Assembly (NCBI GenBank): GCA_025370845.1
Contig: JAMXFF010000012.1
Span: forward strand, 1-64,000
Length of the DNA stretch: 64,000 nucleotides
Reading direction: 5' to 3'
Source of the DNA: Laspinema palackyanum D2a
GTDB taxonomy: Bacteria > Cyanobacteriota > Cyanobacteriia > Cyanobacteriales > Laspinemataceae
Of the stretch, positions 1-64,000 are shown in pieces (positions within the stretch are counted from its first letter, which is position 1; each line of letters begins with the position of its first letter). The notes beneath the pieces were generated by a model. That model had not been told where the DNA came from and made no database searches. It saw only the letters and a program-made list of their open reading frames with translations. The position numbers and the translations under genes were made by a program.

Positions 1-3000
1 GTGACGATTTCCGTAGCCAATAGCCTGACTTTGGGTGGCGATGCCAGTCGCAGTGCGATTCGTTCCGAGGGATATACTCAAGGCGGGAACATTACCGTCA
101 ATAGCACCACAGGCGCGATCGCCGCGCCCGGTTCTCTCGACTCTTTCTCAGAAACTGGAAACGCAGGTACACTCAGCCTGAGTGCCAATACCGATATTAC
201 CACCAACGGGATTCGTTCCGAAGGGGCGCAACAAGGTGGGAGTATCGCGATTACCAGCACCACAGGCGCGATCAATGCCAGTGGTGGCGGATTGAATTCC
301 TACTCCAGTGGGGGAACTGCCGGGAATGTAAATCTCACCGCACCGGGGAATATTACCACATCGGCGATTCGCTCCGAAGGCTATACAGAAGGCGGAGATA
401 TTACCATCAATAGCAATACGGGCGCGATCGCCACGGAGGGTTCCCTCAACTCCTTCTCGCAAACTGGCACTGCCGGAACTGTCAATCTCAGCGCCAATCA
501 GAATATTACCACCCAGGAGATTCGGTCCGAAGGAACACAACGCGGGGGGAGTATTACGCTGAATAGTACCACTGGAACTATTGATAGTCGCAATGGCGGA
601 TTAAATTCCTACTCCAGTGCAGGAACAGCCGGGAATGTAAATCTCACGGCACCGGGGAATATTACCACATCTACGATTCGCTCTGAAGGCTATACAGAAG
701 GCGGAGAGATTACCATCACCAGCAATGCTGGGGCGATCGCCACGGAGGGTTCCCTCAACTCCTTCTCGCAAACCGGCACTGCTGGAACCGTCAACCTGTC
801 CGCTCATGCGGATATTACCACCAATGGGATTCGGTCCGAAGGTACACAACAGGGGGGAAGTATTAGCCTAGAAAGTACCACAGGCGGAGTCGATGCCAGT
901 GGGGGTAACCTAGACTCCTATTCCAGTGATGGCAATGCCGGACAAATTACCGTAACCGCCGAAGGGGACATCAAAACCGGATTTATTCGCAGCTTTACCT
1001 TAGATGATGCCAGTACCTCACTCGGGGGAGAAATTTCGCTGATTAGTCGCAGCGGGGCGATCGATACCACCGCCGGAGACTTATCTGGGGAAGCAGAAAT
1101 TGCTTTAGATGCCGATGTTTCTTCCCCGGAAGTCGCCAATGCCTTCCAACATAACCAAGCCAATATTAACGCCTATTCCGCCAATGGCACCGCAGGCAAT
1201 ATCACGTTAAATGCCCGTAACCAAATTACCACCAGTCATATCAGTTCTTATGCCGGAGAAGGCAGCGGGAATGTTACCCTGGGGAACATCATCGGAGATA
1301 TCACAACCGGCGTAATTTTTTCCAGTACCCGCAACGGTGAAGGAGGTGCGATCTCCATCCAAGCTCCCGATGGTAACATTAACATCAATCATATTGCCAC
1401 CTATTCCACCAACGGTACCGGAGGAAATGTCAATCTATCCGCCAGTGGTAGCGTCACCTTAAATAATATTGCCTCCTTTGGCAACTTAGACAGTGGCGAC
1501 GTCACCATCACCAGTGACGCCAGTACCATTACAACGGGCGCAATCCAAACCCTCGCCCCTTCTGGCACATCCGGGAATATCACCTTAAATACCTTTAGCA
1601 CTTCCGGGAACATTCAAACCGCCCAACTGCGATCGTCCGGTGCCGAAGGTGCCGGGGATATTACCGTGATTGCGGAAGATGGTTCCGTACTCACTGGGGA
1701 TATTGAATCCACATCTGAAAACGGGGATTCCGGCAATATCACGGTTGAAGGGTCCGGAGACGTTCAAACCGGAGACATTCGGTCCGAAGGGGGGCAAAAT
1801 AGCGGCGATATTGCCGTCAACAGCAGCGAAGGGTCTGTTACCACGGGCAATATCGAAACCATTGCCCAGAATGGGGATTCAGGCAATATTGCCGTCAATG
1901 CTGAGAAAGATGTAATCACCGGAGACATTCGGTCCGAAGCCAGTCAAAATAGTGGCAACATTGATGTCAGTAGCAATTCCGGAAGCGTCACCACCGGCAA
2001 TATCGAAACCATTGCTCAGACTGGTAATTCGGGTAATATTGCCGTCAATGCAGAGAACGATATACTCACTGGAGACATTCGATCCATCGGTGGAAACAAT
2101 AGTGGCAACATCCAAATCGAAAGTCGGTCGGGTACGATTACCACCGGCAATATTGAAAGTATAGCGGGAACCGGAACTGCCGGAGATATTAGCGTCTATG
2201 CTGAGGGAGAGATTAACACCGGGAATGTTACCTCAACTGGAGCCTTGGGGGGTGGAAATATCGATCTCAACAGTAAGACGGGAGAGGTGAATACCGGAAC
2301 TGTGTTGACGAATGGCGGACAACTGGATATTTCTGAAGGAAGTGCGATCGCACCCACCGCAGTAGCGAATGCGTTTGTAGCCCCCCGGATTGAGGCGAGT
2401 AACTTGCTGCCACCAGCCCAGCCAGCGGGGAATCCTACCGCAACGCAACAACTCAATCCCCTGTTGACGGTAGATCCAGGGATGAACTTAAGCATAGCCC
2501 AACAGAATCCTGAATTGCAGCAAGTCCTATCAAGCACCGGAGACAGCCTTGCCATAACGAGCATGGTTAACAGCGATCGCATTGGACTCCAAGGGTTGCA
2601 AAATAATAGTACCCTCAACAGTATGATGCAGGCGATCGGGATCAGCGACCTCAAAAGTGTAACCGATAGCATCAGCGATCGCACCTCTACCACTCAACAA
2701 ATCGCCCAAGCTCTCAACGCCCTCACGAGCAATCCCCTAACGGTTGCGGGAGGCGATGCCGTCGCCTCCCTCGAACAAAGCCGCGATGACGAATATAGCG
2801 AGTATTTCGGGACTAATTTCTCCGAAGGATTAATGAACAGCGCGTCGTTGAAAGATGCCTTAGTCAAAATTACCGCTGAAACCGGCTATCACTTTGCCGT
2901 CGTTTACATCAGCGCCTTACCCAGTCAACTGGAACTGATTCTGTTTACCGCAGACGGACAACCCATCCGCAAAACCATTCCCGAAGCGCCGCGAGAACAA

Positions 3001-3960
3001 CTCTTAGAAGTCGTCAACCAGTTTCGCGGTGAACTCACCAATCCACGACGCCTCAATTCCCGGAGTTATCTCAAATCCGCCCAACAATTGTATAACTGGC
3101 TGATTGCCCCGATCGCCTCCGAACTAGAAGCCGCAGGGATTGATACCCTCATGTTCAGCATGGATGCCGGATTGCGTTCTTTACCCGTCGCTGCCTTACA
3201 TGATGGGGAACAGTTTCTCGTCGAAAAATATAGCCTGAGTCAGATTCCCTCCGTTAGCTTGATTGATACCACCTATCGTCCCTTACAGGATACAAGGGTA
3301 TTAGCAATGGGCGCATCCACCTTTACCGAACTGTCCCCCTTACCGGCGGTTCCCGTAGAACTCACCACCATTGCCGATGGCTTATGGCAAGGCGAAGCCT
3401 TTTTAAACGAAGAGTTTACCCGGGAGAATTTAATCCAGCAACGGCAAAGCTATCCCTATCCCATCATTCACCTTGCCACTCACGGCGAATTTAAGTCTGG
3501 CAGTCCCGGCGAGTCCTATATTCAGTTATGGGATGACCAACTACAACTGGATCGGATTCGGGAAATGGGTTGGAACAACCCCGTTGTCGAGTTATTAGTC
3601 CTTTCTGCCTGTCGTACCGCATTAGGGGACGAACGCGCCGAATTAGGGTTTGCCGGGTTAGCCGTTCAATCTGGAGTCAAATCCGCCTTAGCCTCCCTCT
3701 GGTACGTCAGCGATGAAGGCACTCTAGCACTGATGACCGAGTTTTATAGCCACCTGACGAATGCCAAAATTAAAGCTGAAGCCTTACGGGAGGCCCAAAT
3801 TGCCATGATTCGAGGGGAAGTCCGGTTGGAAGGAGGACAGCTACTCGGAACCGGAACTCGCGGCGGCGTCACCCTCCCTTCTGGATTGAAAAATCAACGT
3901 CTTTCGTTTGCTCATCCTTATTATTGGTCCAGTTTCACCTTAATTGGCAGTCCCTGGTAG
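1..3960 (+). CDS. Surface repeat protein with C-terminal CHAT protease-like domain (5' end outside window)
   Basis: The reading frame is open from the first base, so the N-terminus, with any signal peptide and haemagglutinin-type secretion domain, lies outside the window. Residues about 1-800 are Gly/Ser/Thr/Asn-rich beta-helix-type repeats of roughly 51 residues, recognisable by IRSEG, GGxI and GTAGxV cores, as in filamentous haemagglutinin-like exoproteins. A linker follows at about 800-930. The end is a CHAT domain, a caspase-like fold: the expected catalytic His is H1161 in HLATHGEF and the Cys is C1204 in LSACRTA. In cyanobacteria, CHAT domains joined to haemagglutinin repeats are common, and their substrates are unknown. 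I infer a secreted or surface protein. The family is confident; the function is not. The stop codon abuts a G-rich minisatellite. Confidence 0.85.
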   Translation: MTISVANSLTLGGDASRSAIRSEGYTQGGNITVNSTTGAIAAPGSLDSFSETGNAGTLSLSANTDITTNGIRSEGAQQGGSIAITSTTGAINASGGGLNSYSSGGTAGNVNLTAPGNITTSAIRSEGYTEGGDITINSNTGAIATEGSLNSFSQTGTAGTVNLSANQNITTQEIRSEGTQRGGSITLNSTTGTIDSRNGGLNSYSSAGTAGNVNLTAPGNITTSTIRSEGYTEGGEITITSNAGAIATEGSLNSFSQTGTAGTVNLSAHADITTNGIRSEGTQQGGSISLESTTGGVDASGGNLDSYSSDGNAGQITVTAEGDIKTGFIRSFTLDDASTSLGGEISLISRSGAIDTTAGDLSGEAEIALDADVSSPEVANAFQHNQANINAYSANGTAGNITLNARNQITTSHISSYAGEGSGNVTLGNIIGDITTGVIFSSTRNGEGGAISIQAPDGNININHIATYSTNGTGGNVNLSASGSVTLNNIASFGNLDSGDVTITSDASTITTGAIQTLAPSGTSGNITLNTFSTSGNIQTAQLRSSGAEGAGDITVIAEDGSVLTGDIESTSENGDSGNITVEGSGDVQTGDIRSEGGQNSGDIAVNSSEGSVTTGNIETIAQNGDSGNIAVNAEKDVITGDIRSEASQNSGNIDVSSNSGSVTTGNIETIAQTGNSGNIAVNAENDILTGDIRSIGGNNSGNIQIESRSGTITTGNIESIAGTGTAGDISVYAEGEINTGNVTSTGALGGGNIDLNSKTGEVNTGTVLTNGGQLDISEGSAIAPTAVANAFVAPRIEASNLLPPAQPAGNPTATQQLNPLLTVDPGMNLSIAQQNPELQQVLSSTGDSLAITSMVNSDRIGLQGLQNNSTLNSMMQAIGISDLKSVTDSISDRTSTTQQIAQALNALTSNPLTVAGGDAVASLEQSRDDEYSEYFGTNFSEGLMNSASLKDALVKITAETGYHFAVVYISALPSQLELILFTADGQPIRKTIPEAPREQLLEVVNQFRGELTNPRRLNSRSYLKSAQQLYNWLIAPIASELEAAGIDTLMFSMDAGLRSLPVAALHDGEQFLVEKYSLSQIPSVSLIDTTYRPLQDTRVLAMGASTFTELSPLPAVPVELTTIADGLWQGEAFLNEEFTRENLIQQRQSYPYPIIHLATHGEFKSGSPGESYIQLWDDQLQLDRIREMGWNNPVVELLVLSACRTALGDERAELGFAGLAVQSGVKSALASLWYVSDEGTLALMTEFYSHLTNAKIKAEALREAQIAMIRGEVRLEGGQLLGTGTRGGVTLPSGLKNQRLSFAHPYYWSSFTLIGSPW

Positions 3961-4008
3961 GGGAGATGGGGGAGATGGGGAGGATGGGGAGGATGGGGAG
4001 GATGGGGT
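3961..4008 (+). repeat. G-rich minisatellite (GGGGAGGAT type)
   Basis: Tandem 9-mers alternate between GGGGAGGAT and GGGGGAGAT, starting directly after the TAG stop of the CHAT gene. The same motif occurs at 33729-33764 and, as the complement, at 33969-34037 and 40379-40440. It runs into the left end of an inverted-repeat element. Confidence 0.85.
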
Positions 4009-4012
4009 TCAT

Positions 4013-4260
4013 GTTTGTAGTAACGACTTCAGTCGTTACCGCGTTACTTGGCGGATGCCAAGTAACGCCCCTTTGCAGGAGTCAGATCCACTCCCAAAAC
4101 CGGCGCTGAATCTGCTCATGGTGCGTGTCATGGCATCCGCCAAGTAACGCCCCTTTGGAGGAGTCAGATCCCGTCCCCAAACCGGCGCTGAAGCTGCTCA
4201 TGGTGCGTGTCATGGCGGATGCCATGACACGCGGTAACGACTAAAGTCGTTACTACGAAC
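4013..4260. mobile_element. MITE-like inverted-repeat element, 248 bp
   Basis: The 28-bp ends at 4013-4040 and 4233-4260 are inverted copies with two mismatches, each built on GTAGTAACGACT. The inside holds two imperfect direct repeats of about 85 bp (about 4053-4133 and 4134-4222, core CCAAGTAACGCCCCTTT) and a GTCATGGC/GCCATGAC palindrome. There is no transposase gene. A related 172-bp copy lies at 33765-33936, so this is a dispersed non-autonomous element or palindromic repeat family. Confidence 0.75.
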
Positions 4261-4275
4261 AGGAACCTCATCCAA

Positions 4276-4338
4276 GGACCAAGGACCAAGGACCAACCAC
4301 AAATGACCAAGGACCAAGGACCAACCACAAATGACCAA
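4276..4338 (+). repeat. GGACCAA tandem repeat
   Basis: Three and then two GGACCAA heptamers are each followed by CCACAAATGACCAA, giving two rounds of a higher-order unit. It lies just upstream of the phosphoglucomutase-type gene. No function can be read from it. Confidence 0.8.
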
Positions 4339-4389
4339 GAACAAATCCTGTACTATTAGGGTGAAGTGCGTTCAGAGAGACTAGCAAAC

Positions 4390-5829
4390 ATGAGTGCAGC
4401 AGGCACCTCAGAGGAAATCGTATTTGGTACCGATGGATGGCGGGGGATTATCGCCCGAGATTTTACCTTTGCCAACGTGCGGAAGGTGACGAGGGCGATC
4501 GCCGCTTATCTGGAAACCGCCTACAGTAAAGATAAACCCGTTTTAATTGCTTATGACCCCCGCTTTTTAGCAGACCAATTTTCTCAAACAGCGGCGGAAG
4601 TCTTAGCAGATTTGGGTTGGACTGTCAAGATGACGGACCGGGATTGTCCGACTCCGGTAATTGCTTACAATGCCCGCCATCTGAATACTGCCGGTGCATT
4701 AATGTTCACCGCATCCCACAACCCAGCCCCTTATTGTGGCATTAAATATATCCCCGATTATGCGGGTCCTGCTACCCCAGAAATCACCGATACCATTGTG
4801 GCAAATATTGCCAAGGCGTCGGATGAACCACCCTCGGGTAAGAATACCGATAAAATTTCCATTTTTGACCCTAAACCCGCTTATTTGGAATTCATCTACA
4901 CGTTGCTGGATGTGGATACCATTCGCAAGGCGAAACTCAAGGTCAAATATGATGCATTGTATTCCACTTCCCGGGGTTATTTAGACCTAGTTTTAGAGCA
5001 TTGTGGTTGCGAAACCGAAAGCTTCCACACTTGGCGCGATGTCCTGTTTGGGGGAGGAATGCCTGAACCCAAAGGGGAAATGCTGGTGGAGTTGGTGGAG
5101 GCAGTCAAAAAAGATAATGCCGATTTGGGTTTGGCAACCGATGGAGATGCCGATCGCTTCGGAATTGTCGATGAAAAAGGCAATGTTCTCACCCCCAATA
5201 CCATCCTGCTGTTATTAGCAAAGCATTTGCTCCAAAATAAAGGCAAAAAAGGTGCAATTGTCCGCACCGTTGCCACCACCCACCTGTTAGATAACCTGGC
5301 GGAAAAATACGGTTTAACCCTCTATGAAACCGCTGTGGGGTTTAAATATGTTGGGGAAAAAATGCGGGAAACTGATGTGCTCATCGGCGGGGAAGAATCC
5401 GGCGGTTTGAGCATCTTGGGTCACATCCCCGAAAAAGATGGCATTCTGGCTGATATGTTGGTTGCTGAAGCAGTCGCCTTCGCCGGTAAACCCCTCAGTC
5501 AATTGGTGGAAGAGGTGATCGCCGAAGCAGGCGGCCCCCTCTACAACAACCGTCTGGATTTACATTTGACTGAAGCCCACAAAGCGGCAGTGCTCGACAC
5601 TTACCTGAAAAATCCTCCGACAGAAGTAGCGGGAATTCAGGTTAAAGAAGTCGGGCGCAAAGATGGGATTAAACTCTATCTTGAAGATGGCGGATGGGTG
5701 TTGTTGCGTCCCTCGGGAACGGAACCTTTGATTCGGGTTTATATGGAAACTAATTCTCCCGAAAAACTCCAAAAAGTCGGCCAAGAAATGCAGGCCAAAA
5801 TTGATAAATTAGCCCCGGTTGCTGCGTAG
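4390..5829 (+). CDS. Phosphoglucomutase/phosphomannomutase family protein
   Basis: This is an alpha-D-phosphohexomutase of about 479 residues, a cytosolic enzyme interconverting hexose 1- and 6-phosphates for glycogen, nucleotide-sugar and cell-wall precursor supply. The phosphoserine loop is TASHNP (S109), the Mg loop is DGDADR (about 251-256), the sugar-binding loop is GGEESGG (about 333-339) and the phosphate-binding loop is RPSGTEP (from about 440). All four family signatures are present and the length is normal. I chose the ATG at 4390. An in-frame GTG at 4366 would add eight residues with no family support. The exact substrate (glucose, mannose or glucosamine) cannot be decided from motifs. 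A strong terminator follows. Confidence 0.92.
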   Translation: MSAAGTSEEIVFGTDGWRGIIARDFTFANVRKVTRAIAAYLETAYSKDKPVLIAYDPRFLADQFSQTAAEVLADLGWTVKMTDRDCPTPVIAYNARHLNTAGALMFTASHNPAPYCGIKYIPDYAGPATPEITDTIVANIAKASDEPPSGKNTDKISIFDPKPAYLEFIYTLLDVDTIRKAKLKVKYDALYSTSRGYLDLVLEHCGCETESFHTWRDVLFGGGMPEPKGEMLVELVEAVKKDNADLGLATDGDADRFGIVDEKGNVLTPNTILLLLAKHLLQNKGKKGAIVRTVATTHLLDNLAEKYGLTLYETAVGFKYVGEKMRETDVLIGGEESGGLSILGHIPEKDGILADMLVAEAVAFAGKPLSQLVEEVIAEAGGPLYNNRLDLHLTEAHKAAVLDTYLKNPPTEVAGIQVKEVGRKDGIKLYLEDGGWVLLRPSGTEPLIRVYMETNSPEKLQKVGQEMQAKIDKLAPVAA

Positions 5830-5842
5830 TAACCCCCCAGAG

Positions 5843-5879
5843 AACGGCAGGGGGTTAAATCCCTGCCGTTTGTTGCTTT
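5843..5879 (+). terminator. Rho-independent-type terminator
   Basis: Perfect 10-bp stem AACGGCAGGG/CCCTGCCGTT with an 8-nt loop, followed by a T-rich tail. It lies 13 bp after the stop of the phosphohexomutase gene. Confidence 0.85.
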
Positions 5880-5897
5880 AAAAGAGGTTAAGCCATT

Positions 5898-6128
5898 ATG
5901 CCAATTACCAAACTGATTCCGACCTTAGTCAGTGCGATCGCCGCGATTTGGGTGGTAGCGATCGCCCTGGTGTCGGTCCAAAATGCTACCCCGGTTTCCT
6001 TAATGTTTTTGGGATTTAGTTCGATTCAGATTCCCGTCGGTCTCGTCTTAGCCACCAGTACCGGTTTAGGGATGATTGGAGGGGCATTGGCCCTATCTCT
6101 GTTTAGTAAAGGGCGCAATTTTTCCTGA
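5898..6128 (+). CDS. LapA (DUF1049) domain small membrane protein
   Basis: A 76-residue protein with two hydrophobic segments, at about residues 8-28 and 44-68. Between them is the VQNATPV..MFLGFSSIQIP stretch typical of the LapA/DUF1049 family. In proteobacteria, family members take part in lipopolysaccharide assembly and envelope homeostasis; the cyanobacterial role is not established. The ATG follows the upstream terminator by about 20 bp and is preceded by AAAGAGGTTAAGCC, which contains a usable ribosome-binding site. It probably has its own promoter or depends on read-through. The protein ends with a short basic tail, probably cytoplasmic. Confidence 0.75.
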   Translation: MPITKLIPTLVSAIAAIWVVAIALVSVQNATPVSLMFLGFSSIQIPVGLVLATSTGLGMIGGALALSLFSKGRNFS

Positions 6129-6336
6129 GTCTTAATCCTCGGGTTCCACCCCAACGGAATTGAGTGAATTGAACCGCTTGACAAAGGGGATAAAATCGGA
6201 TAAGAGTTTAACTCAATTCATCAAACGCGATGGCCTTGTCCTATCCCCTAAACTTTTATATTTAACTGAGCTCTAACCGCATCTCAAGTCTCAACTTAGC
6301 CCCCTAAAAATTCCTTTAACCTATTTTTAACAAGCC

Positions 6337-7854
6337 ATGCCCAAAACAAGATTAGCGCGGCGGTTTTCCTTAGTCCTGTTAGCGACGACCTTCTGTAGTG
6401 CCATGCAGGGGCCAGGATTGGCGATCGCCGCCGATCCCCTCTTGAGTTCCCCCATGCAGGAGATCGCCTCCGCGCCGGAACTGAGAATCTGGGAATTCGA
6501 CCCCTATACCAACGAACTACAAATTACCGTTCCCGAGGGCGTTACCCCAGACTATTCCATCCTCACCGACCCTCTGCGGATTGCGATCGATATCCCCAAT
6601 GGCAGCAATCCTGTACAATCCAGCACCGAAAATTATCAAGGGACTGTCCGGGAAATTCGGATTTCTCAAATGGAATCTGGGGTCACGCGGATTGTCATGG
6701 AATTTGCACCCGGAGTCACCCTAGACTCCAACCCAGTCACCGTCACCCCCATCGGACAAAGCAATCGCTGGGTAGTTCGTCCGGCGGTGCAACTGGCAGA
6801 GTCCTTACCCACTACGGTAACGGAACCGAGTAGGGAACCGAATGCGGACCTTCGCACCCTGCCGATGTTACCGCCATCGGCGGCAAATCAGCCCCCAGGG
6901 ATTTCCTTGCCTGCACCCACCCTAGAATCGGCGGAATTTAACCCCAACTCAGAACTGGGTCAGATGCCAGTTCTGAATGTGCCGCCACCGCCACCGCCAC
7001 CGCAACTCTCGGAATTGAATATCCCCGTTGAGGATGCCCGATCGCTGGACGTAACCGAGGATTTAGACTTTGAATTGCCGGTGGAAACCTCAACGGGTGT
7101 AAATAGCACCCCCACAATCACCGTTCCCCCGGTGGAAAGTTCCTCGGTTCAGGAGGCGATCGTGCAGAGTACCCCGATTCCGGTGACTGTAGAATCAGAA
7201 ATTTCACCGCCACCGCCATCTCCAGGGATGGAAACACCCAGGGCCCTTAATTCCGAGACTGATGGCATCCTCGCCTTTGGACAACCTCTCCCGACAACCG
7301 GGGCGATCGGCACGGGTCCCGAACCCGTAACCGCTGAAACTCCCCCATCTATGCCGGAGGAAGTCGCTACAAATATTCCCCCGGATGTGTTGCTCTCATC
7401 CGGGACCGTTTTGGTGCTGAACTATCCGGGTTCCGTGGCGATCGCCTTAGAAGATCGCCTCCCCAGACAAGAAGTCCTGCTGGTGTATTCTGATATTTAC
7501 GATCGCACCGGCCAATTAGTTGCCCCCGTTGGCACTCCCGTAATTGGCAGTTTCGTGCGCGATCGCGGAAAAATTCGCTTTCAAACCCAATCTATCATCC
7601 TCAAAGGTCGGGCCATCCCCTTCCTCGCCCAATCCGACCCCCTCAACGGCAATCGCGATATTTCCGAGAGAAGAACCCTGAGCTACTCTGCATTAGGGGC
7701 CGTTGCTGGGGCGGTCCTTGGAGGTTTAGCTGGAGGTCCCCTGTTAGGGGGGGCCGCTGCTGGTGCAGTCACCTCGTTTCTGCGTTCCGATATCGCCGCT
7801 ATTGTTGAACCCGGACAAATTCTCCCGGTGCGTTTAAGCGAACATTGGCGATAA
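6337..7854 (+). CDS. AMIN-domain envelope protein with proline-rich linker and VirB10/TrbI-like C-terminus
   Basis: The 505 residues start with a signal peptide (basic start, hydrophobic core, cut near AIA-A at about residue 30). An AMIN-type beta domain spans about 48-150 (IRISQ.ESGVTRIVMEF). AMIN domains place proteins at peptidoglycan or in secretin-type envelope machines. A long Pro/Glu/Thr-rich linker (about 160-345) includes runs of prolines. The C-terminal part (about 350-505) has D.YDRTGQLVAPVGTPVIG and a Gly/Ala-rich zipper before PGQILPVRL, which resembles VirB10/TrbI-like outer-membrane beta domains. It is likely periplasmic, linking cell wall and outer membrane. Partners are not visible nearby. 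The AMIN call is confident; the VirB10 resemblance is tentative. Confidence 0.75.
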   Translation: MPKTRLARRFSLVLLATTFCSAMQGPGLAIAADPLLSSPMQEIASAPELRIWEFDPYTNELQITVPEGVTPDYSILTDPLRIAIDIPNGSNPVQSSTENYQGTVREIRISQMESGVTRIVMEFAPGVTLDSNPVTVTPIGQSNRWVVRPAVQLAESLPTTVTEPSREPNADLRTLPMLPPSAANQPPGISLPAPTLESAEFNPNSELGQMPVLNVPPPPPPPQLSELNIPVEDARSLDVTEDLDFELPVETSTGVNSTPTITVPPVESSSVQEAIVQSTPIPVTVESEISPPPPSPGMETPRALNSETDGILAFGQPLPTTGAIGTGPEPVTAETPPSMPEEVATNIPPDVLLSSGTVLVLNYPGSVAIALEDRLPRQEVLLVYSDIYDRTGQLVAPVGTPVIGSFVRDRGKIRFQTQSIILKGRAIPFLAQSDPLNGNRDISERRTLSYSALGAVAGAVLGGLAGGPLLGGAAAGAVTSFLRSDIAAIVEPGQILPVRLSEHWR

Positions 7855-7920
7855 TCCTTGCCTATTGCCCTACATTTAGGGTTCAATCTCCAGATCCAGG
7901 GTAAGTCATCGGATACCAAA

Positions 7921-7965
7921 ACAGACAAGGGGGGAATCGATGCGATCGACTCCCCCCTTGTCTGT
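7921..7965. terminator. Strong shared hairpin between convergent genes
   Basis: A 15-bp perfect stem (ACAGACAAGGGGGGA with its complement) is extended by TCGAT/ATCGA around a tiny loop. It sits between the 3' ends of the AMIN gene (+) and bicA (-) and can fold on either transcript. The minus-strand tail is TTTTGG, so termination of bicA is the better supported role. Confidence 0.75.
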
Positions 7966-8025
7966 CAATAATGTGGACAACTCACACCCAATCCTTTTGT
8001 TCGAGGACACTTGAGGCTGTTGAAT

Positions 8026-9735
8026 TCAAGAAGGTTGCATCGTTGTTCCCAGATTATTCGGGGTTAAAACATCCTTAATGTCCCCTGAATCCGCCGAAAT
8101 CAAGCCAACCGCTTGTTCGAGTGCCTCAACCCGAGTCGCCGTGATATGGTGAGGGGGTAACAGTTGCACAATCCCAAACCGTTCTAATCGACGTTTAATT
8201 TGACCGGCAGCACCGACGATAAAGACATGACGACCTTTATCGAGAGCATCTTTAATGGCATTTTCGATCGCCAGAGAAGAAGTCACCCCTAACATGGGCA
8301 CCTCACTCAGGTCTAAAATCAGCACTTCAAAATTCTCCACTGCCGACTGTTCCCGAGCGATCGCCTTCGAGACTCCAAAAATCATCGGTCCGCTAATATA
8401 GAACAGCAGAATCCGGCCATTCCCTTGTTGCAGCAACCGTTTCTCTTCATCAGTCATCAGAATTTCATCATCGGCATCGGTAATCGCCTTGACATCCTGT
8501 CCATGAATATCGCTCATTCGTTGGATCGTCAGGATATTAGCAATAAACACCCCCACTCCAACGGCCACGATTAAATCCACAAACACCGTCAGCGCAATCA
8601 CCGCATACATAATCAACGCCGCTTTCACCGAGACGCGGTGAGCACGTTTGAGGAATGCCCAATCGATAATATCAACCCCAACCTTGAGGGCGATCGCTGC
8701 CAACACCGCCATCGGAATATTTTCCGTCAGACGCGCGGCCCACAAAATCACCACCAGCAAAATTGCTGAACGGGTTAAACCCGACAAAGCACTTCGGCCA
8801 CCGGCTTGGATATTCACCACCGTTCCCATTGTCGCACCGGCACCGGGAAGTCCTCCACAGAGTCCTGAAACGATATTCCCAATCCCTTGTCCGATTAATT
8901 CTTTATCCGAGTTATGGTGAGTGCGGGTCAAACTATCAGCAATCACAGAAGTCAGCAGAGAGTCGATACAACCGAGCATCCCTAACACAATGCCATCAAT
9001 CAGCATTTCCCGAAATGCCGTGACGGTAAACACCGGCATATTTAATTGGGGCAGTCCCATTGGAATGACGCCAATCGTCCGAATATCCGCATTTTTGAAA
9101 AATACCAGGGCAAAGACAGTTCCGACAATTAATGCCACCAATTGCGGGGGTACGATCCGCTTAAATTTGGATGGCATGAAGAACAGAATGCCTAAAGTTA
9201 AAGCGGCTAAAATCGCTTCCGGTACGTCAATATTGCTCAAAAACATCGGCAGATTGCGAAGGGTTCCGAGTACCCCTCCTTTACTAGGATGACCTAAAAA
9301 AGGACCCAGTTGTAGCACAATCATAATCAAGCCAATTCCAGACATAAAGCCCGAAATTACCGTGTAAGGCATCAGGGTAATGTATTTACCCAACCGGAAG
9401 ACGCCAAAGATAATTTGAAACAGTCCCGCCAGCATGACCACCGTAAAGGCCATCGCCAATCCATTCTCGGGATTTTTGGCAATCATTGAGGTAACGATCG
9501 CCGTCATTACCACGGTCATCGGTCCGGTGGGTTCGGACATCAGGGCAGGTGTTCCGCCAAACAAGGACGCAAAAAAGCCCACGCAAACCGCACCATAAAG
9601 ACCCGCTACGGGTCCGGCACCGGAGGAGACCCCGAATGCCAAGGCCATTGGCAGAGAGACGATCGCCGCTGTGACGCCGCCAAACGCATCCCCGCGTATG
9701 TTCTTGAAATCGATGTGATTAAAAATACTCTTCAT
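8026..9735 (-). CDS. bicA: SulP-family bicarbonate transporter BicA
   Basis: A 569-residue SulP transporter, with about 12-14 membrane segments over the first 430 residues and a STAS domain at about 440-550. From memory it matches the BicA family along its whole length. Shared features include FKNIRGDAFGG near the start, SEPTGPMTVVMTAI, PYTVISGFMSGIG, DSLTRTHHNSDKELIGQG and the STAS sequence GPMIFGVSKAIAREQ. BicA is the high-flux, low-affinity Na+-dependent bicarbonate importer of the cyanobacterial CO2-concentrating mechanism, in the plasma membrane. Sulfate transporters of the same superfamily are the alternative, but the close residue match favours BicA. It is transcribed alone; 700 bp upstream contain no gene. 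Confidence 0.9.
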   Translation of the reverse strand: MKSIFNHIDFKNIRGDAFGGVTAAIVSLPMALAFGVSSGAGPVAGLYGAVCVGFFASLFGGTPALMSEPTGPMTVVMTAIVTSMIAKNPENGLAMAFTVVMLAGLFQIIFGVFRLGKYITLMPYTVISGFMSGIGLIMIVLQLGPFLGHPSKGGVLGTLRNLPMFLSNIDVPEAILAALTLGILFFMPSKFKRIVPPQLVALIVGTVFALVFFKNADIRTIGVIPMGLPQLNMPVFTVTAFREMLIDGIVLGMLGCIDSLLTSVIADSLTRTHHNSDKELIGQGIGNIVSGLCGGLPGAGATMGTVVNIQAGGRSALSGLTRSAILLVVILWAARLTENIPMAVLAAIALKVGVDIIDWAFLKRAHRVSVKAALIMYAVIALTVFVDLIVAVGVGVFIANILTIQRMSDIHGQDVKAITDADDEILMTDEEKRLLQQGNGRILLFYISGPMIFGVSKAIAREQSAVENFEVLILDLSEVPMLGVTSSLAIENAIKDALDKGRHVFIVGAAGQIKRRLERFGIVQLLPPHHITATRVEALEQAVGLISADSGDIKDVLTPNNLGTTMQPS

Positions 9736-10443
9736 TGGACTATGAACTTGAGAGGCTTTAATCGCTCTGCAACGAATTGGATCTTCTAATCATATAGGAA
9801 CCGGAATCCTTGGCAAGGGCTTGAGACCATAAAAACCTTCTAAGTTTTTTGACGACTCTGATTACCCAGACCCTAATCTAGTTCAAAAACAAGCTGAAAC
9901 CTCTTGAGGGGAATAGGTTCAGGGATCCATGACTCGCAACGTATCCAGGGCGATCGCCTATCTATTTTGCAGTGGATTGATTGTTTTCTAGGCTGGGTAT
10001 AAAGAAAAAGAATAATCAATGCTTATCACTTAAACGTGCATAAATACTCACTAGACTTCTTGACAAATTCGCGATCGCTCCCCCCAAACCCCCCTTCAAA
10101 TCCCCCTCCCTTATTCCTTAAGAAGGGAGAAGCCAACGGAATAAATGTTTGCCTCACGGAAGGCTTTTTACCATTGTGCCCGAAGTCTACTGAAGATGCC
10201 GGTACAGGATTCGAGAAAAGAGACTGTTACGCGGTAGGGTAGACCTTTCTTGATTGCTGATATCAACCCAGAAAGACCAAAAAACCCAGTGGGTCTCCCC
10301 TTTAGGGTATCCCCGGACTCGAACAAAGGGTTGGGAGTCAAAAAAAGGCAGATGATGAACCCTAAAAATGCAAAAGGACGCGGAGGTTGCTCCGCGTCCT
10401 TTATAAAACGCAAAATTCAACGGGATAACGAATCCCCTGCACC
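9736..10443. other. Intergenic region upstream of bicA
   Basis: About 700 bp contain the bicA promoter side and, at the right end, the terminator of the DUF3172-like gene. Short overlapping open frames at 10036-10420 on both strands have no family features. I see no RNA gene here. Confidence 0.5.
10373..10402 (-). terminator. Terminator of the DUF3172-like gene
   Basis: A 12-bp perfect stem AAAGGACGCGGA/TCCGCGTCCTTT with a 6-nt loop, about 40 bp beyond the stop of the minus-strand gene at 10444. On that strand it is followed by TTGCATTTTTAG. Confidence 0.85.
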
Positions 10444-10938
10444 TTAAAAGCGTTCGGTTTCTGGGGGTCTGCCTCCAGATCCTTGGAAGAATAGATTTCC
10501 CGCCGCGTCATTTTGATAAATGCAACTAATCTCTGGGGTATTTTCCAATGCGCCCGTGAATCCAAAGGTGTTCATGCGATTTTTGCAGTCACGGACCTGA
10601 TCGTTGCTGACCAGTTTGCGTTGCTCCAAAATATTCCAGGTATTGGTTCGCAGGACGCACCCGGGCTGCATTTTGGGCTGGGATATATAAACATTGAAAG
10701 GATTAAGGGTGACGAAGATGCGAGTATCCATCACCATCGCACTGGCTCCATATTGAATGCAGAGTTCTGGGTTAGGGGCGCTGCGATCGATGACTTCCCG
10801 CGATGCCACGTTTTCTGGACTGAAGTTGGCGGTAGAGCTAAATGCTATACCGATCCCGATTCCCAACACGAAAACCCCAGCTAAAATCGCCAGGGAGGTG
10901 TAGTTAAAGGGGGATGAGGATTTTGGTTTTCGATACAT
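10444..10938 (-). CDS. DUF3172-like membrane-anchored protein
   Basis: 164 residues: a short basic/serine start (MYRKPKSSSPF), one hydrophobic segment at about 14-36, then a soluble domain. That domain has conserved-looking elements CIQYGASAMVMDTRIF, PFNVYISQP.MQPGC and LRTNTWNIL. It looks like the cyanobacterial DUF3172 family, whose function is unknown. Four cysteines (CIQY, GCVL, DCKN, SCIY) lie in the soluble part and could form disulfides if it is on the periplasmic or lumenal side. It is a single gene with its own terminator. Confidence 0.65.
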   Translation of the reverse strand: MYRKPKSSSPFNYTSLAILAGVFVLGIGIGIAFSSTANFSPENVASREVIDRSAPNPELCIQYGASAMVMDTRIFVTLNPFNVYISQPKMQPGCVLRTNTWNILEQRKLVSNDQVRDCKNRMNTFGFTGALENTPEISCIYQNDAAGNLFFQGSGGRPPETERF

Positions 10939-11577
10939 GGTCTTTGGTGGGTTTGAGACGTTGGTTTGGGATGGGTTGGATGATCTCTATCTATTAGTAT
11001 GCCGAATCTGACTCCGAGATGGCTGTTCCTCAAGGGGGCGATCGCCCGGAGGTGGTTCCACATTTTTCCCTTTTCTGCGCTTTCCTACGGCAATCCCGCC
11101 CCCCGGGTTCCTAAAATTAAGGGCCAACACCCCACCAAAAATATATTTCTCCCCCTCCACGAACCCCGACTCCCAACCGGCTGGATTTTTTGACTTAAGC
11201 TCAACAAGTGGTACAATTTTAAAACCTCATCGCTAATTGTGAGCCGCTTAAAAAAAATTAAGGTTTGACGAAAGTCAATCAGATTGACGCTAAATTTTTA
11301 TTTTATTTTTACAATTTCCCCAGGTCAATTAAAGAGAAAAAATGGCAAAATAGGCTTAGGGGATTTGATGGTCCACTTCCGGGATTTCACCAGGTTCTGC
11401 AAAAAACAGAGCGGTTGAAGTCTTTCCCGGGAAAGGGTGCAAGATTTGTGAGCTTTTACTCGGGCTTGTCTATTCGGCGAGATGCAGGCTGAATTTTGCT
11501 GGAAATCGGTCCCCATTCAGAAAATTTATAAAGAGGAAAATCACGAGCTGTCAATTCCTGAATTGACAAATTAAATT
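10939..11577. other. Intergenic region before the ComFB-like gene
   Basis: The right half is AT-rich and ends in the palindrome described separately. Small open frames (10999-11193, 11265-11492 and their complements) look non-coding. No RNA gene was recognised. Confidence 0.5.
11549..11568. promoter_or_regulatory. Perfect palindrome 9 bp before the ComFB-like start codon
   Basis: TGTCAATTC and GAATTGACA are separated by two bases, 9 nt upstream of the ATG at 11578. A purine-rich AGAGGAA lies just before it (about 11532-11538). It is either a dimeric-repressor operator or a 5'-leader hairpin that changes the spacing between that sequence and the ATG. Confidence 0.6.
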
Positions 11578-12030
11578 ATGGCAAAACATCTGGTAAATTT
11601 AACGCTAAAATTGGTATCTGAGCGAGTGGATTATGTTCTCCAAACTTATCCCTACTCTCTCTATAAAAGTGTTCTCGACGAATCGGATTTTCAGTTAGAA
11701 CTCATTGCCTATATTTTAAATCGAGTCCCTAGTCTGTATGTGGTCACCGGGGACGCTCGTCCGGCGATCGGATTGTGCTTAGGGTCCTCAGAACAGTTCC
11801 ATCTGGAAGGGTTAATTCAGGAAGGTATCCACGTTATTCTGCCTAAGGTATTGAAAACTCCACCCCAAGAATTTTGTGAGCTTCTCAAACCCCGTGCCTA
11901 CAGTACGACCGAAGAAGGTAAATCCAAACCGAATCCGGGGGAAGCGAGTCAGGAATCCTGCCAGTGGGATGAACTGGCAATTTATGCTCGAACCAAGTGG
12001 GTTGAACAGAATGGGATGCGTACACCATAA
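11578..12030 (+). CDS. ComFB-like protein (late competence/c-di-nucleotide receptor family)
   Basis: 150 residues. The N-terminal 100 residues resemble cyanobacterial ComFB-family proteins: a helix with VSERVDYVLQTYPYSLYKS, then LELIAYILNRVPSLYVVTG, then LEGLIQEGIHVILPKVL. In Bacillus, comFB lies in the competence operon. In cyanobacteria, family members (CdgR, Slr1970-type) have been reported to bind cyclic dinucleotides and to influence cell size or motility. The C-terminal tail (about 108-150) is charged and variable. No SD sequence is placed normally before the ATG, and the palindrome at 11549-11568 lies there instead. A GGDEF-EAL gene 13 kb away could supply or remove its ligand; this is inference. 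ComFB assignment is moderate. Confidence 0.65.
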   Translation: MAKHLVNLTLKLVSERVDYVLQTYPYSLYKSVLDESDFQLELIAYILNRVPSLYVVTGDARPAIGLCLGSSEQFHLEGLIQEGIHVILPKVLKTPPQEFCELLKPRAYSTTEEGKSKPNPGEASQESCQWDELAIYARTKWVEQNGMRTP

Positions 12031-12586
12031 CTTCATCACCCTTAGATTGGGGTGGCATGGTGTAGCGAGATCCACTCTCGTGGTGAAAACAAAAATCTGA
12101 TGAAACTGGGGATGCCAGAAGTTCGTCTTGACTTAAAAGACAAGGCACTGCTAATTTTGGAGGACCGGAATCCAAGGTTCAGGTCAATCGGCGGATTCTG
12201 CAACATTTCTTAACAAAATAGAGCCACCTCTTGGGTCCTCGCAGACATTGCCTTTGGTGAAAAGTCGCCCTAATGAGGGAGGCGATTGAAGAGAAACGAG
12301 CATAAAGTAACGAGATATTCCGGATGGGGCATCAGCCCAGGGCGAAGGTATTCCCTCGTCGATGGCGATCGCCCTCCCAATCGGAGAAAATAGACCCAGG
12401 GAAATCCCTTGTGGATAGAGTGGAGTGAAATCGCTTCCAGGGTGCATGACTGGTGGATTAATACCTGAATCTAGGGACTCCCTCTCCAGATCCCGGGATT
12501 TAATTCCACCCCGGGCCGACACCGGAAACGCAGGTTATGCTTGGGAAGATTTATTATAGATTAAATGTGCTAAGGGCTTGCGAATT
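12031..12586. other. Intergenic region, no gene supported
   Basis: About 550 bp between the ComFB-like and kinase genes. A minus-strand open frame of 112 codons (12184-12522) has no start context, no family motif and biased proline/serine/glycine content, so I do not call it. Confidence 0.5.
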
Positions 12587-14641
12587 ATGACTCATTGCAT
12601 CAATCCCGATTGCCAAAATTCAGAAAATACCCATTACGCTGACACTTGTTCTAGCTGTGGTCAACCCCTGCTTTTAAAAGGCCGGTACCGCTGCTTGGAA
12701 CTCCTCGGTCAGGGAAAATATGGCCGGACCTTCTTGGCGATCGATGAAGACAAACCCTCGAAACCTCGTTGCGCGATTAAGCAGTTTTTCTCCGGAAAAA
12801 CCGATAAGGCGATCGCCCAATTCCGAGGGGCTACTCCTGGATCCCCAAAAGCATTGACTTCAGAAATCATGCTTCTGGATGAATTAACCCAGCATCCGCT
12901 GATTCCGGAACTCTATGCTTCTTTTGAAGAGAATGGCAGTCACTATTTAATCCAAGAATATGTCGAAGGCCAAAATTTAGCCGCTGAACTCGCTGAAAGC
13001 GGCCCCTTTAATGAGAAAAAAATTCGTCAAATTCTCACCGACGTTCTGCCGGTGTTGAAATTTGTTCACAACAGTTTGTTGATTCATCGGGATATTAAAC
13101 CCGAAAACCTGATTCGTCGCCACAGGGATGGCAAAATTATTCTCGTTGATTTTGGCACCGTCGAACATCCCACTGGGATGAGTGCGATCGCCTCTACCAC
13201 GGCCCTAGGTTCGGCAGAATATGCCGCCCCTGAACAAACCAAAGGCCAAGCGGTTCAAGGGAGCGACCTGTACAGTCTCGGTGTCACCTGCTTGCATCTG
13301 TTAACCGGACTATCCCCCTTTGATTTGTACAGCATTAAAACGGAAAGTTGGGTCTGGTCTGAATATCTCACTCAACCCGTTAGTTTGCAGTTAAGCCGGG
13401 TTCTGGATACCTTGGTGCAACGGGATATCAAACAGCGCTATTCCTCCAGTGCTGAAGCCCTCAAAGCCCTAAATGCCCCCAACTTAGAAGCGGTCTTACC
13501 CCCGCCCAACAAACGGGTGGCAACCTTGGTGGGTGGCGCGGCGATCGCCGTCTTGTCCATGACCCTCGGTTATCGTGCGCCGACTTCGATCCCGGTGAGT
13601 TTCCAGCAGGCACCTTTGGAACCCCTTGCGCCACCGCCACCGCCTCAGATGATGTATCGGGTCAAACCTCCGGAGATGTCTTACAAACTCCCGGCATTCC
13701 CCGAAGAGTCTAGCTATCCCATGTCCAACGTCCAACCCATGCGGACCTTGGCGATCGCCTCGGGACCCGTCTGGTCTGTCGCTGTCAGTCCCGATGGCAG
13801 CACCATCGCCTCCGGCAGCACCGATGGCACCATTCAACTCTGGCACGTTAGCACCAATAACGTCCGCGTTCCCCTCCGGATTCTCAGCGGTCATTCTGAC
13901 CCGGTATGGACCCTAGCCATTAGTCCCAATGGCCAGTTCCTCGCCTCCGGCAGTGCCGATAAAACCATCAAACTTTGGGACCTCAGAACCGGGGAACTCC
14001 TCGGCACCCTCAAGGGCCACAAAGCCGGAGTCTTCTCCATCGCCTTCAGTCCCGATAGTCAAAGTCTCGCCTCCGGCAGCTTCGACAAGAGCATCAAAGT
14101 TTGGCGACTCCATGCCAACAACTACTCCGGACTCGCCGGTTCCGAAGTTCGCAGCTTCATCGGTCATTCCCAAGAGGTCCAATCCGTCGCCTTTAGTGCC
14201 GATGGTCAAACCCTCGCCTCCGGCAGTACCGATGGCACCGTCAAACTCTGGAACTGGCACAGCGGCAAACTGATCCGCACCCTGTTGGGACATTCTGATG
14301 CCGTCTGGTCCGTTGCCTTCAGTCCTGATGGCAGTACCATCGCCTCGGGAAGTTGGGATAAAACCATCAAACTTTGGGATTCCAGCAGTGGCCTCCCCGT
14401 CCGGACCCTCAAAGGTCATTCCGAACAGGTTCACTCCGTCGCCTTTAACCCCGATGGCCAAACCCTCGCCTCTGGAGACTTGGGAGGCACGATTAAATTG
14501 TGGAAAATGGACACAGGTTCCCAAGTCGGAACCCTCAAGGGTCATACCGATTGGGTGGGGGTCGCCTTTAGCAAAAGCGGCAAAACCCTAGTCAGCGGCA
14601 GCTTTGATGACACGATCAAACTGTGGAAAGTCAATCCGTAG
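12587..14641 (+). CDS. Zinc-ribbon Ser/Thr protein kinase with seven WD40 repeats
   Basis: 684 residues from the ATG at 12587; an upstream in-frame TTG at 12578 adds three residues and is less likely. A zinc ribbon is formed by C4, C9, C21 and C24. The Hanks-type kinase domain spans about 33-290: glycine loop GQGKYGRTF, ATP lysine K65, catalytic HRDIKPEN (D169, N174), metal D188 in VDFG, and APEQ. All catalytic residues are present, so it should be active. One membrane segment follows (about 303-325) and then a Pro-rich linker. Seven WD40 repeats (about 385-684) each have GH...SPDG...LASGS.D.TIKLW, enough for a complete propeller. I infer a cytoplasmic kinase with the propeller beyond the membrane segment. 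The kinase substrate is unknown. Confidence 0.93.
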   Translation: MTHCINPDCQNSENTHYADTCSSCGQPLLLKGRYRCLELLGQGKYGRTFLAIDEDKPSKPRCAIKQFFSGKTDKAIAQFRGATPGSPKALTSEIMLLDELTQHPLIPELYASFEENGSHYLIQEYVEGQNLAAELAESGPFNEKKIRQILTDVLPVLKFVHNSLLIHRDIKPENLIRRHRDGKIILVDFGTVEHPTGMSAIASTTALGSAEYAAPEQTKGQAVQGSDLYSLGVTCLHLLTGLSPFDLYSIKTESWVWSEYLTQPVSLQLSRVLDTLVQRDIKQRYSSSAEALKALNAPNLEAVLPPPNKRVATLVGGAAIAVLSMTLGYRAPTSIPVSFQQAPLEPLAPPPPPQMMYRVKPPEMSYKLPAFPEESSYPMSNVQPMRTLAIASGPVWSVAVSPDGSTIASGSTDGTIQLWHVSTNNVRVPLRILSGHSDPVWTLAISPNGQFLASGSADKTIKLWDLRTGELLGTLKGHKAGVFSIAFSPDSQSLASGSFDKSIKVWRLHANNYSGLAGSEVRSFIGHSQEVQSVAFSADGQTLASGSTDGTVKLWNWHSGKLIRTLLGHSDAVWSVAFSPDGSTIASGSWDKTIKLWDSSSGLPVRTLKGHSEQVHSVAFNPDGQTLASGDLGGTIKLWKMDTGSQVGTLKGHTDWVGVAFSKSGKTLVSGSFDDTIKLWKVNP

Positions 14642-15045
14642 TCAAATCTGAGGGACTAGCTTCCCGTTTAAATTTTTTAAAAACGCGATTGGGTTTGTTC
14701 TGTACACCCGATCGCGTTTTTTCTCCGGTTGTACTCCCGAATCACAGACAGAAAACCAGATTCAGGTCCTCGGACGCCAGTACCGTAGCGATTAGAAACC
14801 CGGTTTCTTGTCCCTGAGATCTAACTCCTGTACGGGCATCCTGGCGCATTGCACTGGGCGATCGCCCGGTTACAAATCACAGCCTCCGGTCCCCAAATCC
14901 TATACAATCGATAAAAACCCCATTCGGCTCCCTTGAGCGCATCCCGGTTTTAGGCCGGTCAGACCCTATTGTTCAGTTTCTATTGTTTTTATCTTGAGTC
15001 TTGAGTCTCAACCCCAAATCGATTTGAATAGCAAGGTAGGCGAGC
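14642..15045. other. Intergenic region with terminator and palindrome
   Basis: It holds the terminator above and the 15-nt palindrome AGAAACCCGGTTTCT at 14794-14808, a member of a hairpin family also at 44042 and 48048. The rest is the leader of the response regulator-kinase gene, where nothing else stands out. Confidence 0.6.
14679..14722 (+). terminator. Terminator of the kinase-WD40 gene
   Basis: A stem of about 15 bp (AAAACGCGATTGGGT against ACCCGATCGCGTTTT, with one G-T wobble) followed by a TTTTTT run, 38 bp after the stop. Confidence 0.85.
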
Positions 15046-16380
15046 GTGATGACCACTGAGGAAATAGGGTTAGTGTTAGTAATTGACGATTCCTCCACTA
15101 ACCTAGAATTGCTCTATGATATTTTGACTGAAGTTGGCTATGATGTCCTCTTGGCAAAACAAGGAAAAAAAGGAATTGACCTCGCCAAAAGTCATCCCGT
15201 AGATTTAATTTTACTGGATGTCATCATGCCCGAAATGGATGGGTTCCAAACTTGTACCCTCTTGCAATCTGATCCAGAAACCCAGAACATTCCGATTATT
15301 TTTATGACCGGCATTTCTGATAATTTAGAAAAGGCCAAAGGATTAGGACTAGGAGCGGTTGATTATATTACTAAACCTTTTTATCAAGCAGAAATTTTAG
15401 CTCGCATTAAAATTCATATTAAATTGCGGAGATTAACCCGAGAATTAATCCACGAGAAACAATCCCTTGAACAACGAGTTGAAGAAAGAACCGCAGAACT
15501 CTCTCAAATTTTGGCTGAACTCCAAAAGGCTCAACTGCAATTGGTCCGAGGTGAAAAACTCTCTTCCATCGGTCAATTAGTGGCGGGGGTTGCCCATGAA
15601 ATTAAAAATCCTTTGGGGTTTATTGCGGGGAATATTGATATCGCCACCGAAGGAGTTTTTCATTTAATTGAATATTTAGAACTGTATCGAGCCAAGTTTC
15701 CGGATAGCGGGGAAGAAATTCAGCGCAAAGGGGTAGAAATTGATATTGAGTATTTGTTACAAGATTTACCCAAAATGCTGGCTTCGATGAAGGTGGGAAC
15801 CGATCGCATTTCTAACCTCAGCACCTCCCTGGGAACCTTTTGCCGTTCTGATACCACTGTTAAAGTCTTGGCGGATATCCATCAAGGACTCGATAGCACC
15901 TTAATGATTTTACAGCATCGGATCAAAGCCACTCCGAACCGCAGAGAGATTAAAGTGGTTAAAAACTATGGGAAAATACCTCGGATTCGCTGCTATCTCG
16001 GTCAGCTCAATCAAGTGTTTATGAATATTATTGCTAATGCTATTGATGCCTTAGAAGAGGGCATAGGAAATGCGGTTTCGTCTCCAGATTTAGCGCCCCA
16101 AATCACAATTGACACCCAACTCAGCGCCGATGGGAAAAAGATTATAATTCAAATTTCTGATAATGCTCAGGGAATGACTCCGGAAGTGAAATCCCAAATT
16201 TTTGATTACTTATTTACCACAAAACCTGTGGGAAAAGGGACCGGCTTGGGGCTATCTATTTCCCTTCAAATTGTTAAAGAAGCTCACAATGGCAATCTAA
16301 CCTGCTATTCTGAATTAGGGGTGGGTACTGCATTTGAGATCCAAATTCCCCTGGATGACTCGGAGGCGATCGCTGGCTGA
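15046..16380 (+). CDS. Response regulator-histidine kinase (REC-HisKA-HATPase)
   Basis: 444 residues. An N-terminal receiver domain (about 8-125) has acidic IDD and phospho-acceptor D58 in LLDVIMPEMDG. A coiled coil follows (about 130-165). The histidine kinase core has H184 in AHEIKNP, N-box NIIANAIDAL, G1 box DNAQGMT and G2 box GKGTGLGLS. There is no membrane segment, so it is a cytosolic kinase modulated by phosphorylation from another kinase. GTG (15046) and ATG (15049) are adjacent possible starts. The kinase core is closely related to those of the genes at 28376 and 30156. It converges on the receiver-cyclase gene 34 bp away with no visible terminator. Confidence 0.92.
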   Translation: MMTTEEIGLVLVIDDSSTNLELLYDILTEVGYDVLLAKQGKKGIDLAKSHPVDLILLDVIMPEMDGFQTCTLLQSDPETQNIPIIFMTGISDNLEKAKGLGLGAVDYITKPFYQAEILARIKIHIKLRRLTRELIHEKQSLEQRVEERTAELSQILAELQKAQLQLVRGEKLSSIGQLVAGVAHEIKNPLGFIAGNIDIATEGVFHLIEYLELYRAKFPDSGEEIQRKGVEIDIEYLLQDLPKMLASMKVGTDRISNLSTSLGTFCRSDTTVKVLADIHQGLDSTLMILQHRIKATPNRREIKVVKNYGKIPRIRCYLGQLNQVFMNIIANAIDALEEGIGNAVSSPDLAPQITIDTQLSADGKKIIIQISDNAQGMTPEVKSQIFDYLFTTKPVGKGTGLGLSISLQIVKEAHNGNLTCYSELGVGTAFEIQIPLDDSEAIAG

Positions 16381-16414
16381 AAGAGTGGGTTTATCATCCC
16401 AATTTTATTGGATT

Positions 16415-17488
16415 TTAGGACGCTTTTCCCGTTAACCAGTAGGTGACCATTTCTCCTTTGCCTCGAATCGAAACTGTTCCTCGTTCCCTGAATAAATAAT
16501 TGCTTTTTAAGCGTTGGTATGTCTCGTCAGTGACTTGAATTTGACCGGGTAATCCTTGAGATTCCATTCTTGAGGCAATATTGACCGCATCTCCCCAGAG
16601 ATCGTAAATGAACTTGGTGGTCCCAATCACCCCAGCGACGACAGGACCCGTGGCAATCCCGCAGCGAATTTGAAAGGGTTCGCCGGTTTGGGTTTGAAAT
16701 TGCCCGATCGCCTGCTGCATATCCAATGCCATCTGTGCGATCGCCTCAGCATGATTTTCTTGGGGGATGGGGACGCCACCGACCACCATATAGGAATCTC
16801 CAATGGTTTTAATTTTTTCCAATCCATGTTGGGTGGCGAGTTCATCAAATTGGGAAAAAATTTGATTCAGTAAAGCGACTAATTCTGATGCCGACATTTG
16901 AGCAGACAGGGGTGTAAATCCCACAATATCCGCAAATAAAATACTAGCTTCATCAAACTGTTCGGCGATCGCACTGGAGCTTTCTTTTAACTGCGCTGCG
17001 ATCGCCTTCGGTAAAATATTCAGCAATAACCGATCTGATTTCTCCCGTTCTAACCGCAACAACGCATTTTGTTCTTCTAGTTCTTGTTGCAATCGAAAAA
17101 TCTTTAAATGATTTTCAACCCGAGCTAAAACCTCTTCAAATTGAAACGGTTTGGTGATATAATCGACCCCCCCAACTTTAAACGCCTTCACCTTATCCAA
17201 CACATCATCAAGGGCACTTAAAAAAATTACCGGAATATCCCGAGTTTTTTCCTGAGATTTTAATTGTTCACACACCTCATACCCATTGATATCTGGCATA
17301 TTAATATCCAGCAAAATCAAGTCCGGTGGCGACGCCTGGACCCCCATTAAAGCCATTTGACCATTCAAGGCTTTACGCACCTTATATCCAGAATCGGTCA
17401 ACATTTTAGAGAGCAGATTCACATTGTCCAGGGTATCATCGACGACTAAAATTTTGCAGTTGGGTTCATGAATAGGTTGGCTAGTCAT
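16415..17488 (-). CDS. Receiver-domain adenylate cyclase (REC-CHD class III)
   Basis: 357 residues. The receiver domain (about 11-130) has D61 in LLDINMPDING. A coiled coil follows (about 130-160), then a class III cyclase domain (about 180-355). Metal aspartates are D187 (FADIVGFT) and D231 (KTIGD). The substrate-specifying pair is K227 and D296 (IYDLWGD), the adenylate-type combination, and N303/R307 (VNIASR) complete the active site. It should therefore make cAMP when its receiver is phosphorylated. Its ATG lies inside the end of the preceding gene (ATGACTAG, 8-bp overlap), indicating translational coupling with the giant hybrid kinase, the probable phosphodonor. In cyanobacteria, cAMP is linked to motility and stress responses through CRP-type regulators; none is in this window. 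Confidence 0.93.
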   Translation of the reverse strand: MTSQPIHEPNCKILVVDDTLDNVNLLSKMLTDSGYKVRKALNGQMALMGVQASPPDLILLDINMPDINGYEVCEQLKSQEKTRDIPVIFLSALDDVLDKVKAFKVGGVDYITKPFQFEEVLARVENHLKIFRLQQELEEQNALLRLEREKSDRLLLNILPKAIAAQLKESSSAIAEQFDEASILFADIVGFTPLSAQMSASELVALLNQIFSQFDELATQHGLEKIKTIGDSYMVVGGVPIPQENHAEAIAQMALDMQQAIGQFQTQTGEPFQIRCGIATGPVVAGVIGTTKFIYDLWGDAVNIASRMESQGLPGQIQVTDETYQRLKSNYLFRERGTVSIRGKGEMVTYWLTGKAS

Positions 17489-20400
17489 TGCTCTGGATTA
17501 ACTCAATAATTTTATCAAATCGCAGTTGAGTCACCAAATTGGTGAGGGGAGTTGCTAAGGCGGTATGGGAGTCAGGAATTTGGGTAATTAAGGTGGCGAT
17601 CGCCTCATCATCCAATTCACTCGCCGCTTGATAGAGTTGGTTTTTCCAATCCGGCGACATTTCCTGCAAACATTCGGTTACCGTTAGGCAGTTCCCTGGA
17701 ACCGAGGCAGAGTGACTACTCACATCCACACCCGGGATTTCTTCATAAAGATAACGCACCCCGAGATGTTCCGCCATTTTTTGAAAAATCACGTCTTCGC
17801 GAAACGGTTTACTGGCAAAATCATCACATCCTGCCTCCAAAACCATTGCCCGATTTTCTTCAAACGCGCTGGCCGTTAACCCAATAATAACCGGAATTGG
17901 CCCATTAGTCATCTGTTTAATTTGCCGGGTAGCTTCATAACCATCCATCACCGGCATTTGCATATCCATCCAAATCAAATGGGGTTGCCAACTGTGGCAC
18001 ATCGTCACCGCATCTTCCCCATTCACCGCTTCACGCACTTCAAACCCCAGAGGCGACAGCAGATTCCGCAGCAACAGACGACTTTCCCATTTATCCTCAA
18101 CCACCAGAATCCGATACTCCGGTTGATTTGCCGCTAACCCAATCACGCGCTGACGCTGGACTTCAGTCCCCGGAGTCATGGCATCTGCCGGACTAATTTT
18201 GATATCAAATTTAAAAATTGTGCCTTTGTCTAGGGTAGAACTTACCGTAATTTTACCCCCCATTAATTGTACGAACTGACGGCTAATTGGCAATCCTAAA
18301 CCGGTCCCCGCTTGAGATTTTCGTCCCGTTTCACTCTGTACAAAGGGGTCAAATAAGGTCTCCAGTTCTTCCGCACTAATCCCGGGTCCCGTATCTTCAA
18401 TTTCACAGACCAAATAGCTGCCTGATTCTCCCTCGACCGTTTCTGTTAATAAAGATGGGGTTTCCGTTGTAACCCGGACCGCGATGCCACCTTGTTCTGT
18501 GAATTTGATGGCATTTCCCAGGAGATTAATAAAAACTTGACGCAATTTGCTTTCGTCCGTTTTGATGAACTGAGGGACATCAGAGGTCCGTTCAAACATG
18601 ATTTGTAATCCTTGGGATTCCGCTTTTAGTTTAAACATTTCTCCGAGAGAGGTTAACAGCCGATACAGGTCAAAGCTGGTTTCATTCAAAGAAATTCGAC
18701 CGGCTTCAATTTTGGACATTTCCAACACATCATTAATCAGGGTGAGCAGATGTTCCCCCGCCCGAGAGATGATACCCAGATAGTCTTGCTGTTGGGGGTT
18801 GAGGCTATTGTCCCGATTGAGAATTTGAGTAAAGCCTAGAATGGCATTCAGTGGAGTTCGCAATTCGTGGCTCATTTTCGAGAGAAATTCCCCTTTGGCT
18901 TTGCTGGCAGCATCTGCCGCTTCTTTAGCTTGTTGTAGGGCTAATTCCGCTTGTTTACGTTCAGTAATATTGCTGGCTGTGCCGGTTAAACCTAATCGAT
19001 TGCCCTGGGCGTCTTGGCGGATAATTGCATTGACCAACAGATAAATCGGTCTACCATCTTTTGCGATATCTATGATTTCATATTGGGAAAGGGAATGTCC
19101 CGCAAAAATTTCATCAAAAGCGGCTTGATCCTGAGCCTTATTCTCATATTCAGGGGGCTTAAATTCAGAAAAGTGATGACCGATCATCTCCTCGGGTTCA
19201 TACCCATAAATAGTTTTAACCGCTTGGTTGACAAAGGTAAAATAACCTTGGCTATTCATGGAGAATATCATTTCCTGAGAGGTTTCCACCAAGTCGCGAT
19301 ACTTCCGTTCACTTTCGGCTAATGCTTCTTCTGCTAATTTGCGGTCCGTGATATCTGTAATTGAGCCAACCATTCGGATCGGGTTTCCGGCTACATCCCA
19401 GAGTGCCTGACCCCGGGATAAAACCCACTTGTAAGTACCATTTTTGCACCGCAGGCGATGTTCCGTGGCGAAATAGGGTGTTTGACCATATAAATGCTCT
19501 TTAATCGCCTGCATGACCCAACTCTCATCATCAGGATGGATGCGATTCAACCAGGTATTTGAATGGTTGGGAAGTTCATGATCTTCATAGCCGATGATCT
19601 CTTTCCACCGACTAGAAATGAAGGCTTCATTGGTTTTTAAATTGCAGTCCCAGATTCCATCATTGTTGCCTTGCAAGGCTAATTGCCAGCGTTCTTCACT
19701 CTGCCGTAATTCTTCTTCGGCTTGTTTGCGATCGCTGATATCAACCACTAATCCATCCCACAGAATACTGCCATCGGCTTGCTTTTCTGGGTTGGCATCT
19801 CCTTGAACCCATTTAATTTGACCGGATACGATAAGTCTCCAAATAAAATGCCACGGTTCTAAGGTTGCGGCTGAACGGGTGACGGATTCACGATGTTGTT
19901 GGCGATCGTCCGGATGAATTAAATCTATCAATAAAGAGGTGTCTTCCATCGCCGCCTCGGCTTCAACTCCATAAATCTGGCGGCAACCCGGACTGATATA
20001 GGGAGAAGTAAATCTTCCATCGGGGTGCATCATGAATTGATAAATCATCCCCGGAATATTGGCGGCCAGATTATAATATCGGGTATTGCTTTGTTGTAAT
20101 TGTTGGGTGCGCTCTTGGACGGTTTTTTCTAACTGGCGAGCATACTCTTTTTGGGCTTGATAAAGTTGGGCATTTTCTAAGGCGATCGCCGCTTGAGAGG
20201 AGAGGAGTTTGAGCAATTCCACTCGCGCGGGACTAAAGGCCCCCATCAGCAGATTATTTTCCAAGTACAGAATGCCAATGAGTTTACCTTGACCCAAAAT
20301 GGGCGTACATAACACAGACTTCGGCTGAGTCGCTAAAATATAAGGGTCACTGGTGAATTGGTTATTTTGGCTGGCATCATTGAGGACGATATCTTCTTGG

Positions 20401-23400
20401 GTACGACGGACATAATTAATTAAGGACAGGGGTAAAAATGAGCTAGTTTCCAGGGCGATCGCCTGTCGAACCGCGATCTCCGTTTGTTCACTCTTACCTG
20501 ATGCTTCTATCACAAAATTACCATTTTGGTTGAGGAGCAAATACCCCATTTGCGCTCCCGCATTTTCCAGAGAAAGACGCATCAACTTCGCCAATAATTT
20601 GTCTAGCTGGACTTCGCCAATCAGAGCTTGAGTCGCTTGGATGACCGTACTCAAATCTAACAATATATCGTAACCACTGCTTTTTGATTCGGTATAATTA
20701 TGGGTCTGAAGTTCCGTCGTGCTTACTTCTATAGTTTTAGAGTTTAAGTCAGAAAATCGCCGTTCTAAATCCTGGACTTTAGCCAATGCGCCCCAGCGAT
20801 AGTAGCAGGAATGGGCTTTTTTCCGATAAAATCCCGCAATAGGGTCTCGTCCAATCTGTTCATAAAACTCTGCCGCCAATTCCCAGGCGAGGGCTTCTTC
20901 TTGGATATAGTTATGAGTTTGTGCCGTGGCGATCGCCTGGTCATAAAAATTCATCGCCTCTAACACTTCTCCCTTAACCCGCGCTTTTTCCGCCTCGACT
21001 AATTCATACTTTTGTTGAAAATTTTCCGGTGCAAAACTGGCCCAGTTTTTCATTTTGTCTTGATTAATATCTACCTTGACCAGAATCTGCGCTTGTTCAG
21101 ATTCTGATGCCTGGAGATACACCGCTAACGCGGAGAGAGAATCGTAGAAATAAAACAGAGGCAGAGTATAAACCGCCGTTAACGCATCTAAGTAGTTGGC
21201 AGCAAGACCCGCATTTACCACCGCCTGTTCAGGTTGTCGAAATAAATAGCTTAGGATGAGTTGGTGCAAATATAAACAACAGAGGGCATAGCGATCGCTG
21301 GCTTGTTCATGGATTGGCATCATCGTCTCTGCGTTATAAGCTGCCCCGAAAAGGTTCACCGGATTGTCTGATTTATTCCTTAAATTTAAAACCACCTGCC
21401 AACACATTTGGCAATAAGTTAGAGTGGTGGTTTGTTTAAATTTTTCAAGCAAAGAATTATAAGAAGCAATCTCCGGTTCTAATTGAGAGAGTTCTTTTCC
21501 AGTCAAATAAGAATTGATGCAGTAATTATAAGCCGAAAGACCCGCATATTCTAAATCTCCATTTTCCAAGCCAGTCTCATAAGCTGTCAGCAAAGGTGGA
21601 ATGGTTTCCTTCAGTGGATCTTTCCAGACTCGAACATTATTATTGACCACCATTAAAGTCCGGGATTTTAGCTCTTTGTTGTTAAATTTATCTAAAACTT
21701 TTAAGGCTAGTTGACCGAATTGATGGCCGGTTTCAATATTTCCAACAACCCCACATAAAATTAGGCCATAACAAGCGTAGGCATAAGCAGATTCATCGGT
21801 ATTGCCATAGGTTAGGGATAAATTTATTTCCTGAATTACAATCAAGGGTAACAGCAGGGGGGCAACTTGATAGGCTGGGGCGATCGCACTATTGAGAATC
21901 CGCATCCCTGCTTTTTGATGAGCCTCGGACATTTCAGGTAAATCGATTAAATCTTGGACCTCCTTTCCCGTTAATTGGTTTGATATTTCATTCAGCCCCA
22001 ATTGAATATCTGCGAAAGTTGGCTGTTCCGGTAAATAAATATCTAATAATTCAAGCGCTTTTTGGGTATTTTCTAACGCTTTCAGTTGCTGGCTGCAAGA
22101 GCTATAGGCTTTAATTCGGATTTCATAAAAATTAAGTTGATCTAGGGTGGATTGGGCTTGGATTAAACCATTTTTTACCAACTCCTCCATTCGGTCAAAA
22201 TCCGTATTGATGTAAGCCGCATAAGCCCCCTGTATATGTAGCCTTAGAGTAGTTGGATAATCAGTCTCCCAGCTATCTTGTCCTAAAAGTCTTAACCCAA
22301 TCTGAAAATAGGTATCAGCCAATTCATAAGCATTGGCGGATAGCGCTTTCTGACCCGCTCTTAAATTTAGTTTGACTAATTTATTTTTTTGCTCAGAACT
22401 TGTTATTAAGTCACAACTATAGTTTAAATGATTGACAATCTCGAAAATACTTTCTTCTATAGTTTCAGGCCGAGTATTGCTTAACAGGAGATAAGCAATT
22501 TGCCAATGAGTTTCTTTTTTGCGGTCTTCTGGAATGAGGGAATAAGCAGCCTGTTGGACGCGATCGTGTAAAAACTGGTAGCAGACTTTTTCCCCATTAC
22601 CCGGTTCTCTAACCCGGGACAGGATATGAGTTTTAGCTAAGGGGAGAATTAATTCTTCTTGAATGGCTTCCCACAAATCTCGACTCGTCAAATGAGGCGA
22701 TCGCTCATTGACAATGGATAGCATTTCCATATCAAAGCAGTTGCCGATACAAGCTGCTAATTTTAAAACCATTTGAGTCCTTGGCTGCAACTTTTGAATT
22801 TTGCTAACCATTAACTCTACCACATTCTCGGTTATCTCAATTTTTTCGATTTGGCTGATTTGCCAATCCCAACTGCCTTTATCCCAATTGAATTTTAACA
22901 ACTGGTCTTGTTCTAAAGATTTTAAAATCTGGGTTAAGAAAAAAGGATTTCCCTGGGTTTTCTTGAAAATCAGATTGGCGAGATCAAAAGATTTGGCTGT
23001 CGTACAATTTAAGGTATCTGCCAGTAAGTCATTGACATGATGAACATTCAATGGGGTGAGATTGATTTCGGTCACCCGGACCTGCATCTTTTTAATATCC
23101 TCTAAAGTCAACCCCACAGGATGAGTGGCAGTGACCTCATTATCTCGATAAGAAGCAATCAGCAACAAGTGGTGATTTTGAGTATCGCTAATCACTCGCT
23201 TAATTAATTCCAGAGATGCTAAATCGGCCCACTGTAAATCGTCAATAAAGAGAATCAGGGGATGTTCTTTTTGAGTAAAAATATTGATAAAATTTTGAAA
23301 AACTAAATTAAACCGATTTTGACATTCTGTTGGAGGCAGGGATACCAAGGCCCGTTGAGGGCCAATAATCAGTTCTACTTCAGGAATCACCTCGATAATT

Positions 23401-24614
23401 ACCTGGCCATTTTCTCCGATCGCCTCTAATATTTTCTCTTTCCAGGCTTTAATCTGGGCTTCAGGTTCACTCAGCAGTTGCCGGACCAGGGATGCAAAGG
23501 CTTGAATCACCGCAGCATAAGGAATATTTACCTGAAATTGGTCAAACTTGCCGCCAATAAAATAGCCCCGATGTTTCACTAAAGGTTTCTGAGTTTCCTG
23601 CACTAAAGCGGATTTCCCGACCCCAGAATACCCCGAAATCAAAATCAGTTCAGTTGCCCCCCCACAGACTTGTTCAAACGCAGATAAAACTTGCGCTCTT
23701 TCTCGGTCCCGCCCGTATAATTTGGGGGAAATTTCTAATTTTCTTGAAAAATCTCTTTGGCCTAACTTAAACTCATCAATTCCGCCCTTTTCCTGCCATT
23801 GTTTTAGGCAATATTCCAAATCTACCTTCAATCCAGACCCACTTTGATAGCGGTTCTCTGCATTTTTTGCCAATAATTTCATCACCAGGTTAGAAACCGC
23901 GACAGGAATCTCCGGAACCCGTTCATTCGGGGGAACCGGCATCCGGGCAATATGGCAATGAACGACCTCGATCGCCTCCTCAGATTGACAAGGTAATTCC
24001 CCCGTGAGCATTTCATAAAAAGTCACCCCTAATGAGTAAAAATCCGTGCGATAGTCGATCGCCCGATTCATCCGCCCAGTTTGTTCCGGGGACATATAAG
24101 CGAGGGTTCCTTCCAGGCTATTGGGATGGACCGCAGCCGCCGTTTCTCGCGATAACTTAGAGGCGATCGCAAAGTCAATTAACTTCACCTCTAAACTCTG
24201 AGGATGAATAATAATATTGCTAGGTTTAATATCTTTATGAATAATATGGTGTTGATGAATTTCCCCTAAAGTTTGGGCCAATTGAATCCCTAAGTTTAAA
24301 AACATCTCCAGGTCTAACCGCTGTTGGTTTAAAAATGTTTTCAGAGAACTTCCCCCGGTATCGGGTAAAACTAAAATCGGCAGATTCCGGCTCATTTCCA
24401 GCCTTAATGGCTCAACAATTCCCCCTAACTTTAAATCTTTGGTCATTTCATATTCGTGATGGAGTTGAGCGATATCCGTCGGACTGGGATAGTCCGTCCC
24501 CAGGGCTTTCAAAATCACCGGCAACCCATCCACTTCTCGAATCCCTCGATACACCACCCGCTTGCTATTGCGGTAAATTTCTTCCCCTATCTGATAGCCA
24601 CTCAGTTCAATCAT
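17481..24614 (-). CDS. Giant multisensor Ser/Thr kinase-ATPase-GAF-PAS-histidine kinase-receiver protein
   Basis: 2377 residues. A Ser/Thr kinase-like domain (about 7-270) keeps K36, HKDIKPSN (D128) and D147 but has DFA for DFG and no regular glycine loop. An AAA/predicted ATPase follows, with Walker A GYSGVGKS near 327-335 and FIDDLQWAD. A helical TPR-like region runs to about 1290 and a GAF domain spans about 1315-1480. Three PAS/PAC units (about 1510-1890) precede HisKA (MSHELRTPL, His near 1915), HATPase (VFINLLGNAI, GTGLGLPIS) and a receiver (D near 2216, WMDMQMPVMDG). A conserved-looking helical tail ends it. There are no membrane segments, so it is a cytosolic integrator of many inputs. 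This layout is a known cyanobacterial family (multi-sensor multi-kinase). It overlaps the downstream receiver-cyclase by 8 bp. Confidence 0.93.
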   Translation of the reverse strand: MIELSGYQIGEEIYRNSKRVVYRGIREVDGLPVILKALGTDYPSPTDIAQLHHEYEMTKDLKLGGIVEPLRLEMSRNLPILVLPDTGGSSLKTFLNQQRLDLEMFLNLGIQLAQTLGEIHQHHIIHKDIKPSNIIIHPQSLEVKLIDFAIASKLSRETAAAVHPNSLEGTLAYMSPEQTGRMNRAIDYRTDFYSLGVTFYEMLTGELPCQSEEAIEVVHCHIARMPVPPNERVPEIPVAVSNLVMKLLAKNAENRYQSGSGLKVDLEYCLKQWQEKGGIDEFKLGQRDFSRKLEISPKLYGRDRERAQVLSAFEQVCGGATELILISGYSGVGKSALVQETQKPLVKHRGYFIGGKFDQFQVNIPYAAVIQAFASLVRQLLSEPEAQIKAWKEKILEAIGENGQVIIEVIPEVELIIGPQRALVSLPPTECQNRFNLVFQNFINIFTQKEHPLILFIDDLQWADLASLELIKRVISDTQNHHLLLIASYRDNEVTATHPVGLTLEDIKKMQVRVTEINLTPLNVHHVNDLLADTLNCTTAKSFDLANLIFKKTQGNPFFLTQILKSLEQDQLLKFNWDKGSWDWQISQIEKIEITENVVELMVSKIQKLQPRTQMVLKLAACIGNCFDMEMLSIVNERSPHLTSRDLWEAIQEELILPLAKTHILSRVREPGNGEKVCYQFLHDRVQQAAYSLIPEDRKKETHWQIAYLLLSNTRPETIEESIFEIVNHLNYSCDLITSSEQKNKLVKLNLRAGQKALSANAYELADTYFQIGLRLLGQDSWETDYPTTLRLHIQGAYAAYINTDFDRMEELVKNGLIQAQSTLDQLNFYEIRIKAYSSCSQQLKALENTQKALELLDIYLPEQPTFADIQLGLNEISNQLTGKEVQDLIDLPEMSEAHQKAGMRILNSAIAPAYQVAPLLLPLIVIQEINLSLTYGNTDESAYAYACYGLILCGVVGNIETGHQFGQLALKVLDKFNNKELKSRTLMVVNNNVRVWKDPLKETIPPLLTAYETGLENGDLEYAGLSAYNYCINSYLTGKELSQLEPEIASYNSLLEKFKQTTTLTYCQMCWQVVLNLRNKSDNPVNLFGAAYNAETMMPIHEQASDRYALCCLYLHQLILSYLFRQPEQAVVNAGLAANYLDALTAVYTLPLFYFYDSLSALAVYLQASESEQAQILVKVDINQDKMKNWASFAPENFQQKYELVEAEKARVKGEVLEAMNFYDQAIATAQTHNYIQEEALAWELAAEFYEQIGRDPIAGFYRKKAHSCYYRWGALAKVQDLERRFSDLNSKTIEVSTTELQTHNYTESKSSGYDILLDLSTVIQATQALIGEVQLDKLLAKLMRLSLENAGAQMGYLLLNQNGNFVIEASGKSEQTEIAVRQAIALETSSFLPLSLINYVRRTQEDIVLNDASQNNQFTSDPYILATQPKSVLCTPILGQGKLIGILYLENNLLMGAFSPARVELLKLLSSQAAIALENAQLYQAQKEYARQLEKTVQERTQQLQQSNTRYYNLAANIPGMIYQFMMHPDGRFTSPYISPGCRQIYGVEAEAAMEDTSLLIDLIHPDDRQQHRESVTRSAATLEPWHFIWRLIVSGQIKWVQGDANPEKQADGSILWDGLVVDISDRKQAEEELRQSEERWQLALQGNNDGIWDCNLKTNEAFISSRWKEIIGYEDHELPNHSNTWLNRIHPDDESWVMQAIKEHLYGQTPYFATEHRLRCKNGTYKWVLSRGQALWDVAGNPIRMVGSITDITDRKLAEEALAESERKYRDLVETSQEMIFSMNSQGYFTFVNQAVKTIYGYEPEEMIGHHFSEFKPPEYENKAQDQAAFDEIFAGHSLSQYEIIDIAKDGRPIYLLVNAIIRQDAQGNRLGLTGTASNITERKQAELALQQAKEAADAASKAKGEFLSKMSHELRTPLNAILGFTQILNRDNSLNPQQQDYLGIISRAGEHLLTLINDVLEMSKIEAGRISLNETSFDLYRLLTSLGEMFKLKAESQGLQIMFERTSDVPQFIKTDESKLRQVFINLLGNAIKFTEQGGIAVRVTTETPSLLTETVEGESGSYLVCEIEDTGPGISAEELETLFDPFVQSETGRKSQAGTGLGLPISRQFVQLMGGKITVSSTLDKGTIFKFDIKISPADAMTPGTEVQRQRVIGLAANQPEYRILVVEDKWESRLLLRNLLSPLGFEVREAVNGEDAVTMCHSWQPHLIWMDMQMPVMDGYEATRQIKQMTNGPIPVIIGLTASAFEENRAMVLEAGCDDFASKPFREDVIFQKMAEHLGVRYLYEEIPGVDVSSHSASVPGNCLTVTECLQEMSPDWKNQLYQAASELDDEAIATLITQIPDSHTALATPLTNLVTQLRFDKIIELIQSND

Positions 24615-24856
24615 TGTTATCCCCTCCCGCTCCTGTTACAAAATGTTAACTTGTAGTGAAACAGACCCATTAAATTCCCACCCTAAACCGATTTGGGGGC
24701 GGGATGAAGTCTATTTAGACTGTACGCTTAAAAAATGATTTAAGTTCCCAATTTTGAAAATAAATATCGGACCCGATCCGCCTTCCTCACCCGGGGTCAT
24801 CCGGTTGTATGATCACAGGCGGATTCCTAGTTAAAATCCCACCCCAATTCACCTTG

Positions 24857-27800
24857 TTAAATCGAAACTTCTTGCTGTAAGCGCATTCGCTGCAACAGGT
24901 GAGTGGCATCTTCCGAGGATAAGGGACGACTGAAGAAATAGCCTTGAATTTCTTCACAGTCTAGCATTCGCAGACAATCTAATTGTTCCTGAGTTTCTAC
25001 CCCTTCGGCCACCACGTTTAAATCTAACCCATGTCCCAAGGCAATCACCGCACGGGCGATCGCAATATCTGCCGGTTCTTCGGTCAAATCCTTGACAAAT
25101 GAGCGGTCTATTTTTAACGTATGGAGAGGAAACTGTTTCAGATAACTCAAAGAAGAATATCCAGTCCCAAAATCATCCAGAGCAATATTCACTCCCATCT
25201 GTTCTAACTCGCGTAACAACTTGCGGGTAAAGTCCACATCCAGCATGGCCGCAGTTTCCGTAATTTCTAGGATTAAATACTGGGAATCTAACCCCGTTTC
25301 CTCCAAGACTTGAGCAACTTTTTGAACTAAATCCGGTTGTCGAAATTGTCGAACGGAGAGGTTCACGGCTACAGGTATCGCTGATAAACCGGATTCAATC
25401 CAAGCTTGGTTTTGACCGCAAGCTGTCTTTAAGACCCATTCCCCAATGGGCATAATTAACCCCGTTTCTTCGGCGATAGGAATGAATTTTGCGGGAGAGA
25501 CTAAGCCCAATTCCGGATGGTTCCAGCGGACTAATGCCTCCATTCCCTTAATTTCTCCGGTTTTAATATTCACCTTGGGCTGATAGGCAAGCATAAATTC
25601 ACCCCGTTCTAATGCCCGGTGCAGCCTATTTTCTAAGTCTAATAATTCACTGGCAAGCAGGTCGAAGGAATGGGTATATACTTCATAAGTATTGCGTCCT
25701 TTTTCCTTCGCTCGATAGAGGGCCGAATCAGCGTGTTTGATGAGCGTTTCCCCATCCTCTCCATCATGGGGATAGAGGGCAATCCCAATACTGGTACTGA
25801 TATGAAGGTGGTGATTTTCGATGAAAAAAGCAGGCTTAAAGGTTTGGATAATCTCTTCGGCAATGTGGGTGGCGCAGACCCCGGAAGAAATTTCGGGCAG
25901 AATGATGGTAAATTCATCTCCCCCCCATCGGGCGATGATATTCGGGTCTCCCAAGGCGGCTTTTAGTCTGGCGGCTACCTCTTGTAATAATTTATCGCCG
26001 ATCGCATGACCAAGAGTATCGTTAATTGTCTTAAACCGATCCAAATCTAGGAACATCACCGCTACCCCACTGTCCCTATTTTTGGCCTGTTCCAAGACTT
26101 CCCCTAAGCACTCATTTAATAAAGTTCGGTTGGGTAAATCCGTGAGGGAATCGTGAAAGGCTTGATAGCGAATATGCTGTTGAGCCCGAGTTGCATCGGT
26201 GATATCTCGAAAGCTAAAAACTCGTCCCACGGTACAATTCCCCACCCTCTGCGCGCGAGAATAACACTCTAAAATTCTCCCTTCTTTAAATTCCAAAGTA
26301 TCCCAAAATTCCAGATTTGGGTAATCCCGCCATTTTCTAATTTGACTGAGGCAGCCTTGGGGCTGTTTTAACTGAGGCAATAAAATTTTTAGCCCTTGCT
26401 TAAAGGTCCCCTTGGACAGCCAAGACGGGGAAATTGGCAATAAATCCATGAATTTTTGGTTATAGCTGGTGATGTGACCCTTCGGGTCGATCGCCAAAAT
26501 TGCATCCGCTGTTGATTCGAGGGTTGCCTGCAATAAAGACAGAGAGTTTTCCAGCCGTTCTTCGGCTTGTTTGCGTTGCGTGATGTCCTCCACTGTGCCT
26601 TCGTAGCCAATAATTTTGCCCTCTGCATTGCGAATAACCCGGGCATTTTCCGAAATCCAAATAATGCTGCCATCTTTGCGATAAACCTGAGATTCAAAGT
26701 TCCGAAAGGCATGAGTTTTCTGGACGAGGCGCACGAATTGGGTACGGCGATTTGGGTCTACATAAATCTGAGATTCAATATTATTAACGCTGGCTATTAG
26801 TTCTTCCGGTCCATCATAGCCATAGATTTGGGCTAACATGGGATTGGCAGTAATGTAACGTCCGTTGAGGGTACTTTGAAAAATTCCTTCCACGGCATTT
26901 TCAAAGATGCTGCGATATTTTTGTTCGGCTTGCTTTTGTTCGATTTGAGCCTGTTGTAGTTCAATTAAGGTTTGCTGGAGTTCTTCCGTGCGTGCAGCAG
27001 CGATCGCCATCAGGTATCGTTCTCGTTCCGCTTGTTCCCGTCTGGCATCCATGATGCTCAGGGTATGGGCGTTCCACCCGATCGCAATCGCTAACAGGAT
27101 GGTATTAAATACGCTTAACAAGGCAATCCCGACCCCGCGATCGTAGAGATTCAATTGTGTCCCTTGGAGGATTAATCCCCCGAATAAGGGAGGAAGAACT
27201 AAGGCAGCGATCGCCTGGGGTTGCATCAGTAGGCGAAGGGTGCGATCGCTGGTCAATAAGGCAATGGGTCCCCGGTCCGGATGAGCTAACAAAATCCCCA
27301 CCGCCAGTAAGATAAACCCTACACTCGTATGCAATGCCATTTCGGTACTGCGTCCGAGGCCATAAAAGGCCGAAATACCATACAGATATCCAAGTAATCC
27401 TAAAAAGGCGATCGTCCAAGCGATCACGCTCAAATACTGGGCCATCCGATAGCGTTTTTGGTAGGATAAAACCAGGGCAAAACCTAGTAATACAAAATTA
27501 AAAGCGGTATTAGGAGCCATTCGCCCAGGGATGGAAGTCCCTACGGCATTTGCTGTCTCTTGAAAGAGGAATTGGTCAATGCCAAAATTGACATTCAGGA
27601 TATATTGGAGGAGGGTTAGCACCCCAATGAAAATGGTTAAGTAAGATAAACTGGGTAGGATTGAGACCACAATTTGAGCCACAGGTTTTAGAATGCCTGT
27701 CCTCCTCTTATTCATCAGTCCTAGCCCCTTGCCCTGGGGTGATTTGTCCCCGGAATGGACATTTTTTTTACGTCCCAATTGCCACAGGGAAAGACCGCAC

Positions 27801-28033
27801 AGAATAAAACTAATGGCGGTATTTGCTTTCATCGTCACTAGCCCAGGCCAAACACTTTTGAGGAGGGGAATATTGAAAATCCAACCCAGCAGAACAATCA
27901 AGCCAATCAGGGCCACTACTATACTCATCCCCTGAGAAACGGATCGCAGGGATGAGATCGCACTGGAGGTTGTAGGTGGTTTGGAATATCGAGGTACCAT
28001 TTCTAGTTGCCCGCCTCTATATTGAGTCAGCAT
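24857..28033 (-). CDS. Membrane PAS-GGDEF-EAL protein (c-di-GMP turnover)
   Basis: 1058 residues. The first about 325 residues hold several hydrophobic segments in two blocks, a membrane sensor of unassigned type. Two PAS units follow (about 365-490 and 500-625). The GGDEF domain has intact RWGGDEF near residue 703; the RxxD inhibitory site is not evident (DPNI at that position). The EAL domain has EALVRWNHP, ITETAAM, DDFGTGYSS, LKIDRSFV and VVAEGVET, so it looks catalytically competent. It may make or break c-di-GMP, and the net activity cannot be predicted. It is transcribed alone, with about 340 bp to the upstream kinase gene and 240 bp to the next gene downstream. Confidence 0.93.
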   Translation of the reverse strand: MLTQYRGGQLEMVPRYSKPPTTSSAISSLRSVSQGMSIVVALIGLIVLLGWIFNIPLLKSVWPGLVTMKANTAISFILCGLSLWQLGRKKNVHSGDKSPQGKGLGLMNKRRTGILKPVAQIVVSILPSLSYLTIFIGVLTLLQYILNVNFGIDQFLFQETANAVGTSIPGRMAPNTAFNFVLLGFALVLSYQKRYRMAQYLSVIAWTIAFLGLLGYLYGISAFYGLGRSTEMALHTSVGFILLAVGILLAHPDRGPIALLTSDRTLRLLMQPQAIAALVLPPLFGGLILQGTQLNLYDRGVGIALLSVFNTILLAIAIGWNAHTLSIMDARREQAERERYLMAIAAARTEELQQTLIELQQAQIEQKQAEQKYRSIFENAVEGIFQSTLNGRYITANPMLAQIYGYDGPEELIASVNNIESQIYVDPNRRTQFVRLVQKTHAFRNFESQVYRKDGSIIWISENARVIRNAEGKIIGYEGTVEDITQRKQAEERLENSLSLLQATLESTADAILAIDPKGHITSYNQKFMDLLPISPSWLSKGTFKQGLKILLPQLKQPQGCLSQIRKWRDYPNLEFWDTLEFKEGRILECYSRAQRVGNCTVGRVFSFRDITDATRAQQHIRYQAFHDSLTDLPNRTLLNECLGEVLEQAKNRDSGVAVMFLDLDRFKTINDTLGHAIGDKLLQEVAARLKAALGDPNIIARWGGDEFTIILPEISSGVCATHIAEEIIQTFKPAFFIENHHLHISTSIGIALYPHDGEDGETLIKHADSALYRAKEKGRNTYEVYTHSFDLLASELLDLENRLHRALERGEFMLAYQPKVNIKTGEIKGMEALVRWNHPELGLVSPAKFIPIAEETGLIMPIGEWVLKTACGQNQAWIESGLSAIPVAVNLSVRQFRQPDLVQKVAQVLEETGLDSQYLILEITETAAMLDVDFTRKLLRELEQMGVNIALDDFGTGYSSLSYLKQFPLHTLKIDRSFVKDLTEEPADIAIARAVIALGHGLDLNVVAEGVETQEQLDCLRMLDCEEIQGYFFSRPLSSEDATHLLQRMRLQQEVSI

Positions 28034-28375
28034 TCTCTAATTATCCTTATTTTTCCGACTAAATTTACTCCAACTTCAAAAAGCGGCGGTCACCCCTCTC
28101 CTGTTTTAGACTCTAACGGATCCAGGGGCCAGGAATTCTGTAGTCTATTTTGCAGTTTTTATATTTTCTTTATGTTTTTCTAAAAAGCACAGGGCAAGGT
28201 CACCCCTTTTGTTAAAGTTCCCCAGGCGCAACCCCATGACGTGATGTTAAGAATCCCGGCTGTAATCCCTACCTCATAATATTTAGCTCAACCGATGACC
28301 CGCTAAAAATTCACATTTTTCTCTTATCAACTTGAATCCAGCTATTTTAATCCCACCTAAGAGCGATTTTTTAGA
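28034..28375. other. Intergenic region, nothing recognised
   Basis: About 340 bp between two minus-strand signalling genes. It contains AT-rich promoter-like stretches for the GGDEF-EAL gene but no repeat, hairpin or RNA I can support. Confidence 0.5.
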
Positions 28376-29905
28376 TTAAGCTTGTAGGACCTTTTGACCT
28401 TGGCAAGCTTGTTTTACGGGCAGTTCTATCCAAAATTCTGTCCCCTGCTCAGGGGTGGAAATACAGTGAATTTTACCCCCATGCTTTTCCACGACAATTT
28501 GATGACTAATGGACAACCCTAACCCGGTTCCTTTTCCGACAGGTTTGGTTGTAAAAAAGGGGTGAAATAGGGAGGAGAGGACCTCGGAACTCATGCCCGC
28601 GCCATTATCTGAAATTTGAATCACCACCCGTTCGCCCTCGCTGATGTGAGTGCGAATGTGAATTGTGGGAACAAACTCATCGGGACTGGAAAGGTCTGAG
28701 GATAGCACCTTAGATTCTTCTAAAGTCCACTCTTCGTTTCCCTCATCCCAATCTCCGCGTTTCATTTCCAACGCATCAATTGCATTTCCAATTAAATTCA
28801 TAAATACTTGATTGAGCTGACAGGGAAATCCTTCAACTGGGGTAATTTTTCCATAGTCTTTGACGATATTGATGGCGTTGCTTTTCCCATTGGCTTTGAG
28901 GCGATTTCGTAAAATTAAGAGGGTACTCTCGATGCCTTCATGAATATCAACTGGTTTCATGACGGCTTCATCTTTCCGGGAAAAATTCCGCAAAGATAGC
29001 ACTAACTGATGCATGGAATCCGACCCCACTTTAATCGAAGACAAAGTTTTGGGTAAATCATTTTTAATAAAATTAAAATCTACTTCTTCGAGATATTCAC
29101 CTAGCCTGGGGCTAGGATGGGGAGATTGTTGTTGATACAGTTCGATGATTTGTAGCAGTTCTTGAACATAGGCGATCGCATGATTGACATTGCCATAAAT
29201 AAAGCTCACGGGATTGTTCAGTTCATGGGCGACAGTGGCTAAAAGTTGGCCTAAACTGGACATTTTTTCACTTTGAATCAGGCGATCTTGGGCGTTTTCT
29301 AACTCCTTGAAGGCTTGTGCTAATTCATCGGCTTGGGACTGAGCCAGGGTCGCTGCAATCTGGCTTTGACGATAGAGTTCCGCTTGCTGACGGGCGATCG
29401 CCTCTTGTTGGCAGTTACTTTCTTCTTGATATTGACTGACGATGGCATCTAAGTCATCGAGCAACGGCCCACTTGCTGCATCCAGGATGTAACGCAGATG
29501 GGGATTGTCCCGGGTCAATTCCCCCTGATCCGAAGCGGCGATCGCCTGGTGAACTGCGGCAATATAGGCTGTAATTTTCCGATCCAAATCAATCGGAGGT
29601 TCAAAATACATGGATTTGACCGTTGCAGAGGGATGTCCTGGTAATTGCAAGGCGGCATCCCCATAGAGTAGCCCATGATGGGATTCTTCCATCAGAGTGA
29701 TGGTTTCTTGCAATGCCGAACGCCATTGTGTTCTCTCTTCTGGGGTCTCAGACCGTTCCAGTTGCAAGGCAAACAGGGCGGTGCGTTGAGATAGCATCCG
29801 CTGGCGACCACTGATATTGACTACTGCTGCATTAATTTCTCGCATAGTTTGGATCTCAGCCATCTGAAAACAGTTGGTCAAACCGAACACGGCTTTTGAC
29901 TCCAC
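28376..29905 (-). CDS. PilJ-domain histidine kinase
   Basis: 509 residues from a GTG; an ATG at 29863 (residue 15) is a possible alternative. Residues about 20-160 resemble the PilJ/NarX-type helical sensor module: INAAVVNISGRQRMLSQRTALFAL near the start and a second helical half near SGPLLDDLDAIV. There are no clear membrane segments, unlike PilJ chemoreceptors. A coiled coil (about 165-215) leads to a kinase core with H in VAHELNNPVSF, N-box MNLIGNAIDAL, G1 DNGAGMS and G2 GKGTGLGLS. It lacks a receiver domain and its partner regulator is unknown. The core is a close relative of those at 15046 and 30156. Type IV pilus or nitrate-type sensing is only a guess from the PilJ fold. Confidence 0.85.
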   Translation of the reverse strand: MESKAVFGLTNCFQMAEIQTMREINAAVVNISGRQRMLSQRTALFALQLERSETPEERTQWRSALQETITLMEESHHGLLYGDAALQLPGHPSATVKSMYFEPPIDLDRKITAYIAAVHQAIAASDQGELTRDNPHLRYILDAASGPLLDDLDAIVSQYQEESNCQQEAIARQQAELYRQSQIAATLAQSQADELAQAFKELENAQDRLIQSEKMSSLGQLLATVAHELNNPVSFIYGNVNHAIAYVQELLQIIELYQQQSPHPSPRLGEYLEEVDFNFIKNDLPKTLSSIKVGSDSMHQLVLSLRNFSRKDEAVMKPVDIHEGIESTLLILRNRLKANGKSNAINIVKDYGKITPVEGFPCQLNQVFMNLIGNAIDALEMKRGDWDEGNEEWTLEESKVLSSDLSSPDEFVPTIHIRTHISEGERVVIQISDNGAGMSSEVLSSLFHPFFTTKPVGKGTGLGLSISHQIVVEKHGGKIHCISTPEQGTEFWIELPVKQACQGQKVLQA

Positions 29906-30155
29906 ATCTCATAAATATCGCTTTTTTTCCCTAAATCTTTTTTAGGCCGATTCAGGGAATGAGTTTGTACTTGAAGTTACAGACTTTTCCTCCTCATGCT
30001 GTTTTTTGTGTTAATTTATGTATTTTTTACATAACTTTTGTTAAAATTTTTTAACCCCTAAAAAATCCTCAAACATCCCCGAGGCGATCGCACTTAAGTC
30101 CGGACCCTTGGGGAAATGACCTCGCGTTCTGGCCCTCCAGCAACTGCAAGGCGGA

Positions 30156-33077
30156 TTAACTGGCTCCCCCCATCAAAGATGGAATCGCATCGATCGCCGG
30201 ATCCGAGGCGCGCACTTTATCCCCTTGCCGGATGGGAATCACAATCCGAAACTCAGTCCCCTGACCCGGCTCCGATATACAAGAGATAGACCCCCCATGC
30301 CGTTCCACTACGATCTGATAGCTAATCGACAGTCCCAAACCCGTTCCTTTGCCTTCCGGTTTGGTCGTAAAAAAGGCTTCAAAGAGCTGCTGTCTGACTT
30401 CCGGTGTCATCCCGGGTCCATTATCCGCTACTCGAATGGCAACAGCCTCATCCCGCACAACTTCCGTGCGAATCCAAATCGTGGGCAGGGGTAATTGATA
30501 CACGGGAAGCGGAGATTGAGAAAAATCCAGGTCCGATAATGACATCTCGCTGGTTCCCCCTCCGGTTTTCTTCCCCTTACGATGACCATTCTCTAAGTGA
30601 TGTCCATTTCCCTCGGCAGAATTGTGGGTGTTCCATTTGCCTGTCATCTCTTCTAAGGCATCGATCGCATTCCCGATCGCATTCATAAAGACTTGATTGA
30701 GTTGACTCGGATAACATTCCACCAGGGGCAGCTCTCCAAACTGTTCAATCGTGGCGATCGCCCCGCAATAGGGATTTGCTTTCAGGCGGTGATGCAGAAT
30801 TAACAGGGTACTTTTCAACCCTTCGTGAATGTCGGTAACTTTCATCTCCCCGGTATCGGCGCGGGAGAAGTTTCGCAGCGATCGGGCCAATTCCCCAATC
30901 CGTTCCGCACCCACTCGCATAGAGGAAATCATTTGGGGCAGGTCTTCCAAGAGGTATTCCACTTCAATTTCCTCCCGGTAGGCGCGAATCTCATCGGGGG
31001 GTTCCCCATAGTATTTTTCGTAGAGTCCCAAGAGTTGCATCAACTCTTGGAGATACTTAGTCGCATAAGAGAGATTCCCATAGATAAAATTAACGGGATT
31101 ATTGATTTCGTGCGCGACTCCCGCGACTAAAGAGCCCAAACTGGATATTTTTTCGGTTTGGATCAGTTTGGCCTGGGTCTGTTTGAGTTCGTGCAGAGCA
31201 GTTTTGAGCTTGGCTGCTTGGGCATTAGCGGCAGTGGCGGTAATACAGCTTTGGTCATAGAGTTTGGCCTGATCGATGGCGATCGCAATTTGTATAGATA
31301 CATCTTGGAGTAACTCCACCTCACTTTCACTCCAAGGGTGAGTGGAACTGCCATGCAGACAGACCAGGGCCCCTTTTTGTCCGGAATGGGTTTGGACTGC
31401 TACGGCCAGTAACGAGCGGATAGAGCGCGCTTGTAACAGGTCGCGACTTTGGGGGTCAATGTGGCGATCGGCGATCGCGTCATCGAGTTGCAAGAGTTGA
31501 AGCTGTTGCAGAGCCTTCCCCAGAGCGGGAATTTCTGCTAGAGGGTTATCTGTACAATCCTGGGGCTGCTTGGGGTCTCGCGCTTCCTGACTCGGTTCGT
31601 AATGGGGCGGATTGGAGTCAGTATTATACCATAAAAACTGACAGCGGTCAATGGAAAGGAGATGGCGAATTTCGCTGACGGCGGTTTTTAAAATGGTGTC
31701 AATATTTAATGAGGTATGAATTTGACTAGAGAGGCGGCGCTTGAGGAGTTCCACCCGCGATCGCAGTTCTCGAAACCGGGTTTCCGAGGCCATCAGTTCC
31801 TGTTGAGTGCGTTCCAATCGTTCATTTGTAGCTTTAACTTCCGCCATTGCCATCTCCAATTGACGGGATTTTTCTTCCATTTGGCAACTATATTGAATCG
31901 CCTGGGACACCTCCCCCAACATCTCGATCGCCACCGCAGAGACACTCCCACTCACAGTTTCTATCCCCAACCAAGGCAGAGGGGCGATCGCATGAGGCGT
32001 TTCCCAGACAATTTTAAACTGTCCATTCGGTAAAACTTCTCCGATTCGACAGGTTTTGCAGATATGATTATTCGCCTCAATCCGCACCAATCCCCCCGGT
32101 GATTCAAAGGTTTGATTGTAGGCCGCTTTTCTCACCTGTTCTACATCAAAGGTTCCTGCTTTTTCTACAGATTGTTTCCATAAATAAACTTGGGTATAAG
32201 CCGCTTCAATTGGGTCACTGGTTACCCGGTTTTTGCCATAACGGGCCTGAAAATTTTTTACAAATTCTTGATTTTGGGGCGTATTAACACTTTGAAAATA
32301 ACTCCAGGTGGCATAATGTCCCGTTGCTGCATCCCCAATGCGGCGCACTTCATCCTCCGCCACACTAACGGCCAGAATAGGAATCTGGGCTGCGGTAATT
32401 CCTGCTTCTCGATATTGGTGATAAAAGGCGATATTGCTATCCCCATTTAAAGTGTTAAATACTAAATCCGCTTGACTCCCTTGAATCCGAGGGATGATCT
32501 CTCGAAAGTCTTGTTCCCCTAACAAGAGGTATTCTTCTCCCACAATTTCTCCGCCTTGTTGTTTGAGATGAGCGCGGATAATTTTGTTAATTGTCCGGGG
32601 AAATACATAGTTAGAGCCAATTAAGTAGATGCGCTTGCCTTTATTGGCGACTGCCCAAGTGAGGGCCGGTTCCACCTGCTGATTCGGACAGATGCCGGTG
32701 TAGAAAATGTGCGGGGAAGATTCGAGTCCTTCATATTCTACCGGATACCAGAGTTGGGCATTAAACTCCTCTAAAACCGGGAGAACGGCTTTGCGAGAGG
32801 CGGAAGACCATCCCCCAAAAATCGTCACCACTTGGTCCTGTTGGATGAGCTTGCGAGCTTTTTGAGCGAATTCGGCAGGTAAAGATGCTCCATCTTCAAT
32901 CACGGGTTCTATGGGTTTTCCCAGTACACCTCCAGCAGCATTAATTTCGGCGATCGCCATCAGTTCCGCATCTTTGAGGGATGCTTCTCCAATTGCCATC
33001 GTCCCACTTAGGGAGTGCAATATTCCCACTTTGACACTGGACTCGCATCGGTTCCCGGTCTCGCTCGTTTTACTCAT
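30156..33077 (-). CDS. UrtA-like substrate-binding domain fused to GAF-histidine kinase
   Basis: 973 residues from ATG 33077; an in-frame TTG at 33170 would add 31 polar residues. Neither form has a signal peptide. Residues about 15-380 form a Peripla_BP_6 fold very like the urea/short-chain amide binding protein UrtA: GILHSLSGTMAIGE, AEINAAGGVLGKPIEP, FGGWSSASRKAVLPV, LWYPVEYEG, YLIGSNYVFPRT, DPIEAAYTQVYLW and NNHICKTCRIGE. A coiled coil, a GAF domain (about 455-600) and a kinase core follow (AHEINNPVNF, NAIGNAIDAL, DNGPGMT, GKGTGLGLS). No membrane segment is visible. The ligand domain therefore appears to be cytoplasmic, reporting intracellular urea, amides or a related metabolite. The ligand is inferred from family only. 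Confidence 0.88.
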   Translation of the reverse strand: MSKTSETGNRCESSVKVGILHSLSGTMAIGEASLKDAELMAIAEINAAGGVLGKPIEPVIEDGASLPAEFAQKARKLIQQDQVVTIFGGWSSASRKAVLPVLEEFNAQLWYPVEYEGLESSPHIFYTGICPNQQVEPALTWAVANKGKRIYLIGSNYVFPRTINKIIRAHLKQQGGEIVGEEYLLLGEQDFREIIPRIQGSQADLVFNTLNGDSNIAFYHQYREAGITAAQIPILAVSVAEDEVRRIGDAATGHYATWSYFQSVNTPQNQEFVKNFQARYGKNRVTSDPIEAAYTQVYLWKQSVEKAGTFDVEQVRKAAYNQTFESPGGLVRIEANNHICKTCRIGEVLPNGQFKIVWETPHAIAPLPWLGIETVSGSVSAVAIEMLGEVSQAIQYSCQMEEKSRQLEMAMAEVKATNERLERTQQELMASETRFRELRSRVELLKRRLSSQIHTSLNIDTILKTAVSEIRHLLSIDRCQFLWYNTDSNPPHYEPSQEARDPKQPQDCTDNPLAEIPALGKALQQLQLLQLDDAIADRHIDPQSRDLLQARSIRSLLAVAVQTHSGQKGALVCLHGSSTHPWSESEVELLQDVSIQIAIAIDQAKLYDQSCITATAANAQAAKLKTALHELKQTQAKLIQTEKISSLGSLVAGVAHEINNPVNFIYGNLSYATKYLQELMQLLGLYEKYYGEPPDEIRAYREEIEVEYLLEDLPQMISSMRVGAERIGELARSLRNFSRADTGEMKVTDIHEGLKSTLLILHHRLKANPYCGAIATIEQFGELPLVECYPSQLNQVFMNAIGNAIDALEEMTGKWNTHNSAEGNGHHLENGHRKGKKTGGGTSEMSLSDLDFSQSPLPVYQLPLPTIWIRTEVVRDEAVAIRVADNGPGMTPEVRQQLFEAFFTTKPEGKGTGLGLSISYQIVVERHGGSISCISEPGQGTEFRIVIPIRQGDKVRASDPAIDAIPSLMGGAS

Positions 33078-33336
33078 GGCTGACTCTTCAAACACCTCGA
33101 TGTTCTGGACTAGGCCGCGACTGCTTGAGGCGGCTTTTATTTGCTTGTTGCTGGCGCTCCCTTGACTCAAAATTGGCCGGATTGACTAAGAAAACCTCTT
33201 TGTGTTTGCCTGAAAATCCCCTCGGGGCTTTTGTTAGATATTTCTTTCCTCTGGCAATTAGACTTTCTCCTCCCCTGCGGTCTTTTTCTGCACCTGACTG
33301 GTTTAAGTTTTATCAACCTCTCTCGATAAATTTACT

Positions 33337-33372
33337 GAAGTTGATGTCAACTTTGGGTCAACTTCAATCAAC
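33337..33372. promoter_or_regulatory. Phased TCAAC repeats and inverted repeat upstream of the UrtA-kinase gene
   Basis: TCAAC starts at 33347, 33358 and 33368 (spacing 11 and 10 bp), with an inverted GTTGA at 33340. GAAGTTGA/TCAACTTC arms pair at 33337-33344 and 33358-33365. Same-face direct repeats of this kind often bind response regulators. The site is 170-290 bp upstream of the possible start codons. Confidence 0.4.
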
Positions 33373-33728
33373 TCCCCTTTGCCTAGGACTGAAGGATGCG
33401 ATCGCTACTGAAAATAGTTTAAATACACCCCGAACAGCCTCGAAGGAGAAACAATCTGATGCTGATGTTTTTATTTTACATAATTTTATCAAGTTTTTGC
33501 CCCCAGTTTTGGGCAGGGTTCCAATTCAGGTCCCGATTTTTGTCAGGTTTCTGTTCCCGGATATTTTGGGGGATTTTTAACAATTTTTTCAGGTTTTAGG
33601 GACAGGAAACCGTAACCATTTATACCCTTTATCAAAACTTATAAAACCCTCACTCAAAAAACTCACCCTTGAGGGGAATAGATTGAATGTTTGAACCCCA
33701 TTAAGCGCCAGAGTGCTGGTTTTTGGAA

Positions 33729-33764
33729 GGGGAGGATGGGGGAGATGGGGAGGATGGGGAGGAT
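33729..33764 (+). repeat. G-rich minisatellite, left arm of composite element
   Basis: Four 9-mers of the GGGGAGGAT type directly precede the terminal repeat of the element at 33765. The complementary array follows on the other side at 33969-34037. Confidence 0.85.
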
Positions 33765-33936
33765 GTTTGTAGTAACGACTTCAGTCGTTGCTCTCGTGTC
33801 ATGGCGATCGCCATGACACGCACCATAAGCGGCTTAAGCTCCAGTGCCCACACAAGCAGGTGGTAGAGCCTACAATTGCTCCTGTTATGGCTTAAGCCAT
33901 AACAGGAGAGCAACGACTAAAGTCGTTACTACGAAC
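33765..33936. mobile_element. MITE-like inverted-repeat element, 172 bp
   Basis: Ends GTTTGTAGTAACGACT and its inverted copy match the 248-bp element at 4013-4260. The inside holds two further palindromes, GTGTCATGGC/GCCATGACAC (about 33797-33820) and a longer one centred near 33896 (CTTAAG centre). No coding capacity. Confidence 0.75.
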
Positions 33937-33968
33937 AGGAAGAAACGACTTGCTGTCGGGACATTGAG

Positions 33969-34037
33969 CATCCTCCCCATCTCCCCCATCCTCCCCATCC
34001 TCCCCATCTCCCCCATCTCCCCCATCCTCCCCATCCA
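33969..34037 (-). repeat. G-rich minisatellite, coding-strand copy after the CHASE-cyclase stop
   Basis: About seven 9-mers read as ATCCTCCCC/ATCTCCCCC on the plus strand. On the minus strand, the sense strand of the cyclase gene, they are G-rich and begin about 20 nt after its stop codon. Confidence 0.85.
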
Positions 34038-34056
34038 CTAAGGACAGTAGAGGGTT

Positions 34057-35988
34057 TCAAACCTCTTCCTCGAAGGGAAGCTCAAAGAGGGGCTTGCAGA
34101 TGCCCTCTTGTTTTCTGCCGGTGAGGAGATAGACGAGCATTTCCCCCTTTCCTTTGATGGGGATAGGGCCTCGGCACTCGAAGCAGTAGCTAGACTGTAG
34201 AAGGGAGTAGGTCGTACTAGAGACCTGAATGCGTCCGGGAACCCCGTGAGATTCCATGCGAGAGGCAATGTTCACCGTATCCCCCCAGAGATCGTAGATA
34301 AACTTGTGAGTTCCGATCACCCCAGCGATCGCAGGTCCAGAATGAATGCCAATCCGCATGGCAAAAGATTCGTGACATTTCCGATTAAAATGCAGAATTT
34401 CTATTTGCATATCCAGGGCCATTTCTGCGATCGCAGAAGCATGATTGTGGCGTTGCACCGGCAGACCCCCGACCACCATATAGGCATCCCCAATCGTTTT
34501 AATTTTCTCTAACCCGTGTTTTTCCGCGAGACGGTCAAATATGGTAAAGATTTCATTGAGCAGTTGCACCAATTCCGTCGGGGAAATCCTTGCCGCTAAC
34601 TTAGTAAAGCCGACAATATCGGCAAATAAGACCGTCACTTCCGGAAAACTTTCGGCAATGGTTTGGGTATCCTCTTTGAGACGTTCAGCGATCGCCTTGG
34701 GCAAAACGTTCAGCAATAGGCGCTCCGACTTAGCTTGTTCCACCTCCAATTGCTTAAATGCTTGCTGCAACTGGGCCGCTTGTTCCTCACGGGCTAAGGC
34801 TAAAGCTTCAATTTCAGCGGTCCGAGAGACTGAAGTCAGCAGATAGGTGACGGGAATATGTGTCCACAAAAAGCCAATAATCAGCACCGCCCAAGAACGC
34901 CAATGCCTGCGCGATGCATGATATTCATCCGTGGGCCAGATATAGAATGCCCAAATCCGGCCATTCACCTTGATTTCTCGCCGGATCGCACCTTCGTTCC
35001 TGTTAGCGATTATGACCGCACCCCCGCGATTGCGCTGATTCTCTAGGGGTTTGAGGGGACATTCCGAGGGCACATCCAGAACAAAGGGTTCCGTGGCACT
35101 ATTCGAGGTGACGAGTTCCGTGGATTCAAGTAAAGTGAGCAAGGGATAGGGTTGACGGGAATCCGGGGGAGTCCCTGTTCCTGGGGTTTCATCGCATAGG
35201 TACAAGTTGAACTGGTTGCCTCTGGCTCCAGCGAGTTGAAACAGATTATCCACCTCCACCCAACCTAAGACAAAGCCGAGCAAGGGTTTCACGGCTTCCG
35301 AACTGGGTTCGGGGTCCTGAGCGAGGGTAAAGCGCGTGGGGATACCCTGCTCGTAGACGGGGTGAACCGCTAAAAATCCCAGTTGCGATCGCGAACCCAC
35401 TTGCCACTCTAGCCGCTCACTGACCACCAATTCCCTCATCTGTGCCGCTCGTTTCAGTACCGCTTGGTAGGTGGGATTGGCGGCGAGATCTAAGCCGGGG
35501 GTATTGGGGTTTTCCGGGAGGGGGGCAATATAGGAGATGGGAAAGTATTCCGCAAGGCGATCGCGCTGGACGAAACGGCCTGGGGTGAGCGGTTGTGTAA
35601 TCGTAAAATTCCTATCCCCTTCAATCGCCATGCGCTCCTCGTAATCGTCGCGATCGGCATCCTCTACCCGCTCAACCCAGGCAACGAGAGACACGGTAGA
35701 AGGGTTTGATAGGGGACGTTGCACGAACTGCTCAAAGGAGTCGAGATCGACAGTTTGCGAGGATTGAAAGAAGTCTGTAATCGTGCGAATGACTTCCAAG
35801 TCAGCGTCTAGTTGCTGCTGCAATCGGCCCGTTAAACCGTCAATGCTGCGACTTAATTCATAGTCTCGTCGCCGATTTTCCCACTCCCATACCACCGTGA
35901 ATCCGATTACAGACAGTCCAACCCCCATTCCAAAGATGATGGCAGCAGGAAGATAGCGACTCCAGGGTATTTTCGGCTTTTTTGGCAT
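34057..35988 (-). CDS. CHASE-domain membrane adenylate cyclase
   Basis: 643 residues from ATG 35988. The frame is open 56 codons further upstream, but that part has no membrane-protein character and the first membrane segment begins right after this ATG. TM1 lies at about 12-34 ([17 protein letters not shown]). An extracytoplasmic CHASE domain follows (about 50-330; [25 protein letters not shown]). TM2 is at about 365-388 and a coiled coil leads to a class III cyclase domain ([29 protein letters not shown]). The Lys and Asp substrate-specifying residues point to ATP. CHASE domains bind small external signals; the ligand is unknown. It is the second cyclase of the window, sharing [16 protein letters not shown]-type linker sequence with the receiver-cyclase. 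Confidence 0.92.
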
Positions 35989-36981
35989 AGTTGCCTCGAT
36001 ATGTTTGGCATCGATGTCTAATTCTCGACGCCCGAAAGCATCGAGGTTATGAATCGTTTTACTGGGGAATGAGCATCCTCCCACGTTCACCTGAAAATGT
36101 CCTATTTTCTGGAGGTTTTGCAGGGGTTGGTGTCTCCATCCCCATCCTAATTGCATTGCACCTCACCCCACACCCTAATCAACTGTCTCCAACCCCATCG
36201 CCGTTGGGAGTTAAGGGATGAATCGGGCATCTCCCTGATCTGGCGATCGCCTCCGATGGCACTCCCTGGATTCAGAACGATCAGCGGGTTCAGTTTGGAT
36301 CCCTTGTTGATGCTTCCCCAATGTGACTGTCCCCTGATGCCAGTCCCGGCGCTGTTGTTAACCGATCTGACTCCCTGACTTACCCCTACATTCTAGTCAT
36401 CCAAACTCAATCCTTGCTCTCCCCTGACTCGGAGAGTAGGCGGGTACTTTCACGGCAGTTTATACCGTAACATATTCCTTTAGATTGACTGTTCCCAGCC
36501 TAGGCGTCAGTGGAACGAAGACTTCAACCCAGAATGGTTAAAGCCAATAGGTGGGTTCTCCCTCTTGTCCATCCCCCTCCATCCTTCTCCATCCTGTTGA
36601 GATCAACCGGACTTCAGATTAAACCGGAGTTTCAAGAACCAACCCGGCTCCGAAAGCAGCCCCAGAGCGAATAAAAAACCCCAGTGTTGGGTTGGGATGC
36701 CTCAGTCTAAATCCACAGATTTTATGTGAGTTTATGGCAAAATCGGGCTGTGATTTTCTGCCGTTTCCCACAATTTTATAGATTATATAACCGGAATAAG
36801 GTTTCGGTAAAAACAGCCGGTGTAGCCCGATATTCCGGGTCTCTAACGAGGGAGCCATGACCCGGGGAAAATTGCATCATCCGCCAAGTTCTTCTCAGGG
36901 GATTCCCCACCCTTTAACGGGGGATTCGGCCCAGGCGGAGCCCCAAGGCGAATCCCCCCGGGTTAGGCCAAAAATCCCGGG
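35989..36981. other. Intergenic region, about 1 kb
   Basis: This is the promoter side of the CHASE-cyclase and the 3' side of the PP2C gene. It holds a degenerate C-rich TCCATCCCCC stretch (about 36560-36596) and the hairpin at 36919-36958. Small open frames such as 36619-36858 (-) have no recognisable features. Confidence 0.5.
36919..36958 (-). terminator. GC-rich hairpin downstream of the PP2C gene
   Basis: GGGGGATTCG and CGAATCCCCC form a 10-bp stem with a GC-rich interior, 23 bp beyond the PP2C stop. No T-run follows on the minus strand, so termination is possible but not certain. Confidence 0.45.
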
Positions 36982-39405
36982 TTACCGCACCTCAAAGGGC
37001 TGAGGGTTGGGTTCATCGATACATCCCCCTCGTTCCGTAGCAGTGGGGGCGAAATTCGGCTGGACCTGCGGAAGTAACAACTTCTCTGAAATCCACCCCG
37101 GATTACTACTCGGTCGCACCACGACACGGGGTGGCGCTGCCGGTGTGGGGGCGTCCTCACCGGCGGGTTCCGAGGCCCCTTCAGCCGGAGAAACGGGAGC
37201 CGGTACAGTCCCCGGCGATTCCACGGGCTCTGGGGTCGAGCAAACTTGGACTTGGACCCAGGCATCTGGATCGCTAACTGCCTGTTGTTTGCCCATCACC
37301 AACAAAACACTGCCACCCGGGATAAACCCGTATTGATTTCCAGGGAGGGCCTCCCCTGGCTGCCTCAACAAGACTAACTCCCCATCCTCTGGCGCTTCCT
37401 CGGTGAAAGAACGCCTCAGTTGCAGGTACTGGCCCGGTTTTATCGTGGCCTGTTCTGTGATTTCTGGAATCGGGGGGGGGTCTGTCTCGGGCTCCGTGGG
37501 GGTCGGGTCTTCTGCCTGTCCCAAGGGTAAATCCGCGATCGGATTCTGCCATTCCTCCTGGGTGAGAACTAAACCCGCTACGACGCCGAGGCCCAGCAAC
37601 AACAGGATTCCCAGTAACATGGGCAACTTGGAACGTCGGGGCCGTGCAGAGGGTCTCAACTCCGTCGGGGCATCCTCGGGTTTGAGAGTGTCGGGATCCT
37701 TCTTCGGGAAAACCGTCTGTTGAGAGTCTTCTAGGGGTTCGGCGGGGGGGACGGATTGGAGTTGTGCCACCAACAGACGGGCGTCGAGTCCGGCAGAGCG
37801 AATGGGTTCTACCTTGCAGTAAACCAGTCCCACGGTGACGTTATCATGGCCGTTGTGGAAATTACCAATATCGATTAACTTGGTGACCGATCGCAACACG
37901 GGGAATTCCCCGGATAAAATCGGCAGGATTTCCGTTTCCCAGTATTGCTCCACCCGGTCATTGTCGCTCAATCCATCGGAACAGAGGAGGAAGGCACTAT
38001 CCTCATCCATGATGAAACGTTGGACGGTGGGATGAAGCACTGAGGAAGCCCCCATCCCTAATGCCTGAATCAAAGACCCTGCTGCTCCTTGTTGTAAGGC
38101 ATCCCGGTACAGAGAATAACCTAAACGAACCTCCCGAGAAGCGACATCATCATCGAGGGTGACTTGGCGGCATCCGGTGGAGGTAATCCAATAGGCGCGA
38201 CTATCCCCAATATGATTGATATAAATTTCATGGCGATGGGTCAAGGCCATCACCAAGGTGGTACCCATGCGCTGGCGAGCTTGGCGCTGTTCTTCATCAT
38301 TGCGACTCGCGATGCGATCGTTCGCAATCCCCACGGCAGATTCGATCTGCTCCATGATCCGGTGGGGATCGCTCTGGGTATTCTCGGCCAGAAGGGATTC
38401 GAGGTGTTGTTGTAAGGTTTCGATCGCCAAATTAGAAGCGACATTCCCCCCTTCATGTCCCCCAATGCCATCACAGACGATCGCTAACCCACTGGTATCT
38501 GAGGTGGCACGGCTGGTCCCACTGGGGGGATAGCAGGCATCTTCATTCCGGCGACGAGTCGGCCCGCGATCGGTCCCGGTGGCAATATAATAGGTCCGCT
38601 TATAAAGCTCTCCACACAGACTTAAACCCCGGTCTAACAGCTCAGTCAATTGCGATGGGGTTTGCACATCTCCCCTCGTTAGCATCTGGCTGAGTCGTTC
38701 CAAATAGGGGGCGATCGCCGGATGAGCGGTTTTGGCCAAACTCAACCACAACGGACCTAGTTCAGACAGGTCCGGTGTTGTGGCATCCCGTGGCAATTCC
38801 AGCAGGCGCAGCAAGGACCCTTCCACCCGCAGCAATCCCGGATTCAGCAGACTCTGGGCCACCCCTTCCTTTTTAAACGGATACCACAGTTGAGCTATCT
38901 GCCACAACCAATTGAGCTGGCGCATGGGCGAGGCATCCGCCCAGGAGTCCGTCAGTAACGGCATCAGTTGGGCATGGACTGCTTCCGGGGCTTGCCCTTT
39001 GCGGACCGCCACCATTGTCCCTTCCGGATAAATCGCTGTTTCTTCTAATAACCAAATATCCCGATTCGGGTCGTTCCCTTTCGACGGCAATCGACCATAA
39101 ACCTGGGGAACGTGCAATCGCAGGGGAAACAGTTTGAGATAGGGGATGATCGCCCCGGGAATCTCAATGGGCATTTCCGGCAAGACTCCGGGTTTGGTAT
39201 CGACCAGAATCTGATCTTCCTTAACCCAATAGCGATCGGCTAAGATATCCCCTGGCTGATAGCTGGGACGACCCGTTCCACCCACTGCCCATAAGTAGCG
39301 TTTCGGCAGGGGAGTGCCGCATTTTTGACAAAATTTTTGAGTCTCCGGGTTAGGAGACTGGCAAGTAAAGTTGGGACAGTAGATTATGGCCGATGGTTTG
39401 TTCAT
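36982..39405 (-). CDS. Zinc-ribbon PP2C-type Ser/Thr protein phosphatase, membrane-anchored
   Basis: 807 residues. The N-terminal zinc ribbon has C10, C15, C26 and C29 (CPNFTC, CQKC). Residues about 40-270 resemble the inactive helper region often preceding cyanobacterial PP2Cs. The PP2C domain (about 275-525) has TDRGPTRRRNEDA, the metal motif DGIGGHEGGN, GDSRAYW, SDGLSDND and DNVTVGLVYC, so all metal aspartates are present. One membrane segment (about 595-617) is followed by a Pro/Glu-rich tail with a beta-rich, SH3-like stretch (about 660-780). It should remove phosphate from Ser/Thr proteins and is the natural counterpart of the zinc-ribbon kinase at 12587. It is divergent from ndhM. Confidence 0.92.
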   Translation of the reverse strand: MNKPSAIIYCPNFTCQSPNPETQKFCQKCGTPLPKRYLWAVGGTGRPSYQPGDILADRYWVKEDQILVDTKPGVLPEMPIEIPGAIIPYLKLFPLRLHVPQVYGRLPSKGNDPNRDIWLLEETAIYPEGTMVAVRKGQAPEAVHAQLMPLLTDSWADASPMRQLNWLWQIAQLWYPFKKEGVAQSLLNPGLLRVEGSLLRLLELPRDATTPDLSELGPLWLSLAKTAHPAIAPYLERLSQMLTRGDVQTPSQLTELLDRGLSLCGELYKRTYYIATGTDRGPTRRRNEDACYPPSGTSRATSDTSGLAIVCDGIGGHEGGNVASNLAIETLQQHLESLLAENTQSDPHRIMEQIESAVGIANDRIASRNDEEQRQARQRMGTTLVMALTHRHEIYINHIGDSRAYWITSTGCRQVTLDDDVASREVRLGYSLYRDALQQGAAGSLIQALGMGASSVLHPTVQRFIMDEDSAFLLCSDGLSDNDRVEQYWETEILPILSGEFPVLRSVTKLIDIGNFHNGHDNVTVGLVYCKVEPIRSAGLDARLLVAQLQSVPPAEPLEDSQQTVFPKKDPDTLKPEDAPTELRPSARPRRSKLPMLLGILLLLGLGVVAGLVLTQEEWQNPIADLPLGQAEDPTPTEPETDPPPIPEITEQATIKPGQYLQLRRSFTEEAPEDGELVLLRQPGEALPGNQYGFIPGGSVLLVMGKQQAVSDPDAWVQVQVCSTPEPVESPGTVPAPVSPAEGASEPAGEDAPTPAAPPRVVVRPSSNPGWISEKLLLPQVQPNFAPTATERGGCIDEPNPQPFEVR

Positions 39406-39837
39406 GGGGATTCCTCGCGCCTGGAAGCTGGTTTTAGTCAGCCGAATGTCGGCAATATGATCTCCTTACTATGGGCGCTTTTGGGGGAATAGATTGATGA
39501 CTAAATCGATGATAGTTGTATTCTAGTAGGTCACCCCGGGTTCAAGCTAGATCGCTCAACCTAAGTGCCAATGTCCGAATTTTAGCTTTTTTCTGACCGT
39601 TTAGGGCTTTTATAACTCGCCGTTGAGTCAGGAGTTTTTCCAAGGCTTGCCCGGATTGGCTTCGGTTGTACTGTGGCTGTAGGAAAACCCCCTTCTCAAC
39701 CCCTCAATCAGGACTTCTTCCAGACCCATCCTCGGACAGTCTACCTGTCTCTTCCGTTGGTGCTGGATTGAGCGGGGGCTTGTGCGGCGCTTTACAATTG
39801 ATGTTGTATTGATTTTAACTACCCTGGCATACTAGCT
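39406..39837. other. Divergent promoter region between PP2C and ndhM
   Basis: About 430 bp hold the promoters of both genes. A small GCCGA/TCGGC hairpin occurs near 39440. I see no binding site that I can name with confidence. Confidence 0.5.
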
Positions 39838-40179
39838 ATGATGCTCAAGTCAACGACCCGTCACATTCGGATTTTTACGGCAGAGGTGCAAGATAACGAA
39901 TTTGCTCCGAGTCCAGACTTATTAACCCTTGATGTGGATCCGGACAATGAGTTTAACTGGCCGGAACCGACGTTACAGAAGGTTTACCGCAAGTTTGATG
40001 AACTGGTTGATTCTTACAGTGGGGAAGATTTAACGGAGTACAATTTACGCCGCATCGGTTCGGATCTGGAGTATTATTTGCGATCGCTCCTCCAAGAGGG
40101 TGAACTCTCCTATAACCTCAACAGCCGGGTCCAAAACTACAGCATGGGTTTACCCCAAATGGTCTACCAGGACCAGTAA
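39838..40179 (+). CDS. ndhM: NAD(P)H-quinone oxidoreductase subunit M
   Basis: 113 residues, the usual length for cyanobacterial NdhM. Sequence recalled from the family is matched almost throughout: KSTTRHIRIFTAEV, LTLDVDPDNEFNWPE, LQKVYRKFDELVDSYSGEDLT, YNLRRIGSDLEYYLRSLLQ, LNSRVQNYSMGLPQ. NdhM is a peripheral hydrophilic subunit specific to the oxygenic photosynthetic NDH-1 complex, on the cytoplasmic side of thylakoid membranes. The complex serves in cyclic electron flow, respiration and CO2 uptake. Two adjacent ATGs (39838, 39841) are possible starts. It is monocistronic. Confidence 0.95.
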   Translation: MMLKSTTRHIRIFTAEVQDNEFAPSPDLLTLDVDPDNEFNWPEPTLQKVYRKFDELVDSYSGEDLTEYNLRRIGSDLEYYLRSLLQEGELSYNLNSRVQNYSMGLPQMVYQDQ

Positions 40180-40215
40180 TCTCCCATTGGGTTGTTCTCG
40201 GGTTTAAACCGAAGG

Positions 40216-40277
40216 CCCAAACTCAGTGTTTGGGGTCAACTTCGATACAGAGTCGGGGCAGTCCATCAACTGCCCCG
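40216..40277 (+). terminator. Paired hairpins after ndhM
   Basis: CCCAAAC/GTTTGGG (40216-40234) and CGGGGCAGT/ACTGCCCCG with a 6-nt loop (40254-40277) lie 36-98 bp after the ndhM stop. Neither is followed by a T-run, so they may stabilise the 3' end rather than terminate. Confidence 0.45.
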
Positions 40278-40378
40278 CCTCCAGATGCGGATTCCCTCCT
40301 AAAATTCCGGTGCAGTCCGGATCCCGGTTTACCGGAAAGCCTCCAGGCGGTAGGGGTTGATTCTTGTGGCGGTAAGCG

Positions 40379-40440
40379 ACTCCTCCCCATCTTCCCCATC
40401 TTCCCTATCTCCCCCATCCTCCCCAGCTCCCCCATCTCCC
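40379..40440 (-). repeat. G-rich minisatellite after the EcsC-like gene stop
   Basis: Degenerate 9-mers (ATCTCCCCC, ATCTTCCCC) on the plus strand. On the minus strand they begin three nucleotides after the TAA stop of the gene at 40444. Confidence 0.8.
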
Positions 40441-40443
40441 GCA

Positions 40444-41766
40444 TTATTCTTGGGGCGGTGCGCTAATCATCCCCTGAACCTCTTGCAGGTCAATTTGGAA
40501 GTGGTTAGCGATCGCCTCCATCACCTGCTGTTCTTGATCTGTGATTACCCCATCGATTTGAGCAATTCGGTAACATTGGGCTAACAGGGGATAGGCAAAA
40601 TCGCGATCGAGCAGATTCAGGAGTTCCGGCAAGGGGACGGGATGCTCAATCTCCGCCTCGATCGCCTTTAGGGACTCGGTAGTAAAGTTTAATGGTTTTA
40701 ATTCCGGTAAAATATCCGCCCAAGAGGTATCCGGACGGGACGCCAAAATCTGATGAATCAAAATCCGGTCCATCACATCTTTTTGGGCGATCGCTCGTTC
40801 CAAATACTCCTGATTCTCTTCTTCTAACGCTTGAGTTGCCGCCTCCTGAGTCAGTGGATTTGTCTTCGCTTCATAAAAACGACAAGCTGCATATCCCAAT
40901 CCATACAACATCACCGCATTAGAACTCGCCCCGATCGCCATCCCCGCTACCGGCAGGTTCCGCAACACCCCTAATCCGCCTTTCAATGCCGCTGAACCCC
41001 CCAGGGACAACCCAAAAATCGCTAACACTTCCCCACGACGCGCCGGATCTTTTAAATCCATGTCATAAGCACCAGCAATCTGATAAACCATTTCTGCCTG
41101 TAATGCAGTGGTTGCCATCACATCCACTCCCAACAGGGCGAGGGCCAGTCCTGGGATAATACTACTGACGAATCCAATTCCCCCGGCATAAAGAGATTTC
41201 TCCACCATGATCCGATGGGCAATCTCATTGGGGCTTTCATGAGGATACTCTTGCTGCAACTTGCGAACTTGGGATTGAGCTTTGTCTATATCCACCTGTC
41301 CTACTAAATTCAGCAGCCATTGGGCTTTAAAGACTTCAGCGAATTTTTTAACAACCGGGTTCTCGCCAATAAAGGAGAGGGCTTTCCCCGTTTCCAGGGC
41401 GGTGCGATCGAAGAACTTCATCGATTCTTTGGTCGCAGTTTCGGCAGTCTTAGAAGCATTTTGGGTTACGGATTTTCCCGTTTGCGAGGCCCACTGGCTG
41501 GCTTGTCCAGCGGCTTCTACTGCGGTTGCGCTTAAAGCAGCCACATCAAAGGCAACTCCCCCGCTGTCTCCCTGGGCGATCGCCCCCACAAATTCGATGG
41601 TTTCTGCTACTTTATCCACCGCCACCTTACTCACTTCCAAGGCGGTTTTATTAATATTTTCCTGCACCTCTCCCACTGCTGCACCCACTTGGTTGCAGGC
41701 TGAGTTTTTGGATTTGACTTCTTGTTCCTTGAGTTGAGTTTGTAAATTATTGGGTTCAGTTTTCAT
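40444..41766 (-). CDS. EcsC/DUF697-like membrane protein with TerB-like C-terminus
   Basis: 440 residues. The N-terminal about 150 residues are amphipathic helices with Ala/Thr/Lys repeats (TALEVSKVAVDKVAETIEF, QNASKTAETATKESM), resembling apolipoprotein or LEA-type helices. Hydrophobic helices follow at about 190-300 with GGIGFVSSIIPGLALALLGVD and LQAEMVYQIAGAYD, similar to EcsC or DUF697 regions. The end (about 395-440) has AQIDGVITDQEQQVMEAIA, a TerB-like acidic helical pattern. Function is unknown; membrane association and a stress role are inferred from composition and the Dps/DJ-1 neighbours. Family assignment is weak. Confidence 0.6.
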   Translation of the reverse strand: MKTEPNNLQTQLKEQEVKSKNSACNQVGAAVGEVQENINKTALEVSKVAVDKVAETIEFVGAIAQGDSGGVAFDVAALSATAVEAAGQASQWASQTGKSVTQNASKTAETATKESMKFFDRTALETGKALSFIGENPVVKKFAEVFKAQWLLNLVGQVDIDKAQSQVRKLQQEYPHESPNEIAHRIMVEKSLYAGGIGFVSSIIPGLALALLGVDVMATTALQAEMVYQIAGAYDMDLKDPARRGEVLAIFGLSLGGSAALKGGLGVLRNLPVAGMAIGASSNAVMLYGLGYAACRFYEAKTNPLTQEAATQALEEENQEYLERAIAQKDVMDRILIHQILASRPDTSWADILPELKPLNFTTESLKAIEAEIEHPVPLPELLNLLDRDFAYPLLAQCYRIAQIDGVITDQEQQVMEAIANHFQIDLQEVQGMISAPPQE

Positions 41767-42035
41767 TTGTTATCTCCGGTTTTTATAAGGAAAAATTTTT
41801 ATTGCTGTACGGGTGGAATTTACGTCTTTCTCCCCCTTCCCTACCAGGGAAGGGGGCGGGGGGGTTAGGTCTCTTTTGAAAATTGAGATATTCCCCTATC
41901 CAACGGATTCCCTGTTCTGCACCTTCTGGAACATTTGGATTAAAAGGTCTTTAAACCCATTGAGTTTGTCCTAGAGCGGTAACCACAAAGAAGGTGAGCG
42001 ATCGCCTCAATCACTCACCTTTCTCGGTTGGAAAT

Positions 42036-43130
42036 TTAGACGATTCCCACCGGAGTAGTCGGTTGAGCCGGTTTCGGTTCACTCAAGCCGATCCGTTCTT
42101 GGTACATCCGAGCCAAACGACGCTCTGCCTTAGCCAGGTCCCGTTCAATGCTACTAAAAATCATCGTGGACACGGGGTCCGTAAACTGGACTTGCAATTG
42201 GAAACAGTCGATCACCCCGGTTTGAATATCCCCCAAAGCGTGACGCAAAATGGTCAAATCATCTTCAGCAGGTAAAACGTTCCTTAAAGAAGCGAAGGCC
42301 CCAGCGGCCATTGCCGGTAAAAACAGTTGTTCTCCCAGGGTTCGCAGGCGGCTTTCCAACAGTTCGAGATGGCTGACTTTTTCTTCCCAAATCTCTAACA
42401 GCAGCAATCGAGTCGCGTTATCGGTGGTGTTGTGGGCATACTGTTTAAAGGCTTCTTGGCTATAGCGTTCGCCCGCCATTGCCTGATTTAATCCATCGAT
42501 AATTTCCTGCCTGGTTGATCCTCCCCAGGCTTCGGCAAGTTGCCACCATTCGGCTGAACTATCGTTGCGATCGGGCATGGATTGGTCGGGAATGCTCAAA
42601 TTCAGCCTGGAGAGAATGGCGGTGGTGAAAATGGCTAAATCTCCCGGTTGCCGAGAGCAGATTAGGTTACCATCGGTGGTTACGGCTTCATCAATATAGG
42701 TGGCACCGGCATTTTCCATATCTTTGCGGATGGAGATAAAGCCGGTGGCACGACGTCCCCGCAGTAAGTCGGCTTGGATTAAGACTTGGGGTCCGTGGCA
42801 GACGGCAGCGATTAATTTGCCCAAGGCAGCGGCTTCTTGAACGAAGGCGATCGTGTTGGGGTTGGTTCGCATTTTATCCGGTGCGCCACCCCCGGGAATG
42901 ATCACCGCATCGAATTGTTGAGCGCGGGCTTCGGTGGTGGTCCCATCGGGTTTGATGGAGACTTTCCCATTTTTACCGTGATAGGTTTGATTCATGCCGG
43001 ACCCGAGTACAGAGACTTTGGCCCCGGCTTGTTGCAATGCTGTATAAGGAACTTTAAATTCTGAATCTTCCACTCCTTCTTCAATCAGGATGGCGATTCG
43101 GGGTGTGGGATGTGAGTTGTTGGTAGACAT
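42036..43130 (-). CDS. DJ-1/PfpI-family protein fused to a ferritin-like helical domain
   Basis: 364 residues. Residues about 10-190 are a DJ-1/PfpI (catalase HPII C-terminal type) domain: ILIEEGVEDSEF carries the conserved Glu, IIPGGGAPD the loop, and AVCHGPQ the nucleophile-elbow Cys followed by His. Such proteins act as deglycases, proteases or chaperones under oxidative stress. The second half (about 205-350) is all-helical, with ERYSQEAFKQYAHN and EIWEEKVSHLELLESRL. The ExxxxH-type spacing recalls ferritin-like or DUF892 domains, but the second metal-ligand helix (IERDLAKAERRL) lacks an obvious His. Metal binding is therefore uncertain. The neighbours are a secreted protein and Dps on the same strand. 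Confidence 0.8.
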   Translation of the reverse strand: MSTNNSHPTPRIAILIEEGVEDSEFKVPYTALQQAGAKVSVLGSGMNQTYHGKNGKVSIKPDGTTTEARAQQFDAVIIPGGGAPDKMRTNPNTIAFVQEAAALGKLIAAVCHGPQVLIQADLLRGRRATGFISIRKDMENAGATYIDEAVTTDGNLICSRQPGDLAIFTTAILSRLNLSIPDQSMPDRNDSSAEWWQLAEAWGGSTRQEIIDGLNQAMAGERYSQEAFKQYAHNTTDNATRLLLLEIWEEKVSHLELLESRLRTLGEQLFLPAMAAGAFASLRNVLPAEDDLTILRHALGDIQTGVIDCFQLQVQFTDPVSTMIFSSIERDLAKAERRLARMYQERIGLSEPKPAQPTTPVGIV

Positions 43131-43393
43131 AAAGTTAGGTTTTAGTTAATTCAGTTTGCAGTGTCAATCCAAAAAGTGAGATAAACGCCCTTGGGGTTTT
43201 ATCTTTATTGTTTATTATTCTGTTAGGAAGCATGGAGGGCTGAGGTATATCACCGAGTTCAGCCATCACGGACTCGACTCCACCGGGGAAAAGTGTGACT
43301 CTACAAGGGCGATCGCCAATTGGCTGAAACATGACCGGAGAAAAGACTCGGGTTTTTCTCCGGTGAGGTTCCGCTCTTGGCGATCGGTGAGAT

Positions 43394-43888
43394 TTAGTAG
43401 AGGTACATATTACCGTTCGGCTCAATCCTCATGTTTGTGATGTCTGAGTCCAAGTCATTGGCTTCCGTGAGATAAATCCGAATCTCTCCCGGTGCAATAA
43501 TTTCGGGTTGGGCCTGAATCAGTCCCCCATCGGGTCTCATGAAGGTGACGGTTAAGGGAATTTGCAGATCCATTAGCATGGCTTGATCGCCTCCGTCCAG
43601 GGTGCGATCGCGGGTTTCCCCGATCGCCTCGTAGGTAATCGCCGTATTCGTTTGATTGATAATTTCTACCGCAACTGGCGCATTTCCCGGTAGCACATAA
43701 GCTACGGGCATTTGCACGTTCTGGGGTAGGGGCATCGGTTGGGCCTGAGCCTGTAATTCGTTCTGTTCAGTGGGAGTATTCTGAGCCATGCTGGCAATGG
43801 GGAAGGCAACGGCTCCCAGCAAGAGGCTACTAAAAATTGCGCCTAATAATCCCGGATTTTTGCTGTTGAATAAATGAGTAAACTTCAT
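43394..43888 (-). CDS. Secreted protein of unknown function
   Basis: 164 residues from the ATG at 43888, chosen because GGAGG sits just upstream and a signal peptide starts there. The signal peptide has a basic start, hydrophobic core LLGAIFSSLLLGAVAFPIA and a likely cut after SMA at about residue 33. The mature part is mostly beta-type (VAVEIINQTNTAITYEAIG, IPLTVTFMRPDGG, IAPGEIRIYL) with no cysteines. It resembles small cyanobacterial periplasmic or extracellular proteins without assigned function. I do not recognise a catalytic motif. Confidence 0.7.
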   Translation of the reverse strand: MKFTHLFNSKNPGLLGAIFSSLLLGAVAFPIASMAQNTPTEQNELQAQAQPMPLPQNVQMPVAYVLPGNAPVAVEIINQTNTAITYEAIGETRDRTLDGGDQAMLMDLQIPLTVTFMRPDGGLIQAQPEIIAPGEIRIYLTEANDLDSDITNMRIEPNGNMYLY

Positions 43889-44210
43889 AAAAAGCCTCCA
43901 AAATTGATTAAAAAATCTTTCCAAGGGGGGCGCTCTCCTGAAAATTCAGGGGAGAGTTCCTGTAGATGACCCTAGGTTAATCTTCAGTAAATGGGGTGGA
44001 ATCCCCCTACGGCGTCACTGGATTTAATAAATAGGACAAAAAACCGGGTTTCTGGACCTTTCTTTGTTGCTTGACTCGCACCAATTCAGTGAAGAAACCC
44101 GGCTCTTTTCCCTAATACTGCAACGATTTCCTAGAGGGAGAGCAGGCCCTGCCATTATTCTCGGCTCTCGGAATGGCCTCACTCCCTTTCGATTTGCTCA
44201 AAAGCGACAA
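43889..44210. other. Intergenic region with AAACCGGGTTTCT hairpin
   Basis: About 320 bp between the secreted-protein gene and dps. The only structure seen is the long inverted repeat at 44042-44104, listed separately. Confidence 0.6.
44042..44104 (-). terminator. Long hairpin downstream of dps (AAACCGGGTTTCT family)
   Basis: AACCGGGTTTCT (44042-44053) pairs with AGAAACCCGGCT (44093-44104). On the minus strand the stem is followed by TTTTTTG, so it can serve as the dps terminator. The same arm sequence recurs at 14794 and 48048. Confidence 0.6.
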
Positions 44211-44723
44211 TTAACCCGCTAACATACTGCGAAGCATCCAGGCATTTTTCTCATGAATTTGCATCCGTTTGGTCAGCAAATCTAAAGTGGGTTGATCATT
44301 GGCTTCCTCTAGGAGGGATAGCATTTCCCGGGAAGTGCGGACCACGGTTTCTTGCCCTTGAACTAACAAGCGAATCATTTCTTTCGCGTCGGGAATGCCC
44401 TCATTGTCTTCAATCGAAGTCAGGCTAGAAAACTTCGCATAAGTAGCAGGAGCAGGAAACCCCAAAGCCCGAATCCGCTCGGCAATTTCATCCACCGCTA
44501 GGGCTAATTCTTGATACTGCTCCTCAAACATGAGATGCAGGGTGCTAAATAGGGGTCCCGTAACGTTCCAATGAAAATTATGAGTTTTTAGATAAAGGGT
44601 ATAGCTATCAGCCAACACGCGGGATAACCCTTGAGCAATTTCTTCGCGGGTGCTGTCGTCAATCCCGATATTAACGCTGATCGGATTTTGACTTTGGGCA
44701 GACATTCCTAGGGTAGCTGTCAT
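44211..44723 (-). CDS. dps: Dps-family DNA-protecting ferritin
   Basis: 170 residues, typical of Dps. The first ferroxidase helix has THNFHWNVTGP and the following helix FEEQYQELALAVDEIAERIRALG, which together give the intersubunit His/Asp/Glu iron site. A C-terminal helix has RMQIHEKNAWMLRSML. Dps forms 12-mers that oxidise ferrous iron with hydrogen peroxide, store iron and shield DNA. GAGGAATAAGA before the ATG is a good ribosome-binding site. It lies within a run of minus-strand stress-type genes. Regulation by a FurA- or PerR-type protein is common in cyanobacteria, but I see no clear site here. Confidence 0.95.
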   Translation of the reverse strand: MTATLGMSAQSQNPISVNIGIDDSTREEIAQGLSRVLADSYTLYLKTHNFHWNVTGPLFSTLHLMFEEQYQELALAVDEIAERIRALGFPAPATYAKFSSLTSIEDNEGIPDAKEMIRLLVQGQETVVRTSREMLSLLEEANDQPTLDLLTKRMQIHEKNAWMLRSMLAG

Positions 44724-44787
44724 TCTTATTCCTCTAATGATTAGACTGATTTACTGGGGTTTTGAAAAGTTCAGAGTTATAGATTGA

Positions 44788-44806
44788 GGGGAAACTATTG
44801 TTCCCC
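44788..44806 (-). terminator. Small hairpin after the hydrophilic-protein gene
   Basis: GGGGAA/TTCCCC with a 7-nt loop, 10 bp beyond the stop of the gene at 44816. No clear T-run, so it is weak. Confidence 0.35.
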
Positions 44807-44815
44807 GATTGCGAC

Positions 44816-45217
44816 TTAAATGATGCCGGGACCTTTTCCACGGCGATCGCCTTCCATCGTCAGCTTACCGTCCTCGTCATTATCATGAACTTCGTCATAC
44901 TCGCGAGAACGTTCGGCTTTGAGGGCTTCTTCTTTTTCCCGCAAGTCACCGGGCTCATTTATGTACATTTCAGGTTCGATCGCATAGTTGTTCACCAAAC
45001 CTTCTTGGTCTACGGTAAAGCCATCGCGGGTATGATCTGGATCTTCATGGGGCTCATCAGCGTTAGAGGGGGCTTTCATAAACTTGTCACCCTCACGCTC
45101 TTTGCGCGCTGCCACTTCTGCCGGAATGATTCCGCGATCGTAATGCACCGGCCCTTCTACAGGTTCCGTGACCTTATTGTTAACGGTTTCTTTGTTATCC
45201 ATTTTTTGTTTATCCAT
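44816..45217 (-). CDS. Charged hydrophilic protein of unknown function
   Basis: 133 residues, extremely rich in Glu, Asp, Lys and Arg, with no hydrophobic core and no cysteine. It is probably intrinsically disordered. Short patterns include EGPVHYDRGIIPAEVAARKEREGDKFMKAP and a Gly-rich basic end (GDRRGKGPGII). A good ribosome-binding site (GAGGAAA, 7 nt before the ATG) and its place between dps and a YihY/BrkB gene support it as real. Hydrophilin-like desiccation or stress proteins have similar composition; that role is inference. No family was recognised. Confidence 0.7.
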   Translation of the reverse strand: MDKQKMDNKETVNNKVTEPVEGPVHYDRGIIPAEVAARKEREGDKFMKAPSNADEPHEDPDHTRDGFTVDQEGLVNNYAIEPEMYINEPGDLREKEEALKAERSREYDEVHDNDEDGKLTMEGDRRGKGPGII

Positions 45218-45442
45218 GAGTATTTCCTCAATCTTTTATTTAGTCTCTTTCAGCCTATCCGGTGAACCCCGCTGAATTAAACTATCTATGGGAGTAAGTT
45301 TCCCCCTACTCCTATCGATAGAGAGATTGAGAAAACCCTCTCCCTGTAACCGTTTAGAGGAACTCTGTTCTAAAACAGCGCGGGATCAACCCGAGAATTA
45401 ACCGAATCCCATTGTTGATGTCTCTTGTTGATGTCTCTTTTT

Positions 45443-46345
45443 TTAACTGGGATTGGGGTTTTCATCCCCTACGGCGATCGCATTTTCTGTGGGAACGATG
45501 CGCGAACCATATCGGTTTGCATAAACCTGGGTAAACTCGGCCCCAAAAAATAAAATTTGTGCCGAAAAGTTAACCCACAACAATAAAACGACTAAAGAAC
45601 CCGCTGCACCGTAGGTGGAACCAATCGTACTATTCCCTAAGTACAAACCAATTAAAGTTTTACCCACGACAAAAAGTAAGGCGGTAACGATCGCCCCCAG
45701 CCAGACATCAGTCCAAGCAATTTTGACATCCGGTAAGACTTTATAAATCATGGCAAACAAGACCGTAATCACCCCAAAGGAGAGGAAGAAATCTAACACC
45801 TGCCACAACCCCATGAGCACATCCGGAACCAGATGGCTAAAAAAGTTTCCAATTGCAGCTAAGGCGGCACTGAGAACGAGGGAAACCAGCAGTAAAAATC
45901 CAATGGTTAGAATCATGGCAAAAGATAAAAAGCGGTCTTGGATCATGCCTTTTATCCCCCGTCCCGGTTTGGGTTTTACGTTCCATATCGTATTGAGAGA
46001 ACCCTGGAGTTCGTTAAAGAGTCCCGTTGCTCCAAATAGGAGTAAACCCAGACTGATCAGGGTTGCCCAAATGCCTGACCCGGTTTGCCTGGTATTCTCA
46101 ATCATGGTTTCGATGACTTCTGCCCCTTCGGTGCCGATGGTGCCTTGAAGTTGTCGGACAATTTCACCTTGGGCGGCATCTTGACCAAAGATGACTGCGG
46201 CCACGGCGATCGCAATAATTAAGATCGGCGCTAAGGAGAAAATGGTATAATAGGCCAAGGCGGCAGCCAATCGCCCTGCATTATCTTTTTGCCATTCTGA
46301 AAAAGCCAGTTTTAACAGCCGAAACAGTTGTTTAAATTTAACCAT
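45443..46345 (-). CDS. YihY/BrkB family inner-membrane protein
   Basis: 300 residues with about six membrane segments. Family signatures are LAAALAYYTIFSLAPILIIAIAVA near the start, a middle GLLLFGATGLFNELQGSLNTIWNV and the C-terminal YLGNSTIGSTYGAAGSLVVLLLWVNFSAQILFFGAEFTQVYA. The YihY/BrkB (UPF0761) family was once misnamed as ribonuclease BN. Its role is unclear, with transport or envelope-stress functions proposed. It is the first gene of the minus-strand stress-type run, separated from the hydrophilic-protein gene by about 225 bp. Confidence 0.9.
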   Translation of the reverse strand: MVKFKQLFRLLKLAFSEWQKDNAGRLAAALAYYTIFSLAPILIIAIAVAAVIFGQDAAQGEIVRQLQGTIGTEGAEVIETMIENTRQTGSGIWATLISLGLLLFGATGLFNELQGSLNTIWNVKPKPGRGIKGMIQDRFLSFAMILTIGFLLLVSLVLSAALAAIGNFFSHLVPDVLMGLWQVLDFFLSFGVITVLFAMIYKVLPDVKIAWTDVWLGAIVTALLFVVGKTLIGLYLGNSTIGSTYGAAGSLVVLLLWVNFSAQILFFGAEFTQVYANRYGSRIVPTENAIAVGDENPNPS

Positions 46346-46418
46346 TTTTGTTCCTTTTTTTGTTAAAAATTTTTCAATGAATTGTTTAAACGGATTGCAA
46401 ACAATAAATTATCCAAAC

Positions 46419-46489
46419 GTTTGTAGTAACCCCTTGACGGGGTTTCTTTACTTTAATAAAATGACTCAGTAAAGGAGTCCCTACGAACA
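46419..46489. repeat. Short inverted-repeat element related to the GTTTGTAG family
   Basis: It starts GTTTGTAGTAA and ends CTACGAAC like the larger elements at 4013 and 33765, but its inside is a different hairpin pair (CCCCTTGACGGGG and a TTTACT/AGTAAA stem). About 70 bp. Confidence 0.6.
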
Positions 46490-46811
46490 TTTGGGCGGTT
46501 TTATTTTTGGGAGTTCCCTCATTAAAGTCGGGTTTGTTCGGGAACCCGTTAAAAAATAAGAGTGGCTTCCCCGGCAATTTGCCCTCATCTGCCCGTTTTG
46601 AGTAAAGATGGGTTAGGGTTTTATTAAAATAGGGCTTAGATAGCTTAATCGCTAACTAAACCCTTTTAATCAATCCAAACGATTTACTTACCGATTTACC
46701 GATGTTAGGGATTTGGGTTTGAGAATCCTAAAGCCCACCACCTGCGATCGTTTGACTGTCCCTGTTCTCCCTCCCGGGAGGGAGAAAAATTCAGAAAGTT
46801 AGGGTCAGACC

Positions 46812-46864
46812 CTCACTCTTCAATGTTTCTGGACTATTCCAAAAGAGAAGCATTGAAGAGTGAG
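46812..46864. repeat. Perfect 14-bp inverted repeat, 25-nt loop
   Basis: CTCACTCTTCAATG at 46812-46825 and its exact complement at 46851-46864. It lies about 285 bp downstream of the LuxR-type regulator gene and could be a 3'-end hairpin of a long transcript. Confidence 0.6.
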
Positions 46865-47148
46865 CTGGGGCCTAGGAAGGGAGACGGAAGGCGCAGGATG
46901 AATCAAGTCCCCACTGACTTCTAGGGCATCGGCGATCGCCCTGCCCAAGTTGAGGCAGTTTAACCGCGATATTCCGACGACTAAAACTGTCTAGTTCTTG
47001 AGTGATCAATATCTTTAGCTTACTAAACCCCTGGGGAGTTATACCTCTATCCCAAGGTAGATCGATTCGGGGTCGGGGAGAGCCCGTTCTCCAAGCACCT
47101 GTGCGATCGCCGCCAAACTTCCCATCCTTGCCACTCCAATCCCTCCTC

Positions 47149-47874
47149 TTATCCCACTAACCCAGAGCGCAACGCTAAAACTGCGGCTTGGGTGCGGTCA
47201 TTCGCACAGAGCTTGTTTAATATATTCCGAACGTGAGTTTTCACCGTACCCACTGTGATGTACAGCTTTTCGGAAATTTCCGCGTTATTGTATCCTTGGA
47301 CAATCAACTCTAAAACTTCTAGTTCTCGTTCCGTCAGAGGATAGGCTTCGATAATCTGGCTATATTCCGGTTCCGGCGCCTTAATCGTTACCGTTTCTTT
47401 CTTCTGAGAACCTAGGGTCGGTTGGGTATTCGTCGTGCGGGCCTGCTTGAGGACGATCCCAGCGATCGCCGGATCAATCCAGGAGTTACCTTCGTAGGTG
47501 AGGCGCACCACTCCCAGCAATTCCTCAAAACTAATATCCTTCATGCAGTAAGAATCTGCACCGGCAGCAAATGCAGCCAGCACCGCATCTTCATTATCCT
47601 GAAAGGTCAAGATCAAGATTTTGGTTTTGGGATTCTGTCCTTGAGCCGCTTGTGCTTGTTGCAGTCGCTGCGTCACCTCAATTCCATCAATATCCGGTAA
47701 CCCAATGTCAACAATCCCAATATCCGGCTTTGTATCCATCAGCAATTTCAATCCCGAGGTGCCGTTGGCAGCATCGCCGACAACGACAATTCCATCAGAT
47801 TGCTGCAAAGCCGTTCGGATTCCTATCCGAGTCAGATCATGGTCTTCAACTAAAGCAACGCGAATTTCACTCAT
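47149..47874 (-). CDS. NarL/LuxR-type response regulator
   Basis: 241 residues. A receiver domain (about 4-125) has EDHD acidic residues, D56 in IVDIGLPDIDG, T in LTF and K in CMKD. A linker follows (about 135-175), then a LuxR/GerE helix-turn-helix (about 176-238): LTERELEVLELIVQGYNNAEISEKL and ITVGTVKTHVRNIL. It is a phosphorylation-activated DNA-binding regulator. No histidine kinase is adjacent in an operon; the nearest is the multisensor kinase 1.6 kb away on the other strand. Plastid Ycf29 and several cyanobacterial regulators share this layout. The target genes cannot be named. Confidence 0.93.
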   Translation of the reverse strand: MSEIRVALVEDHDLTRIGIRTALQQSDGIVVVGDAANGTSGLKLLMDTKPDIGIVDIGLPDIDGIEVTQRLQQAQAAQGQNPKTKILILTFQDNEDAVLAAFAAGADSYCMKDISFEELLGVVRLTYEGNSWIDPAIAGIVLKQARTTNTQPTLGSQKKETVTIKAPEPEYSQIIEAYPLTERELEVLELIVQGYNNAEISEKLYITVGTVKTHVRNILNKLCANDRTQAAVLALRSGLVG

Positions 47875-49473
47875 CTATTAAAAAGGGTCTCAACCCCGTC
47901 GTTTACAGCGAAAAGTTGGAGATTGGAGAGTTTTTTTCAGAGATCTCTTCCGGGGAACCCTCCAAAACCCGGATCTGCCACTTCACACACCGCGACTCAA
48001 ATGTCTGCTGAACTAGGGCATTGCTACAGTTTTAGATCCCAGGGACAAGAAACCGGGGTTTGTGGACCTTTCTTGGACCCTTTTCAGATCAAGGATGTTC
48101 TGAAAAACCTGGTTTCTAACCAATACTGTACCAGCGTCCTCGGGGGTATTCTTCAATTCTGTACTAACGGCGTGATTGGCTTTCTTTTTGCATTTCAGTC
48201 TGGATGGTTACCAGAAGCCCCTTCCAGTCGGTAGGGGTGCTGACTTTTGATATCACTTTCCACAAGGGAAAACAAAAGTTTAACAATCTGGGGCTACGTT
48301 CGTGAGAACCCAGAGGGTCAAAATCAATCCGATGCCCGCAAAAAGTTAGGTCTCTGAAACCAGTTTATCAAAGTGCTTCCCACTCTGGGGGCCTTTTCCC
48401 TCAAGGGTCGTTTTCCCCTCCTGATTTTTGCTCACCTTCCGCCTCGGGGGAAGCCCGCCTAGGGTTTTCACAGGATTACCATTCCACTCCAGGATCCTCC
48501 CTGGATTGAAGGGGAAAACTGAGTATTCCCTTGGCGCTCATTCCTGGGGTTCCTTCTGTGGGTTCAGGGGGTATCTCGGTTCCCTTTTGAGCGGATGAAT
48601 TCGTTTCCCAGAGGGAATTCCACCTATTGATAGAGGTGGTTAGTATCTAACCCGGATACATTTATATTATCTAAGACTACAGTTATTGAGTCCTTTTTGG
48701 TGTTAAGCATCACCATTGAATGATTATCAGCCCCATTGGACAAGGGATTCCAGAATTGGCGTAACGGAGGTCTCTAAACTTTATTATTTTATCAATTGTC
48801 TTAGGGGTCTTGGGAAATTGGACCCTTGAACTGTGCCGAGTAACTGCGCCATTCCTATGCTCAGGGCAGGCATTCAAACCGATCGCACGAAGGTGATGGA
48901 GTGTTTTTTTGGACAGACAACTGTCCTATCCCTCGGGAGAAGAATTCCTGTTTTCCCGCCGGTAGCGCTCATCGGGGGTTCGATGTCATCCGGCCAGGGT
49001 GCGAGAATCTCCCCAGGCGATCGCCTCCCTAGCTGTTCCCTTTCCCTTTCCTCAAACTCGGATTCGCCGGTTCCCGCAGAAGCAGTGGGGGCCCAACTTT
49101 CCCTCGCTCTGAGCTTTTTGCGCTCCATCTTCCCGATGGCATTTCCACCAGACTGCTCCTTTGTCAATGCCCTCCGAAACCTTTCCCCGAGCAGAGCTGG
49201 GGCAATTATAACGTTTTTCTTAAGATGTTATCAAATCGGCCTCCAGGAGAGGTCACCCCTTTAAACTAATTGATAGTCTGGGGACGAATTAATGTCAATT
49301 TATGTATGATATTTCCCTTGTCCTTCCGAGCTTCCATCCGTATAAAGACCTTATTATTTAAAGTGCGATAAATTCCCTGAACCTTATCCTAAAAAAAACC
49401 TAAAAAGCAATAGCCTAATGACGATGACCCCCTCACTCAATTCCTCAAATAGACCCACAATTTACCACATTTT
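47875..49473. other. Long intergenic region, 1.6 kb
   Basis: It separates divergent genes, the LuxR-type regulator (-) and the multisensor kinase (+). It holds an inverted repeat of the AAACCGGGTTTCT family (48048-48117). Open frames at 47571-48234, 48833-49264 (+) and 48874-49167 (-) overlap each other and show no family features, SD or biased composition. A long leader RNA or an unrecognised small RNA is possible. Confidence 0.5.
48048..48117. repeat. Inverted repeat, AAACCGGGTTTCT family
   Basis: AGAAACCGGGGTTT (48048-48061) pairs imperfectly with AAAACCTGGTTTCT (48104-48117). The inner GTGGACCTTTCTT is also shared with the copy at 44042-44104. Confidence 0.65.
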
Positions 49474-52400
49474 ATGACAATCGGGATGGAGTCAACCCAG
49501 ATGAATAACCCTACCAATCCTCAATTTAATAATCGAAGACCTCGCCACTATCTCACCCCATTCAACTCACCGCAGCAACCCGAGGTCACCCCTTTACCCA
49601 CCACAGAGGCAGATTCAGCGATTGGCTTGGGGGGACAAATCCTGTGGAAAACCGATGAGACTGGGGCCCTGACTGAATTAAACCTAACCGGGCAAACCTA
49701 TACGGGGATGGACCGGAAGGTTTCCTTGGCTGGGGGCTTTTTACAAGCTCTCCACCCGGAAGATAGACCCATTTGGCATCATGTATTATCCAGCCCAGAA
49801 ACTCCTACGGACCTAACTCAAAAACGCTTAGGGGTGGCGGTTTGTGAAATGGAACTGCGCTTGTTAGGAAGCGACGGCATCTATCGCTGGATGCTCGTCC
49901 AAGCCTTTCCCCTTGAGGGGAAAAAGGGCGAAGTGGTGGGATGGCAGGGAACGTTCACGGATATCGATCGCCTCAAGCAAGCCCAACTCCAACTCCAAGC
50001 CAAACAAGAATTTATAGAAAATCTCATTGCCTCTTGTTCCGAGGCGATTATTGCCGGGGATGCCAATGGAACTATCCAAATTTTTAATCAGGCAGCCCAG
50101 GAATTATATGGATTAGGCGAACAGAAACCCCCGCAGAATGCCTCAGAATCCGGTCCAACCGAGGAAAAACTCCCAGGGAGACTAAACCCATCCCCTTCAG
50201 GGAGTGGGGTTGGTGTGAGTCATTCCCAGAGCAAACTGGGAATGATGGATCCCCGGCCCACTTCCCCGGAAGGGTTGCCCCTATGGGAAGCCTTTCAGAC
50301 GGAAACGCCATCAGAACAAGAATTAGTGGTCACTCCTAAAACGGGAACACCCCGGATCATGCTGGCGAATAGTCATCCGATTTTTAACCCGGGCGGCATC
50401 AAATTAGGGGCGGTGACTCTGATGCGGGATATTACGAAACGCAAACAGCGAGAACAAGCCTGTTTTAGTCTGTATGCAGAAACTCAGGAAGAAGTTCGCT
50501 TACTCCAGGCTCAACTGGCCGATCGCGATCGCCCACTCCCCCTGGTGCCCGCCCACTCCCCCCAGACAACGGTCCCAGAATCCCTCGATGACTCGCGGAC
50601 TCAAAGACTGCCGAGAATAGAGAATGAGGAGGAGTTCGCCGAACTGTTCCAAACCCTGGATTTAATTAGTCCCTATCATATCGCTGGTCTTCTTTGGGAC
50701 CAGTCCGGGGAATTGCAAGGAGTGATGAATTGCCATCGCCTCCTGGCTGATTCCCTGTGGGAACGGTTAGAAAGCTTACTGCTCAAAGCCTTCCCGGATC
50801 GGATTTTGCGATCGCCTTCCCCAGAAGCGGTGGTTTGGTCCATTGCCTTACCGGAAGGGGAAGACTATGAAGTGCCAATCACCGAACTGGGGTCCCTGCT
50901 CCTATTTCCGGTGATCGGCAAGGGTGACGCTCAAAAGGTGGGACTGCTATTTGTCGTCCCTCAAGGGCGATCGGCTTTGAATGCCTATGAACTAGGCTTG
51001 CTAGAAGGGATGATTCAGCAAGCCTCAAAAACCCTGGAAAAACTCTCTCCAGAGGACTTGGATCACCCAACAGAGGGCCCGGGAAATACCCCGGGCGATC
51101 GCCTTGAACCCTCACCCCAGAACCCAAACCCAGACCTCGTAACGGGATCCGCACAGACCGATCGCCAGAACCAAGGCAAGCGCGATCGCCGTTCCGCTGT
51201 CTCCGCATCCGAGCAACCCACAACAGAGAAACCCGGCGATCGTCGGGAGTCCGTTTCTGCCTTCTTATCCCACCCTTCCCAAGACAATCATTTCTCACCC
51301 ACCCAGAACCGGGAGAGAAAATCTCCGCTTCTTAATGGGAGGGAAACCATCGCCTTGAACCAAAACCGCCAACCCACCCCACAGGACTGCTCACCGAGCA
51401 TTTCCGAGTATTTTGGAGCTTCACCCTCTCCTCAAAACTCCCCAGACCCCCAGGAGAACCCAGCCCAGGAGAATCCCAGGGTCCAGAAAAACTATGCCCC
51501 TAGAGATCGCGATCGCCTTCACGATAGCATCCACTACCGCACAGAGATGGAACCGGGTAGTTCCCCAGGAAAAAGGTCAGAACCAGCCATCAGCGCGGGT
51601 TCGGGTCATCCTCAAGAGTCCCACAAAACCCGTGGGGACGAGGGGGTGCTCATTTATGATGCCGATGGGATTCTCACCACCTGCAATCCCAGGGCGGAAA
51701 GAATTTTAGGCGTAAGTGTTCGGGAATTGATCGGACGCTCGTATCAAGATGCAGGCTATTCCAGCATCTTCCGCGACGGTTCACCGGTTGAAGGCGATCG
51801 CCATCCCCTCGCCATCACCTTCGAGACGGGAGAACCGCAATCCAATACCATCCTGGGGATTTGCAAACCCGATGCCACCCTCACCTGGGTCTCCCTCCAG
51901 CTTCAGCCCTTATTTGATCCGGATTTTGACCCGGAGGAGCGCCATCCTTGTACCGTGATTGTCTACCTCCACGAGATTGACAATTTTACAGAAGATGAAG
52001 ACTCTTCGGGGGAACTCAACGACCCTAAATATCAGTTCATGGTCGAACAGTCCCAGGACTTAATCGCTCGCCATAGTCCCGAGGGACTTTATCTGTATGC
52101 CTCTCATGCCAGTCGTTCGTTGTTGGGATATGAACCCGATGAACTGGTGGGGCAAAGTATTTATGAGTTTGTTCATCCCCAGGATCTGGCGGTAGTTAAC
52201 GGAATCTTTGAGAGATTAACCGGGGAATCCTCTACGGATCGGGTCACCTATCGCCATCGGCGCAAAGATGGGTCCTATATTTGCTTGGAAACGACCCTGG
52301 GATCGGCCCATTACCCTGGGTTAGGGAGAGGATCCGAAGCGATCGCGGTTTCCCGAGATATTACCCCGCACAAGGAGAAGGAAGAAAAAGTTGCCCAGCT

Positions 52401-54564
52401 CAATCATGATTTAGAACGCTTAGTCCGCAAGCAAAGACTGGAACTGGAAAATGGACGACAACTCAAAGAAGAATTGCTCCTGCGCGAACAGTTAGCCCGC
52501 AAAGTGGCGGAAGCGGCTAAGACCCTGCTGAGTACGGAACGCCAGCGCATTGCTGAATCCCGCTCCTTTTTAGCGGAAGCGACCACCCTACTCACCGCAT
52601 CCCTGGATTACCAAACGACCCTGGAGAATTTGGGGAGACTGCTGGTGCCTCGGTTTGCCGATTGGTGCGTGATCAATGTCATGGAAACTGGCACTAGACC
52701 TCTGGGGTCCTCAGAGGGAGACTATCGTTGTGTGACCGTCGCTTGCCTGAACCCCTTGAAGAAATCCACGGTTTGGGCCTTGCAAAATCGTTACCCGGTG
52801 AATGGGGAGGGTCGGTACAGCTATTTGCAAGAACTCAGCGAGATTCGCCGCTTTGAGTCTAGCTCCCACTGGGGAGAACGGCAGAATGGGACGGAGTTTT
52901 GTTTTGGTATTTCTGACGATGAACTCGCAGCCGTGGCTCACGATGCAGAACATCTGGAACTGTTGCGATCGCTTGATGTTCATTCCTATATCTGGTTGCC
53001 CATCTCCTTCGGCGATCGCACCTTTGGCTCCATTCTCCTCGTGCGCGGCAATCCGCCGAGTTCTACTCCTGTGCGTTTAAAAGAGGATGCAGCCTATACT
53101 CCCAGCGACCTGTCTCTGGTGGAAGATTTGGTGCGTCGCGGTGCCATGACCCTAGAAAAAGCCATCCTCTACCGGGAAGCGCGGGAGACAGGAGAAAGTC
53201 TCCGCAAGACGGTTGGCATTTTAGGGGAACGGCAACGCCAGTTACGGACCCTTCAACAGTTGGCAAATTTGCTCAACCAGCGGATTGCTGATTTACCTCG
53301 GTTGTTGCAATTGATGGTAGAAGCCGTCTGCGAGGCTATCCCCAAGGCCCAGTTTTGCCTCATCGTCCTTCACGATCGCCAACTGGACCGTCTGGAATTA
53401 ATGGCCACTGCCGGTAGAGGTACCCAAAATTTACCCATCGGAATCCATTTGAAAACCAAGGATTCTTTACTCTCCGAGGTGTTTGCTACGGGTCAGTCTC
53501 TGTTGCGATGCCATTCTCTCGATGGACTGACTTCCGATTCCCAGACCGAAATCCTCCCCGGGGAGTTACCCGCTTGTGTCTATGCCGTGCCGATTGAGTC
53601 GGCGCGGGCAGGGCGTTTGGGGGTCCTCGCCGTGGGCAATTGGGAAGATTTGGCGGCCTTTGATGTGGAGGACCTGCGTCAAATGGTCACCGCAGTGGGT
53701 GAACAAGCGGCGATCGCCATTAACAATGCCCGCTCTATCGAAATTTTAGAGGAGCGCGATCAACTGTTACAAGCTCAAAATCATACTCTGGCTTGTCAAA
53801 ATCAGGAACTAGAGTCCAAACGTCAACAGATCGAACGTCAGAACTGCCAACTCAAGGAGGGATCTCGCCTCAAATCAGAGTTTTTAGCCACCATGTCTCA
53901 CGAACTGCGGACTCCGATGAATTCAATTTTGGGCTTTTCCCAGGTTCTTTTGCGGGGACGCCGCCATCCCTTGGCGCCTCAGCAAAAACAAATGGTGGAA
54001 CGCATCCTCAATAATGGCAAGCAATTACTCGCTTTAATTGATGATATCCTCGACTTGTCTAAAATTGAGGCGGGTCATTCTGAACTGAAGTTAGAAGAGT
54101 TTGAAGTCGATTTATTAGTCAGTGCCACCTGTGAGGAATTGCGAATTTTTGCCCAACGTAAGAATTTAACGTTGCAGTTTAATTCCACCTTGGATCATCC
54201 CCGGGTTGTGGGCGATCGCTTACGGTTGCGCCAGGTGGTTACCAATTTGATTTCCAATGCCATTAAGTTTACCGCCTCCGGTGGGGTAGAAGTTTCACTC
54301 TCCAGTCCCTCCCCGGATTCAGTGGAAATTTTCGTCAAGGATACCGGCATCGGCATCCCTCCGGAACAGCTTAATCATATTTTTGAAGCCTTCCGCCAAG
54401 GCGATCAAACCACAACTCGCGAATATTCTGGCACCGGCTTAGGATTAGCTCTGTGCGACTCTTTAGTTCGCCTGATGAAGGGGACGATTTCGGTAAAAAG
54501 TCAGATTAATGAAGGTTCGACTTTCTCGATTCAAATCCCTCGCTCTATCTCCGAGCTTGAGTAA
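49474..54564 (+). CDS. Multisensor PAS/GAF histidine kinase, 1696 residues
   Basis: PAS units at about 50-165 and 175-325 (GWQGTFTDIDRLKQ, ITKRKQREQ) are followed by a GAF-like region (about 390-520). Next is a low-complexity Pro/Ser/Asp/Arg linker (about 525-720). Two more PAS units (about 725-840 and 845-975; YEPDELVGQSIYEFVHP), a coiled coil and two GAF domains (about 1010-1235 and 1265-1430) follow. The kinase core has H1476 in MSHELRTPMNSILGFSQ, N-box LISNAIKF, DTGIGIP and GTGLGLAL. No receiver domain and no membrane segment. The start at 49474 is followed by ATGs at residues 5 and 10, so the exact N-terminus is open. The input signals are unknown. The linker is laced with HIP1-type sites coding DR pairs. 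Confidence 0.92.
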   Translation: MTIGMESTQMNNPTNPQFNNRRPRHYLTPFNSPQQPEVTPLPTTEADSAIGLGGQILWKTDETGALTELNLTGQTYTGMDRKVSLAGGFLQALHPEDRPIWHHVLSSPETPTDLTQKRLGVAVCEMELRLLGSDGIYRWMLVQAFPLEGKKGEVVGWQGTFTDIDRLKQAQLQLQAKQEFIENLIASCSEAIIAGDANGTIQIFNQAAQELYGLGEQKPPQNASESGPTEEKLPGRLNPSPSGSGVGVSHSQSKLGMMDPRPTSPEGLPLWEAFQTETPSEQELVVTPKTGTPRIMLANSHPIFNPGGIKLGAVTLMRDITKRKQREQACFSLYAETQEEVRLLQAQLADRDRPLPLVPAHSPQTTVPESLDDSRTQRLPRIENEEEFAELFQTLDLISPYHIAGLLWDQSGELQGVMNCHRLLADSLWERLESLLLKAFPDRILRSPSPEAVVWSIALPEGEDYEVPITELGSLLLFPVIGKGDAQKVGLLFVVPQGRSALNAYELGLLEGMIQQASKTLEKLSPEDLDHPTEGPGNTPGDRLEPSPQNPNPDLVTGSAQTDRQNQGKRDRRSAVSASEQPTTEKPGDRRESVSAFLSHPSQDNHFSPTQNRERKSPLLNGRETIALNQNRQPTPQDCSPSISEYFGASPSPQNSPDPQENPAQENPRVQKNYAPRDRDRLHDSIHYRTEMEPGSSPGKRSEPAISAGSGHPQESHKTRGDEGVLIYDADGILTTCNPRAERILGVSVRELIGRSYQDAGYSSIFRDGSPVEGDRHPLAITFETGEPQSNTILGICKPDATLTWVSLQLQPLFDPDFDPEERHPCTVIVYLHEIDNFTEDEDSSGELNDPKYQFMVEQSQDLIARHSPEGLYLYASHASRSLLGYEPDELVGQSIYEFVHPQDLAVVNGIFERLTGESSTDRVTYRHRRKDGSYICLETTLGSAHYPGLGRGSEAIAVSRDITPHKEKEEKVAQLNHDLERLVRKQRLELENGRQLKEELLLREQLARKVAEAAKTLLSTERQRIAESRSFLAEATTLLTASLDYQTTLENLGRLLVPRFADWCVINVMETGTRPLGSSEGDYRCVTVACLNPLKKSTVWALQNRYPVNGEGRYSYLQELSEIRRFESSSHWGERQNGTEFCFGISDDELAAVAHDAEHLELLRSLDVHSYIWLPISFGDRTFGSILLVRGNPPSSTPVRLKEDAAYTPSDLSLVEDLVRRGAMTLEKAILYREARETGESLRKTVGILGERQRQLRTLQQLANLLNQRIADLPRLLQLMVEAVCEAIPKAQFCLIVLHDRQLDRLELMATAGRGTQNLPIGIHLKTKDSLLSEVFATGQSLLRCHSLDGLTSDSQTEILPGELPACVYAVPIESARAGRLGVLAVGNWEDLAAFDVEDLRQMVTAVGEQAAIAINNARSIEILEERDQLLQAQNHTLACQNQELESKRQQIERQNCQLKEGSRLKSEFLATMSHELRTPMNSILGFSQVLLRGRRHPLAPQQKQMVERILNNGKQLLALIDDILDLSKIEAGHSELKLEEFEVDLLVSATCEELRIFAQRKNLTLQFNSTLDHPRVVGDRLRLRQVVTNLISNAIKFTASGGVEVSLSSPSPDSVEIFVKDTGIGIPPEQLNHIFEAFRQGDQTTTREYSGTGLGLALCDSLVRLMKGTISVKSQINEGSTFSIQIPRSISELE

Positions 54565-54684
54565 GGCAATCCCCCCATTAAAATCTCCCCAGATAGAGCC
54601 AGTCTAAATGCTAATCCCCCCACAATTTAGGAGTGGGAGCATCTCCCGAAGGAAAAGAGACCTAACTCCCCATCCCTGACAACA

Positions 54685-54935
54685 GTAGGTTTTTTACGCT
54701 TAAGAGAACCTCTTGTCCCCTCCCCTTGGCAAGGGGAGGGTTAGGGTGGGGTCCTCTTGATGTGGCGATTCCCTACGGGATAGGTCCGCTTACCGCCACG
54801 TCATGCACTCACGGGAGACCCTCCACCCACTCATTCCTCCTGACTTGGCTTTGCTTTCGTCAGGAGGACCCCACCCTAACCCTCCCCTTGCCAAGGGGAG
54901 GGCACCGGAAGTGCAGTTAAGTGTGAAAAACCTAC
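54685..54935. mobile_element. MITE-like inverted-repeat element, about 250 bp
   Basis: The left arm 54685-54760 begins GTAGGTTTTTTACGCTTAAG and contains CCTCCCCTTGGCAAGGGGAG. The right arm 54860-54935 is its imperfect inverse and ends GTGTGAAAAACCTAC. The inside has no coding capacity. A partial relative is at 60041-60142. Confidence 0.7.
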
Positions 54936-55239
54936 TCTTGTAAGTCCCCGGCCCTCCCCTAAGAGGAGAGGGAGGTAGAAGGAATGAATGTCTTTTCGGG
55001 GAAGGGGAAGAAAGAGGGAAATTTCCCCCGTAGAGCAATAAAAAAATTTTCTTATTCTCCCTCTCCTCTATAGAGAGGGCCGGGGAGAGGTCTCCTTTTA
55101 AAATTTTTTTGATTCATTTCTTGGAGTCATATTTCTACATAAACCCGGGGGATTAAACGAATTATTTAATCCCTCTACCTCGGGTTTATCCCCGTGATTC
55201 AAAACTTTTATATCTTTAATAAAAACAGACAAATTGTAA

Positions 55240-55259
55240 GGACGCACCGCAGTGCGTCC
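55240..55259 (-). terminator. Hairpin downstream of the carotenoid-protein gene
   Basis: GGACGCAC and GTGCGTCC around a 4-nt loop, 36 bp after the stop of the minus-strand gene. On that strand the tail is TTACAATTTGTCTGTTTTTATT. The hairpin is of a type often dispersed in cyanobacterial genomes. Confidence 0.6.
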
Positions 55260-55295
55260 CTACAAAATTTATGCTGTTATGGTCGGGCATTGAAA

Positions 55296-55823
55296 TTATA
55301 AGCTGGGGGTTACACCCGTTTCAGCTTGGGTGGGGATGGAGCTAACCGCAGTATAGCCCATTCCCCCAGCAATTTCTCGTAAAATCGAAATTTGCTCCTC
55401 GAAGGAAGCCTCTTCTATATGAGACAGAATGCGATCGGTTTCCGGGGTGGATTGGTAATCGGAAGGCATATCTACAATGCGATCGCCCATTCCCACGGCC
55501 CAGGCATACCAGACGACTAATTGATTATTAGCAGATAAAGCCCCATAAGCATGGGAATAAACCGTATCTTTCCGTTCCACAATATCCCGCATGATCTGAA
55601 GCTGCTCATCGTCCGAGAGGTTGTAGTAGTCATCCATCAGCATCGGTGCAATGTTCGGTTCCGCTGCTCCCGGCGCGGCGGGAGTAATGGAATCTCCCAT
55701 TTTTTCGTAAATCCAATACAGCACAGCCAATTGGTCATCGGTACTCAATTTTTGAAACTCATTAACGATGTCTAAAGTTCCTTGGGAACGGAGTTGGCTT
55801 TTTCCGGTCAAATTAGCAGTCAT
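55296..55823 (-). CDS. Helical carotenoid protein (OCP N-terminal domain homologue)
   Basis: 175 residues from ATG 55823; an in-frame TTG at 55847 adds eight residues. It matches only the all-helical N-terminal domain of the orange carotenoid protein: FQKLSTDDQLAVLYWIYEKMG, TPAAPGAAEPNIAP, LSDDEQLQIMRDIVERKD and ANNQLVVWYAWAVGMG, with conserved Trp/Tyr in the carotenoid tunnel. These HCPs bind a ketocarotenoid and act as singlet-oxygen quenchers, and some quench phycobilisomes. No C-terminal-domain homologue gene is adjacent, so any carotenoid donor lies elsewhere. The subclade cannot be assigned by eye. It is convergent with the multisensor kinase. Confidence 0.93.
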   Translation of the reverse strand: MTANLTGKSQLRSQGTLDIVNEFQKLSTDDQLAVLYWIYEKMGDSITPAAPGAAEPNIAPMLMDDYYNLSDDEQLQIMRDIVERKDTVYSHAYGALSANNQLVVWYAWAVGMGDRIVDMPSDYQSTPETDRILSHIEEASFEEQISILREIAGGMGYTAVSSIPTQAETGVTPSL

Positions 55824-56515
55824 AAAAGAAATTTCTCTTTCTATCAAGTTGAACTGAATTGATTGTTACAAATCTTTAGGTTAAGTGTCAATCTATCTCG
55901 GGATGAACTAATTTTCCTTAATTCAATATTTTTATATCTTTAGATAGAGAGTTCGTCCGGATTATCTTAAAACCTATCAATTTTTTAAATTTTAAAATTA
56001 TTTCATCTATCTACAGAAATAACCCCCTCAGATAAATTTTCCCTAAATTATTTCATTGGATATAAAAACTAGAAACGATCGCCGTTGTTCCATTCCCGGC
56101 ATTGCTGGCCCCGGATTACCCTCGGTTCTGAACCCGAAAGTCGCCCCTACAGCGGATTATTTCTTTACCTGGAGAAAATTAGGCGGGTTCGGAAGGCTGG
56201 GGACCCCCTCGGGACAACTCAGGATTGCGGGCGATCGCCCCAAGCCCAAAAAGTTTGGCCCCAGATTTTATTCCCTCTGGAATTTCAGACATTGCGTGGA
56301 ACTATAGGTAGCAACAGTTTTTTCGACGATTAGCCCACTATCAATCGCTCCCAATTCAATGCAAATCAAAGAAATATCCGTGATAGCAACTCCATACCTT
56401 AAGTAAAATCCGATAAAATCCGTCTAAAGAGCGAGACCATCAAAAGCGTTAGGGTGAGACAATTTCCCTACCACCCAAACTGCTTCTTTGAGCCAAGTCC
56501 AATTTTTATAGATAA
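55824..56515. other. Intergenic region, about 690 bp
   Basis: This is the divergent promoter region of the carotenoid-protein gene (-) and the receiver-kinase (+). AT-rich stretches occur at 55900-56050. Two overlapping frames at 56056-56333 show no family features, and no RNA was recognised. Confidence 0.5.
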
Positions 56516-57664
56516 ATGAGCGATCCCTCCTTGCCTCAAAACCCAAAAACAGACCGCATCCTGGTTGTCGATGACTCTCCTGATAATGTCTTGCTCGTCA
56601 AGACGATTTTGGAAGAAGAGGGATATGACATCACTCAGGCAGAAAGCGGCTTTTCCGCTTTAGCGCAAATTGACCAATCACCACCCGACTTGGTATTGCT
56701 GGATATTATGATGCCGGGAATGGATGGCTATGAAGTCACCAGGCGGATTCGCGACCCCAAAAAAAAGCGGCCCTTTATCCCCATTTTGCTGATCACCGCT
56801 CACGATCAACCCAGTGTGGTTGAGGGATTGGATCTCGGAGCCGATGATTTTATCCGCAAACCAGTCGAACTCGATGAACTCTTAGCGCGGGTGCGGAGTT
56901 TGTTGCGCCTCAAGCATAGTGTAGATGAGCGGGATGAAATCGCCCGTCAGCGCGAGGATTTCGTATCCAGGCTCACCCATGACTTGCGAACGCCGTTAGT
57001 CGCGGCGGATCGAATGTTGAATCTACTCAAACAAGAAGCCCTCGGACCGATCACCCCTCAGATGGAAGAAGTCTTCACCACGATGGTGCGGAGTAACCAA
57101 AATCTGTTGAAAATGGTGAATACGTTGCTGGAGGTGTATCGCTACGAAGCCGATCGCAAAAATCTGAATTTCTCGTTGGTGGATATGCCACAACTGATTC
57201 AGGAAATTATCGAGGAACTGCTGCCGATCGCCCAGGAAAAAGAAACCCAAATCAAGGTTAAGTATGGAACGGCAGTCGATGGATCCGGGAAAACTTCGGG
57301 GTTTGTCCGGGGCGATCGCCTAGAACTGCGTCGCCTTGTGACTAATTTAGTGGGGAATGCGATCAAGTTTACCGACAATGGGATCATCGAGATTCGCATT
57401 ACGGAAGAGGTCGTTCGTAAAAATGCAGGGGTTCCCAACTGGATTGCGATCGCTGTAGCTGATAACGGTGCTGGGATTAGTGAGGCGGATCAAAGCTTAT
57501 TGTTTCAAAGATTTCTTCCCGGCAAGCACAAGCGATCGGGAAGCGGTTTGGGCCTGCACCTGTGTAAACGAATTACCGAAGCCCATAATGGAACCATTGA
57601 TGTGGAGTCAGTCCTAGGCCAAGGCAGCATCTTTAGGGTGCGCTTACCGGCTTGGAACAATTGA
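56516..57664 (+). CDS. Response regulator-histidine kinase (REC-HisKA-HATPase)
   Basis: 382 residues. A receiver domain (about 14-132) has VVDDS and D63 in LLDIMMPGMDG. The kinase has H155 in LTHDLRTPLVAADRM, N-box LVGNAIKF, G1 DNGAGIS and a G2 box GSGLGLHL. The HisKA is of a different subtype from the three AHE-type kinases at 15046, 28376 and 30156. It is soluble with no sensor domain, so it should be controlled by phosphorylation of its own receiver. It is transcribed alone and followed by a palindrome and a 12-bp tandem array rather than a classical terminator. Confidence 0.92.
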   Translation: MSDPSLPQNPKTDRILVVDDSPDNVLLVKTILEEEGYDITQAESGFSALAQIDQSPPDLVLLDIMMPGMDGYEVTRRIRDPKKKRPFIPILLITAHDQPSVVEGLDLGADDFIRKPVELDELLARVRSLLRLKHSVDERDEIARQREDFVSRLTHDLRTPLVAADRMLNLLKQEALGPITPQMEEVFTTMVRSNQNLLKMVNTLLEVYRYEADRKNLNFSLVDMPQLIQEIIEELLPIAQEKETQIKVKYGTAVDGSGKTSGFVRGDRLELRRLVTNLVGNAIKFTDNGIIEIRITEEVVRKNAGVPNWIAIAVADNGAGISEADQSLLFQRFLPGKHKRSGSGLGLHLCKRITEAHNGTIDVESVLGQGSIFRVRLPAWNN

Positions 57665-57708
57665 TCCATTGCGGGGTTATTCTCGCTTAAGCGGGAGCTT
57701 AGGGTGTC

Positions 57709-57780
57709 AAATTTCAGGGCAAATTTCAGGGCAAATTTCAGGGCAAATTTCAGGGCAAATTTCAGGGCAAATTTCAGAGT
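57709..57780 (+). repeat. 12-bp tandem array, AAATTTCAGGGC
   Basis: Five perfect 12-bp units followed by one with two changes. It begins 44 bp after the stop of the receiver-kinase gene. The unbroken, identical units suggest recent expansion. Confidence 0.95.
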
Positions 57781-57837
57781 GATAATTGCGGTTATCTAAC
57801 ATCCCTTATAGATATAGAGAGAATATTAGAGAGTCAG

Positions 57838-57918
57838 TAGACCTCTTGCAAAAAAAAGGATTGATCCCCCCAACCCCCCTTAACAAGGGGGGCTTTAAAG
57901 AATTTTGCAAGAGGTCTA
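57838..57918. mobile_element. 81-bp MITE with TAGACCTCTTGCAAAA ends
   Basis: Perfect 16-bp terminal inverted repeats, TAGACCTCTTGCAAAA at 57838-57853 and the complement at 57903-57918. The inside folds through CCCCCC/GGGGGG. No coding capacity; it would be moved by a transposase encoded elsewhere. Confidence 0.85.
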
Positions 57919-58095
57919 GTAAAGACGGGGAGAGTGGCGATCGGTCGTGATTGCTATCCCCAGGGGGAACGGGGGAAAGGTTCCGGCATCAACCCCTTGA
58001 ATCCGGTGGGAAGGGGGTATGGAAAGTACGCGGGGTGGATAAAAGCTGCTATAACGGTTGCAGATGTATTTTGACTCCACTTTAACGACACCACT

Positions 58096-59205
58096 ATGGA
58101 AACTTTTGCCTATCTTCAATTATTTCTGGTCTATGATGCCCACCCCGCCCCCTTAGAACCTCTGGCCCCAGGGGTGAGAAAATTTTTTTCAGGATTCAAG
58201 GGGAAAAAATTCTCTAGTGCGGGATTGATTCGCTGGTTCTCGGTGGCCCTGACTGTCGCACTCCTGAGCATGGCAACCCAGGTTTTGGCTTACCAACGGG
58301 GTGATCAGAGTGAAGCGGTGCGCTCTATCCAACTGCGCTTACAACAGTTAGGCTATTTTAATGCGGAGCCAACTAGCTTGTATGGTGAGATCACCGAGGA
58401 CGCGGTGAGGCGTTTTCAGCGCGATAATAGCCTGCCGGTGACGGGGAGAGTGGATCCTCAGACGTTAACGGCGATCGAGCGATTATTACGACCGGATCCC
58501 AGTTTTGGTCAAGTCACCCAGGTGGGAATGACCAATCAAGTGCTTCGTTTTGGAGACTCGGGTTTATCAGTGAGCGCCCTCCAAGACCAGTTACGACAGT
58601 TAGGGTATTTGAATCGTGCCTCCACAGGTCAGTTTGATTTTGAGACACAACAGGCAGTTTTGCGCTTCCAACAGGCATTTAATATCCAGCAGACCGCAGA
58701 GGTGGGACAAACTACTCGCGGGGCCTTAGAGAGCCAATTAGCGCGGATTGCGGCGGCTCCATCCTGGCAACCTGTAACCCCAGTCGCCACCACCAACGGG
58801 ACGGCAAATTTGAAACTGGGCGATCGCGGCATTGCGGTGAAATCTCTTCAAGAACGGCTAACCGCCGCAGGCTATCCCATTGGTAACGCCGATGGCACCT
58901 TTGGCCCCCGCACGGAAGAAGCCCTCAAACAGTTTCAATTAAGTTTTGGGTTCCCTCCCACTGGGGTTGCCAGTACGGACACTCGCCAAGCTTTGGATCG
59001 CAAGTTTTATGTAGTTGTCGTTCCTAAACGCAGTAATTTTTCCCTCAGCGCCGTCCGTGAAATTTTTCCCGATGCTTTTGAGGCCGAGAACCGATTGGGA
59101 AATTATATTCATGCCGGTTCTTATCTGCGCCGGGAGGTTGCTGAAACCCGCGCCAAAATTTTAAAACAACGGGGGCTAATCGATACTCGCGTGAGTTATT
59201 TCTAA
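58096..59205 (+). CDS. Peptidoglycan-binding protein with three PG_binding_1 repeats
   Basis: 369 residues. An N-terminal about 45-residue cytoplasmic stretch precedes a hydrophobic segment (about 50-70) ending ATQVLA, an anchor or internal signal. Three peptidoglycan-binding repeats follow at about 72-137, 151-217 and 232-300. Each has G(D/E)...V..LQ..L..LGY...-G.F...T..AV..FQ....L. The C-terminal 65 residues (PKRSNFSLSAVREIFPDAF, GSYLRREVAETRAKIL) resemble a SPOR-like module. It probably holds the wall in the periplasm. No hydrolase domain is present. The ATG at 58096 gives the long N-terminus; I see no better internal start before the hydrophobic segment. Confidence 0.88.
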   Translation: METFAYLQLFLVYDAHPAPLEPLAPGVRKFFSGFKGKKFSSAGLIRWFSVALTVALLSMATQVLAYQRGDQSEAVRSIQLRLQQLGYFNAEPTSLYGEITEDAVRRFQRDNSLPVTGRVDPQTLTAIERLLRPDPSFGQVTQVGMTNQVLRFGDSGLSVSALQDQLRQLGYLNRASTGQFDFETQQAVLRFQQAFNIQQTAEVGQTTRGALESQLARIAAAPSWQPVTPVATTNGTANLKLGDRGIAVKSLQERLTAAGYPIGNADGTFGPRTEEALKQFQLSFGFPPTGVASTDTRQALDRKFYVVVVPKRSNFSLSAVREIFPDAFEAENRLGNYIHAGSYLRREVAETRAKILKQRGLIDTRVSYF

Positions 59206-59242
59206 TGAGCAGTCTTGGGGGTTGAACGGTTAAGTTCTTCCC

Positions 59243-59698
59243 CTAAACTGGCAGCAAGGCCCGCTGACAGGTGGGACAAACCGCATGGATGGTGAGTTGA
59301 CAATCGAGCAGATGGTATCCTTCTTTGGTGGTGGTTTTAATCCCTACTTTTAAGATGGAGTCACTTTTAAATTCAATAGTTTTGTTACATCTGACACAAA
59401 TTAAATGGTGATGATGGTGAGGATAGGGTTGATTAATTTCGTAATGTTTGTGACCTTCTGCTAACTCTAATTCGCGTAAAATTCCCATCCTCGCCATTAA
59501 TTTGACCGTGCGATAGATGGTAGACAAACTGATTGCCTCTCCTTCCTCTTTTAAAAGTTCGTAGAGGTCTTCAGCACTCAGATGCTCACCTTTCGGAAGG
59601 TTTTGAAACACTTGTAAAATCGTTTCTCGTTGCGGGGTTAAGCGCCAACCCCGTTCGTTTAATTCAGCTTTAAGCGAGGACGCTGTGTAGAAAGACAT
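59243..59698 (-). CDS. furA: Ferric uptake regulator, FurA-like
   Basis: 151 residues, normal for Fur. A winged helix in the first half has LNERGWRLTPQRETIL and LSTIYRTVKLMARMGILREL. The metal and dimer half has HKHYEINQPYPHHHHHLICVRC, FKSDSILK and LLDCQLTIHAVCPTC. The five cysteines (two CxxC pairs plus one) and overall sequence match the cyanobacterial FurA type rather than Zur- or PerR-like paralogues, by recollection. FurA represses iron-uptake genes with Fe2+ and usually represses itself. The upstream region has phased TTGAGAA repeats that may be the operator. It is convergent with the peptidoglycan-binding gene, 37 bp apart. Confidence 0.85.
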   Translation of the reverse strand: MSFYTASSLKAELNERGWRLTPQRETILQVFQNLPKGEHLSAEDLYELLKEEGEAISLSTIYRTVKLMARMGILRELELAEGHKHYEINQPYPHHHHHLICVRCNKTIEFKSDSILKVGIKTTTKEGYHLLDCQLTIHAVCPTCQRALLPV

Positions 59699-59713
59699 AG
59701 CAATCTTTTTCTC

Positions 59714-59761
59714 TTCTCAAGAAACCCTCTTTATTGAGAAGGATACACAATAAATTGAGAA
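59714..59761. promoter_or_regulatory. Phased TTCTCAA/TTGAGAA repeats upstream of the fur gene
   Basis: TTCTCAA at 59714-59720 and TTGAGAA at 59734-59740 and 59755-59761, with start spacings of 20 and 21 bp (two helical turns). They sit 16-63 bp upstream of the fur start codon. Confidence 0.4.
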
Positions 59762-60024
59762 TTTGCAACAAAGCGGGCTTATTGACAATTATTAGCACCT
59801 ACTCAAGCGGGGGTTCTCTAATTGCTCAACGCCATGAGGGGTAAGCATTCTGGAGTTTTGAAAGCGGCTCGGGGAAATGATGACCCATTGTAAATGCTCC
59901 GGGTTGGTTGTGGCGACACCGGGTACAAAATCCCCACGGTGAGGGCAGTGTACGAATTTTCATCCCTCAGAGTTTTAAGTTTTATAACAATTTTAAACCG
60001 GCCAAAACTTCACCATTCTGACCT

Positions 60025-60159
60025 GGGACCCCCCGCGCAACGGTTAGGGTTTTTACGCTCCTAGTCATTTGCCTTATTTCCGGTCCCCTCCCCTGTGTCT
60101 TGGGGAGGGTTAGGGTGGGGTCCTCTTAACCTACTCAGGGAAGGGACCCCCCCGCGCAA
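60025..60159. repeat. Repeat-flanked element related to the 54685 element
   Basis: GGGACCCCCCGCGCAA (60025-60040) and a copy with one extra C (60143-60159) bracket about 100 bp. This contains GGTTTTTACGCTC-like and GGGGAGGGTTAGGGTGGGGT sequence shared with the left arm at 54685-54760. Confidence 0.6.
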
Positions 60160-60341
60160 AAATCGCCCTCCAGACTTGTGAAAGGCGATCGCCATATTAT
60201 GCAGTAGATAGTCCCCCTTGTGATCGCAGTCGCGGGGGATCAAGTTGTTTGAGCATCCACCAACCACCCTGACCGATGAGGCGATCGCGCCATTGCTCAC
60301 AGGGAGTAGAAAAACTCCCCTGAAGCGATGAGCGTTTCCCT

Positions 60342-61598
60342 CTAAGTTAACAATTCCAGATAATCTCGGACGCGGTTGCGTCGCTTCGGCTGCCGCAACT
60401 TTTGCAGGGCCTTGGACTCAATTTGACGGACTCGTTCCCGAGACAGGTCCAGAGCACGACCAATTTCTGCTAAGGAGTAGGGATGTCCATCCGTCAATCC
60501 AAACCGCATTCCAATCACATCCCGTTCTCGACTGGTTAAATCCGCCAGGAGGTGATGCAACTCCCGATGCAAGGCTTCTTGCATCAACTTTTCTTCCGGA
60601 GAGATATCATCGGTTTCGAGTAAATCTCCCAGTTCCGTATCTTTTTCCTTGCCGACCTTAGTTTCCAAAGACACAGACCGAGGAACTCGCAATAACACTT
60701 CCCGGACTTGTGCCGGAGTCATCTCTAATTCCTTGGCAACATCTTCGATGCTGGCGGTGCGGCCTTTTTCTTGGGACAGCTTGCGCTGGGCCTTTTTAAT
60801 TTTATTGAGCTTTTCGGTAATGTGAACCGGCAAGCGAATGGTGCGACTTTGGGTGGCGATCGCCCGGGTAATCCCCTGACGAATCCACCAATATGCATAC
60901 GTGCTAAACCGATACCCCTTGGTCGGATCGAACTTATCCACTGCCCTTTCTAAACCCAGAGTGCCTTCTTGGACTAAATCCAAGAGCTCTAACCCTCGGT
61001 TTTGATACTTCTTCGCCACGGAAACCACGAGACGGAGGTTGGCCTCAATCATGTGTTCCTTCGCGCCAATTCCTTCGGCTTGAGTGCGTTCCAGTTCCTC
61101 CACCGTCAAAGATGCCAGGGCCGCCCATTGACGTTTCCCAGCAGCCAAAATCGGCTTGAGGTCAGTGACTTGCTCTCCCGCTTCCGCAGCCCAACGCTCT
61201 AAGGAGGGTCGATGTCCTAAGAGAGAGGCGAGGCGATCGCGGGTATCAACCAGGCGAACATACCGTTGCAGTTCTGGATTTTCCTCAGTAGCCGCCGCAT
61301 CACGCATCTCTTTGATTTGCATATAACGCTGCACTTTCTGGGCTTCCACAACCTCTTCTTCTCGCCCGAGCAACCGCACGCGCCCAATTTCCTGGAGGTA
61401 CAACCGAACCAGGTCGGTGGTGCGACGAGTGGGGGCTTGAGAGATTTCAACCGTGTCCGGTTCCTCCATTTCCAGCTCGACTGCTATGGAATCGGAGCTC
61501 AGGTCTAAGTCATTGTCCTCGGGAGCATCCAGCTCGAAGTCGGAGGGCAATAATGGATTGTCGTCTTCTGTATTAGGGTAAAGAGAAATTCCTGGCAT
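60342..61598 (-). CDS. sigC: Group 2 sigma-70 factor, SigC type
   Basis: 418 residues from ATG 61598, where MPGISLYPNTEDD resembles known SigC starts; the frame is open 21 codons further up. Region 1.2 is TDLVRLYLQEIGRVRLLGREEEV. Region 2 has LRLVVSVAKKYQNRGLELLDLVQEG, DKFDPTKGYRFSTYAYWWIRQGI (core binding and -10 recognition) and IRLPVHITEKLNKI. Regions 3 and 4 follow, ending in LAEIGRALDLSRERVRQIESKALQKLRQP for -35 recognition. The spacer between 1.2 and 2.1 (GHRPSLERWAAEAGEQVTDLKP) is SigC-like by recollection. SigC is linked to stationary-phase, nitrogen and heat responses. Another group 2 sigma is the alternative. Confidence 0.88.
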   Translation of the reverse strand: MPGISLYPNTEDDNPLLPSDFELDAPEDNDLDLSSDSIAVELEMEEPDTVEISQAPTRRTTDLVRLYLQEIGRVRLLGREEEVVEAQKVQRYMQIKEMRDAAATEENPELQRYVRLVDTRDRLASLLGHRPSLERWAAEAGEQVTDLKPILAAGKRQWAALASLTVEELERTQAEGIGAKEHMIEANLRLVVSVAKKYQNRGLELLDLVQEGTLGLERAVDKFDPTKGYRFSTYAYWWIRQGITRAIATQSRTIRLPVHITEKLNKIKKAQRKLSQEKGRTASIEDVAKELEMTPAQVREVLLRVPRSVSLETKVGKEKDTELGDLLETDDISPEEKLMQEALHRELHHLLADLTSRERDVIGMRFGLTDGHPYSLAEIGRALDLSRERVRQIESKALQKLRQPKRRNRVRDYLELLT

Positions 61599-62035
61599 GG
61601 TGATCTTCCCAGCGTCTCCAGGTGATCGGTGGTTTGCGGTTCTTGACTGCTTTGTTATCAATATTCCCTCGATATCAGACTTTTTGTCACATCTGACCGT
61701 TCCGTTACATAACGTTACTGTCAGTTATAAAGTGAGTTACTTAAGGGATTTGGCGGTTTAATTCCCTGAACAGGGCTGCCCCTGTTCGGTGAATTCGCCG
61801 TTCGGTGAATTCGCAATATTTTACATCAAACAGGCAGGTTCTTGGAAGAAACAGAAAAATTCCTGTCCCAGAACCCTACTCGCAAGTATAGAAAGTATTC
61901 CCTCAACTTGAGGTGACTTCTATCAGCCCCTTCGTTAATTTTCATCACCGATCGCCCCGGTTCCGGATCACGGGGGGCTAGAATTGAGATCACAAAAGAG
62001 CAGGTTTAGTTTCCGGTTGCTCAGATATCGTGACA
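61599..62035. other. sigC upstream region
   Basis: About 440 bp hold four phased GTTAC/GTTAT repeats, a GAACAGGG/CCCTGTTC hairpin (61768-61787) and a 16-bp-period duplication of GTTCGGTGAATTCGC (61784-61798, 61800-61814). There is no gene. Confidence 0.65.
61704..61740. promoter_or_regulatory. Phased GTTAC repeats upstream of sigC
   Basis: GTTAC at 61704, 61714 and 61736, with GTTAT at 61724. The spacings are 10, 10 and 12 bp, so they lie on about the same DNA face, 106-142 bp upstream of the sigC ATG. Possible activator or response-regulator site. Confidence 0.4.
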
Positions 62036-62980
62036 TTACTCCGGCTTGATATCCCGCAGCATCAGGGCTTCAACCGCATCTTTGGGGGTAATTTGGCCTT
62101 CGAGTAACTGATGCACCTGATAGGAAATAGGAACGGAAATCTCTAAAGTTTTAGCCCGTTGAATTAACACCTGGGTCGTATTTACCCCTTCGGCTGTCCC
62201 TTCTAAATCCGGGAGAATCTCAGCCAGGGTCTTGCCTTGTGCCAATTGATAGCCCACTTGATAATTGCGGCTAAGAGGGCTGTTACAGGTTGCTAGTAAA
62301 TCACCAAGTCCTGACAATCCGTAAAAGGTTTCCATTTGCGCCCCCCAATGGGTGCCAATGCGAATGATTTCAGTTAGTCCTCGGGTCAGTAAAGCCGCTT
62401 TCGCATTGGTGCCCAGTTGGAGACCATCGCAGACCCCCGAGGCGATCGCCATGACATTTTTGAGAGTCCCCCCCAGTTCTACCCCCAAGGGGTCCGGATT
62501 GGTATAAACCCGAAAGTTACTAGAAGAAAACACCTCTTGGACCAAACTGGCGGCACTCTCATCGTTACTCGCCACCACCGTTGCTGCGGGTAATCCCTGT
62601 TGAATTTCCTTGGAGAGATTCGGTCCAGCTAACACCACCACGGGGCGATCGCGAAATGCCCGTTGCCAGAGTTGCGCTGCTGTGCAGGTTGTCTGGGGGT
62701 CTAATCCTTTAGTTGCCGTAACGATAATGGTATCTGTGCCCAAGCCAATGGCTTTAACTTGGGATAAAACCGAGGCGACTCCTTTCATAGATACCGCAGA
62801 CAGGAGAATATTCGCCCCAGTGACCACCTCCTCTAAACTGCGATCGCCACTCCTGGACCAATATTCGACCCGATGACCATTTTGGCTCACTAACTGTCCC
62901 AAGGTCCGCCCCCAAACCCCAGCCCCCAAAATTCCGAGGGTCTGAGGTTTCGTGGCGGGGAAAGTCGGCTTATTATCCAT
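62036..62980 (-). CDS. gpsA: Glycerol-3-phosphate dehydrogenase [NAD(P)+]
   Basis: 314 residues, close to the family length. The Rossmann GxGxxG is LGAGVWGRTLG near residue 17. GpsA signatures are ATKGLDP, LAGPNLSKEI, the catalytic Lys in GGTLKNVMAIASGVCDGLQLG, and GLSGLGDLLATCNSPLSRNYQVG. It makes sn-glycerol 3-phosphate from dihydroxyacetone phosphate in the cytosol for membrane glycerolipid synthesis. It starts 21 bp after the lipA stop on the same strand, so the two probably share a transcript. Nothing unusual. Confidence 0.96.
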   Translation of the reverse strand: MDNKPTFPATKPQTLGILGAGVWGRTLGQLVSQNGHRVEYWSRSGDRSLEEVVTGANILLSAVSMKGVASVLSQVKAIGLGTDTIIVTATKGLDPQTTCTAAQLWQRAFRDRPVVVLAGPNLSKEIQQGLPAATVVASNDESAASLVQEVFSSSNFRVYTNPDPLGVELGGTLKNVMAIASGVCDGLQLGTNAKAALLTRGLTEIIRIGTHWGAQMETFYGLSGLGDLLATCNSPLSRNYQVGYQLAQGKTLAEILPDLEGTAEGVNTTQVLIQRAKTLEISVPISYQVHQLLEGQITPKDAVEALMLRDIKPE

Positions 62981-63001
62981 CAGTTTTCCTCAATCCTTCC
63001 C

Positions 63002-63901
63002 CTAAACAACAGTTTGGGGATTGCGGCTATTCGCCCGAGGATACCGTTCCATCAAAGCCCGGACTTGCTCGGCATGATAGGAACTGCGAGTCAAGGGAGA
63101 GGCCACAATTTGTAAAAATCCCCAGGACTCCCCAAGCTGCTGCCATGCGGTAAATTGCTCTGGGGTGACCCAATTCACCACAGGTAGATGTTTCGGGGTC
63201 GGTTGCATATATTGTCCGAGGGTTAAAATATCGCACTCCACAGCGCGTAAATCTTGCAGCACCTGTTGAATTTCCTCATCGGTTTCCCCGAGTCCGAGCA
63301 TGATTCCCGATTTGGTGTACAACCCCGGTGCCAGTTGGCGCGATCGCCGCAATAATTCCAAACTGCGCTCATAGTTGCCTTGGGGACGCACCCGACGATA
63401 CAGACGCGGCACCGTTTCGGTATTATGATTGAGCACTTCCGGCTCTGCTTGCAAAATTACCTCTAAGGCTTGCCAATTCCCACAGAGGTCGGGGATTAAT
63501 ACTTCGATGGTAGTTCCAGGGGAAGCGGCCCGAACTTCCTCAATACAGCGCCGGAATTGGTCGGCTCCTCCATCGGGCAAATCATCCCGATTCACCGAGG
63601 TAATTACCACATGATTGAGCCGCATTCGCCGGACTGCTTCCGCTAACCGCACGGGTTCCGTGGGGTCTAGGGCTTGGGGTTTTTTCTCAAAATCAATATC
63701 GCAGTAGGGACAGGCACGGGTACAGGCTGGCCCCATAATCAGGAAAGTCGCGGTCCCGTTGTGGAAGCACTCTCCGATATTGGGACAGGATGCTTCTTCA
63801 CAGACGGTATTGAGGGCTAAATCCCGCAATATTTCCTTGACGTTGCCGACGCGCTCCCATTGCGGGGCTTTGACCCGCAGCCAATCTGGTTTTACACTCA
63901 C
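63002..63901 (-). CDS. lipA: Lipoyl synthase
   Basis: 299 residues. The auxiliary cluster cysteines are in [12 protein letters not shown] and the radical-SAM CxxxCxxC is CTRACPYC. Other family features are [64 protein letters not shown] and the C-terminal RSSYHAE that ligates the auxiliary cluster. It inserts two sulfurs into octanoyl groups on lipoyl domains of 2-oxoacid dehydrogenases and the glycine cleavage H protein. It is the first gene of a probable lipA-gpsA transcript. Cyanobacteria often have two LipA paralogues, and this one cannot be further classified. Confidence 0.96.
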
Positions 63902-64000
63902 GCTTATGCCCTAACATTTTTAAAAGACATCATCCTTATGATACTGGCCTAGGGTTCAACTCGCTCGCGGGTGCGATCGCTCTGGGCAAACCTTTTTACA

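What the first reader, a model, noticed from the sequence alone, without database searches (positions are those of the whole stretch)
30156..33077. UrtA-like ligand-binding domain placed in the cytoplasm and fused to a GAF-histidine kinase
The N-terminal about 365 residues look like a complete urea/amide substrate-binding protein, but there is no signal peptide and no membrane segment between it and the kinase. A periplasmic-type receptor used inside the cell would sense an intracellular nitrogen metabolite such as urea or a short amide, an unusual arrangement. Phased TCAAC repeats upstream suggest regulated expression.
Basis: partly seen in the sequence, partly recalled or inferred. Interest (0 to 1): 0.75.

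Follow-up and report, generated by a model that had tools for sequence, protein, structure and literature searches.

The report
Cytoplasmic urea-type receptor histidine kinase
A cyanobacterial signalling protein carries, inside the cell, the same kind of clam-shaped binding domain that other proteins use outside the cell to catch urea, and related proteins wire that domain to several different signalling outputs, so these bacteria may measure urea or a look-alike inside the cell.

Summary
Observation confirmed. Gene 30156-33077(-) encodes 973 aa: a complete UrtA-type domain (TIGR03407 above cut-off), helical linker, GAF, HisKA and HATPase, without signal peptide or membrane segment. It is present in 8 of 8 genomes of its genus.

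It belongs to a wider set. I collected 39 distinct soluble, signal-less UrtA-type proteins (8 of them genus orthologues), all from cyanobacteria: kinases, adenylate cyclases, diguanylate cyclases, SpoIIE phosphatases. Another lineage is UrtA-2TM-HAMP-kinase (12). A hydrophobic N-terminus is present in 96 of 96 exported UrtAs and 0 of 51 fusions.

The pocket is urea-type, not AmiC-type. Eight of nine urea-site residues are kept; the change, Gln144 to Glu, marks one clade (14 of 38 soluble domains). The binding domain has the lowest dN/dS of four segments (0.074), so it is hardly a dead scaffold.

Best reading: a soluble kinase gated by intracellular urea or a close isostere. Cytoplasmic location and pocket integrity rest on sequence; ligand, sign of response and partner regulator are inferred. 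The TCAAC repeats are not conserved (three copies in 2 of 8 genomes). AmiC is a precedent for an intracellular flytrap and BvgS for a flytrap kinase; the combination and its modular spread make a new variant.

The parts
30156..33077 (-). Whole gene: UrtA-type domain + helical linker + GAF + histidine kinase, 973 aa, ATG start
   Evidence: full-length matches in 8 of 8 genus genomes, the other seven 92-98% identical
31965..33035 (-). UrtA-type substrate-binding domain (residues 15-371)
   Evidence: PF13433 3.6e-151 and TIGR03407 above cut-off; AF2 model pLDDT 91.3, pTM 0.90; fold matches 1-6 are urea-binding proteins 8tg1, 7s6e, 8hic, 7s6f, matches 7-10 AmiC
32736..32738 (-). Codon of Glu114, at the place of UrtA Gln144 that hydrogen-bonds urea; the only changed residue of the nine around urea
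   Evidence: Glu in 14 of 38 soluble fusions, Gln in 96 of 96 exported UrtAs
32364..32810 (-). Span holding the kept pocket residues W90, S92, Y111, E116, Y157, F159, N211, S238 (UrtA W120, S122, Y141, E146, Y190, F192, N246, S274)
31713..31940 (-). Linker, residues 380-455, with weak coiled-coil periodicity
   Evidence: heptad a/d hydrophobicity of residues 381-455 reached by 19 of 2000 shuffles; helix 381-455 in the low-confidence full-length model
31275..31703 (-). GAF domain (residues 459-601)
   Evidence: PF01590 1e-15
31056..31139 (-). HisKA (residues 647-674) with phospho-acceptor His656 in GVAHEINNP
   Evidence: PF00512 6.2e-07; motif position; His656 invariant in 13 aligned fusions
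30228..30485 (-). HATPase_c (residues 865-950) with DNGPGM and GTGLGLSIS boxes
   Evidence: PF02518 1e-24; motifs
33347..33372 (.).
   Evidence: positions; the three copies occur in 2 of 8 genus genomes
33612..33625 (.). GTAN8TAC (NtcA-type) box in a conserved block, 548 bases upstream of the ATG; a lead only
   Evidence: present in 8 of 8 genus genomes (alignment); no well placed -10 seen by eye

Best explanation
It is a soluble cytoplasmic sensor histidine kinase whose N-terminal Venus-flytrap domain is a UrtA-type urea-binding domain kept inside the cell. Urea, or a very close isostere, present in the cell closes the two lobes on the pocket. The closure is passed through the 380-455 helix and the GAF domain to the HisKA/HATPase core and changes autophosphorylation of His656. 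The phosphate goes to a response regulator that is not encoded beside it. Shown by sequence: domain content, absence of export signal and membrane segments, pocket conservation, intact kinase motifs, purifying selection, spread of the domain to other outputs. Inferred: ligand identity, direction of the response, coupling path, partner regulator and target genes. Gln144 to Glu in this clade probably tunes affinity or shifts the ligand, for example toward a more basic urea analogue.
For: Urea-type family assignment above cut-off. Closest solved relatives are urea-binding proteins. Eight of nine residues around urea kept. Pocket columns more conserved than the domain average in 38 soluble fusions, mean 0.89 against 0.72. 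The binding domain has the lowest dN/dS of the four segments measured: 0.074, against linker 0.166, GAF 0.137, kinase 0.088, over 28 pairs of 8 genomes. N-terminal hydropathy separates 96 exported UrtAs (lowest 1.29) from 39 soluble and 12 membrane fusions (highest 1.00, the next 0.51). The same domain heads kinase, cyclase, GGDEF and SpoIIE outputs, as expected of an input module. The own genome holds urease and a separate exported UrtA beside ureG, so urea in the cytoplasm is expected.
Against: No binding data. The changed residue, Glu for Gln144, is one of the four that hydrogen-bond urea in Prochlorococcus UrtA, where mutating any of the four weakened or abolished binding (passage); the effect of Glu is unknown. 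No urea genes were recognised by eye beside the fusions in five other genera. Urease in 20 of 20 fusion genomes is uninformative, because 140 of 148 genomes of the order have it. Eight of 38 soluble relatives have other pocket changes. The full-length model is poor, pLDDT 57.4, so the coupling path is unsupported.
Confidence: 0.6

Rival explanations
1. The Glu144 clade has switched ligand: it senses a cationic or otherwise different small nitrogen compound (guanidinium, a substituted urea, an aminated amide) rather than urea.
For: Gln to Glu at a residue whose side chain contacts one urea nitrogen (its main chain the other). The 14 Glu rows form one clade (support 98/92); Glu is absent from 96 exported UrtAs and 12 membrane fusions.
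Against: Ser92 (main-chain NH) and Tyr157, at the places that donate to the urea oxygen in UrtA, are kept, which favours a ligand with C=O. The own genome has no PF00491 ureohydrolase, the family to which I recall guanidine hydrolase belonging.
Confidence: 0.25
2. The domain is a degenerate scaffold or dimerisation module without ligand.
For: Some relatives do have heavily changed pockets: L037, L095, L090/L091/L097, and the membrane fusion L096.
Against: The window protein keeps 8 of 9 residues; dN/dS 0.074; 16 of 38 soluble domains keep all nine and 14 more differ only at 144.
Confidence: 0.08
3. The sensor works through protein contact, for example with the cytoplasmic side of the urea transporter or with PII, rather than through free ligand.
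For: Family-wide changes away from UrtA outside the nine residues (F254Y 37 of 38, S272A 36 of 38). PII is reported to bind UrtE (PMC6603209, passages).
Against: A conserved ligand pocket is not needed for that; no partner was identified.
Confidence: 0.05
4. Missed export: a real start further upstream adds a signal, and the domain is periplasmic.
For: None found.
Against: The open frame is 1009 aa, 36 codons above the ATG, with no hydrophobic stretch from the first possible start. A periplasmic domain would need a membrane crossing before the ATP-using kinase, and none is seen.
Confidence: 0.02

Closest known systems
UrtA, periplasmic urea-binding protein of UrtABCDE (8hic, 7s6e, 7s6f; 8tg1 from Caldicellulosiruptor)
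   Same: Domain family, fold, 8 of 9 residues around urea
   Different: No export signal, fused to a kinase, Gln144 replaced by Glu, no transporter gene recognised beside it
AmiC/AmiR of Pseudomonas (1pea, 1qnl, 1qo0)
   Same: Next nearest fold; a flytrap receptor that gates an antitermination factor: acetamide binding releases AmiR (PMC5259723, passages). That this happens in the cytoplasm follows from AmiR's role
   Different: Separate proteins, antiterminator output, Tyr/Pro/Val where this protein has Trp/Glu/Asn
BvgS-type kinases with Venus-flytrap domains
   Same: Flytrap domain controlling a histidine kinase (PMC8534201, passages)
   Different: In BvgS the flytraps are periplasmic; here everything is cytoplasmic. 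The same review names PAS or GAF as the usual cytoplasmic sensing domains (passage)
FixL, a soluble cytoplasmic kinase
   Same: No membrane segments; N-terminal sensor joined to the kinase by a coiled coil (PMC8534201, passages)
   Different: PAS-heme sensor instead of a flytrap

Membership tests
UrtA (TIGR03407) | Score above the curated cut-off | tested here: met
   511.9 against 492.75 bits; the own-genome exported UrtA scores 611.2
UrtA (TIGR03407) | Export signal (hydrophobic N-terminus with Tat- or lipobox-like motif) | tested here: not met
   absent here; present in 96 of 96 exported UrtAs
UrtA (TIGR03407) | All nine residues around urea | tested here: not met
   8 of 9; Gln144 is Glu
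UrtA (TIGR03407) | Linked urtBCDE or urease genes | tested here: not met
   The five large neighbouring ORFs from 17.5 to 39.4 kb are signalling proteins by Pfam; smaller ORFs were not scanned. The UrtA next to ureG lies on another contig
UrtA (TIGR03407) | Binds urea | not testable with these tools
   needs protein
AmiC | Peripla_BP_5 fold without export signal | tested here: met
   (that AmiC itself has no signal is recalled)
AmiC | AmiC pocket residues | tested here: not met
   Trp, Glu, Asn in place of Tyr, Pro, Val
AmiC | AmiR-like (ANTAR) partner | tested here: inconclusive
   no ANTAR match in the own genome, but none in the 14 control genomes either
Orthodox sensor histidine kinase | HisKA His and N, G1, G2 boxes | tested here: met
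   His656, MNAIGNAID, VADNGPGM, GKGTGLGLSIS
BvgS-type flytrap kinase | Flytrap separated from the kinase by a membrane segment | tested here: not met
   no membrane segment

The most novel reading that the evidence does not exclude
Cyanobacteria use the UrtA receptor turned inward, in two separate lineages, as an interchangeable intracellular urea (or ureide) input for phosphorelay, cAMP, c-di-GMP and SpoIIE-type phosphatase outputs; the window's clade, with Glu144, reads a second, distinct nitrogen compound.
Probability: 0.3. Interest if true: 0.75.

Novelty: new variant of a known kind. Interest (0 to 1): 0.57.

Why it matters
Cyanobacterial urea uptake is reported to be controlled through NtcA and PII (PMC6737895 and PMC6603209, passages); the paper listings that I saw (20 of 76, 1 of 1 and 20 of 538 papers) named no direct sensor of intracellular urea in bacteria. 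A modular family with a mostly complete urea pocket on kinase, cyclase, GGDEF and phosphatase outputs makes such sensing directly testable, and would supply natural cytoplasmic urea-responsive switches. The single fixed Gln to Glu change gives a clean test of how one residue sets ligand choice.

Tried and rejected
TCAAC repeats as a conserved operator: rejected; the three copies stand in 2 of 8 genomes. TCAAC as a word is not strikingly enriched in the window (144 against 124.5, sd 11.5; 6 of 100 shuffles reach it).

Urease co-occurrence: 20 of 20 fusion genomes, but 140 of 148 genomes of the order, so no association claimed.

Gene neighbourhood of five other soluble fusions (read by eye; two ORFs Pfam-scanned): no urea genes recognised. 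Two things could matter. In L051 a lone receiver protein (PF00072, 2.7e-17) lies 464 bases upstream of the fusion on the same strand. In L052 a PilJ-GAF-kinase lies upstream of the fusion, and a PilJ-kinase is also next to the window's fusion.

NtcA-type boxes: GTAN8TAC is not enriched in the window (2 against 4.57, sd 2.25). The box upstream of this gene is present in 8 of 8 genomes, but no well placed -10 was seen. In 14 other fusion genes a box lies within 700 bases upstream in 4 (L053, L086, L090, L047), where the window's shuffled rate would give about 0.7; this is not corrected for local composition or for upstream coding DNA. That GTAN8TAC is the NtcA consensus is recalled, not from a call. 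Kept as a lead.

ANTAR (AmiR-like) search of the own genome: no match, but the 14 controls were silent too, so it says nothing.

Rfam on 32900-34200: only below-threshold MIR408 matches in CCCCATC repeats, taken as artefact.

Full-length AF2 model: pLDDT 57.4, not used for mechanism.

Literature: 10 searches. I saw listings of 20 of 76, 1 of 1, 1 of 1, 20 of 538, 1 of 1, 3 of 3, 10 of 106, 12 of 36, 12 of 20 and 8 of 126 papers (titles and starts of abstracts), and passages of seven papers. None described this fusion; lists were cut and the library is open-access only, so this does not show that none exists.

Counting faults found and handled: the first N-terminal script mis-set the domain start for 4 fusions and used a stricter hydropathy cut-off (1.5 over 12 residues) that only 11 of 37 exported UrtAs passed; one search used 1.0 over 15 residues, chosen. 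The values show the gap: UrtAs 1.29 and above; fusions 0.51 and below except L120 at 1.00, whose value comes from a Leu-codon start ahead of an in-frame Met. One fusion (L009, TTG form) matched the RR pattern. L087 (adenylate-cyclase fusion, G384) was left out, because its truncated copy L066 had stood for it and was then excluded; its pocket is complete (as L066) and its N-terminus was added. Counts of 38 are therefore 38 of 39.
Full report
What is there. The gene at 30156-33077 on the minus strand encodes 973 residues from ATG, or 1004 from an upstream TTG. Pfam finds Peripla_BP_5 (3.6e-151), GAF (1e-15), HisKA (6.2e-07) and HATPase_c (1e-24). NCBIfam places the N-terminal domain in TIGR03407, the urea ABC transporter substrate-binding protein, above its cut-off (511.9 against 492.75 bits). 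The kinase motifs are intact, with His656 in GVAHEINNP and the N, G1 and G2 boxes. The AlphaFold2 model of the domain is confident (pLDDT 91.3, pTM 0.90). Its fold matches 1-6 are the urea-binding proteins 8tg1, 7s6e, 8hic and 7s6f; matches 7-10 are AmiC.

Location. No 19-residue window in the protein reaches a mean hydropathy of 1.6. Ahead of the domain, all 96 exported UrtAs collected have a hydrophobic stretch (15-residue mean 1.29 or more) and a lipobox- or RR-like motif. The 39 soluble and 12 membrane fusions stay at 0.51 or below, except L120 at 1.00 by a doubtful Leu-codon start; one fusion matched the RR pattern. In four of eight genus genomes the frame holds no start codon as far up as the TTG, which favours the ATG. 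By sequence the protein is cytoplasmic.

The pocket. The Prochlorococcus UrtA-urea paper names nine residues around urea: W120, S122, Y141, Q144, E146, Y190, F192, N246 and S274; S122, Q144, Y190 and N246 make the hydrogen bonds (PMC10392092, passages). The window protein keeps eight of the nine; Q144 is Glu114. AmiC has Tyr, Pro and Val where the window has W90, E114 and N211 (alignment), so the pocket is of the urea type. All 96 exported UrtAs have all nine residues. So do 11 of 12 membrane fusions and 16 of 38 soluble fusions; 14 more soluble fusions differ only at 144, and eight differ otherwise. Pocket columns are more conserved than the domain average in the soluble set (0.89 against 0.72). 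Across the eight genus genomes the binding domain has the lowest dN/dS of four segments (0.074 over 28 pairs; linker 0.166, GAF 0.137, kinase 0.088).

Relatives. All eight genomes of the genus carry this protein. All eight also have a second match of 832-864 aa; in the four that were opened (own, G004, G005, G007) it is UrtA-2TM-HAMP-kinase, with HAMP confirmed by Pfam in the own genome's copy. The own genome also has an exported UrtA, 611.2 bits in TIGR03407, beside ureG. These are lower bounds. I count 39 distinct soluble signal-less proteins, eight of them genus orthologues. By a simple BLAST rule, with Pfam scans of 15 of them, they are 20 GAF-kinases, 4 other kinases, 9 adenylate cyclases with PAS or GAF, 3 diguanylate cyclases, 2 SpoIIE phosphatases (L117, L119), and one GAF-PAS protein without a recognised output (L114). 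All are cyanobacterial, but looked only inside the phylum, open to all phyla, 21 of the 80 kept loci are fusions, all with cyanobacterial titles, and the other 59, mostly Firmicutes, are of UrtA length. Planktothrix rubescens PCC7821 (L118) carries the diguanylate-cyclase fusion; its protein equals L089.

Tree. In an 83-row tree (38 soluble, 12 membrane, 32 of 96 UrtAs taken every third, AmiC) one branch with 100/100 support separates UrtAs plus membrane fusions from all soluble fusions and AmiC. Membrane fusions are one clade (100/100) inside the UrtA side. The root is unsure: AmiC is a very long branch and the soluble rows form an unresolved fan, so whether the soluble fusions are a clade or a grade, and which way export was lost or gained there, is open. 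All 14 Glu144 rows form one clade (98/92): the eight genus members, L053, L101, L102, L103, L106 and L109. One change kept across several genera speaks for function. Soluble fusions also share changes away from UrtA outside the nine residues, such as F254Y (37 of 38) and S272A (36 of 38).

Membrane fusions. They have no signal ahead of the domain and, in my reading of the hydropathy scan, two segments between it and HAMP (in some, overlapping windows list a third). Pfam confirms HAMP in the four scanned (L096, L047, L055, L057). An even number of crossings puts their UrtA-type domain in the cytoplasm too. They arise within the exported UrtAs, apart from the soluble fusions.

Context and regulation. 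No response regulator gene is recognised beside the window gene. Its large neighbours are signalling proteins: a PilJ-kinase (28376-29905, present downstream in 8 of 8 genus genomes), a CHASE-cyclase, a GGDEF-EAL protein, a PP2C protein and a large hybrid kinase. In one relative (L051) a lone receiver protein lies 464 bases from the fusion, and in L052 a PilJ-GAF-kinase lies next to it. The TCAAC repeats are not conserved. The only two GTAN8TAC sites in 64 kb (4.57 expected) lie upstream of this gene and of the PilJ-kinase, and a box is present at both places in 8 of 8 genomes. That NtcA-type link was noticed after the fact and is a lead only. The own genome has urease and no PF00491 ureohydrolase match.

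Mechanism. By analogy with flytrap receptors, the ligand closes the two lobes, and the linker helix carries the change through GAF to the kinase. This step is inferred; the full-length model is too weak to support it (pLDDT 57.4). In UrtA the oxygen of urea is held by the Ser122 main chain and Tyr190, and its nitrogens by Gln144, Asn246 and Ser122. A Glu side chain at 144 can still accept from a nitrogen, so urea remains the first candidate. A more basic analogue is the main alternative.

Known and new. AmiC is a known flytrap receptor that gates an antitermination factor (PMC5259723, passages). BvgS is a known kinase with periplasmic flytraps (PMC8534201, passages). What appears new is a urea-type flytrap used as a cytoplasmic, swappable input for kinases, cyclases and phosphatases. 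Ten literature searches showed no description of it in the listings seen, which were cut, in an open-access library. I rate it a new variant of a known kind.

Noticed in passing
window 29967-29980: GTAN8TAC box followed after 22 bases by TAAAAA (reading toward the gene), between this gene and the downstream PilJ-kinase; a box is present in 8 of 8 genus genomes inside a strongly conserved promoter-like block. Suggests NtcA control of the PilJ-kinase.
   Followed up: partly
window 33400-33650: Two conserved intergenic blocks upstream of the gene (around GTATAAATGGTTAC and around AAAATTATGTAAAATAAAAACAT) of unknown function in 8 genus genomes.
   Followed up: partly
L128 3576-7411 and L159 3648-7441: In Sporomusa a hybrid kinase (HisKA, HATPase, receiver, Hpt) and a receiver-AraC regulator sit just upstream of urtABCDE and a urease beta gene: a likely dedicated two-component system for urea uptake. 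Desulfosporosinus L159 looks the same by eye. L129, L132, L142, L150 and L161 show similar match spacing but were not opened.
   Followed up: partly
L090, L091, L097, L095, L037, L096: UrtA-type fusions with altered pockets (Pro, Ser, Phe or Tyr at 144, with changes at 190 or 246 in most), likely sensing something else or nothing.
   Followed up: no
L114 4968-7622: UrtA-GAF-PAS protein without output domain, close kin of the kinase L112; may be a broken or truncated gene.
   Followed up: no
L055 2864-5737 and L057 8200-11151: Two membrane UrtA-HAMP kinases carry an extra C-terminal receiver domain, which the own-genome copy lacks.
   Followed up: no
window 33726-34027: CCCCATC/GGATGGGG repeats and palindromes between this gene and the CHASE-cyclase gene; give spurious miRNA matches.
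   Followed up: no
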